This document shows, piece by piece, positions 1 through 37,462 of a stretch of 37,462 nt of DNA. Source of the stretch: Halobellus captivus (GTDB lineage: Archaea > Halobacteriota > Halobacteria > Halobacteriales > Haloferacaceae). Numbering within the stretch: position 1 is the stretch's first letter; each line of letters starts with the position of its first letter. The stretch lies in the NCBI RefSeq assembly GCF_007655485.1, contig NZ_VJXQ01000003.1:39398-76859 (forward strand), given 5' to 3'. The translations under genes were made by a program, and so were the position numbers. The notes under the pieces were generated by a model that was not told where the DNA came from, made no database searches, and worked only from the letters and a program-made list of their open reading frames with translations.

Positions 1-1316
1 TCCTCCCCGAGGCTGGATTTGACCCGCGGATCGAGGAAGTCGGTGAACTTCAGGTCGTTCGAGATCCCCATAATCGAGATTCGCGAATTGGTTAGTTCGG
101 AGTTCATCCGCGAGAGGTTATACAGCGTGTCGTCACCGGACTTCTCGACGAGTTTGTCGATCTCGTCGAGCATGATGACGACGACGCGCTCCTCGTAGTC
201 GACCGCGTCGAAGAACGTGGTATAGACGCGGTCGGTGGGCCACCCGGTCATCGGAACGGGTTCCATCTCGTCGCGGTCGGATTCGAGTTCGTCGATACGC
301 GCGCTGACGGCCGCTCGCGACTCGTAGGCGGTGTCACCGAGTGCCGATGGGTCGTTCTCCGCACGCGATCGGAGGTCGTTCAGGTGATCCAGTCGCCCCT
401 CGATTAGCTCTCGGTTCTTCTCGATGAATTTGTTCGCGAGTTGTGCGAGGACGCGGTACTGGGTGTCAGTCACCTCGCAGTTGATGTACTCGACCTCGCA
501 CGGGACGTCGTACTTTTTCGAGGTCGACTCGAGTTCCTGGCTGACGAATTTGGCGCTGGCGGTTTTCCCGGTGCCCGTCTTCCCGTAAATCAAGATGTTC
601 GAGGGCGTCTCACCCCGGAGCGCGGAGACGAGGATTGTCGCCATCTGGTTGATCTGCTCGGTTCGGTGCGGGAGCTCGTGCGGCGTGTACGACGGGCGCA
701 GTACCTCCTTGTTCTCGAAGATTGGTTCACCCGAGAGGAGGTCGTCGAAGAGGCCCTGACTGTCGCCGTCATCGTCGAGGACCACCTCGTCGAGGCTGAC
801 ATCTGTTTCCGCTGTTCCGGCGGAACCGACGCTGATCGAACTGGGATCGTCGGGTCCGATGCTCGCCTCGATATCGATGTCTTCGGCTGTGATATTCTGA
901 TCGCCTTCGTTGTCCGTTATGTTCGGCTCGTCGTTGCCCGTTATGTTCGGCTCGTCGTTGCCCGTTATGTCCTGTTCGCCCTCTTCGGAGACGTGTCGAG
1001 AATCCGATTCCGACGGATCATCACTCTTGGATGGGTCCGTAGCGTCGTTCCCCTCTCGAACGTTTTCCTCTCGAACGTTTTCCTCTGGATCGCTCTTCTC
1101 CCGATTGACCTCCTCGTGATCGATCTCTCCTCGCCCTATCTCCTCTCGCTCTTTCGAGTCAGTGAAGTCACGTCCCTCCTCGTTTCGTGACGCGCGTTCG
1201 CCTACTTCATTCGTGCCGACCGTCGACGTATCCGATTTCGTCGATTCCCCAGACTGGGCGTCCTCCTCGGAGCCTGTCGGGGCATCACCATCACCGGATT
1301 GTGCTTCCTTTTCCAT
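1..1316 (-). CDS. orc1: Orc1/Cdc6 origin-binding AAA+ ATPase (3' end outside window)
   Basis: Initiator protein that binds origin recognition boxes and is thought to load the MCM helicase. About 438 codons are present; the C-terminal lid and winged-helix domain lie beyond base 1. Residues 1-190 are an acidic, low-complexity extension with short tandem repeats. The AAA+ core follows: Walker A GKTGTGKT at about residues 245-252, Walker B MLDEIDKL near residue 384, then NLSRMNSEL and a sensor-1-like ISIMGISND. The start is ATG at 1316; the overlapping ATG at 1320 meets a stop after nine codons. The gene is transcribed away from the adjacent origin, the usual arrangement for the oriC1 initiator. 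An origin-box-like sequence just upstream of the start (1323-1342) could allow autoregulation, which is inference. Identity is certain; which Orc paralogue it is rests on the oapABC context. Confidence 0.96.
   Translation of the reverse strand, partial: MEKEAQSGDGDAPTGSEEDAQSGESTKSDTSTVGTNEVGERASRNEEGRDFTDSKEREEIGRGEIDHEEVNREKSDPEENVREENVREGNDATDPSKSDDPSESDSRHVSEEGEQDITGNDEPNITGNDEPNITDNEGDQNITAEDIDIEASIGPDDPSSISVGSAGTAETDVSLDEVVLDDDGDSQGLFDDLLSGEPIFENKEVLRPSYTPHELPHRTEQINQMATILVSALRGETPSNILIYGKTGTGKTASAKFVSQELESTSKKYDVPCEVEYINCEVTDTQYRVLAQLANKFIEKNRELIEGRLDHLNDLRSRAENDPSALGDTAYESRAAVSARIDELESDRDEMEPVPMTGWPTDRVYTTFFDAVDYEERVVVIMLDEIDKLVEKSGDDTLYNLSRMNSELTNSRISIMGISNDLKFTDFLDPRVKSSLGE
913..972. 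repeat. 24-bp tandem repeats in the orc1 N-terminal coding region
   Basis: Units at 913-936 and 937-960 differ at one base, and a partial third runs from 961. They encode repeats of NITGNDEP on the minus strand. A separate perfect 15-bp tandem (1052-1066 and 1067-1081) encodes repeated ENVRE. Both lie in the acidic extension before the AAA+ domain. Confidence 0.9.
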
Positions 1317-1322
1317 CCATAT

Positions 1323-1342
1323 CCCCCCAATTTCGACTGGAA
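1323..1342 (-). repeat. Degenerate origin-box-like element at the orc1 start
   Basis: The minus-strand 20-mer matches the oriC box core at about 15 of 20 positions: TTCCAGTCGAAA is kept and the middle AAAGG is replaced, but a six-G run follows. It begins 7 bp upstream of the orc1 start codon, so it could be both an accessory origin site and an orc1 operator. That role is inferred. Confidence 0.55.
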
Positions 1343-1786
1343 ATCACGTTCCCGCGACCAGTAGAGACAGAAGGCGCGGGAGAAAGACGAGATCATCCTG
1401 CTTCTCTATCCGTGGCGTGTCCAGTTGATGCAGACGAACCAGAGGAACACGTACTACAAAAAACTTGTCTCTCTCATATGTGGTCAGAATACGCTGGTGG
1501 CTCCGTTAATTGAGACGGTAGGCGGTGATTACGGGTTTTCCGATCGATAGAGTGCCCATTCTATCGACGTGAGAATATGGAGAGAACCGGTGAGGGTGCT
1601 AGAATATGGTGAATTGAGTGGTATTAGCGGTACGTTGACTGCCGCTCACATCCATCTTCTCTCCCCCGAAGTGTGACTCGATAGAGCAAGTAATGGGTCA
1701 TTACCGGATCCGGTGAGACTCGATGTCAGAATATTTTGCTACCATCTGCGTCGCCGAGAGGCCGATCAGAAGACGTTTAATCGACT

Positions 1787-1813
1787 CCCCCACCCCTTTG
1801 TTTCGAGTGGAAC
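1787..1813 (-). repeat. Origin recognition box (left, inverted)
   Basis: A 27-bp element whose minus-strand core is TTCCACTCGAAACAAAGGGG followed by a G-rich tail. It is a perfect inverted copy of 2015-2041, with 201 bp between the two. The G-string points outward, away from the AT-rich centre. It matches the known haloarchaeal ORB layout (TTCCA..GAAAC..GGGG). Expected ligand: Orc1/Cdc6. Confidence 0.93.
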
Positions 1814-1853
1814 AGCCGCGAGAGGTCCAAAACATCGTTGCAGTCGACGAACG

Positions 1854-1980
1854 GGTTATTAATGTATATTTTATACATACTAAAATAAAATAATATACTG
1901 TCCTGTATTAACTGTCTTAGTGCAATACGGGTCCAGTTTATAATATAGTCTATTAAATCTACCGATCATATAGAGGCCGC
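1854..1980. other. AT-rich duplex unwinding element
   Basis: A strikingly AT-rich stretch in an otherwise GC-rich region, centred between the two inverted origin boxes. It contains the perfect hairpin palindrome ATGTATATTTTATACAT at 1862-1878 (7-bp arms, 3-nt loop) and further TA-rich runs such as aaaataaaataatatac. By position and composition this is where the helix would open. No gene is visible in it. Confidence 0.85.
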
Positions 1981-2014
1981 TGTCGACCCCCTCCCCCCCC
2001 CCCACTTATTCACG

Positions 2015-2041
2015 GTTCCACTCGAAACAAAGGGGTGGGGG
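2015..2041 (+). repeat. Origin recognition box (right)
   Basis: Plus-strand 27-bp element with core TTCCACTCGAAACAAAGGGG at 2017-2036, then a tail of TGGGG and further G. It is identical to the reverse complement of 1787-1813. It is preceded by a pyrimidine tract (C5-T-C11, 1987-2003), whose complementary strand carries an 11-G run. Confidence 0.93.
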
Positions 2042-2166
2042 GCAGACACCACGATCGGCGTTCAGCGTGGAAAGAGAATGAGTCCTATCGAGAAAGCCTA
2101 AATGCGGATTAGCGGACGTGCCAGGCGCGTTCAGCAACTCGTAGGCCGCCCTAGGGCGTCTGACGC

Positions 2167-2176
2167 AGTGTTTAAG
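2167..2176 (+). promoter_or_regulatory. TATA-like element of the oapABC operon
   Basis: The sequence gtgtttaagt stands out in GC-rich DNA. It would place transcription initiation near 2195-2200, giving a leader of about 45-50 nt. The leader ends in GGGAGG about 10 nt before the oapA ATG, a plausible Shine-Dalgarno site that favours the 2244 start. Confidence 0.5.
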
Positions 2177-2243
2177 TGAACACGGAAATGTGGTACCTCC
2201 ATACGCCCCTCCACGACCGGACCGGGAGGCGCGGGAGGCCAGG

Positions 2244-2885
2244 ATGGGACTGTTCACAGAACTCAGAGACAGCATCTCACGGGCCGTCGACCGGATGTTC
2301 TCGGACGCCGAGCCGAAACGTATCGGCATTTACGGACCGCCGAACGCCGGAAAGACGACCCTCGCAAACCGTATCGCACGTGACTGGACGGGTGACGCCG
2401 TCGGCCCGGAGAGCCACATTCCACACGAGACGCGTCGCGCGCGTAGAAAGGAAAACGTCGAGATCGAACGCAACGGAAAGAGCGTCAGCATCGATATCGT
2501 CGATACGCCCGGTGTCACGACGAAAGTCGACTACAAGGAGTTCCTCGAGCACGATATGGAGAAAGACGACGCTGTCCGTCGTTCTCGGGAAGCGACCGAG
2601 GGCGTCGCGGAGGCGATGCACTGGCTCCGCGAGGACGTCGACGGGGTGATTTACGTTCTCGACAGCACCGAGGACCCGTTCACACAGGTGAACACGATGC
2701 TGATCGGCATCATCGAGAGCCAGGATCTGCCAGTGCTCATCTTCGCGAACAAGACCGATCTCGACGACTCCAACGTCAAGCGCATCGCCAACGCGTTCCC
2801 GCAACACGAAACGGTTCCGCTCTCGGCGCTCGAGGGGAACAATATGGACGAAGTGTACGAGAAGATCGCGGAGTACTTCGGGTGA
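2244..2885 (+). CDS. oapA: Origin-associated Era-like GTPase OapA
   Basis: A 213-residue small GTP-binding protein. G1 is GPPNAGKT at residues 31-38; G3 is in DIVDTPGV, G4 is NKTD and G5 is SALEG. The longer reading from 2190 adds 18 proline/arginine-rich residues and is unlikely: the ATG at 2244 has GGGAGG just upstream and starts the canonical MGLFTEL N-terminus. It is the first gene rightward from the origin and overlaps or abuts oapB. In Haloferax volcanii the three genes beside oriC1 (GTPase, DUF2073 protein, zinc-ribbon protein) have been named oapA-C and linked genetically to origin function. The exact molecular role is unknown. Confidence 0.93.
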   Translation: MGLFTELRDSISRAVDRMFSDAEPKRIGIYGPPNAGKTTLANRIARDWTGDAVGPESHIPHETRRARRKENVEIERNGKSVSIDIVDTPGVTTKVDYKEFLEHDMEKDDAVRRSREATEGVAEAMHWLREDVDGVIYVLDSTEDPFTQVNTMLIGIIESQDLPVLIFANKTDLDDSNVKRIANAFPQHETVPLSALEGNNMDEVYEKIAEYFG

Positions 2886-2890
2886 CCACG

Positions 2891-3280
2891 ATGCCGGAAG
2901 CGAAATCAGGAAACTCCAGTAACGGCGTCCAGATCGATCTCATCAGCGGGGCGCGAATGGACGGGCTCACGAGTATGGAGAAGATCCGACTCATCCTCGA
3001 CGGCGTCCGTGACGGGAACATCGTCGTCCTCGAGGAGGGGCTCGCACCCGAGGAAGAGTCGAAACTCATCGAAGTCACGATGACCGAGATCAGCCCCGAC
3101 GAGTTCAACGGGATCGAGATCGAGACGTACCCCCAGACGGGCGGCGGAAACAAGGGGCTACTCGGCCGAATTATGGGCAACAAATCGACGAAGAAACTCA
3201 CCGTCATCGGTCCGGCGAACCAGATCGAGACGCTTCACAAAGACGAGAACCTCATCAGCGCGCTCGTCTCCAGAAAGTGA
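2891..3280 (+). CDS. oapB: Origin-associated DUF2073 protein OapB
   Basis: A 129-residue conserved archaeal protein of the DUF2073 family, with core segments such as VQIDLISGARMDG, ILDGVRDGNIVVLEEGL and IGIE-type strands ending in GPANQIETLHKDENLISALV. No catalytic motif is obvious. A GTG at 2882 overlapping the oapA stop codon would add three residues; the ATG at 2891 begins the usual MPEAK-type N-terminus, so it is preferred. It is co-transcribed with oapA and 56 bp from oapC. Function is unknown beyond association with the origin. Confidence 0.9.
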   Translation: MPEAKSGNSSNGVQIDLISGARMDGLTSMEKIRLILDGVRDGNIVVLEEGLAPEEESKLIEVTMTEISPDEFNGIEIETYPQTGGGNKGLLGRIMGNKSTKKLTVIGPANQIETLHKDENLISALVSRK

Positions 3281-3336
3281 TGACCGAGAACCCACCCGCT
3301 CGTCGGCCACAACCCCCCGCTCGATAACACACTACG

Positions 3337-4206
3337 ATGCCTCACGAATGTACAAACTGCGGACGAGCGTTCGACGACGGGTCGAAAGAAATGCTGTCGG
3401 GGTGTCCGAACTGCGGCGGAAACAAGTTCCAGTTCCGACCGTCGTCTGCGACTGAATCGGCTGAGACGACCTCGAATCCGGCTGGCAACTCCGGAGAATC
3501 CAGCCAATCGGGACCGACTCCCGAACAGAAAGAGAACGTCGCAGGCGGGACGGAAGCGCACGTCGAAGACCGGACGAGAGATAGCTCAACCGACCGGACA
3601 GCGACAGATCAGGACGATTCGAATTCTGAACGGCCGCGACTCTCACCGTCCTCGAAGAAGTGGCCGGGTCAAGAGGAACCGACGAGTCGGCCGGAGCCGC
3701 CGGAACCGTCCACGTCACCGGGGTCATCGGAATCGACGAGCGAACCTCGAACCGACGCCGATCCGACTCAGGACGACGCCGTCGAGATCGATACTGATCG
3801 GCAGTCACTCGGCGACGATTCGACCGAAGATACGGCGCAGGCAAGCGCTCGCAGTGATGTCGTTTCACCCGACGAACTCGCCGCTGCGAGTCGAACAACT
3901 GCGGGCGACGACGAGAGCGTCGGCACCGACGAAAGCCGGCCCGACCAGCCTGCCCGTCCGAGCGATTCCGACGGGAAAGTGATCGAACCCTCGAGCGACG
4001 AGCGGCCGGATCTGGACGAACTCCGCGCGGAACTCAACCAACAGTTCGAGAGTATCCGCATCGTCGCTCCGGGCGAGTACGAACTCAATCTGATGGAACT
4101 GTACGACCGGACCGAGTACATCATCTCTCTGCAGGAGGACGGCCGGTACGTCATCGAAGTACCTGACACGTGGGATACGACTCCCGGCGGGCCTGAGGAC
4201 TCCTAG
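3337..4206 (+). CDS. oapC: Origin-associated zinc-ribbon protein OapC
   Basis: A 289-residue protein with three visible parts. An N-terminal zinc ribbon has C5, C8, C23 and C26 (CTNC and CPNC). A linker of nearly 200 residues is rich in D, E, S, T and P and must be disordered. A conserved C-terminal domain of about 65 residues begins DELRAELNQQFESIRIVAPG and contains EYELNLMELYDRTEYII. The zinc ribbon and the place in oapABC identify it. The C-terminal domain presumably contacts a partner or nucleic acid, but nothing in the sequence shows which. It is the last gene of the origin operon; the next gene has its own promoter. Confidence 0.9.
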   Translation: MPHECTNCGRAFDDGSKEMLSGCPNCGGNKFQFRPSSATESAETTSNPAGNSGESSQSGPTPEQKENVAGGTEAHVEDRTRDSSTDRTATDQDDSNSERPRLSPSSKKWPGQEEPTSRPEPPEPSTSPGSSESTSEPRTDADPTQDDAVEIDTDRQSLGDDSTEDTAQASARSDVVSPDELAAASRTTAGDDESVGTDESRPDQPARPSDSDGKVIEPSSDERPDLDELRAELNQQFESIRIVAPGEYELNLMELYDRTEYIISLQEDGRYVIEVPDTWDTTPGGPEDS

Positions 4207-4332
4207 CGGTCATTCGAGCGACCTGCGACCAAAGCACGGGTTCGAACGGCTCTGATCGCCGACGGGTGACTTCGGTTCTCATCCACACGGGCGATTTGGT
4301 TCTCATCCGCACCCCTCAACCCCGGATTGAAG

Positions 4333-4340
4333 CTTTTAAG
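4333..4340 (+). promoter_or_regulatory. TATA box of the 29-residue membrane peptide gene
   Basis: The octamer cttttaag ends 24 bp upstream of the ATG at 4365. That is the spacing of an archaeal leaderless promoter, with transcription starting at or next to the start codon. Confidence 0.6.
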
Positions 4341-4364
4341 CGCTCCCACTGTAACGGACACAGT

Positions 4365-4454
4365 ATGAGTCAAGCGACCAAGATCGTCCTCGGTACCGTC
4401 GGTGTGTCGGCCGTTCTCGCCATCGCGATCATTTTCGCGCTCGCGTTCGGATAG
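4365..4454 (+). CDS. 29-residue single-span membrane peptide
   Basis: A very small protein starting MSQATKIVLG. Residues 6-28 form one continuous hydrophobic helix (I, V, L, A, G, F), leaving only a short polar N-terminus. A well-placed TATA box (cttttaag) and the immediate start give it independent support as a leaderless gene. An in-frame upstream ATG at 4266 lies before the promoter and is not used. No function can be assigned; small membrane peptides of this form often bind a larger membrane partner. It sits between oapC and an uncharacterised soluble protein, both in the same direction. Confidence 0.7.
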   Translation: MSQATKIVLGTVGVSAVLAIAIIFALAFG

Positions 4455-4508
4455 TCCCGTTTCCTCCTCGACCGCTTCGCTGAAATCATCTCGAACCGAA
4501 GGTACGAT

Positions 4509-5300
4509 ATGTTCGACAGACGCGATCTTTCCGACGAAGTAGCCGCCGTGCGTGAGACGCACGCGGCCGACGCGCTCGTGCTCGATGTCGGCGCAGACTT
4601 TGAGACGATCCCGCCCGCCGCGGCGGAGGACCTCGGCCTCCTCGCCGACGGACTCGATCCGGCGGCGTACCCCACCGAGTGGCTTCCCGACGACGCACCC
4701 AGCGCGCTCGTCGCGTACGCGAGTTCCGATTTCACGGTGGGGATGCCGGGCGACGGTACCGTCGCCTGGATGCGGCAGACGACCCCGCCGACGGTCCTCG
4801 TCAAGAAGCGCGCGGAGGGGACACCCTCGGCGTTCTTGGACTTTCTCCTCGCCGAGGCCTTCGTTCAGCTCGGAACCGACGCTCCCGAGCATTTCCTCCC
4901 GTTTTTCGGCCCGGCCTACCGCGACCTCGACGACGCGGTCCCCCTCGGAGCGGCCGACGTCTACCAGATCGCCGCTGCGCTCTACGACGCGTGGCTCGGA
5001 TTACAGACACGCGAAACGTTCGCCGAGTGGGACGGCACGCACCCGCGTCTCTTCGATGCGTGGGAAGACGCCGGGAACCGACTGGAGGGCCGTCTCTCGA
5101 CGCTTCCCCGGTCTGTCGCGCGAGGGCGAACGTCGTTCGCGGAGGCGACGGAGTACGCCTGTTCGGCGGTCAAACACGAGTTAGCCCTCCCCGCACCGTT
5201 CGCCGCGCTCGACACGCAGGCGTTCGTCGAGTACGGCGCGGACTACGGCGTCAAGTGGGCGACGAAGACGTTCGAGAAATTGGAAGACAACGCGGCTTGA
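4509..5300 (+). CDS. Uncharacterised haloarchaeal protein, 263 aa
   Basis: A soluble acidic protein with long-range codon bias typical of haloarchaeal genes. It has an alpha/beta-looking N-terminal part (VRETHAADALVLDVGADFETI) and a helical C-terminal half rich in aromatic residues (GAADVYQIAAALYDAWLGL and FVEYGADYGVKWATKTFEKL). No catalytic motif, cofactor site, signal peptide or membrane span is visible. It starts 54 bp after the small membrane peptide and its stop codon lies in the first unit of a 23-bp tandem repeat (5297-5410). I do not recognise a function. Confidence 0.85.
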   Translation: MFDRRDLSDEVAAVRETHAADALVLDVGADFETIPPAAAEDLGLLADGLDPAAYPTEWLPDDAPSALVAYASSDFTVGMPGDGTVAWMRQTTPPTVLVKKRAEGTPSAFLDFLLAEAFVQLGTDAPEHFLPFFGPAYRDLDDAVPLGAADVYQIAAALYDAWLGLQTRETFAEWDGTHPRLFDAWEDAGNRLEGRLSTLPRSVARGRTSFAEATEYACSAVKHELALPAPFAALDTQAFVEYGADYGVKWATKTFEKLEDNAA

Positions 5301-5410
5301 CGTTCGCTTGAACTGCTGACCGACGTTTGCCTGAACTGCTGACCGACGTTCGCCTGAATCGTCGATTGACGTTCGCTGGACGCTGCCGACTAACGTTCGC
5401 TTTTGTAACG
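5297..5410. repeat. Degenerate 23-bp tandem repeat starting at a stop codon
   Basis: Five units at 5297-5319, 5320-5342, 5343-5365, 5366-5389 and 5390-5410, each built on GACGTTCGCCTGAA followed by a TGCTGA-like tail. The first unit includes the TGA stop of the 263-residue gene. Units 1-3 are the best conserved. The repeat fills the whole space between two convergent genes and carries TGA in several frames. Confidence 0.8.
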
Positions 5411-5411
5411 C

Positions 5412-5990
5412 TCAGAACTCGCTCGTGACGCTGCCTTTCACGTCGAGTTCGACAACCGCGTCGAACAGATCGCGGAACCGTTCGATCGTCTCCTCGTCGT
5501 GGACTTCGTTCGAGAGGTGGAACAGGCCGACCGCGTCGTGCTCGTCGAGGAGTTCGAGGAGCTGCTTACTCGCCTCATACGCCCCGTCTACGTCCGCGTA
5601 GTACGCCATCTCGGTCACCGAGTCGACGCTCACCCGTCGCTTCCCGTCGTGCGATTCTAAGAACTGCTGGGTCTGTGCGACGATCCCGTCGAGGTCGTCC
5701 GGAGACGAGACGTAGTGGACCTGGTCCGTCCGCCGTCGAGTGTATCCGCGCTCGACCGAGAGCGTGTCGAGAACGACCGCGTTCGACTCGTCGACGTCGT
5801 AGTGTTCGAGTTTCTGTTCGACTTCGCGGGCGGTGGTTCGAGTCGAAATGACCAGGAAGTGGTCGGTGTCGGTCTTCAGAAAGTCCGTATCGATCCGGTC
5901 GGTTTCGCCGATACTCGGATGCAGCAGCAAGATCCCCGTCCCTCCGGGGATCGAATCGGGTGCATTCTCGATGGCGAGGGCGTAATCCAT
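5412..5990 (-). CDS. RecA/KaiC-like protein with a degenerate P-loop
   Basis: A 192-residue acidic protein that resembles the small RecA-superfamily (KaiC/GvpD-like) proteins of haloarchaea. After IPGGTGILLLHPSIGE, where a Walker A would be expected, there is no GKT/GKS, so ATP hydrolysis is doubtful. Alternating strands follow: HFLVISTRTTAREVEQKL, NAVVLDTLSVERG, KRRVSVDSVTEMAYYAD and AVGLFHLSNEVHDEETIERF. Such proteins usually act as signalling or regulatory scaffolds, but no partner is evident here. A TATA-like element (minus strand ggttaagtc, 6012-6020) lies about 22-30 bp upstream of the ATG, giving a leaderless transcript. The family call is by pattern only. Confidence 0.75.
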   Translation of the reverse strand: MDYALAIENAPDSIPGGTGILLLHPSIGETDRIDTDFLKTDTDHFLVISTRTTAREVEQKLEHYDVDESNAVVLDTLSVERGYTRRRTDQVHYVSSPDDLDGIVAQTQQFLESHDGKRRVSVDSVTEMAYYADVDGAYEASKQLLELLDEHDAVGLFHLSNEVHDEETIERFRDLFDAVVELDVKGSVTSEF

Positions 5991-6046
5991 ATCCGTAGGT
6001 GCGCCCCCGGCGACTTAACCGTGCGGGAGACGTCGTCGTCGCGGTC

Positions 6047-6093
6047 TTTCGTCTGTAGCTGTCGTTGTCGCAGCTTTTCGTCTGTAGCTGTCG
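6047..6093. repeat. 18-bp perfect direct repeat
   Basis: The 18-mer tttcgtctgtagctgtcg occurs at 6047-6064 and again at 6076-6093 (period 29). It lies between two leftward genes, downstream of the stop codon of the membrane protein at 6165-6620 and upstream of the promoter of the gene at 5412-5990. Confidence 0.8.
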
Positions 6094-6164
6094 GCATCGC
6101 TTTCTTCGCCTGGCAATGCCGTCATTCGTCGAATCGACGCGGTGACTGATCCGACTACCGCGAG

Positions 6165-6620
6165 TCAGTAGAGCGAGTCCGCGGTCGCCGCGCCGATGAC
6201 GCTGAACACCGCGCCGATGCTTATCGCCTTCAGGGTCGAGCCAATAAGGGCGAGATCCGTCGCTGCGCCCACGAATCCGGACCCCGGTTCTGCGGACGAG
6301 CCGATAAAGGTCCCCGGCGCATCGAACGCGATCGCGAGGATCAACACCGAGAGATACGAAACGGTGATCAGAGAGATGAATCGGAGTGGAACGCCCCCCA
6401 CATCGGTCTCACGATCCGGGTTCCGATCGTCTGCCTTATAAAGCGCTCCGTACCCGATCGCGAGGACGATCACCACCGTGAGAAGCGCTTGGACCGGTGC
6501 CATACTCTGCGCCAGCACCCACACCTCCTCGGTCACGACGAACGGTCCCGCGAGCAGGAACCCGCCGACGATCTGCTGGACCGTGTCTGAAAGCGCGAAA
6601 CGCCGACGACGCCCGACCAT
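6165..6620 (-). CDS. DUF2391-type integral membrane protein
   Basis: A 151-residue protein with four hydrophobic segments (about residues 15-30, 42-60, 80-100 and 125-148) and a positively charged N-terminus MVGRRRRF. The segments IVGGFLLAGPFVVTEEVWVL and AIGYGALYKADDR resemble the predicted integral membrane family DUF2391. No transport or catalytic motif is evident. A TATA-like element (minus strand ctatttag, 6643-6650) lies 23-30 bp from the ATG, fitting a leaderless message. The family assignment is from memory of its pattern. Confidence 0.72.
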   Translation of the reverse strand: MVGRRRRFALSDTVQQIVGGFLLAGPFVVTEEVWVLAQSMAPVQALLTVVIVLAIGYGALYKADDRNPDRETDVGGVPLRFISLITVSYLSVLILAIAFDAPGTFIGSSAEPGSGFVGAATDLALIGSTLKAISIGAVFSVIGAATADSLY

Positions 6621-6707
6621 ACTGGACTATCGAAAGCGCCGGCTAAATAGACTCGGCTCTCCGGATCGATCCCAACGGTTCTTGCCCCACCGGTTCGACG
6701 ATCATCT

Positions 6708-7388
6708 ATGAGCGTGAGAGCCGAGTTCGACGCCTGGGCTACGGACGGACGCGACAAGGGAATGGAGGAGCGCCACTGGCACACCGCCAAACACGCGCTC
6801 GCGCGGATGCCGGTCGAAGCCGGAGACACGATCCTCGATCTCGGCTGCGGGAGCGGCTACGCCGGACGCGCCCTCCGCGACACGAAGGGCGCGGGGCGAG
6901 TCTACGGTCTCGACGGCTCGCCCGCGATGGCGCGGAACGCGCGCTCCTACACCGACGATCCGAACGTCTGCTACGTCGTCGGCGACTTCGACGAACTGCC
7001 TCTCGCGGACGACAGCGTCGACCACGTCTGGAGTATGGAGGCCTTCTACTACGCGGCGGACCCCGAGCACACGCTCGAAGAGGTCGAGCGCGTTCTCCGA
7101 CCGGGCGGCACGTTCTACTGCGCGGTGAACTACTACGAGGAGAACGTCCACTCCCACGAGTGGCAGGAACGCATCGACGTCGATATGACGCGGTGGTCGG
7201 CCGAGGAGTACCGGGCGGCGTTCCGGGAGGCCGGACTCGCCGTCGCCGAGCAGGATTCGATCCCGGACCGCGACATCGACATCCCGGGGGCGGACGCGTT
7301 TCCGATCGACGGCTGGGAGTCGCGCGAGGCGATGGTCGAACGCTACCGAACGTACGGCACACTCCTCACCGTCGGCGTCGCTCTATGA
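6708..7388 (+). CDS. Class I SAM-dependent methyltransferase
   Basis: A 226-residue enzyme with the Rossmann-like SAM fold. Motif I is ILDLGCGSGYAGRAL near residues 42-56, an acidic motif follows in VYGLDGSPAMARNA, then VVGDFDELPLADDSVDHVWS, and the post-motif LEEVERVLRPGGTFY. The methyl acceptor cannot be told from sequence; the layout is that of UbiE/COQ5-like small-molecule methyltransferases. It stands alone, facing a leftward transporter operon. Its stop codon begins a degenerate 37-bp tandem repeat. The start at 6708 gives the expected N-terminus with no strong TATA visible. Confidence 0.93.
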   Translation: MSVRAEFDAWATDGRDKGMEERHWHTAKHALARMPVEAGDTILDLGCGSGYAGRALRDTKGAGRVYGLDGSPAMARNARSYTDDPNVCYVVGDFDELPLADDSVDHVWSMEAFYYAADPEHTLEEVERVLRPGGTFYCAVNYYEENVHSHEWQERIDVDMTRWSAEEYRAAFREAGLAVAEQDSIPDRDIDIPGADAFPIDGWESREAMVERYRTYGTLLTVGVAL

Positions 7389-7461
7389 CTCGGAAGCCAC
7401 TGAGACTGTACTCGGCGAACCGATACTCGAAAGCCATTGAGATAGTACCGGACGAACCGAC
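7388..7461. repeat. 37-bp tandem duplication after a stop codon
   Basis: Two adjacent 37-bp units (7388-7424 and 7425-7461) match at about 29 of 37 positions; each has actcgRaagcca near its start and cgaaccga near its end. A partial third unit with ctgctgagacagcc follows. It begins on the last base of the methyltransferase stop codon and lies between that gene and the convergent transporter ATPase gene. Confidence 0.75.
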
Positions 7462-7488
7462 ACCTGCTGAGACAGCCCTCGTGATCCC

Positions 7489-8673
7489 TCACTTCTTGAG
7501 ACGTTCGACGACGTGCGCGTCGGCGGCGTCGAAGTCGATGCGGACGTCGCCGTCGAGCGGGTCGTCGGACCGAACCGTTAGCTCCCGGTCGCGCCACTGA
7601 AGGTACACCCGCGTCGAGTCCCCGAGGAATTCCGACTCCACCACCGTCGCGTCGAGGACGTTCGACCCGTCCGAACGTGCGTTTTCGTCCCTCCGAACTT
7701 CCATATGCTCGGGCCGAACGCAGAACACCACGCGGTCACCCTCCGAGACGTCCAGTGACGTCTCGACGCGAATCTCAACTCCACCGACGTCGACGGCGAG
7801 ATCCGGCTCGGCAGAACCCCCTCCGAACCCCTTTGTTTCGACTGGAGATTCACCCGATCCAGCCGCTGCATCCGTACGATTTTCCGCGTTTCGGGGTCGG
7901 ACGTCGAGGACGGTCCCCTCGAAGACGTTGTTGTCCCCGACGAACTCCGCGACGAATCGACTCTCGGGATGGCGGTACACGGCCCGTGGCGTTCCGATCT
8001 GCTCGACCTCGCCGTCGTTCATCACCGCGACCCGGTCGGAAATCGCGAGCGCCTCCTCTTGGTCGTGGGTCACGTAAACTGTGGTAATCCCGAGCGTCGA
8101 TTGGATCTCCTTGATCTGCATCCGGAGTCGCTCGCGGAGGCGAGCGTCGAGCGCGCTCATCGGTTCGTCGAGGAGAAGAAGGTCCGGACCGGGTGCGAGC
8201 GCCCGAGCGAGCGCGATGCGCTGCTGTTGTCCGCCGGAGAGTTCGGTCGGATCTCGATCGCCCGCGTTCGACAAATCGACGAGGTCGAGCAGCGACGCCA
8301 CGCGTTGGTCGCGAATCGCCCCGTCCGGCGGATCCGAGAAGCGGAGCCCGTACGCGACGTTCTCCGCGACCGAGAGGTGCGGAAAGAGCGCGTAGTTCTG
8401 GAAGACGACGCCCACGCCCCGATCCTCGGGCGGCACGCCGCGCATATCCCGACCGTCGAACCGGATTATCCCCGCGCTGGGCGAGTCGAACCCGGCGACG
8501 AGTCGGAGCGTCGTGGTCTTTCCGCAACCTGACGGTCCGACGAGCGTGAAGAACTCGCCGTCGCCGACCTCGAACGTGACACCGCCGTCGGTTCGGCTCT
8601 CGCCATCGCTACGCCGACCCAGCGCGACCGTCTCGCCGTACTCCTTTCGCACGTTTTCGAGCGTCAGTTTCAT
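7489..8673 (-). CDS. ABC importer ATPase, thiamine type (ThiQ-like)
   Basis: A 394-residue ATPase that powers the importer formed with the next two genes. Walker A is GPSGCGKTT at residues 46-54, the Q-loop lies in VVFQNYALFPHL, the signature is LSGGQQQRIALARAL from residue 145, Walker B is LLLLDEP and the H-loop is in YVTHDQEEALAISD. A C-terminal TOBE-like domain follows (VVFCVRPEHMEV, LGDSTRVYLQWRD), joined by a variable linker at about residues 265-290. That linker coding sequence contains an origin-box-like 20-mer (7828-7847). The start is ATG 8673, 2 bp after the permease stop, so the genes are translationally linked. The substrate is inferred from the binding protein. Confidence 0.92.
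   Translation of the reverse strand: MKLTLENVRKEYGETVALGRRSDGESRTDGGVTFEVGDGEFFTLVGPSGCGKTTTLRLVAGFDSPSAGIIRFDGRDMRGVPPEDRGVGVVFQNYALFPHLSVAENVAYGLRFSDPPDGAIRDQRVASLLDLVDLSNAGDRDPTELSGGQQQRIALARALAPGPDLLLLDEPMSALDARLRERLRMQIKEIQSTLGITTVYVTHDQEEALAISDRVAVMNDGEVEQIGTPRAVYRHPESRFVAEFVGDNNVFEGTVLDVRPRNAENRTDAAAGSGESPVETKGFGGGSAEPDLAVDVGGVEIRVETSLDVSEGDRVVFCVRPEHMEVRRDENARSDGSNVLDATVVESEFLGDSTRVYLQWRDRELTVRSDDPLDGDVRIDFDAADAHVVERLKK
7828..7847 (-). repeat. Origin-box-like 20-mer inside the transporter ATPase gene
   Basis: Minus-strand CTCCAGTCGAAACAAAGGGG differs from the oriC box core TTCCACTCGAAACAAAGGGG at only two positions. It lies about 5.8 kb from the right oriC box, within codons for SPVETKG in the variable linker of the ATPase. 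Confidence 0.65.
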
Positions 8674-8675
8674 AT

Positions 8676-10547
8676 TTAGAATCCCCCGCGTCCGCCGTAC
8701 CGACCGCCGAACCGTTCGATGATCACGAAGCTCAGGCTGGTGACCGCCAGCAGGATACAGCCCATCGCGGTCGCCGGACCGAGCCGCCGTCCCAGATAGC
8801 GTTCGACTGCGACGGGCATCGTGTAGCTCGTCGACCCCTCCGCGAGGACGACCGTCGAGTCGAACTCGCCGATCGAGATGGCAAAGACGAACGCCGCGCC
8901 CGCGACGACGCCTGCGGCGACCAGCGGCAATTCGATATCGACGAGCGCACGGACCCGACTCGCGCCGAGACTTCGCGCCGATTCGACCAGCCGAGGGTCG
9001 AGGTTCCCGAGCAGCGGCGCGACGTTCCGCGTCACGAACGGGTACGCGCCGACGGCGTGGGCGGCGACGACCGCGATCGCACCGGTCACCTGCAACCGCG
9101 TGCCGAACGCGTCGACGCCGAAGACGAGCCCGCGGAGCAGGCCGAGCCCGACCACGATCCCCGAGACGGCGAACGGTGCCATCGCGAGCGTGTCGATCGC
9201 GGCGCGACCGCGGAACTCCCGCGTCGTCAACACGGCCACCACGACGCCCATCGGCACCGCGACCAGAAGCGTCCCCACCCCGAACCGGAGCGAGTTCGCG
9301 ATCGCCGGAAGCGGCCGCACCTGATAGGAGGCACCGGTCTGCTGGCGTTCGAGGAGAAACAGGTAGTGATCCAGCGTCAACCCCTGCGGGCCGGTCAGGC
9401 TCGTGAGCACCATCGATGCAATCGGCCCGACGAACACCGCGAGCACGACCAGGCCGTAGCCGATGATCGCGACGCGCGAGCCCGTCGCCTTCGCGGTCCA
9501 CGAGTCGGGCCACAGCGACTGTCGGGGTTGCGGGCGCGCACCCTGTCCCGATCCGCGGTTGCGACCCTCATAGCGGAGGTACCAGTAGGTCAATCCGACC
9601 GAGATCGCGGTCTCGACGACGGCGAGGGCGGCCGCCTCGGCGTACGCGAGGTTCTGGATCCGCGAGTAGATGAACACCTCGACGGTCGCCAGTTGGAACC
9701 CTCCCAGCGCGAGGACGATCGGGAACGACGCGAACGTGAACACGAACGTCAGCGTCGCGCCGATGGCGACCGCCGGGAGCAACTGCGGAAGCACCACGTC
9801 GCGGAACGCACGCGTCGGCGACGCGCCGAGACTTCGAGCCGTCTCCACGGCGGAGGCGTCGACGCTCTCCCACGCGGCGGTCGTCACCCGCGCCACGAGC
9901 GGCGCGTTGTAGAACGCGTGCGCGATCACGATCGCCTCGATAGTGAACAGCAGCTCGACCGGCGGCAAGCCGAGCGCTCCCAACACCGCGTTGAGCGTCC
10001 CGTTTCGCCCGAACGTGGCGACGAACCCGATCGCGACCATAATCGAGGGCATCACGAACGGCAGGATCGTCAGCGAGCGAAGCGTCTCCCGGCCCGGGAA
10101 CTCGAACCGAGAGAGGATCCACGCGCCGGGAAGTCCCAACAGTACGGATGCGATCGTGGACAACAGCGCCTGATACGCGGTGAATCCGAAGATATCGACG
10201 AGGTAAAACCGCGAGGTGAGAACCGAGACAATCGGCTCGACCGTCAGTCGCCCCTCGACGAACACCGCGTCGACGAACACCGTTGCGACCGGGTAGTAGA
10301 AGACGACGAGGAGTACGAGCGCGGTGACGGCCGCGCCGAGCGTGAGCGCTCTCGCCTCCACCCGCCGACGGAGCGTCGCGGCGGCTGACCGAGCCTCCGA
10401 GAGCGCACCTTCTGCTTCCGATCCGCCGTCCGTCCGTGGCACGTTCAGGACTCCGGAACCGACGTCGTGGTCGTCGCTGATGGACGAATCACCGCTGTCG
10501 CCGTCACTTGCTGGCGAACTGCCGTTCCCACGCGTCGGTCCACTCAC
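8676..10547 (-). CDS. ABC importer permease, two fused domains (ThiP-like)
   Basis: A 623-residue membrane protein made of two homologous permease halves of about six helices each. Each half has an EAA-type coupling loop: ETARSLGASPTRAFRDVVLP near residues 235-254, and ESARSLGASRVRALVDIELP near residue 525. These loops dock onto the ATPase. The first 65 residues are polar, acidic and poorly conserved, so the true start could be an internal GTG/ATG. The annotated ATG at 10547 overlaps the 3' end of the binding-protein gene by 44 bp. Two-domain fusion is normal for the ThiP/FbpB class. Helix count and family are clear; the substrate (thiamine or its phosphates) is inferred. Confidence 0.9.
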   Translation of the reverse strand: MSGPTRGNGSSPASDGDSGDSSISDDHDVGSGVLNVPRTDGGSEAEGALSEARSAAATLRRRVEARALTLGAAVTALVLLVVFYYPVATVFVDAVFVEGRLTVEPIVSVLTSRFYLVDIFGFTAYQALLSTIASVLLGLPGAWILSRFEFPGRETLRSLTILPFVMPSIMVAIGFVATFGRNGTLNAVLGALGLPPVELLFTIEAIVIAHAFYNAPLVARVTTAAWESVDASAVETARSLGASPTRAFRDVVLPQLLPAVAIGATLTFVFTFASFPIVLALGGFQLATVEVFIYSRIQNLAYAEAAALAVVETAISVGLTYWYLRYEGRNRGSGQGARPQPRQSLWPDSWTAKATGSRVAIIGYGLVVLAVFVGPIASMVLTSLTGPQGLTLDHYLFLLERQQTGASYQVRPLPAIANSLRFGVGTLLVAVPMGVVVAVLTTREFRGRAAIDTLAMAPFAVSGIVVGLGLLRGLVFGVDAFGTRLQVTGAIAVVAAHAVGAYPFVTRNVAPLLGNLDPRLVESARSLGASRVRALVDIELPLVAAGVVAGAAFVFAISIGEFDSTVVLAEGSTSYTMPVAVERYLGRRLGPATAMGCILLAVTSLSFVIIERFGGRYGGRGGF

Positions 10548-11643
10548 TCACGTTGTCTCGAAGTTCGTCGTACGTGAAAGTGACTGCTTCCGGCGGTGCC
10601 TGCGCGTACTCGGCGAACTCCTCAGGGAGTTCGGCGGTGGTCGTCGCCGGGAACGCGACGTTCCGCTGGGCGATCTCGCCCTGGACGTCCGGTCGCAGGA
10701 CGAACTCCAAGAACTCCCGCGCCAGCTCCGGATCGTCGGCTCCCTCGAAGATCGACATTCCCTCGGGGTAGGCGTAGCCCTGATCGTTCAGGAACCGGAT
10801 CTGGTGTTTCGCGAGGTCCTCTCCGGACTGGCTGGCGTACACCTGATCGGTCGAGTAGGAGACGACCATCGGAGCCTCCTCGTCCTCGTAGTTCGCATAC
10901 GAAGTCGCCCAGTCCGAGAGCACCCGGACGTCGTTCGCCTGCAACGCCTCCCAGTAGTCGAGATAGCCGTCCGGGCCCTTCGCGTCGATGGTGTGCAGCA
11001 GGAACGACTTCCCGGTGGCGCTGCCGGTGGGATTCTGCGTGAGGAGATCACCCGCGTACTCGGATTCGAGGAGCCCGTCGAACGTCTCGGGGGCGACGAA
11101 GTCGCCGTCGTCGAACGTCTCGTTGTACACGATGCTCACGTAACTCGTGTCGTACGGGACGATCCGGCCGTCCGGATCGAAGTTCAGCCCCGATTTCACG
11201 TCTCCCTGTCCCGAGATGTCGCCGACGGCGGTGAACAGCCCGTCGTCCAGCTGCTCGTCGATCCGGATGAGCATATCCACGTTGAGCCCGACGTACACGT
11301 CGGCGTCGATGTCGGCCCCGCGCATCGCCCGCTCGATGTAGTAGTTGATCTCGCTGTCCGGCGTGGCGTAGGTGAGTGTCGCGTCGAACTCCGATTCGAA
11401 CGCCTCCTTGAGCCACGGACCGGGACTGGTCGAGGGCGCGTCGACGAACGCGCCGTACGTCGAGACGACGAGTTCGGGCGTGCTCGACTCCGTAGCTCCG
11501 GTCGTCGTTCCGGTGGTGTCGTCACCGTTGCCGCTTGTCGCGCGTTCGTCGGTCTCCTCGCCATCGCCGTTGCCGCCGACGCATCCCGCCACGCCAGCGA
11601 CGCCGCCGACCCCGACCGTTCGAAGGAACGTTCTGCGCTTCAT
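10504..11643 (-). CDS. Thiamine-type ABC substrate-binding lipoprotein (ThiB-like)
   Basis: A 379-residue exported receptor. The N-terminus MKRRTFLRTVGVGGVAGVAGC carries a twin-arginine motif and a lipobox ending in the cysteine that would be lipidated. A polar E/T/S-rich tether follows. The mature part resembles E. coli ThiB: LVVSTYGAF, GPWLKEAFESEF, a YVGLNVDML segment, VPYDTSYVSIVYNE, WATSYANY and VVSYSTDQVYA (ThiB has SYTTSPAY), and a C-terminal SEWTDAWERQF. It is first in the operon with the permease and ATPase. The minus-strand TATA-like gcgttaagtac (11666-11676) lies 23-33 bp before the ATG, so the message is probably leaderless. No TPP riboswitch is visible. Iron or other ligands are less likely. 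Confidence 0.88.
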   Translation of the reverse strand: MKRRTFLRTVGVGGVAGVAGCVGGNGDGEETDERATSGNGDDTTGTTTGATESSTPELVVSTYGAFVDAPSTSPGPWLKEAFESEFDATLTYATPDSEINYYIERAMRGADIDADVYVGLNVDMLIRIDEQLDDGLFTAVGDISGQGDVKSGLNFDPDGRIVPYDTSYVSIVYNETFDDGDFVAPETFDGLLESEYAGDLLTQNPTGSATGKSFLLHTIDAKGPDGYLDYWEALQANDVRVLSDWATSYANYEDEEAPMVVSYSTDQVYASQSGEDLAKHQIRFLNDQGYAYPEGMSIFEGADDPELAREFLEFVLRPDVQGEIAQRNVAFPATTTAELPEEFAEYAQAPPEAVTFTYDELRDNVSEWTDAWERQFASK

Positions 11644-11665
11644 TACTGGGTAATTTCACTGAGTG

Positions 11666-11676
11666 GTACTTAACGC
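11666..11676. promoter_or_regulatory. TATA-like element in a 45-bp divergent promoter region
   Basis: The sequence gtacttaacgc lies between the divergent starts at 11643 and 11689. It is correctly spaced for a leaderless leftward transcript of the thiamine importer. For the rightward gene it is too near; gtaattt at about 11650-11656 fits that direction better. Both promoters must therefore overlap. Confidence 0.45.
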
Positions 11677-11688
11677 TGATGCATTGAG

Positions 11689-12828
11689 ATGTCCGTCTCG
11701 TCGCCGATTCGGAGCAATGCTCTTGGGGTTCCGCGGCGATTCGAAGCCGTGTCGCTCAATCGGCGGTACGCGCTCGGCGGCCTGTTCGTCCTCGTCGGCG
11801 TCGCGACGGCGGCGTTCCTGTCGTCAGTGCTGGGAACCGTGTTTTTCGCCGTCACGGTCGCGTACCTGCTCTGGCCGGTCCGACAGCGACTCGTCTCCCG
11901 CGGCTTGTCTCGCCGCCTCGCGAGCGGCGGGGCGACCGCTGGCGCCTTCGTGATGACGCTCCTGCTTTTCGTCCCGCTCGCCGTCGTCGCCTACCTCCGA
12001 TTCGACTCGTTCGTCGCCCTGCTCGGACTGCTCCCCGAGACACTCGAACTCGCGCTGTTCGGGTTCGAGTACGCGATCACCCTCGAATCGCTCACTGCGC
12101 TCGTCATCTCTCTCGTCGAGCGCGCGGCCAGGCGCGCCGCCGCCTCGGCCCCTGTGCTCATCGTGAAGGCGACGCTCTTCGTCTTTCTCGTCTATTCGCT
12201 GCTTTTCTACGGCGAGGACGCCCAGCGGTCCGTCCTCGCGCTCGTGCCGACCGGCTACCGCGACGCCGCGGTCGCGCTGAATCGCCGCGCCCGAGAGACG
12301 CTGTTCGCCATCTACGTCCTCCAGGCGGCCACCGCGCTCGGGACGTTCGTTCTCGCGCTTCCGGTGTTTCACGTTCTCGGCTACGAGTCGGTCGTGATGC
12401 TGTCGAGCGTCGCTGCGCTCCTGCAGTTCGTTCCGATTCTCGGCCCCAGCGTCCTGCTCGCCGGGCTGGCCGCCTACCACGTCGCGATCGGAGAACTGGT
12501 GCGCGCCGCGCTCGTCTTCCTACTCGGCGGCTTCGTTATCGCGCTTCTCCCCGACGTCCTCATCCGACCGCGACTCGCCCGCGAAACGGCCGACATTCCG
12601 GGAAGCCTCTACTTCGTCGGATTCTTCGGCGGCGTCCTCACGCTCGGTCCGATCGGGATCGTCGCCGGGCCGCTCGCCGTCGGCCTGTTCGTCGAGTCCG
12701 CGGCGCTGCTCTCGACGGAATTGAACCACTCGGGACTGTCGCTCGCGGACGTAGCTGGGGAGTCGGATTCGACGGAGACCGACGACGCCCGGGTCGGAGA
12801 CGCCGAAAACGAACTGGACGAGAGGTGA
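11689..12828 (+). CDS. AI-2E/PerM-family membrane transporter
   Basis: A 379-residue polytopic protein of the AI-2 exporter/PerM family (formerly DUF20). There are two N-terminal helices after residue 28, a soluble amphipathic region, then a block of helices with VLGYESVVMLSSVAALLQF, VPILGPSVLLAGLAAYHVA and a late LTLGPIGIVAGPLAVGLFVE segment, which are family hallmarks. The acidic C-terminal tail of about 40 residues is cytoplasmic. It is divergent from the thiamine importer with only 45 bp between. Family members export small molecules or exchange ions; the substrate here is unknown. The GA-rich sequence after its stop (12829-12885) has loose repeats with several TGA triplets. Confidence 0.9.
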   Translation: MSVSSPIRSNALGVPRRFEAVSLNRRYALGGLFVLVGVATAAFLSSVLGTVFFAVTVAYLLWPVRQRLVSRGLSRRLASGGATAGAFVMTLLLFVPLAVVAYLRFDSFVALLGLLPETLELALFGFEYAITLESLTALVISLVERAARRAAASAPVLIVKATLFVFLVYSLLFYGEDAQRSVLALVPTGYRDAAVALNRRARETLFAIYVLQAATALGTFVLALPVFHVLGYESVVMLSSVAALLQFVPILGPSVLLAGLAAYHVAIGELVRAALVFLLGGFVIALLPDVLIRPRLARETADIPGSLYFVGFFGGVLTLGPIGIVAGPLAVGLFVESAALLSTELNHSGLSLADVAGESDSTETDDARVGDAENELDER

Positions 12829-12908
12829 GGTGAGACGCGGAGGACGAGGCGGACGGGAGTGAGCGGGGGTGGGAGTGGGGAGTGATCACTCGGACTCGCA
12901 GGTGGGCG

Positions 12909-15491
12909 TCACTCGTACTCGCTGCCGACGACCTCGCGGATCCGCTCGGCGGTCACCGAACCGATCCCGCTCACCTCGGTGAGATCGTCCTCGCGGGCGG
13001 TCATCACACCCTCCACGGTTCCGAACTCCCGAAGCAGCGACTGCGCGGTGACGGGGCCGATGTCCGCAATCGAGGAGACGACGTACTCCTGCTGTTCGGC
13101 CAGCGTCTTCGCGCTCTTCTCGCCGTGGACGCTCACCGCTCTGTCGCGCTCGGTCTGTTCTCGTTCGGCGATCGTCAGTAGCAGTTCCGCGGTGTCGTCC
13201 TCGTCGCGGGTCTGCAGGACGCTCACGTCGAAATCGACCGCCAGCGACGCAAGCGCCCCGCGGATCGCGCCCGGATGGACGTTCCGCTCCTCGTAGAGCC
13301 CGTCGCCCTCGATGATGAGGACCGGCCTCGCGTACGCGCGAGCGAGGTCGCCGATCTGCTCGAAAATGGACCGCTCGCTGCCGAGGAGCGTATCGAGGAA
13401 GTCGGCGACGGACTTCCGCTCGACGGCGACCCGATCGGAGAGGACGTAGTCGCCGACGGCCAGCGTTTCGAGCCGCGTCCGGACGCCCTCGCGCTTCGAG
13501 AGGTCTTTCGCGATCGCGGCGTCGAGTTCCCGCTGGTCGACGACGATTTCGGTCTCCGTCGCGTCGCCGTCCGTTCCGGCGGTGGCGGCGACTCCCTCGT
13601 CGCCGCCGTCGTCCACGTTTGCGGTGTCATCGCCCGCGTCCGTCCCCTCGTCACCGTCGCTCGCATCCGTCCCCTCCTCACCGTCGTCCGCGCTCGACTC
13701 CTCGTCGCCGCCGTCGGAGTTCGCGCGCTCGATCTCCTCGTCTGTCGGGCCGAAGTCGGTGAGTCCCGCTTGCCCGTTCTTCGCCGCGATGGACTCGCTC
13801 TCGATCGCTTTGTCGTCGGACTCGCTCCCCGCCTCGTGGGGTCCGTCGTCCGTCTCGTCGCTGTCGCTCCCGCCGCTGCCGCCCGCTCTCCGCTCGTCGC
13901 CGTCGTACGAACCTAACCCCCGCTGTGCGGGGTTCAGCTCTGACTCGATGTCTCCGGCGACGCTCTTTAACTCTCGAAGCTCCGACTCCATCTCCTTCTC
14001 GCGACGCCGCGAGATCCAGAAGAACGCCTCGTCGCGGGTGTCCTCGGCGAGCAGGACGACGACGCTCCCCTCGGCCTGTCTGCCGGTTCGGCCCTTCCGC
14101 TGGATCGAGCGGATCGCGGTCGGCACGGGCTCGAAAAAGAGCACGAGATCGACCTCGGGGACGTCGAGGCCCTCCTCGGCGACAGACGTGGACACGAGCA
14201 CCTCGAACTCCCCGTTTCGGAACGCGTCGAGGGTCTCCTGCTGTTCCTTCTGGGTCATTCCCTCGGAACTCTCCTTGTCTCCCTGCCCGACGAACCGCCG
14301 GACGTCGAAGGACGTCGAGAGAAATTCGGTTAACGCCTCGGCGGTGTCTCGCGACTCGGTGAAGACGATCACGCGCTCGCCGCCCTCGATGCCGAGCGTC
14401 TGCGCGAGCAGGATCCGCGCGCGGGAGAACTTCGGATGCGTGCCGTCGAAGCTCTCGGCTAACCGCATCGCCTCCCTGACTTTCGGCTCGGCGACGAGTC
14501 GCTGGCTCGCCTTCGACGCGCCGGATGAGCGCGCGGCGTTGCGCTGGCGCTCGAAATACCTCCGAACGGATTCGACCGACTGCGTCTCGACGAGTTCGAC
14601 CGCCCGCCGGAGCTTCATCACCTCCGCGTGCGTCGACATCCCCTTGTACCCGTCCGACTTGTCGGCGTCCATCAACTCCTGGAGCTTTCCCCGCATCCGG
14701 TTCAACTGCTTCTGCGAAATGTCGGGCTGGGTCGTCTTCGTCACGCCCAGCGACTTCAGCTTCTGGAGGCGGTCTTTGATGACCTCGTTCAGCGCGTCGC
14801 GGATCCGTAAGATATCCTCGGGCAACTGGATCCGCTCCCACTCGACGGAGGTGTCGTGGGTGTACTCGTCGACGTCGGCGTCCTCCTCGGTCATCACCTC
14901 CACCTCGCTGATGCCGAGGTTCTCACACACCTCCAGAATCGCCTCCTTGTCGCCACCGGGCGAGGCGCTCATTCCGGTCACAAGCGGGTTCGTCGCGTCC
15001 GCGTGGTACCGCTCGGCGATGTAGACGTACGCGTAGTCGCCGCTCGCGCGGTGACACTCGTCGAACGTAAGGTGGGTGACGTCGGACAGGGAGATCCGCG
15101 AACCGACGAGGTCGTTCTCGACGACCTGCGGCGTCGCGACGACAATCCGTGCGTCCGCCCACGCCTCCGCGCGGTCGTCCGGTCGGATCTCGCCCGTGAA
15201 CACGACGATCTCCTCGTCGGGGATCGAAAGCGCCTCCCGGTAGAAGTCGACGTGCTGCTGGACGAGCGGCTTCGTCGGCGCGAGAAACAGCGCTTTTCCG
15301 CCGACCTCGTCCAACCGGTCGGCCGTCACGAGCAGACTCACCGTCGTCTTTCCCAACCCCGTCGGGAGGCAGACGAGCGTGTGTGCGGTTCGCGCCGTCC
15401 CCGCGAGTCGGACCTGGTAGAGCCGACGCTCGATGAACCCGGAATTCAAGAGCGGATGGTCCACGTACGCGGGGTCGTCGGTGGCCGCCAT
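12909..15491 (-). CDS. hef: Hef helicase/nuclease (fork repair)
   Basis: An 860-residue protein combining a superfamily-2 helicase and an XPF/ERCC4 nuclease, used on stalled forks and branched DNA. The helicase has Walker A PTGLGKTT (residues 43-50), the box TFDECHRASGD, TGMSASPGG, and a C-terminal lobe with STSVAEEGLDVPEVDLVLFF and QRKGRTGR. A disordered acidic linker follows, holding a PCNA-type motif QAGLTDFG at residue 574. Next is the nuclease with GDYVLSDRVAVERKSVADF, where the ERK catalytic motif is intact, and a tandem helix-hairpin-helix ending IGSVTAERIREVVGS. Start ATG 15491 is chosen over 15665 because homologous sequence begins there and a TATA-like ccttaac lies about 25 bp upstream. 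All catalytic residues seen suggest both activities are live. Confidence 0.95.
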   Translation of the reverse strand: MAATDDPAYVDHPLLNSGFIERRLYQVRLAGTARTAHTLVCLPTGLGKTTVSLLVTADRLDEVGGKALFLAPTKPLVQQHVDFYREALSIPDEEIVVFTGEIRPDDRAEAWADARIVVATPQVVENDLVGSRISLSDVTHLTFDECHRASGDYAYVYIAERYHADATNPLVTGMSASPGGDKEAILEVCENLGISEVEVMTEEDADVDEYTHDTSVEWERIQLPEDILRIRDALNEVIKDRLQKLKSLGVTKTTQPDISQKQLNRMRGKLQELMDADKSDGYKGMSTHAEVMKLRRAVELVETQSVESVRRYFERQRNAARSSGASKASQRLVAEPKVREAMRLAESFDGTHPKFSRARILLAQTLGIEGGERVIVFTESRDTAEALTEFLSTSFDVRRFVGQGDKESSEGMTQKEQQETLDAFRNGEFEVLVSTSVAEEGLDVPEVDLVLFFEPVPTAIRSIQRKGRTGRQAEGSVVVLLAEDTRDEAFFWISRRREKEMESELRELKSVAGDIESELNPAQRGLGSYDGDERRAGGSGGSDSDETDDGPHEAGSESDDKAIESESIAAKNGQAGLTDFGPTDEEIERANSDGGDEESSADDGEEGTDASDGDEGTDAGDDTANVDDGGDEGVAATAGTDGDATETEIVVDQRELDAAIAKDLSKREGVRTRLETLAVGDYVLSDRVAVERKSVADFLDTLLGSERSIFEQIGDLARAYARPVLIIEGDGLYEERNVHPGAIRGALASLAVDFDVSVLQTRDEDDTAELLLTIAEREQTERDRAVSVHGEKSAKTLAEQQEYVVSSIADIGPVTAQSLLREFGTVEGVMTAREDDLTEVSGIGSVTAERIREVVGSEYE

Positions 15492-15576
15492 TACGCCGTG
15501 ATTGGGCGTCACCGCTGTTAAGGGTTCGCCGACGGCGGTGAAAGTGAAATCAGCCCCTCTGAGATGTCTCGGACCG

Positions 15577-15816
15577 CTAGGAGTCTGGGTCGGTAACGAA
15601 ATCGGCGTTCGAACGGCTCCCGAATGCCGCGTCGAATTCGTCGCCGCTTCGCTCCCCGAACCCATCGTTTGCGCCGAACCCGTCCTCAGCGCTGAACCTT
15701 CCGTCGGCGTCGAACCCGGCGCTGGCGTTCTCGCGCTCTTCGACGGAATCCGGAAGCGACGCGCCGATGAGGTCGGCCCACTCCGAGAGGTTCCGCCCGT
15801 GACTTCGGTAGCTCAT
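15577..15816 (-). CDS. Small acidic protein with FG-rich tail, 79 aa
   Basis: An uncharacterised protein with a short amphipathic N-terminus (NLSEWADLIGASLPDSVEER). The rest is disordered and acidic, with phenylalanine-glycine or phenylalanine-acid pairs at near-regular spacing (GFDADGRF, EDGFGANDGFGE, EFDAAFG, NADF). A TATA element (tatata at about 15850-15855) sits 34-40 bp upstream of the ATG and a GAGGAG Shine-Dalgarno-like site is at about -10. Both argue that the ORF is real. It lies between Hef and a ferredoxin, all leftward. No function can be assigned. Confidence 0.68.
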   Translation of the reverse strand: MSYRSHGRNLSEWADLIGASLPDSVEERENASAGFDADGRFSAEDGFGANDGFGERSGDEFDAAFGSRSNADFVTDPDS

Positions 15817-15898
15817 ACTGCTCCTCGGCTGAAAAAATCTCGACGAACGTATATAACGATTGTGCTGCGTACGCGCAGCACTCAGTTCGCAGACGCGC

Positions 15899-16141
15899 TC
15901 AGACGACTTTCTCTCCGTCGTCGTCGTACAATTCGATCGCGTCGACGGGACAGGCCCGCGCGGCGAACTCGGCGTCCAGTTCCGCGCCGTCCGGGACCTC
16001 GAGCTCGAAGATTCCGTCGTCGACCTCGGTCGCGCCGTCGAGGTCGGCTTTGCCCTCGTCCAGGTTCTTCTCGAACGCGTCCCACTCGTCGACGCACTGA
16101 AACATCCCGATGCAGGTGTTTCGATCGTAGCGGATTTTCAT
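15899..16141 (-). CDS. Single-cluster ferredoxin with three cysteines
   Basis: An 80-residue electron carrier of the bacterial-type ferredoxin family. The N-terminal half-motif is C10-IGMFQ-C16 and the C-terminal one is ACPVDAIEL with C64. Only three cysteines are present, so a [3Fe-4S] cluster is expected, or a [4Fe-4S] cluster with one non-cysteine ligand. Acid-rich insertions between the halves fit a halophile. The start at 16141 (MKIRYDRNTC) is chosen because residues further upstream are not ferredoxin-like. No obvious redox partner is adjacent; the ferredoxin-dependent nitrite reductase about 5 kb away is possible but speculative. Confidence 0.9.
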   Translation of the reverse strand: MKIRYDRNTCIGMFQCVDEWDAFEKNLDEGKADLDGATEVDDGIFELEVPDGAELDAEFAARACPVDAIELYDDDGEKVV

Positions 16142-16291
16142 ACTCGTTTCCGTCGTTTGCGGAGAGGCCACATAGCGGTGGCGACGTTGGGGTGACGCTC
16201 TCAACCGTGGTGCTCTGCGTTGGTTCTCTCGACGATGGGGACTCGCGCTGACTCCGATTGTTTAAACCCGAGGACGGCATACCTCTCCCCG

Positions 16292-18949
16292 ATGCAACCG
16301 GAGGAGGTGCCCGAACTGCCCAAAGCGGTGGCAGCCCATCTGCGCGAGGAGGGAATCGAGGAGCTCTACCCGCCGCAGGCCGCGGCCGTCGAGGCGGGCG
16401 TCAGCCGCGGGCAGAGCGTCGTGGCCTCGGTGCCGACCGCGTCGGGGAAGACCCTCGTCGCGGAGCTGGCGATGCTGTCGAGCGTCGCCCGTGGTGGTAA
16501 GGCCCTCTACATCGTTCCGCTGCGGGCGCTCGCCTCCGAGAAGAAGACCGAGTTCGAACGCTGGGAAGCGTACGGCTTCGACGTCGGCGTCTCGACGGGC
16601 AACTACGAGTCCGACGGTGAGTGGCTTGCCTCCCGCGACATCATCGTCGCGACCTCCGAGAAGGTCGACTCCCTCGTCAGAAACGGCGCGGCGTGGATCG
16701 ACGAGCTGAGCTGCGTCGTCGCCGACGAGGTCCACCTCGTCGACGACGCGCACCGCGGACCCACGCTCGAAGTCACGCTCGGGAAGCTGCGGACGCTCAA
16801 CCCCGGCCTGCAGGTCGTCGCGCTCTCGGCGACGGTCGGGAACGCCGACGTCGTCGCCGAGTGGCTCGACGCCGAACTCGTCGAGTCCGACTGGCGGCCG
16901 ATCGATCTCCGAATGGGCGTCCACTACGGGAACGCCGTCACCTTCGACGACGGGAGCCAGCGCGAGGTCCCCGTCGAATCGGGCGGGCGGCCGACCGCGG
17001 CGCTGGTCGACGACGCCCTCGCGGGCGACTCCGGTACGCAGACTGATCTTTCCGAGGCTGATTCCGACAGGGACGCAGACGACGTCGGCGACGAGGACGG
17101 CGATAGCGCTTTCACCACGGAAAGCGGTTCCACCACGGACAGCGACGACAGCGATCAGGGCTCCTCGCTCGTCTTTGTGAACTCCCGGCGCAACGCCGAG
17201 GCGTCGGCGAAGCGCCTCCGCGACGTCGTCGCACCCCACCTCACCGACGACGAGCGCGGGCGACTCGCGGAACTGGCCGCAGAGATCAGAGACGTTTCCG
17301 ACACCGAGACGAGCGACACGCTGGCGAACTGCGTTGCGAAGGGCTCGGCCTTCCACCACGCCGGGCTCGCCTCGGAGCACCGCTCGCTCGTCGAGGACGC
17401 GTTCCGCGACCGGCTCGTCAAGTGCATCTCGGCGACCCCGACGCTCGCCGCCGGTGTCAACACGCCCAGCCGTCGGGTGATCGTCCGGGACTGGCGGCGC
17501 TACGACGGCGAGTTCGGCGGGATGAAACCGCTCGACGTGCTCGAAGTCCACCAGATGATGGGCCGGGCGGGTCGCCCCGGCCTCGACCCGTACGGCGAAG
17601 CCGTCCTGCTCGCGAAGAACTCCGAGACGCGCGACGAACTGTTCGAGCGCTACATCTGGGCCGACCCCGAGCCCGTCCGCTCGAAACTGGCCGCCGAACC
17701 CGCGCTCCGGACGCACGTGCTCGCGACAGTCGCCTCCGGGTTCGCTCACACTCGCGGCGAACTTCTCGAATTCCTCGAACGGACGCTGTACGCGACCCAG
17801 ACCGACGAGTCTGGGCGGCTCGAACGCGTCACCGACGACGTGCTCGCCTACTTGGAGCGCAACGAGTTCATCGAGCGCGGGGACGACTCGCTGTCGGCGA
17901 CGGGCGTCGGCCACACGGTTTCGCGGCTGTATCTCGATCCGATGACCGCCGCGGAGATCATCGACGGGCTGGAGTGGGCCGAGTCGAACCGCGCGGAGAT
18001 GATTCGCGCGCTCGCGGGTGAGGGGCCAACTGCGGCGTCGACGCCGAAATCCGCCGACACACCCACGATGGACGCCGGATTTCAGCGCGCCAGCGAGTTG
18101 GCGTCGCCAGATGCGCGAGGCGAGTCGAACGGCACCGACGGCGAGTCGAACGGCACCGACGGCGAGTCGGACGAATCCCCGCCACCGTCGGATGACCGCA
18201 CTGAACCGTCACCGGACGACGGACCCACCTATCCGACGGCGCTCGGCCTCTTTCACCTCGTCTCGCGAACGCCGGATATGTACCAGCTGTACCTCAAATC
18301 CGGTGACCGAGAGACCTACACCGAGGTCTGCTACGAGCGGGAGGCGGAGCTGCTCGGCCGTACGCCCTCGGAGTACGAGGACGTCCGCTTCGAGGAGTGG
18401 CTCTCGGCGCTGAAGACCGCGCGGCTCCTCGTGGATTGGGCCGACGAGGTCGACGAGGACCGGATCACCGAACGCTACGGCGTCGGTCCCGGCGACGTCC
18501 GCGGGAAGGTCGAGACCGCCGAGTGGCTGCTCAACGCGGCCGAACGCCTCGCGGGCGAACTCGACCTCTCGGCGGTCCCGATCCGCGAGGCGAAAAAGCG
18601 CGTCGAGTACGGGGTCCGCGACGAGCTCCTGGAACTCGCCGGAATCCGGGGCATCGGTCGCAAGCGCGCCAGACGGCTCTTCGAGTCGGGGATCGAGACC
18701 CGCGCGGACCTGCGTGAGGCCGACAAATCGACCGTGCTCCGCGCGCTCCGGGGCCGTCGAAAGACCGCCGAACGGATCCTCGAAAACGTCGGCCGCCGGG
18801 ATCCCTCGATGGAGGAGGTCACGAAGGCCGCGGACGCTGCCGGGGGTGACTCCGGCGAATCGGCCGAGCGATCCGGGTCGACGGCGACCTCGTCCGCGCG
18901 TCCCGAAGGCGACCCCGAGGAACAGGCCAGCCTGGGTGATTTCGGATGA
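16292..18949 (+). CDS. hel308: Hel308 (Ski2-like) DNA helicase
   Basis: An 885-residue 3'-5' helicase for stalled forks and recombination intermediates. It has a Q-motif region [12 protein letters not shown], Walker A PTASGKT (48-54), [18 protein letters not shown] and motif [17 protein letters not shown], then winged-helix, ratchet and helix-hairpin-helix parts ([18 protein letters not shown]). Two acidic insertions, about residues 245-290 and 585-660, make it longer than archaeal homologues of about 720-750 residues. The second contains two perfect 21-bp tandem repeats encoding GESNGTD. The C-terminus QASLGDFG resembles a PCNA-binding box. Start 16292 ([10 protein letters not shown]) is backed by a TATA-like tttaaa 25-33 bp upstream; the longer start at 16220 precedes it. 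The stop codon overlaps cgi121. Confidence 0.96.
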
Positions 18950-19458
18950 GTTCTGAGAAGTCGATCCGGCTCGTCGAGGGCACAGTCGCCGTCGGCGACG
19001 TCGACGCATTCGTCGCCGAACTCGATCGGATCGCTTCGGAAACGGACGCGACGATTCAGGCGTTCGACGCACGCTACGTCGTGAGCGACCGGCACTTGGC
19101 GCGCGCTGTCGAACTGGCCGACCGCGCCATCGAGCGGGGCGAAAACGTCGCCCGCGACAGGGCCGTCGAGATACTCCTCTACGCTGCGGGTCGCAGACAG
19201 ATCACCGATGCACTCGAACTCGGCGTCTCAACCGGGGAGAACCGCGTCGTCATTCTGATCGACGGGGGGGACGAAGACGCCGCGGCGGCGGCCGTCCGAA
19301 CGCGCGTTCTCGATGAGACCGCCCGCACGCTCGGCGACTACGACGCCGACCTCGTGGAGGCGTACTACGACGTCGGGCGCGATGAACTCGCGGTCGTCGA
19401 CGGCGACCTCGAATCGTTGGTACTCGAACGCGTTGCGCTGCTCGTCGTCGAGAAATAG
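18946..19458 (+). CDS. cgi121: KEOPS complex subunit Cgi121
   Basis: A 170-residue subunit of KEOPS, the complex that makes the t6A modification on ANN-decoding tRNAs. Known family role: Cgi121 binds the tRNA 3' end and contacts the Bud32 kinase. Visible hallmarks are the central [41 protein letters not shown] and [18 protein letters not shown]. The ATG overlaps the hel308 stop by 4 bp (ATGA), so it is co-translated; the hel308-cgi121 pair recurs in haloarchaea. The core subunits Kae1-Bud32 and Pcc1 are not in this window. Confidence 0.9.
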
Positions 19459-19528
19459 CCGCGTCGACGGTGCGCTGACGGCGGCGAGCGACGCGACGGA
19501 CTACGCGGTCGAACGACGGCACCCCTGA

Positions 19529-19548
19529 CCCCTTCATTTCAGGTGGAA
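19529..19548 (-). repeat. Origin-box-like 20-mer between convergent cgi121 and tRNA-Gln
   Basis: Minus-strand TTCCACCTGAAATGAAGGGG matches the oriC core TTCCACTCGAAACAAAGGGG at 16 of 20 positions, keeping TTCCAC, GAAA and AAGGGG. It is intergenic, 70 bp after cgi121 and 86 bp from the 3' end of the tRNA gene. No other gene is seen in 19459-19633. Confidence 0.5.
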
Positions 19549-19633
19549 ACGTTTTCTGTAGCTACGAGGTACGTTCGAGGTATTATTCCGAAGACACGGC
19601 ATATCGGAGCCACGGCGTGCAGGAATCGGAGAA

Positions 19634-19706
19634 TAGTCCCACCAGGATTCGAACCTGGGTCGAAGCCCCCAGAAGGCTTCAGGATTGGCCACTACCCCAT
19701 GGGACT
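19634..19706 (-). tRNA. tRNA-Gln (anticodon CUG)
   Basis: A complete cloverleaf on the minus strand. The acceptor stem AGTCCCA pairs with TGGGACT. The anticodon stem AAGCC/GGCTT encloses the loop TTCTGGG, giving CUG for CAG glutamine codons. The T-arm is CCAGGTTCGAATCCTGG and the discriminator base is A. There is no intron and no encoded CCA. The CUG anticodon and A1-U72 pair fit glutamine, which archaea charge through Glu-tRNA(Gln) amidation. Confidence 0.95.
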
Positions 19707-19785
19707 GCATTTCAGCCGCCGACGTCGCTCGTCGACTGCGTGCACCATCGTAGCCCGTGGCTCCATATGAGTGTTGCGAAGTCTG

Positions 19786-20772
19786 TCACACCCCTCCGTC
19801 GCGCTCGCCGTTCGTTCCGGGGTCGGTAGCCGGTTCACCGCCGGACCAGAGGGTGGCGCGGTCCAAGGACGGAACGCCTAACTTCCAGATCACCGCGGTC
19901 GCCAGCGCGAACGAGCCGACGCCAGCCGCGCCAACGGGACTCGCTACCAACTCCGCTCGGACTGGATCAGCCGCGACAGTGTACGCGAGCAAGGCCCCTC
20001 CCGCGGCGTTGAACACGCCGTGAAAGAACCCCGCGGCGAGAACCGAGCGGGCGCGGACGACGACGTACGTGTACACTGGCGCGAAGACCACGGTCGCGAC
20101 GGTCATCGCCGCGACGCCGACGACCGGAAACGAGGGGTAGTTGTAGCCGTCGAGGACGACCGGCGCGTGCCAGAGTCCCCAGACGACGCCGATCACTCCG
20201 CTCGCCCGCCAGAACCCCAGCGGCGCGAGTTCCCACAGCAGATACCCGCGCCAGCCGAGTTCCTCGCCGAGCGCGAAGACCGCGTTGACGGTCACGCCGG
20301 TTCCGACGGTCAGCGCCGCGAGTGCGAGGACACCGAGTACGCCCGACGGCAGCGCGAGCCCAGGTATCGGATCGGCGGATCCGTCGAAGCCGATTCCGGG
20401 CGTCGCGACCGCGACCGCCAACCCAACTCCGACGAGGATGCACACCGCCACGACGGAGAACAAATGCCACCGGACGCGCCCGATCCGTGCCCCGATCTCG
20501 TTTCGGGAGACGTCCGACGTGAGCACGGTCACCCCCGCCGCGACCGCGGGCGTAAACATATAGAGCGGGGCGAGCGCGACCAACCGAACAGCCGCGACCC
20601 GCGCGAGGAGAACGAAACAGAGTGCGAGCGCCAGCAGTGTCGCGAAAAAACGGATGAGACGGCGTCGGCTGAGTCCGCCGTTCCCGGACGCGTCCACGGC
20701 GTCATTACGATCCGCCGACGCTTTCGGGCTCTTCCCGTCACCTGACGTCTGCGTATCGTTGTCGGAGAGCAT
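19786..20772 (-). CDS. CPBP-family intramembrane protease (CAAX-like)
   Basis: A 328-residue polytopic membrane protein with about eight hydrophobic helices after a 50-residue polar N-terminus. The family signature is present: GEELGWRGYLLWE (the glutamate pair with Arg), then VWGLWHAPVV with a histidine, and FFHGVFNAAGG with another histidine. These are the proposed metal and active-site residues of CPBP/Abi proteases. The ATG at 20772 (MLSDNDTQ) is preferred; upstream in-frame ATGs at 20856 and 20904 would add unrelated, AT-rich-encoded residues. The C-terminal tail is polar. The biological substrate is unknown. It is divergent from the nitrite reductase gene. Confidence 0.85.
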   Translation of the reverse strand: MLSDNDTQTSGDGKSPKASADRNDAVDASGNGGLSRRRLIRFFATLLALALCFVLLARVAAVRLVALAPLYMFTPAVAAGVTVLTSDVSRNEIGARIGRVRWHLFSVVAVCILVGVGLAVAVATPGIGFDGSADPIPGLALPSGVLGVLALAALTVGTGVTVNAVFALGEELGWRGYLLWELAPLGFWRASGVIGVVWGLWHAPVVLDGYNYPSFPVVGVAAMTVATVVFAPVYTYVVVRARSVLAAGFFHGVFNAAGGALLAYTVAADPVRAELVASPVGAAGVGSFALATAVIWKLGVPSLDRATLWSGGEPATDPGTNGERDGGV

Positions 20773-20940
20773 CTCGCCCGAACTGTCGGCGAGTGGGCAG
20801 ATGAGTGTTTCTCCGACTTCCGTGGGAAGCACCCACAAGATAATTTTCAAAAACATCCCGTATTTTGTTTTATTTATGGCCTTATATTGTTTTATCCTCT
20901 TCACTATTTCTGTGTAATGATGGTAATGGGTGGTTTAATT

Positions 20941-20970
20941 TTACATTTTCAACCGAATCTTTATACCTTG
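20941..20970 (+). promoter_or_regulatory. nasD promoter block shared with amt
   Basis: A block tttcaac-cg-aatctttata-cc-ttg with the exact 10-mer aatctttata at 20956-20965. It closely matches a block upstream of amt (35911-35945), including a preceding ttta..cat. The 10-mer includes a TATA box, predicting a start near 20990 and a leader of about 65 nt. A second TATA-like sequence (aaatatac, about 21019-21026) would instead give a nearly leaderless message. Confidence 0.6.
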
Positions 20971-21055
20971 GTCTCCTGTGAACGTATCCAGCATCGGATG
21001 ATGATCTACACGATATCTCAAATATACGTGGACAATCGTACTCATTTATACTGAA

Positions 21056-22822
21056 ATGGCACACAAAAAAGAATCTTGGAAGGGCGCGTGTTACGGTGAC
21101 GACGTACGTGACGCGTTGATCGAATTCGCCGAAGCGGGGTGGGAGTCGATCCCCGAAGACGAGCGCGAGGAGTGGTTCGCGCGGTTCAAATTCTGGGGCG
21201 TCTTCCACCAGCGGTCGGGACAGGAATCGTACTTTATGATGCGGCTCACCAACTGCGGTGGGGTGCTCGACCCCGGCCAGTTGCGCGCTATCGGCGACGT
21301 CGCCGCCGAATACGCCCGTGGACCCGTCTCGAACCCGGAGTTCGGCGACGCGTGGATCGACCTCACCACGCGGCAGTCGATCCAGCTTCACTGGCTCAAA
21401 CTGGAGGATATCCCCGAAATCTGGGAGAAGTTGGAGTCGGTCGGCGTCTCCTCGCGCTCTGCGGGCGGCGATACGATGCGGAACATCTCGGGCTGTCCGG
21501 TCGCCGGAAAGGGCGAGGAGTACGTCGAGAGCCGCTCCATCCTCGACGAGATCCAGTCGGAGATCCGCGACGACGACGCGCTCTCGAACATGCCGCGGAA
21601 GTTCAACATCTCCGTGTCGGGCTGCAAACAGGGGTGCGCCCAGGACGTCATCAACGATATCGGCCTCGAACCCGCGCACAAGTTCGTTTCCGGCGAGGAG
21701 GTCGAGGGATTCAATGTCCGGGTCGGCGGCGGGCTCGGCGGCCGGGAACCCCGACCGGCACGCTCGCTCGACCTCTTCGTCCGTCCGGAACACGCGGTCG
21801 AAACGGTCGGCGCGTTTGTGGAGTACTACCACGAGGCTGGCGACCGACAGAACCGCTCGAAGAACCGCGCGCGCTTCTTCGTCGACGATGTCGGCACGGA
21901 GACGATCCGCGAGGAACTCGACGAGCGGCTCGATTTCCCGTTCGAGACCGCCGGGACCGATTTCCGGGGAGAGTACACCTACAACGCCGGTCGCCCCGCC
22001 GACCGCGGGCCCCACGATCACGTCGGCGTCTACGAGCAGGCCGACGGTCGGAACTACGTCGGACTGTCGGTCCCCGTCGGACGACTTCCCGCCGGGGACG
22101 CGATCGAACTGGCGGACCTCGCGGACGACTACGGGTCGGGCGAAATTCGGTTGAGTCGCCGTCAGAATCCGCTCGTGATGGACGTCGGCGACGGGGATCT
22201 CGAAGATCTCCTCGCAGAGCCGCTTTTGACGCGGTACAAGCCCGAACCGAACCCGTTCGTACAGGGCGCGATGGCCTGTACCGGCACGGAGTTCTGCTCG
22301 ATAGCGCTCACCGAGACCAAGGCCAGAATGGCGCGGCTGATCCGGTGGCTCGGCGACAACGTCGAGGTCCCCGAAGACGTCGAGCGGATCAAGATGCACT
22401 ACTCCGGCTGTACCGCCGACTGCGGACAGTCGATGACCGCTGACATCGGCTTTCAGGGGATGCGAGCGAGGAAAGACGGCGAGATGGTCGAGGCGCTCGA
22501 CGTCGGCGTCGGTGGCGGTATCGGCGCGGAGCCCTCGTTTATCGAGTGGGTGCGCCAGCGCGTGCCCGCCGACGAAATCCCGGGCTTAGTCAAAAACCTC
22601 ATCGAGGCGTACGCGGCGCTTCGGGAACCCGGCCAGCCGTTCCGCGAGTGGGTCGAGGCGACCGGCCACGAGACGATCGTCGAACTCGCCGAACCCCAAG
22701 AGGTGGACGGCTACGAGGACCTGTGTCTCACCGACGCCAAGCAGTCGTGGTACCCGTTCGACGACGGGTCGAGCCCGGCCCCGACGGACTCGCGGGGCAG
22801 ATCGCTGGAGGCGGACGACTGA
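21056..22822 (+). CDS. nasD: Ferredoxin-dependent assimilatory nitrite reductase
   Basis: A 588-residue siroheme/[4Fe-4S] enzyme reducing nitrite to ammonium with six electrons from ferredoxin. It has the duplicated nitrite/sulfite reductase fold: one ferredoxin-like half from about residue 45 (FWGVFHQRSGQESYFMMRL) and a second from about 320. Cluster ligands are C408 and C414 (ACTGTEFC), and C452 and C456 (SGCTADCGQ). The substrate-pocket segments TTRQSIQLHW and VSGCKQGCAQD are kept. Sulfite reductase is the alternative, but the following nitrate reductase and NarK genes make nitrite the likely substrate. It corresponds to NasD/NirA of Haloferax. It starts an apparent nas cluster behind an AT-rich promoter region (20773-21055). 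Confidence 0.93.
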   Translation: MAHKKESWKGACYGDDVRDALIEFAEAGWESIPEDEREEWFARFKFWGVFHQRSGQESYFMMRLTNCGGVLDPGQLRAIGDVAAEYARGPVSNPEFGDAWIDLTTRQSIQLHWLKLEDIPEIWEKLESVGVSSRSAGGDTMRNISGCPVAGKGEEYVESRSILDEIQSEIRDDDALSNMPRKFNISVSGCKQGCAQDVINDIGLEPAHKFVSGEEVEGFNVRVGGGLGGREPRPARSLDLFVRPEHAVETVGAFVEYYHEAGDRQNRSKNRARFFVDDVGTETIREELDERLDFPFETAGTDFRGEYTYNAGRPADRGPHDHVGVYEQADGRNYVGLSVPVGRLPAGDAIELADLADDYGSGEIRLSRRQNPLVMDVGDGDLEDLLAEPLLTRYKPEPNPFVQGAMACTGTEFCSIALTETKARMARLIRWLGDNVEVPEDVERIKMHYSGCTADCGQSMTADIGFQGMRARKDGEMVEALDVGVGGGIGAEPSFIEWVRQRVPADEIPGLVKNLIEAYAALREPGQPFREWVEATGHETIVELAEPQEVDGYEDLCLTDAKQSWYPFDDGSSPAPTDSRGRSLEADD

Positions 22823-22823
22823 G

Positions 22824-22979
22824 ATGACCGCGATGCACACCATCGATCGCGGATACCCTTCAGACGTGCGTCACGGCGGCGTCGGCCGCGGTCGTCGGAA
22901 GATCGCATCCTTCGACGCAGCGCCGGAATCAAACGTCTATCCACAATCAGGCGCGGAACCCCGCGCGGGTGAGTCGTGA
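22824..22979 (+). CDS. Possible 51-residue ORF between nasD and nasA
   Basis: An ATG one base after the nasD stop opens a 51-codon frame (MTAMHTIDRGYPSDVRHGGV...) ending 27 bp before the nasA start. The product is basic and glycine/arginine-rich in the middle, unlike the strongly acidic proteins around it, with no recognised motif. Its place inside the operon would allow translation. Composition argues for a chance frame or a rapidly evolving leader peptide. Otherwise the 184-bp gap between the two enzymes holds nothing obvious. Confidence 0.3.
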   Translation: MTAMHTIDRGYPSDVRHGGVGRGRRKIASFDAAPESNVYPQSGAEPRAGES

Positions 22980-23006
22980 CCGATTCGGAATCACACCGCA
23001 CCGACG

Positions 23007-25097
23007 ATGAGTGACTGGATACCGACGACGTGTATGCGCTGTGCGGTGGGGTGCGGTCACGTCCAGCGGGCGGTCGACGTCGGCTACGGCATCGACACGG
23101 TCCGCGGCGACGCAAGCCACCCGGTCAATCAGGGACTGGCCTGCGCGCGCGGGATCGGGGAGAGTCGGGATCCCGGCGGCGAGTGGCTCACGAAGCCGCT
23201 CGTTCGCAAGGACGGCGAGCTGGAACGGACGACGTGGGATCTCGCGCTCTCCCGCGCGATCGAGGGATTGCGCGCGGCCCACGAGAGCGATCCCGACGAG
23301 GTGGCGATCCTCGGCAGCGGCCAGCAGACCAATGAGGCCGCTTACCTCCTCGGGAAGGTCGCTCGCGGCGGGTTCGGGACACGCTCGTACGACGCCAACA
23401 CGACGCTGTGTATGGCCAGCGCCGTCACCGCATATTACGAGTCGTTCGGCAGCGACGCGCCGCCGTGCACCTACGCGGACATCGACGACGCCGAGCGACA
23501 CGTCGTCTGGGGGGCCAACCCGGCGGTCGCACATCCGGTGCTGTTCCGCTGGATCCGGCGCGCGGCGGACGCCGAGGGCGTCGAGATCGTCGTCGTCGAT
23601 CCCGTCAGGTCCGAGACCGCCGAGAACGCCGCCCACCACGTCGCGCCCGAACCGGGGCGCGATCTCGCTCTCGCGCGTGCCGTGCTGGCCCGACTCGTCG
23701 AGACCGACCGAATCGAACGAGCATTCATCGACTCCGCCACGGACGGCTTCGACGCGCTTCTCGAATCGCTACCCGACGCGGAAGACGCCGCCCGCGAAGC
23801 GGGCGTGGCGCTCGATGCGGTCGAGCTCCTCGCGGACGCCTTCGACCACCGAACGCTCCTCTACTGGGGAATGGGGATCAACCAACACGTCCAGGGGACC
23901 GAGACCGCGCGGGCGCTCGTCGACCTGACGCTCGCGACCGACAACGTCCGCCCCGGCGCGGGCCCGTTCTCCCTGACCGGCCAGGCGAACTCGATGGGAA
24001 CGCGCGTGTGCTCCTCGAAGGGCACGTGGCCCGGGCAACGGCCGTTCAAGGATCCAGATCACCGCCGGACCGTCGCCGATCATTGGGGCGTTCCAGTCGG
24101 GCGATTTCCAGACGACGCCGGTCCCGGCCCGGTGGGAATCCTCGAGGCAGAACCCGCGGCCGTCTGGACGGTCGCGACCAACCCAGCGGCGGGAATGCCC
24201 GATGCCGACGCCGCACGCGAGCGGCTGGCGGACACGTTCCTCATCGCGCAGGACGCGTTCCACACCGAGACGACCGAACTCGCGGACGTGGTCCTGCCAG
24301 CGACCACGTGGGGCGAATCCGAGGGGACGACGACGAATATGGAGCGGACGATCTCGCGCGTCAGGGGGGCGACGGACGTTCCCAGCGGTGTCCGCACGGA
24401 TCTGGGGATCATCGCGACGATCGGTTCGTCGCTCTTTCCGGACCTCCTCTCCTCGCACGCGCCCGACCCCGCGTCGGTCTTCGAGGAGTTCGCGGCGCTG
24501 ACCGCGGGGACGATCGCCGACTGCTCGGGGATCACCTACGACATCCTCGACGACGTTCACGCGGTTCGCTGGCCCGCACCTGATGCGGGAAGCGGTGGGG
24601 GTTACCGATACTACGAGGAGTCTCACGACGGCGAGACGTGGTCGTTCCCGACGGCTACGGGAACCGCGCGGTTCTCGACCGGCCGACAGCGACCGCTTCC
24701 CGAGCCGACGGACGGGTCGTACCCGCTGACGCTGACAACGGCGCGCGCGGCCGACGGTTACAACACCGGCGTCCGATCGCGCGGCGGCGAGTCGGGGGAG
24801 TTGCGCGCGCGGATTCACCCGGATACGATCGCCGCTCACGACGACGCGTTCGTCGACGACCTGATTTCGATCGTCTCGCGCCGGGCGTCGGTGACGGCGA
24901 CGGTCGCCCCCGACGAAGCCGTCCCCCGAGAACTGATCTGGCTGCCTATCCACCACCCCTCGACGAACCGTCTCACGCTCTCCGAACGCGATCCGAAGTC
25001 GAAGGAACCACACTTCAAGCAGTGCGCCGTCCGACTCGTCGCACCGTCGGCCGCGCCGACGCTGCCCGAATCGACCGCTGGCCGCGCCGACGACTGA
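23007..25097 (+). CDS. nasA: Assimilatory nitrate reductase catalytic subunit
   Basis: A 696-residue molybdopterin oxidoreductase reducing nitrate to nitrite in the cytoplasm. The N-terminal [4Fe-4S] site has C9, C12, C16 (CMRCAVGC) and C46 (LACARG). The molybdenum ligand is probably C135 in NTTLCMASAV. Pterin-binding segments include VVWGANPAVAHP, LYWGMGINQHVQGT, GAGPFSLTGQANSMGTR and the C-terminal domain with NTGVRSRGGESGELRARIHP. It lacks the NasB-type FAD subunit, so electrons probably come from ferredoxin, as for the nitrite reductase upstream. There is no Tat signal, which separates it from respiratory Nar and Nap enzymes. It lies between nasD and a NarK-type transporter, all in the same direction. 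Confidence 0.93.
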   Translation: MSDWIPTTCMRCAVGCGHVQRAVDVGYGIDTVRGDASHPVNQGLACARGIGESRDPGGEWLTKPLVRKDGELERTTWDLALSRAIEGLRAAHESDPDEVAILGSGQQTNEAAYLLGKVARGGFGTRSYDANTTLCMASAVTAYYESFGSDAPPCTYADIDDAERHVVWGANPAVAHPVLFRWIRRAADAEGVEIVVVDPVRSETAENAAHHVAPEPGRDLALARAVLARLVETDRIERAFIDSATDGFDALLESLPDAEDAAREAGVALDAVELLADAFDHRTLLYWGMGINQHVQGTETARALVDLTLATDNVRPGAGPFSLTGQANSMGTRVCSSKGTWPGQRPFKDPDHRRTVADHWGVPVGRFPDDAGPGPVGILEAEPAAVWTVATNPAAGMPDADAARERLADTFLIAQDAFHTETTELADVVLPATTWGESEGTTTNMERTISRVRGATDVPSGVRTDLGIIATIGSSLFPDLLSSHAPDPASVFEEFAALTAGTIADCSGITYDILDDVHAVRWPAPDAGSGGGYRYYEESHDGETWSFPTATGTARFSTGRQRPLPEPTDGSYPLTLTTARAADGYNTGVRSRGGESGELRARIHPDTIAAHDDAFVDDLISIVSRRASVTATVAPDEAVPRELIWLPIHHPSTNRLTLSERDPKSKEPHFKQCAVRLVAPSAAPTLPESTAGRADD

Positions 25098-25511
25098 GCG
25101 TCCGTTTCCCACACTTTTGCGTTTCTTCCTGTTCGGTTGGAGGGATCACGACACCGTCGATCACCTCCATACCCACGATACGCGGCGTGTTCGTTTCACC
25201 TCGAACCGAGCTGGTCATCTGTTTCCCGTCTAAACATTCGGAGGTAATCCGCATTTGACTATTAATATGGATGAAATGACCGGATCCACGTTCTCAACTC
25301 AATTATTATCTTAATACACTTCGTATGTGGTTGTATTGTTACCTGATCAACCCAATACAGTATATACGATAAGGAGTACGTTTATCACGTGGAAACTGAT
25401 CACTCCATCCGTGATAATGTGTTCATTCAGACAAGGATTAAGCAAAATAATTCATTATTGTCGTACTTTTGTGGCTGATGGCGAACTCACGTTCAGTGAT
25501 GGAGTGTCACA
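25098..25511. promoter_or_regulatory. AT-rich regulatory interval before the nitrate transporter gene
   Basis: 414 bp without a convincing gene. From about 25255 onward it is much richer in A+T than the flanking genes. It contains T-rich tracts just after nasA that could end transcription, several TATA-like runs (tatatacga near 25367; cgtttatcac 25379-25388), and a perfect inverted repeat TTATCACG/CGTGATAA at 25382-25389 and 25410-25417. The last bases before the transporter ATG (25489-25511) resemble the amt leader. The transporter therefore probably has its own promoter as well as any read-through. Confidence 0.55.
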
Positions 25512-26825
25512 ATGGGCTTGATCCGGATGACGAAGTACCGGACGCTGGTGCTCGCCACGATCGGGTTCAATTTCTCGTTCCTGATCTGGTTCTCGTTCGC
25601 ACCGTTTACCGGCCCGATGGCCGAGGAGTTCGGTCTCTCTCTCGCCGAGATCGGTATCCTCGCCAGCGCCGCGATCTGGCTCGCGCCGTTCGGCCGGATC
25701 CTCACGGGGTGGCTCTCCGATAAGTACGGCGCGCCGACCGTCTTCGCCATCGTGTTAGGCTACGTGGGGATATTCTCGATGGCCTCGGCGTTCGCGCAGA
25801 GTTACACGATCTTCTTTATCGAGCGGCTGATCGTCGCCACGGCGGGTATCACGTTCGTGATCGGCATCCAGCACGTCTCCGAGTGGTTCGAAGCGGAGGA
25901 ACTCGGCACGGCGGAGGGAATCTACGCCGGTATCGGTAACGCCGGAGCGGCCGGAGGCGCGCTCGTCCTCCCGCGCGTGTTCGGCGAAGGATGGAGCGGG
26001 CCGCTGTTTCAGACCAACTGGCGCGCGGCGTTCTTCTACACCGGCGTCGTCTCGATTGTGTTGGCGGTCGCGTACTACGCGCTGGGTGAGGCGGCCAAGA
26101 GCGACGAGAAGCGCCAGGCGACGAAGGACAACGCGAGCTTCAGGGGCTGGTTCTACACGGCCACCCGGTACGGAACGGTCGTCCTCGCGCTCGCGTACGT
26201 GATGACGTTCGGCCTCGAACTGTCGATGAACGGCTGGCTGGCCACGTACTACCGAGAGGGTTTCGCCACGAACAACCTCGTCTTAGCGAGCACGTTCGCG
26301 GCGACGTTCTCGATCGCGGCGGGGCTCCTCCGACCCATCGGCGGCTACGTCAGCGACGTGCTGGCGCGAAACGAACGCGACATCCTGCCCTTCTTCACCG
26401 GCCGTTACCGCGAGCAGTGGACGTTCGTCACGCTGTGTTTCGTCGTCTGTTCGATGTTCGGAATGACGCTGGCCGGGCTGACCGGCGAGGTGCTCCTCGC
26501 GGTGGCCGCGGGCTTCCTGGTCGGCACCGGCTGCGCGCTGGCGGAGGGATCGATCTTCGCGCAGGTTCCCGCGATGTTCCCCAACAGCTCCGGCGCGGTC
26601 GCGGGCGTCGTCGGCGGCGTCGGCACCGTCGGCGGCATCGCCTACCCGCTCGTCTACTCCGCACAGTTCCTCCCGGACCTGCACACGGGCTACTCGGTCG
26701 TCGCCGCGTCGATGATCCCGATCGTCCTGTTGACCGCGTGGGTGTTTCAGCCCAAGATCGCCTCCGTCGCCAACGAGGACGGCTTCACGAGCGACACCCG
26801 GACGACCACGCCCGCGGACGACTGA
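25512..26825 (+). CDS. nasB: Nitrate/nitrite transporter, NarK type (MFS)
   Basis: A 437-residue major facilitator protein with twelve predicted helices. Early loop 2-3 has the MFS signature region ([16 protein letters not shown]). Nitrate-signature-like glycine-rich helices appear as [20 protein letters not shown] in the first half and [19 protein letters not shown] in the second, with the conserved arginines expected for NarK (FGRIL and [11 protein letters not shown]). It imports nitrate for the two reductases upstream. The start at 25512 has gatggagtg, a Shine-Dalgarno-like stretch, just ahead. The stop codon begins a 17-bp tandem repeat. The name nasB follows Haloferax mediterranei usage. 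Confidence 0.92.
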
Positions 26826-26890
26826 GGCTCGCAGGCGACTGACGTTTGTGAGCGAATGAAGCCTGCGTACGACTGAGCCCGCGAACGATG
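26823..26890. repeat. 17-bp tandem repeat whose units begin with TGA
   Basis: Four units start exactly 17 bp apart at 26823, 26840, 26857 and 26874, each opening with TGA and ending in a GCGNACGA-like segment. The first TGA is the transporter stop codon. Because 17 is not a multiple of three, the set places stops in all three frames. Confidence 0.8.
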
Positions 26891-26955
26891 TTCCATCCGA
26901 GCCCGTTTATGCACAATCCAGCACCTATTTATCTCATTCTTGACCACGTTCGTGT

Positions 26956-27531
26956 ATGTACATCGGACGATTCGTGATCGTCGCCCCCGACTTCGCCGCG
27001 TACCGCGTCTCTTCCCGATCGTTCCCCGACAGACAGATCGTCGACCGCGACGGAACGCTGACGGTCGCGCCGACGCCCGACGCCCCGGAGAACGACAACC
27101 CCTACGTCTCCTACAACTGCGTCCGCGCGGGCGGCGACGGGGTCGTCGTCGGTAACGGTTCCCACGTCGATCCGATCGCCGAAAAGTTGGACCTCGGCTA
27201 TCCGGCGCGCGACGCGCTCGCCTCCTCGCTCCTCGCGCTCGATTACGAGAAGGACGACTACGACACCCCCCGCGTCGCGGGCGTCGTCGGCGACGAGTCG
27301 TACGTCGGCATCGTCCGTCGGGACGCCCTGCTCGTCGAGTCCGTCGACGAACCCACGCTCGTTGCGACCTACGAGGAGGACGCGCCCACACCGATCGAAT
27401 TCGGCTCCGCTGCGGCCGACCCCGCCGACATCGCCCGCGCGGCGTACGATCTCTCCTACGAGCACGCCGTCTGCGCCGCGGGCGTCACCCACGACGACGG
27501 CGACGTCGACGTCAGCGTCTACAACGGCTGA
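26956..27531 (+). CDS. purO: Archaeal IMP cyclohydrolase
   Basis: A 191-residue enzyme closing the FAICAR ring to IMP, the last step of purine synthesis in many archaea. The N-terminal [11 protein letters not shown] and [16 protein letters not shown] are characteristic of PurO, followed by [25 protein letters not shown] and [17 protein letters not shown]. The C-terminal part has [19 protein letters not shown]. Length is close to the roughly 200 residues of the family. Upstream (26891-26955) a TATA-like tatttatct at about 26926-26934 lies 22-30 bp before the ATG, so the gene is probably leaderless. It is not fused to a formyltransferase. Confidence 0.92.
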
Positions 27532-27596
27532 TTCCCTCGGAACCTTCGGGTCCCGGTCGTCGACCGAATTTTCACCCCCGGAATCCTTTTTCGAAT

Positions 27597-28277
27597 ATGC
27601 AGGTCGCCGTGATCTCGGACGTGCACGCGAACAAGGTCGCTTTCGACGCCGTCCTCGACGACCTCGGTTCCAACGCGAGCGACGACTCCACGCCGGAATC
27701 GATCGTCTGCGCGGGCGACGTGGTCGGCTACAACCCCTGGCCAGCCGAGTGCGTCGCCGAGGTGAGAACGCGGGAGATTCCGACGGTGATGGGGAACCAC
27801 GACCGCGCGGTCGCGTCGGACACGTCGTTCCGGTTCAATTCGATGGCCGCCGCGGGCGTCGAGTACGCGCGCGAACGACTCGACGACGACGCCGTCGAGT
27901 GGCTCTCGGGGCTTCCGGACGCAAGGACCGTTCTCGACGGGCGGATCAAACTGGTCCACGGTCACCCCGACGACCCGGACCGCTACACCTACCCCGAGGA
28001 GTTCTCGCCGTCGATGCTCGGCGACGAGGACGTCCTGGTGACGGGACACACCCACGTCCAGGGCCACAAACAGTTCGAGGAGGGCACCGTGATGAATCCC
28101 GGCAGCGTCGGTCAACCGCGCGACGGCGACCCGCGAGCGGCGTACGCGGTCGTCGACCTCGACGACCAATCGGTCGACGAGCGGCGCGTCGAGTACGACA
28201 TCGACGCGGTCGCCGAGGCCGTCGCGGACGCCGGACTCCCGGCCCGGATCGGCGAGCGGTTGTACGATGGTCGGTGA
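27597..28277 (+). CDS. Calcineurin-like metallophosphoesterase
   Basis: A 226-residue phosphoesterase with all metal-binding motifs: SDVHANKVA at residues 6-14, CAGDVVGYNPWP near 42, MGNHDRAV near 64, HGHPDD in the middle and GHTHVQGHKQF near 150, followed by NPGSVGQPRDG. This is the pattern of the YfcE/PrpE-like subgroup with a two-metal centre. The natural substrate cannot be told. It follows purO by 65 bp, in which a T-rich tttttcg just before the ATG may be a TATA-like element or an upstream terminator. Its stop lies 33 bp from the convergent aspartokinase gene. Confidence 0.92.
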   Translation: MQVAVISDVHANKVAFDAVLDDLGSNASDDSTPESIVCAGDVVGYNPWPAECVAEVRTREIPTVMGNHDRAVASDTSFRFNSMAAAGVEYARERLDDDAVEWLSGLPDARTVLDGRIKLVHGHPDDPDRYTYPEEFSPSMLGDEDVLVTGHTHVQGHKQFEEGTVMNPGSVGQPRDGDPRAAYAVVDLDDQSVDERRVEYDIDAVAEAVADAGLPARIGERLYDGR

Positions 28278-28310
28278 GACAGGCGCTCGTTCTCTACAAC
28301 TCCGCCGCGC

Positions 28311-29489
28311 TCAGAACTCGTCTTGAACGGTTTCGAGCGTCTCTTCTCTGTCGTCCCACGCGACGAAGATCGCGACGGAGGTCGCGGAGGTGATGACGTC
28401 GTGGATGTTGATCCCGGCCTCCGCGAGCGGTTGGACGATGTCCTGGATCACGCCGGGACGGTTCGGGAGTTCCCCGCCCGTGACGCGGATGACCGCGATT
28501 TCGTCGTCGACGGTGACAGACGAGAGCGCCTGATCGTCGACGACCTTCTCGTGGAGCAAGTTCTCGGCCTCTTCGGCGACGTTTTCGCCCACGTAGAAGG
28601 TCACCGAATCCATCCCGGAGGCGACCGCGTCGATGTTGATTTCGGCCTCTCGAAGCGCCTGCGAGAGGTCGGCGAGGATGCCCGGACTGTTCCGGATCGA
28701 GCGTCCGGCAACGGTGACGCACGCGAGCGGCTCGTCCTGCATATCGATGAGGTTCTCGAACTGGCCTTCGATGAGCGTCCCGCCGGTGAGCAGATCGCCG
28801 TGTTGGTAGTGAACGACTCTGACGTCGAGGTCGTCGTCCTTGTACGACAGCGCCGAGGGCGCGACGACCTCCGCGCCGCGGAACGAGAGGTTCCGAAGCT
28901 CGTCGACGGTGATCCGCCCGACGTTTCGCGCCCCTTCGACGACGCGGGGGTCGCCGGTCATAACGCCCTCAACGTCGGTGACGATGACGACCTCGTCGGC
29001 GTCCATGTACCGCCCGAGCATCACGGCTGTCGTGTCCGATCCGCCGCGGCCGAGCGTCGTAATCTCACCGTCGATGTTCTGCGCGAGGAAGCCGGTGATG
29101 ACCGGGACGACGTGGTCGAGGTCGTCGGCGAGTTCGCCCGCACGCCGCTGCGTTTCCTCGACGTCGACTTCGCCGAGTTCGTTGGCGATGACCGGCCAGT
29201 CGTCCGCGCCGGGTTCGACGAAGATCGCGTTGACGCCCCGGGCGGCGAGTGCGGCCTTGAGTATCCGCACGCTCGTTCGCTCGCCCATCGAGACGATCTC
29301 CGCGCGGTCGCGGTCTTCGGCCTCGAACTCGATCTCTTCGAGGAGTTCGTCGGTCGTGTTGCCCATCGCGGACGCGACGACGGCGATCTCGTGACCCGCT
29401 TCGACCGCCGCGGCGATAGAGTCGGCGGCGCGGTTGATCCGGTCGCCACTGCCGAGCGACGTTCCGCCGAACTTCGCGACTACTCGCAC
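28311..29489 (-). CDS. lysC: Aspartate kinase
   Basis: A 392-residue enzyme phosphorylating aspartate, the first step toward threonine, methionine and, where present, lysine. The kinase domain begins VVAKFGGTSLGSGDRIN and includes SMGERTSVRILKAAL, GFLAQNIDGEITTLGRGGSD and the VTDVEGVMTGDPR loop. Two ACT domains follow (VTVAGRSIRNSPGILADLSQ and IRVTGGELPNRPGVIQDIVQ), implying allosteric feedback by an amino acid. The GTG at 29489 is chosen: GGGAGG lies 6-7 nt upstream and the family N-terminus starts there. The in-frame ATG at 29552 would add 21 atypical residues. A TATA-like attttac near 29568 gives a leader of about 50 nt. Confidence 0.94.
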   Translation of the reverse strand: MRVVAKFGGTSLGSGDRINRAADSIAAAVEAGHEIAVVASAMGNTTDELLEEIEFEAEDRDRAEIVSMGERTSVRILKAALAARGVNAIFVEPGADDWPVIANELGEVDVEETQRRAGELADDLDHVVPVITGFLAQNIDGEITTLGRGGSDTTAVMLGRYMDADEVVIVTDVEGVMTGDPRVVEGARNVGRITVDELRNLSFRGAEVVAPSALSYKDDDLDVRVVHYQHGDLLTGGTLIEGQFENLIDMQDEPLACVTVAGRSIRNSPGILADLSQALREAEINIDAVASGMDSVTFYVGENVAEEAENLLHEKVVDDQALSSVTVDDEIAVIRVTGGELPNRPGVIQDIVQPLAEAGINIHDVITSATSVAIFVAWDDREETLETVQDEF

Positions 29490-29844
29490 GGTCGTGCCTC
29501 CCGTCGGCAAACGAGACTGAACTGCGACTGGTGCTCTGACATAGCCGACCATTGCCGGGGGGAGTGTAAAATCTTGTCTCCCGTCTCAACCGTTGCCGAG
29601 TTTCTTTGTGGCGGCTGTCAGTTCCACTCGCCCGCGGGAAGTTCCGTACCTCTGCTGGGTGGACGAACGCCGACTGTACATATGTCGCCGGAGATCGCCG
29701 CGTGGACGAACGTCGTCCAGTCGACGTATCTGACACGCTCGGAGACTCGCAGTTCCCCCGTGTTCCGGATCGTTCCGTTTTCGCGGCAGTTCAATTTCTC
29801 AACCTCCGCGGCAGTTTAAGGTGCTGCCGCGCGAAGAGGTACGT
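29490..29844. promoter_or_regulatory. Divergent promoter region between aspartokinase and the GNAT-like gene
   Basis: 355 bp without a convincing gene. It holds the aspartokinase promoter (near 29568) and, at its right end, the GNAT-like promoter. There the TATA-like gtttaagg (about 29813-29820) lies between perfect 8-bp inverted arms CGCGGCAG (29807-29814) and CTGCCGCG (29824-29831). A further direct copy of cgcggcagtt lies at 29782-29791. This looks like an operator overlapping the promoter, or a hairpin. A 45-codon frame from 29682 lacks promoter support and is not called. Confidence 0.5.
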
Positions 29845-30303
29845 ATGGACGTCGAGGTCCGAGACGCGGTCGAGGACGACGCCGAGACGCTCGGTGCCAT
29901 CGTCGACCTCCCTACCGACGTGCTTCGGAACGTGGTCCACGACCGGACGGTCCGACTCGCCGTCGCACCGCGCCGCGATCCGGGACCGAACGCAGACACC
30001 GCGGACCGAGCCGAAGACGACAGCAGCGACTCAGACGAGTCCGTCCACGGGTTCGTCGCGTTCGACGTCGAGAAAGGTACCGTTCACGTCACGCAGCTCG
30101 CGGGCGACGCCGCGGTCGCCGAGCGACTCCTGGCCGAACCCGTCCGATTCGCGGTGAGCGAGGGGTTCGACGTCGCGCTCGTCGTTCCGGAATCCGATTC
30201 CGACGTGGCGTCGGCCGCCGCGGCCGCTGGCTTCGAGACTGTCGGAACGGGGCCCACCTTCGACGGCGAGCCGACGACGAAGTATCGGTTCCGCCCGGAT
30301 TGA
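29845..30303 (+). CDS. GNAT-like acetyltransferase-fold protein, uncertain
   Basis: A 152-residue acidic protein starting MDVEVRDAVEDDAETLGAIV, which is like the first strand-helix of GNAT N-acetyltransferases. A disordered DSSDSDES insertion precedes the strands VHGFVAFDVEKGTVHVTQLAGD. The end contains AAAAAGFETVGTGPTFDGEP, like the last GNAT strand. The acetyl-CoA loop Q/RxxGxG/A is not clear, so activity is doubtful. The ATG at 29845 lies 25 bp after the TATA-like gtttaagg, which fits a leaderless start better than the upstream GTG at 29821. The stop codon begins a tandem repeat. Confidence 0.7.
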   Translation: MDVEVRDAVEDDAETLGAIVDLPTDVLRNVVHDRTVRLAVAPRRDPGPNADTADRAEDDSSDSDESVHGFVAFDVEKGTVHVTQLAGDAAVAERLLAEPVRFAVSEGFDVALVVPESDSDVASAAAAAGFETVGTGPTFDGEPTTKYRFRPD

Positions 30304-30400
30304 GAATCACCGGCCGTCCCGACTGAGGATCCGTCGACACCACCTCGACTGAGAGCTGTCGCCCCGGCTGAGAGCCGTCGCCCGACCGAGGGCCGCCCAT
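30301..30400. repeat. Degenerate 19-26-bp tandem repeat starting at a stop codon
   Basis: Units open with TGAG at 30301 (the stop codon of the preceding gene), 30324, 30350 and 30369, plus a CGAG variant near 30387. Each is followed by a run like agccgtcgccc and then gac or ggc. TGA occurs in three frames. The repeat fills most of the gap to the convergent PolD small-subunit gene. Confidence 0.75.
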
Positions 30401-30426
30401 TCTGTTCCGAGTGCGAACCCTCGACG

Positions 30427-32211
30427 TTAGATGAATTTCCGCACGGTCATATCCAGCGTGTCGAGGTCGAGAATAGGTGCGTATCCCACGTCGGGGTCGA
30501 TGTTGACGGATTTCTGGAAGTCGGTTTGAGACTGCCAGCAGCCCGAGTTCACTGCGAGGACGTCGTGGTACTTCCCCCACCCGAGCTTGTGCACGTGGCC
30601 GGTGTGGAACACGTCCGGGACTTGTTCCATCACGAGGTAGTCCTTCTCCTCCGGTGCGAGCCGCGTCTTCCCGCCGAACTGCGGCGCGACGTGTCGTTTC
30701 TTCAGGAGCTGGTACATCGCCTTATGCGGTTCGTCGTAGCTGGCTTTTCCGGCGGGTAGCTCCGCGATCACCTCGTCGAGCGAGACTCCGTGGTACATCA
30801 GTATCTTCACGCCCTCGACGGTGACGAGCGAGGGATTCCCCGTGATCCGGGCATCGTGGGCGGTCATTATCTCCCGCAACGTCTCGTTGAAACCGGGCTG
30901 CGGCTCCGCGAGTCGAACGGCGTCGTGGTTGCCCGGAATCATCAGAATTTCTATATCGCCGGGGACGTCCTTGAGGTGCTCTGAGAAGGCCTCGTACTGC
31001 TCGTAGATGTCGATGATATCGAGCTCTTCGTCCTGGTTCGGATAGACGCCGACGCCTTCGACCATATCGCCCGCGATGAGCAGATACTCCACGTGCTCGG
31101 CTTCGTCGGTGTGCAGCCAGTCGGCGAAGCGCCCCCACGCGTCGGCGACGAACTCTTGGCTCCCCACGTGGACGTCGGAGATGAGCGCCGCCTGGACGTG
31201 TCTGTCCGCGGTGTTCGGAGTGTACGTCCGCGGCACGTCCGGAAAGTACATCGAATCGACGAACATAATGCCCGCGTCGTCCGAGAGCGTCCCCTCGACG
31301 GCGATGCACTCGTCGAGCAGCAGTTCGTCGACGAGGTCGGCGAACTCGCGGTCTTTCATCACCAGACAGGGGAACGTCCCCGTGGTGTCTTCCAACTCGA
31401 CGAGCCAGTGGCCGCTTTTCGTCGAGCGGACGTCGTTAACGAGGCCGATCATCGCCGCGTCGGTCCCGCCGCTCATCGACTGGATGGCGTTCGCCGGGCG
31501 ATGATTCACGCGCCCGCGAAGCTGTTTTGAGAGCTTCTCGTAGCGGTCTCTGAACACCTTCACGAAGTCGCCATACTCGCCCGTACCGGTGCTCTGACCG
31601 GTCACGTCGCCCTCGACTTCCAGCGATCGAAGCGCCGGATCGGCGCTCCGGGACGCTGATCTGCTGTTCGCTGCGCCCACGGCGTCGATACCCGACGTAT
31701 CGCCGGTACCCGCTGTAATTCTATCACCGTTTTCCCCTGGAACCTCTTGTACTGATTCCTCGGGGGCTGTCTGTCGATTTAACTGCTCCTCTCCAGTGGA
31801 AACAAGGGGGTCTCCGCGGGCCGAAGACGGACGATCAGTATCGGTTGCTGATTCCGCGTCTGCCGCCTCCGCGTCGGCCGCTGCGGCTTCCGTCTCTCCC
31901 ACTTCTGCGTCCGTCGCTGCCGCGTCGGTCGCCTCTGCGCGCTCTCTTCTCTCTGCCTCCTCTCCCGCGTCTACTAGCTCACCTGCGCCCGGTGGGTTCT
32001 GCCCGTCGACCGCCGACCGCGACGCGGCGAGCGCGTCTCGGACGTCCGCGGCCGTGATTCGAAGCGTGTCGTCGTCGACGTGCTCGACGACAGCCTCGAG
32101 CGCTCTCCCCGGGGCGTCGGTGCTCGCGATGAGCGTCACAGCCTCCTGTTCGGCGTTGTATCCGCGCGCGGTGAGTTCGTGTACGATCCGAACCGGCGTC
32201 TCCAGAGGCAC
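30427..32211 (-). CDS. polD1: DNA polymerase D small subunit DP1
   Basis: A 594-residue small subunit of the archaeal replicative polymerase PolD, with a 3'-5' proofreading exonuclease. The N-terminal part starts VPLETPVRIVHELTARGYNA and is followed by a long disordered linker (about residues 75-220, rich in A, D, E, T). An OB-fold comes next (GLVNDVRSTKSGHWLVELED). The calcineurin-like phosphoesterase domain has ISDVHVGSQEF, GDMVEGVGVYPNQ, MIPGNHDAVR, MYHGVSLDEV and HTGHVHKLGWG, all metal ligands intact. GTG at 32211 is chosen; upstream residues in the frame are arginine-rich noise. The linker coding sequence carries an origin-box-like 20-mer (31791-31810). The DP2 subunit is not in this window. 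Confidence 0.94.
   Translation of the reverse strand: MPLETPVRIVHELTARGYNAEQEAVTLIASTDAPGRALEAVVEHVDDDTLRITAADVRDALAASRSAVDGQNPPGAGELVDAGEEAERRERAEATDAAATDAEVGETEAAAADAEAADAESATDTDRPSSARGDPLVSTGEEQLNRQTAPEESVQEVPGENGDRITAGTGDTSGIDAVGAANSRSASRSADPALRSLEVEGDVTGQSTGTGEYGDFVKVFRDRYEKLSKQLRGRVNHRPANAIQSMSGGTDAAMIGLVNDVRSTKSGHWLVELEDTTGTFPCLVMKDREFADLVDELLLDECIAVEGTLSDDAGIMFVDSMYFPDVPRTYTPNTADRHVQAALISDVHVGSQEFVADAWGRFADWLHTDEAEHVEYLLIAGDMVEGVGVYPNQDEELDIIDIYEQYEAFSEHLKDVPGDIEILMIPGNHDAVRLAEPQPGFNETLREIMTAHDARITGNPSLVTVEGVKILMYHGVSLDEVIAELPAGKASYDEPHKAMYQLLKKRHVAPQFGGKTRLAPEEKDYLVMEQVPDVFHTGHVHKLGWGKYHDVLAVNSGCWQSQTDFQKSVNIDPDVGYAPILDLDTLDMTVRKFI
31791..31810 (+). repeat. Origin-box-like 20-mer inside the polD1 linker
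   Basis: CTCCAGTGGAAACAAGGGGG matches the oriC core TTCCACTCGAAACAAAGGGG at 16 of 20 positions. It also closely resembles origin boxes of other haloarchaea, where TCCAGTGGAAAC is common. It lies in minus-strand codons for PLVSTG within the disordered DP1 linker. Confidence 0.6.
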
Positions 32212-32348
32212 ACCGGCCGAACGGGGTAACGGAAGAAAAGCGTACTGACCGAGGCCGTCCCGGGACCCCGACGGAACGAGGCCATTCCGAGACTCCGCAG
32301 CGGTCGTGGTCAGAAGGTTGAAACGCGGCGGCGCAGAAACTCCGGTAG

Positions 32349-33224
32349 ATGACGGACGAAGAGGGGAACACGCCCGATCGTCCGGACGACGCCGACGACG
32401 CGGCTCCGTCCGGTCGCGGGGACGTCGCCGACGAGGGGGCCCGGAGCGCAGACACGGACGGGCCAACCGAGGCACCGCAGCCCGAACACGACCGCGGACC
32501 GGATTCGGGCGACGACGACCGTATCCCCGTCGGCGTCGCCGAATCGCGTCGGAAATCCGAGGGCCGTCCCCGACCGCGACCCGGAACCCGAGCCGCCGAT
32601 CCGAACCAGAACATCGTCACGCGCTTTCGGACTGCCCAGAGCGGGCCGCTGTTGTTCATTCGCGAGACGCTCTACAGCGCGCTCGCGGTCGCCGCTGTCG
32701 GCTTTCTTCTCTTTGCGATCAGCGGCGTCTGGCCGCCGATGGTCGCCGTCGAGAGCGGCAGTATGGAGCCGGAGATGTACCGCGGCGATCTCATTTTCGT
32801 CACCGAGGAACACCGCTTCACGCCGGACTACGCCTACGAGGATACCGGCGTCGTGACGATCGACATCGGCACCGAAGAAGGATACCGAAGCTTCGGCGGC
32901 AACGGATCGGTCATCATCTATGACCCGCCCACTCGCGTCGGATCGCCGATTATCCACCGCGCGCACTTCTACGTCGAAGAGGGCGAGAACTGGTACGACC
33001 GCGCGGATCCCGCGTATATGAACGCGGACGACTGCGATCAACTCCGGAACTGCCCGGCCCCGCACTCGGGGTTCATCACGAAAGGAGACGCCAACGGGCA
33101 GTACGACCAGGCGACCGACATCGCCGGCCCCGTTCGACCCGAGTGGATCCGCGGCAGCGCCCGCCTCCGGATCCCGTACCTCGGCCACATTCGACTCGAA
33201 CTGGCCGGACTCGTAGCCGGGTAA
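32349..33224 (+). CDS. sec11: Signal peptidase I, archaeal/ER type
   Basis: A 291-residue membrane protease that removes Sec signal peptides. Residues 1-95 are an unusually long acidic cytoplasmic extension. A transmembrane helix follows (SALAVAAVGFLLFAISGVW, about 110-128), then the catalytic serine S138 in VESGSMEPEMYRGDLIFV and H203 in SPIIHRAHFYV. Using His instead of Lys as general base marks the S26B (Sec11) type. The late GDANGQYDQ segment matches the conserved GDNN-like box. A hydrophobic C-terminal stretch (IRLELAGLVAG) is short. It is divergent from polD1 with 137 bp between; no clear TATA is seen there. Confidence 0.93.
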   Translation: MTDEEGNTPDRPDDADDAAPSGRGDVADEGARSADTDGPTEAPQPEHDRGPDSGDDDRIPVGVAESRRKSEGRPRPRPGTRAADPNQNIVTRFRTAQSGPLLFIRETLYSALAVAAVGFLLFAISGVWPPMVAVESGSMEPEMYRGDLIFVTEEHRFTPDYAYEDTGVVTIDIGTEEGYRSFGGNGSVIIYDPPTRVGSPIIHRAHFYVEEGENWYDRADPAYMNADDCDQLRNCPAPHSGFITKGDANGQYDQATDIAGPVRPEWIRGSARLRIPYLGHIRLELAGLVAG

Positions 33225-33230
33225 CGGACG

Positions 33231-33902
33231 TTATTCGAGTTCGTCGAGTGCGGCCGCGGCCTCTCGTGCCGCGGCGAGGTGATCCTTCGCGCGCCGCGGA
33301 TCGTCTGTCTCCTCGGCGAGTCGAGCGTGCTGCGTCAGTGCCCGAAGAAGCGCCTCTCTGGCCTCGTTGTCGGATCCTGCAGATGTCTGGCGGCTGTCGG
33401 TCGATGCGGCTCCCGCCGCCCCTATCGGTGACACCGTTTCGCCATCCGTCGGCGACGCGCCTTCACCGCCCACCGCCGCCGCCGTCTCTCGACCCGTCGC
33501 CGACGCTCGCTCTCCGTTCCCGCTCTCGGCCCCGGGCCTCGCCGCCGACGCTCCGGGTTCGGCACGGCCCGATTCTGCGGCCTCAACGGTGGGTCCGCCT
33601 TCGTCTTTTGCAGCCCGCTCATTCGTCGCGGGCTGGTGGTCGGCGCTCGCTTGGCCCTCTTGCCCGCCAGCACGTGCCTGTCCGTCCGCCCCTCCTCCCG
33701 TCGTGCGCTGGCAACTCGGGCAGAACTCCTGGCCCTGATAGCGGAAGATCGGCGCGCCGCAGTCATCGCAGTGGCGATTGGTCATCGTCGCGCCCTTCAA
33801 CAGCAGTTCGCTCATCTGCTGGGTCTCTTTGCGCCGCTCCTCGTCCTGTTCGTACTTTTCGCGCAGTCGCTTTCGCTCCGCTTCCTCGTCGAAGTCGCTC
33901 AC
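33231..33902 (-). CDS. SSSCA1/p27-type zinc-ribbon protein
   Basis: A 223-residue protein of the Sjogren/scleroderma autoantigen 1 family, widespread in archaea and of unknown role. A charged N-terminal helix (MSDFDEEAERKRLREKYEQD) is followed by SELLLKGATMTNRHC, and a zinc ribbon with C45, C48, C61 and C64 (CDDCGAPIFRYQGQEFCPSC). About 110 residues of Ala/Gly/Glu/Thr-rich disordered linker come next, then a C-terminal helical hairpin (ALLRALTQHARLAEETDDPR). The GTG at 33902 starts the conserved MSDFDEEAE; the longer in-frame ATG at 33971 adds Arg-rich residues. It is 88 bp downstream of the DedA gene in the same direction. Confidence 0.87.
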   Translation of the reverse strand: MSDFDEEAERKRLREKYEQDEERRKETQQMSELLLKGATMTNRHCDDCGAPIFRYQGQEFCPSCQRTTGGGADGQARAGGQEGQASADHQPATNERAAKDEGGPTVEAAESGRAEPGASAARPGAESGNGERASATGRETAAAVGGEGASPTDGETVSPIGAAGAASTDSRQTSAGSDNEAREALLRALTQHARLAEETDDPRRAKDHLAAAREAAAALDELE

Positions 33903-33990
33903 GTGTCTCTCGCACGCGACGAACCTCGAAAAACCCTCCGCCAGCCCGTCGGGACGACGCCCCGCTCTCACACCGGCTTTTCGTCGCTCT

Positions 33991-34515
33991 TCACAGCAGC
34001 GTTCCCGCGTACAGGTACAAGCTCGCGAGCGCGACCTCGAAGAGCAGCGTACCGACGGCCGACAGCGCGATAAACTGCCGGTCGTCCATCTCCGCGAATC
34101 CCGCGGGCACGGTGAGCATTCCGCGGGTGAACAGTAGCGCGTTGCTCACCGGGACGACGACCGGACCCCACTTCTCGAACCAGCCGTCGAATCGGTCGAG
34201 TTTCGATTCGCTGATGCGGAACCACGATTTCTGGAGGAGATACTCGCGACCGCCGCGTTGGGCCACCTTGAACAGCGCGTACTGGCCGAGCGTGGCTCCG
34301 AGCACGGCGACGGCGAGAACGGGAATGAGAGCATCGCCACCCAAAAGCAGCAGCGAACCGGGGACGATGAGCTCGCTCGGCATAAAGTACATCAGCATCG
34401 CGCCTTCGAGCACGAAGACGCCGAAGAGCGCGACGTACGCCCACTCGGACTCGAGGAGTGCCGTGAGTTGCGGCGGCATCGCGTCGAGTTGGAGGACCAA
34501 CTGGGGCACCTGCAT
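33991..34515 (-). CDS. DedA/VTT-family membrane protein
   Basis: A 174-residue member of the DedA (SNARE-associated, VTT) family, implicated elsewhere in lipid flipping and membrane homeostasis. Hallmarks are the re-entrant loop FMPSELIVPGSLLLLGGD, the GATLGQYALFKVAQRGG segment, and the second half with FEKWGPVVVPVSNALLFTRGMLTVPAGFAEMD containing the conserved R and G. Four hydrophobic stretches are visible. The start is ATG 34515; an internal ATG at 34479 is possible. Substrate and direction of transport are unknown. Confidence 0.9.
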   Translation of the reverse strand: MQVPQLVLQLDAMPPQLTALLESEWAYVALFGVFVLEGAMLMYFMPSELIVPGSLLLLGGDALIPVLAVAVLGATLGQYALFKVAQRGGREYLLQKSWFRISESKLDRFDGWFEKWGPVVVPVSNALLFTRGMLTVPAGFAEMDDRQFIALSAVGTLLFEVALASLYLYAGTLL

Positions 34516-34665
34516 CGTTCGTATCTACTCGGGATCGTCACAAACGTATTTCGTTCCGGGTCCACGGCGGCGGGTGTCAGTGGGACTCCGATGCCCGTGG
34601 CGACGCTGATGGACGTCGGCGGCGACTCCGATGCGATTTTTTCCACCGGCCGCGAAGCGTCGGTT

Positions 34666-35646
34666 ATGAACCTCACCGACCGGCCGCGACGGCTCCGACG
34701 GGACGGCGTCAGGTCGCTCGTCAGCGAGACGAAACTGGACGCTCACGACCTTGTCGCCCCGATATTCGTGGACGCGACGACCGACGAGCGCGTCGCGATC
34801 GGGTCGATGCCGGGCCAGGAGCGCGTCCCCGTCGACGATGCGGTCGACCGCGTCGAGGAAGTGCTGGAGACGGGCGTCGAAGCGGTGATGGTCTTCGGGA
34901 TTCCTGAATCGAAAGACGAGCGTGGGTCTCGCGCGTGGGCGCAAGACGGAATTGTGCAGGAGGCGGTCCGCCGGATCACCGCCGAAACCGACGCCTACGT
35001 GATCACCGACGTCTGCCTCTGTGAGTACACCGACCACGGCCACTGTGGCGTGCTCGAATCCGACGCGGCCGAGAGTCCGACGCTCACCGTCCGGAACGAC
35101 GCCACGCTCGAACTGCTCGCGAAGACCGCCGTCTCGCACGCCGATGCTGGCGCGGATATGATCGCGCCGAGTTCGATGACCGACGGGATGGTGGGCGCGA
35201 TCCGCGATGCACTCGACGGGGCGGGCCACGAGTCCGTTCCGATTATGTCCTACGCCGCGAAGTACGAGAGCGCGTTCTACGGCCCCTTCCGCGATGCCGC
35301 CGACGGCGCGCCCGCGTTCGGAGACCGCCGACACTACCAGATGGATCCGGCCAACGGGCGGGAAGCGATCCGCGAAGTCGCACTCGACGTCGAACAGGGC
35401 GCGGACGTCCTGATGGTCAAACCCGCGCTCGCGTACCTCGACGTCGTGCGCTCGGTCCGCGAGGAGTTCGACCATCCGGTCGCCGCGTACAACGTCTCCG
35501 GCGAGTACGCGATGCTGCACGCCGCCGCCGAGAAGGGATGGCTCGACCTCGACGAGGCGGCCCACGAATCGCTCCTCGCGATGAAACGCGCGGGTGCGGA
35601 CCTCATAATCACGTACTTCGCCGAAGACCTCGCTCGTCGGCTCTGA
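34666..35646 (+). CDS. hemB: Porphobilinogen synthase (ALA dehydratase)
   Basis: A 326-residue enzyme condensing two 5-aminolevulinates to porphobilinogen in tetrapyrrole synthesis; the nitrite reductase here needs siroheme from the same pathway. The zinc site is C117, C119 and C127 (VCLCEYTDHGHC). The Schiff-base lysines are K199 (YAAKYESAFYGPFRD) and K252 (LMVKPALAYLD). The C-terminal GADLIITYFAEDLARRL is typical. The ATG at 34666 gives the family N-terminus MNLTDRPRRLRRDG; a T-rich gattttttcc 24-33 bp upstream can serve as TATA. Longer readings from 34258 run into the divergent dedA gene. Confidence 0.96.
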   Translation: MNLTDRPRRLRRDGVRSLVSETKLDAHDLVAPIFVDATTDERVAIGSMPGQERVPVDDAVDRVEEVLETGVEAVMVFGIPESKDERGSRAWAQDGIVQEAVRRITAETDAYVITDVCLCEYTDHGHCGVLESDAAESPTLTVRNDATLELLAKTAVSHADAGADMIAPSSMTDGMVGAIRDALDGAGHESVPIMSYAAKYESAFYGPFRDAADGAPAFGDRRHYQMDPANGREAIREVALDVEQGADVLMVKPALAYLDVVRSVREEFDHPVAAYNVSGEYAMLHAAAEKGWLDLDEAAHESLLAMKRAGADLIITYFAEDLARRL

Positions 35647-36036
35647 ATCATTGGTGACGGCGCAGTCCTGTCAGTGATCGCTCCTCGACTGCTCCTCTAC
35701 TTCTCCGTCGCCCGTCCTCTACTGCTCTTCTACTTCTCCGCGACTTCACAGAGACCCGGTGCGCGCGGCGTCAAACACGTAGTCTGGCAGCAATTGCCTG
35801 AACGTTTGTCCAATAATTCATACCATATTACAGATGATATCGAAATAACTGAACCTTATTCACCTTATATTATTACCCAAATCATACGAATGTCTGAATA
35901 GGGATAGGTATTTTAGACATATTCAACTCCAATCTTTATATATTGCCTCTCCTTGAGGAACTCTCGTGATTCAATCAACGAAACACTGCCTATTTGTTGT
36001 ATCAGTAGACAAACGTTCGACTGATGGGGTGGCGAA
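35647..36036. promoter_or_regulatory. Regulatory interval between hemB and amt
   Basis: 390 bp without a gene. The first part has a direct repeat (actgctcYtctacttctccg at 35688-35707 and 35721-35740, period 33). From about 35810 the sequence turns AT-rich. It holds an imperfect inverted repeat (ATGTCT 35890-35895 with AGACAT 35915-35920), then the block ttcaactcc-aatctttata-ta-ttg at 35922-35945, shared with the nasD promoter. The predicted transcription start is near 35965, leaving a leader of about 70 nt that ends in a GGGGTGG Shine-Dalgarno-like site before the ATG at 36037. Confidence 0.6.
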
Positions 36037-37428
36037 ATGATCACGCCCTTACAGGTTGATCCGACCACTGTCGCCAACGGGATCAACAACGTGTGGGTCC
36101 TCGTCGTCACGTTCCTGATCTTCTTCATGCAACCGGGCTTCGCCCTGCTCGAATCCGGGCAGGTCCGCGCGAAGAACGTCGGCAACGTGCTGATGAAGAA
36201 TATGACCGACTGGATCCTCGGGACGCTCGTGTACTTCATCGTCGGCGCGGCCGTCGCGGTGATGATCGGCGGTCTCACCTCCGGTGGCGACATCGCCGGT
36301 GCCTTCGGTCACATCGGCGACTCGAACGCGTGGATCGGATGGCTCTTCGGCGCGGTGTTCGCAATGACGGCCGCGACGATCGTTTCGGGTGCCGTCGCCG
36401 AGCGGATGAACTTCGACGCGTACGTCCTGTTCACCGTCGTGATGGTGGCGCTGATCTACCCGGTCGTCGTCGGCTTCACGTGGTCGGGTGGGCTCCTCGC
36501 CAGTTCCGGCTTCATCGGCGGCGCGCTCGGCGCTGGCTACCTCGACTTCGCCGGTGCGACCGTCGTCCACATGTGCGGCGGCATCGCCGGATTAGTCGCG
36601 GCCAAGATGGTTGGAGCGCGTAAGGGTCGCTACGACGCGAACGGCAACAGTCAGCCGATTCCGGGCCACTCGATGCTGCTCGCGGTGCTGGGAACGTTCA
36701 TCCTGGCGTTCGGCTGGTACGGCTTCAACGTCGGCACGCAGGCGACGATTCTCGCCGTCGCCGCCGACGGCACGCTCACGTTTATGGGCTCGGCGCTCGG
36801 TCGCGTCGCGCTCGTAACGACGCTCGGAATGGCGGCTGGCGGTGCGATGGCGATGCTCACTTCCGCGCGCTACCAGGGCAAACCGGATCCGCTCTGGACC
36901 GCGAACGGCATCCTCGCCGGGCTCGTGGCGGTCACGGGTGCGGTGCCGCACGTCACCTGGTGGGGCGGCGCGCTCCTCGGTGGCCTGGGCGGCTTCCTCG
37001 TGCTCCCCGCCTTCCACTTCACCGTCGATAGGCTGAAGATCGACGACGTCTGCGGCGTCTTCGCCGTTCACGGCGTCGCGGGCGCGGTCGGTACGGCGCT
37101 GATCCCGATCTTCGCGGTCGGCGGATTCGCGCTCAACCAGTTCGTGCTGCAGATCGTCGGCGTCGGCGTCATCGCCCTCTGGACGATCGTCGCCTCGGCG
37201 ATCGTCCTCGCGGTGATCGATGCGCTCGTCGGCCTCCGCGTGACCGAAGCAGAGGAGACTGAAGGGCTCGACGAGGGCGAACACGGCGTCTCAGTCTACC
37301 CCGAGTTCGTGCCGAACGAGAGCCGCGACGGCACTGTCGCGGCCGACGGCGGCGAGCTTCGCACCGATGGCGGTAGCGTGCTCGCTGACACGACCGCCGC
37401 GGACGCGGAGGTGAACGTCGATGAGTGA
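36037..37428 (+). CDS. amt: Ammonium transporter Amt
   Basis: A 463-residue ammonium channel with eleven predicted helices. Family landmarks are FFMQPGFALLESGQVRAKN, the SGAVAERMNFDAY segment, and the twin pore histidines in VVHMCGGIAGLVAA and FAVHGVAGAVGTAL. GWYGFNVGTQ and the C-terminal ALVGLRVTEAEETEGLDEGEH (the GlnK-interacting tail) are also present. About 45 extra acidic residues extend the tail. The gene overlaps glnK by 8 bp. Its promoter shares a block with nasD, so expression is probably raised under nitrogen limitation, which is inference. Confidence 0.95.
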   Translation: MITPLQVDPTTVANGINNVWVLVVTFLIFFMQPGFALLESGQVRAKNVGNVLMKNMTDWILGTLVYFIVGAAVAVMIGGLTSGGDIAGAFGHIGDSNAWIGWLFGAVFAMTAATIVSGAVAERMNFDAYVLFTVVMVALIYPVVVGFTWSGGLLASSGFIGGALGAGYLDFAGATVVHMCGGIAGLVAAKMVGARKGRYDANGNSQPIPGHSMLLAVLGTFILAFGWYGFNVGTQATILAVAADGTLTFMGSALGRVALVTTLGMAAGGAMAMLTSARYQGKPDPLWTANGILAGLVAVTGAVPHVTWWGGALLGGLGGFLVLPAFHFTVDRLKIDDVCGVFAVHGVAGAVGTALIPIFAVGGFALNQFVLQIVGVGVIALWTIVASAIVLAVIDALVGLRVTEAEETEGLDEGEHGVSVYPEFVPNESRDGTVAADGGELRTDGGSVLADTTAADAEVNVDE

Positions 37429-37462
37429 ATCCGACACGCCGATCAAGATGGTGATGGCCTAC
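37421..37462 (+). CDS. glnK: P-II nitrogen regulatory protein GlnK (5' end only)
   Basis: Only 14 codons (MSESDTPIKMVMAY) are in the window. The ATG overlaps the amt stop by 8 bp, and IKMVMAY fits the first strand of P-II proteins. The amt-glnK pairing is near universal; GlnK blocks Amt when nitrogen is ample. Identification leans on context. Confidence 0.8.
   Translation, partial: MSESDTPIKMVMAY

Follow-up and report, generated by a model that had tools for sequence, protein, structure and literature searches.

Selection acts on a DNA motif of the replication-origin type within polD1, the gene for the small subunit (DP1) of DNA polymerase D, throughout most Halobacteria. The motif is a box with the core of the oriC1-type ORB and lies where the gene codes for a linker; comparison of polD1 codon choice among relatives shows that it is the DNA motif itself that is maintained there. 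In the stretch analysed here, 37,462 nucleotides of a Halobellus captivus contig (NZ_VJXQ01000003.1; hereafter the window), polD1 carries one intact box which, judged against these relatives, is the surviving half of a conserved inverted pair whose partner has eroded. An origin-type signal inside a replicative polymerase gene suggests that the initiator protein also acts directly on the polymerase gene, and the polD1 boxes illustrate clearly how codon choice can maintain a regulatory DNA site within protein-coding sequence.

The polD1 box in the window and in the genome

The polD1 gene occupies positions 30427-32211 of the minus strand and, judged by homology, probably starts with the GTG at 32211. 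In Pfam its product matches DNA_pol_E_B/Metallophos, together with an OB-fold match below threshold. The linker spans residues 66-220 approximately; in the AlphaFold model, which is poor overall (mean pLDDT 42.6) and usable for the linker only, this segment has hardly any secondary structure and a pLDDT of about 30, in agreement with a disordered linker. The mini-ORB CTCCAGTGGAAACAAGGGGG lies on the plus strand at 31791-31810 (core 19-mer at 31792-31810), exactly where the earlier note had placed it, and the claim that it falls within the coding sequence of the linker likewise holds: the box corresponds to nucleotides 402-420 of the gene, is in frame and codes for GDPLVSTGE around codons 134-140. 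Relative to the gene it is a minus box. Its eroded partner, TCCAGGGGAAAACGGTGAT, lies at 31723-31741 on the minus strand, has four mismatches and is 69 bp from the intact box, a spacing of the two polD1 boxes that is also found in other Halobellus. The divergent neighbour of polD1 (32349-33224, plus strand) is signal-peptidase-I-like by an SGSMEP motif read from the sequence, its function being inferred; a Pfam search with this gene gave no match.

The box is rare in the genome. A search of the window allowing up to three mismatches returned two matches (31791-31810, and 7828 on the minus strand) versus none in 100 shuffles. Exact TCCANTNGAAACNNNGGGG occurs four times in the 3.35 Mb genome, always within the window: in the oriC1 pair, in polD1 and in an ABC-transporter gene. 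As these few exact sites all share the window with oriC1, the motif is specific to the Orc1/oriC1 system. With one mismatch there are two further sites, about 42 kb apart on the same contig, one at window position 1323 and the other 6 kb past the right end. The left ORB of oriC1 (1793-1811, minus strand) adjoins an AT-rich stretch and the right ORB (2017-2035, plus strand) reads GGGGTGGGGGG; we take these two boxes as oriC1 because of the AT-rich stretch that they flank and their long, extended G-strings. The polD1 box is about 30 kb from oriC1. A chance match as the source of the polD1 box was ruled out by the window shuffles and genome counts, and by the codon shuffles and reversed-pattern control described below.

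Two other boxes of the window deserve mention. The left end of the window falls inside the gene for the best Orc1 homologue, and the one-mismatch ORB TCCAGTCGAAATTGGGGGG (1323-1341, minus strand) immediately precedes what is probably the orc1 start codon, ending about 3 bp before it; a plus box is similarly placed in many relatives. Such a position suggests autoregulation of orc1. The second mini-ORB in coding sequence, TCCAGTCGAAACAAAGGGG, lies at 7828-7846 on the minus strand, within the gene of an ABC-transporter ATPase (minus-strand ORF 7489-9513). This box too is conserved within Halobellus: its exact core is present in four of the other Halobellus genomes searched (L229, L230, L232 and L233), where the frame reads SPVETKG or SPLETAG, and one copy is 70 kb from oriC1.

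Conservation of the pair and constraint on the DNA

Comparison of polD1 linkers, set beforehand in the earlier note as the test that could refute it, was carried out on 80 other haloarchaeal polD1 loci, fetched with seed peptides that exclude the boxes. Of the 80 relatives, 78 have one or both boxes with no more than one mismatch; Halobellus G141 and locus L210 have no polD1 box even at two mismatches. The commonest form is an inverted pair, minus box then plus box, with a start-to-start spacing of 57 bp (19 codons) in 47 of 54 pairs and of 54, 69, 72 or 75 bp in the others. The intervening 38 bp are conserved in length and not in sequence, and the linker on either side varies (51-149 and 36-101 codons). 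The single box of the earlier note is real, but the conserved unit is the inverted pair, half of it eroded in this genome. Halobellus keeps the minus box, with the plus box eroded in most of its members, Halorubrum has the plus box only, and the boxes of Haloferax are degenerate. Most of the deep-branching families sampled lack boxes, though locus L222, from one such family, has an exact one. Given the boxless G141 and L210, the single box of Halorubrum, the degeneration in Haloferax and the absence from most deep-branching families, the element is not indispensable.

A strict pattern for the pair, run against 293 genomes of the order, matched in 100 genomes belonging to 37 of 87 genera, whereas the reversed control pattern had no match in the same 293 genomes. 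All 30 strict-pair loci that were opened lie in polD1, in gene orientation. Among the matches listed there is one pair per genome, except in genome G270, which has two. As expected of a gene regulated by an initiator, a conserved box thus sits at a fixed position of the gene across species. Box-like matches near polD1 in other orders of the phylum were judged unrelated because conserved peptides explain them: some code for AVEMEG or AVEIEG in the catalytic domain of DP1, and others apparently for DSPVEIVGS in a gene lying downstream, which carries the cysteine-rich motif CxxCW.

All polD1 boxes use a single reading frame, and a protein explanation therefore needed testing, in which short linker peptides (PVETKG, PSVSTG) are conserved and the DNA match is a by-product. 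The shared frame agrees with it, as does the ABC-transporter box, which likewise reads SPVETKG, yet third bases are frozen on rare codons despite changes of amino acid. At fixed box positions valine is GTT in 44 of 44 cases (7% elsewhere in these genes), threonine ACT in 42 of 42 (6%), glycine GGA in 41 of 41 (10%), proline CCA in 73 of 74 (8%) and glutamate GAA in 79 of 79 (27%), while TCT encodes 45 of the 46 serines that precede the plus box (6%). At degenerate box positions amino acids vary freely: one codon encodes V, A, P and others, and another encodes K, E or G with third base G in all 74 (AAG 33, GAG 27, GGG 14). When synonymous codons are shuffled with each protein unchanged, the boxes disappear: on average 0.95 of 81 genes, and never more than 4, still contain a box within one mismatch, versus 76 of 81 real genes. 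The figure of 76 is too low, since a frame slip in this count cut three genes short. Moreover, VSTG and PVETKG, two peptides unlike each other, encode one DNA motif on opposite strands. The codon data rule out a protein motif as the cause, and we assign this explanation next to no probability. The outcome that the earlier note had named as refuting did not occur, since 78 of 80 relatives have a box and its codon choice is frozen on rare codons; the proposal of selection at the DNA level, in a replication-gene linker that tolerates it, is supported.

The codon data bear equally on a second explanation, that the boxes are a functionless remnant of an ancestral origin or box in an ancient orc1-polD1 neighbourhood. 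Such a neighbourhood finds support in the distance between the two genes, at most about 130 kb in 11 of the 11 genomes in which it was read. However, an unselected relic is expected to decay, and synonymous sites elsewhere in the polD1 genes are not frozen: in an ancestry-matched control, among 92 columns with an invariant V, T, G, P, E or S, there is not one whose commonest codon is GTT, ACT, GGA, CCA or TCT. Unless a very local mutation bias explains the codons, the remnant explanation is refuted, and we regard it as highly improbable.

Candidate roles of the polD1 boxes

What kind of box is conserved in polD1? In alignment, the polD1 boxes and 122 oriC1 boxes from the same loci have the core TCCANNNGAAACNNNGGGGT in common, and the polD1 boxes match the profile of these oriC1 boxes at the fixed core positions; the core dyad with its short G run, TCCANNNGAAACNNNGGGG(T), is exact in the window. 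The extended, halophile-specific G-string that follows the core at oriC1 is missing: positions 21-25 are 85-99% G at oriC1 versus 1-45% G in the polD1 boxes, where they are C-rich or mixed. The earlier statement that the box fits the haloarchaeal ORB pattern is thus correct for the core and incorrect for the G-string of origin ORBs. A plasmid-borne oriC1 of Haloarcula hispanica lost its function when either G-string was mutated (PMC3936714). Since the long G-string essential for oriC1 is absent, we call the polD1 boxes mini-ORBs, a descriptive label only, and not an origin.

Could the pair nevertheless serve as an auxiliary part of oriC1, or as a second or dormant origin? Its boxes are divergent as in the oriC1 pair and polD1 is mostly 2-5 kb from orc1, yet an origin has inverted ORBs around an AT-rich region, between genes and next to an orc gene, whereas the pair of the relatives lies within a gene around a GC-rich spacer, usually of 38 bp (AT mostly 0.25-0.45). 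Nor does the G-string requirement (PMC3936714) agree with such a role, and the boxes are kept where orc1 is 40-132 kb away. We consider an auxiliary, second or dormant origin improbable; that the pair is an origin in its own right is very unlikely, and a full origin in polD1 was rejected for want of the G-string and the AT-rich region. A polD1 box with at most one mismatch is kept in 67 of 69 loci with orc1 adjacent and in 11 of 11 with orc1 outside the fetched flank; across complete or draft genomes the distance between polD1 and orc1 ranges from 1.6 to 132 kb, and boxes are kept at 78 and at 132 kb. Adjacency to oriC1 is therefore not needed for function, but in none of the 11 genomes measured had polD1 moved beyond this range.

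The main rival to a role in polD1 itself is titration of the initiator, in which the polD1 boxes and the dispersed mini-ORBs near oriC1 would soak up free Orc1; doubled soon after firing, they would damp re-initiation, as do datA, near-oriC DnaA boxes and the oriC2D of Haloarcula. Each genome has only 4-8 exact cores, and orc1 is no more than 150 kb away from 63 of the 70. Even among cores outside oriC1 and polD1, 13 of 20 fall within this distance versus 1.5 expected, a clustering that favours titration as the rival explanation. Archaea offer a precedent in oriC2D, a proposed sink for Cdc6E (PMC3936714), and E. coli keeps a high density of DnaA boxes near its origin (PMC12371093). A pure sink, however, requires neither a fixed gene nor a fixed orientation and 57 bp spacing, and two sites are few for a sink; titration loci of the datA or oriC2D type are dense clusters, whereas polD1 has one intact box here and two in most relatives. 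Titration alone thus seems to us possible but doubtful, and control of polD1 and titration may also operate at once.

The other dispersed boxes mostly flank genes without a replication function (TBP, chaperonin, citrate synthase, IMP cyclohydrolase, NMD3), and a general Orc1 regulon of replication genes was rejected on this ground; one is upstream of uvrB and one lies between the genes of a Hel308-type helicase and IMP cyclohydrolase. Natrinema, Natronorubrum and Haloferax have intergenic mini-ORBs close to the gene for IMP cyclohydrolase (L125:1984, L128:2033, L133:2000), and the first two genera also have them in the gap that separates NMD3 from an M48 peptidase gene (L126:2052, L127:1997). 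In Halosegnis rubeus (L138:2058) an exact box lies within polD2, the gene for the large subunit of the same polymerase. Halobellus rarus has about three tandem copies of a short ORB-like unit, CCACCCGAAACAGGGGAA, in an intergenic stretch some 1.3 kb from oriC1 (L134:5990-6130), an array absent from the window.

We favour local control of polD1 over titration. ORBs are bound by one Orc1 each, with polarity (PMC12141716, PMC7776575), and binding of the polD1 boxes by Orc1, the oriC1-type initiator Cdc6A, is very probable given their core. Each box would hold one Orc1, in divergent orientation as at oriC1, and the bound protein would not open the DNA, for want of both an AT-rich unwinding region and a long G-string. 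It may instead act locally; a roadblock or a repressor some 400 nt inside the gene would be one form of this, its effect changing with the level or ATP state of Orc1 and coupling the supply of polymerase D to initiation. The boxes would lie in the linker because this segment of the protein tolerates the required codons. We infer an influence of bound Orc1 on polD1 transcription less firmly than the binding. That the conserved, Orc1-bound pair controls polD1 locally we hold to be about evenly balanced; that it adjusts the supply of polymerase D, and perhaps of free Orc1 too, to the state of the origin is a more tentative proposal, to which we lean slightly less than to its opposite. Against control of polD1 stand the more usual location of a regulator site near the promoter, and the other mini-ORBs that adjoin genes without replication function, such as those for TBP, chaperonin and IMP cyclohydrolase. 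A notable link in its favour comes from Haloarcula hispanica, in which cdc6A is far harder to delete than oriC1 and the authors infer a vital function of Cdc6A outside oriC1 (PMC3936714). The polD1 boxes are a concrete candidate for this unexplained role; local control, if true, would go some way towards accounting for the importance of Cdc6A beyond oriC1, and would represent an intragenic initiator operator that selection on synonymous sites maintains in most of the order. Because silent changes can erase the boxes, the question lends itself to direct testing in tractable species.

Comparison with known initiator-box systems

Dispersed initiator boxes in bacteria and one ORB cluster in Haloarcula are already known. 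A published survey of origins sought ORBs only in intergenic regions beside orc genes (PMC3528665), and we found no report in the open-access literature of the polD1 boxes or of an order-wide pair of initiator boxes in a polymerase gene. With the oriC1 ORBs of haloarchaea, served by Orc1/Cdc6A, the polD1 boxes have the core and the inverted, divergent arrangement in common, but they are intragenic, 57 bp apart and devoid of an AT-rich unwinding region and extended G-string. The oriC2D of Haloarcula hispanica (PMC3936714) resembles them in that initiator boxes lie outside the origin proper and a control role is proposed, yet it is a cluster downstream of cdc6E that acts on oriC2, whereas polD1 has one or two boxes of the oriC1 type. 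In bacteria, datA, DARS and DnaA-regulated genes likewise place initiator sites off the origin, concentrated in its vicinity, and dispersed DnaA boxes can titrate the initiator or regulate genes (PMC12371093, PMC8203912); the polD1 boxes differ in serving another initiator in another domain of life, and in being intragenic, in a polymerase gene and order-wide. Orc1-2 of Sulfolobus (PMC9738581) offers the likeness of an Orc1-family protein that acts on gene expression, but it is a non-initiator paralogue that regulates the response to DNA damage, whereas in polD1 it is an oriC1-type motif that lies within the coding region.
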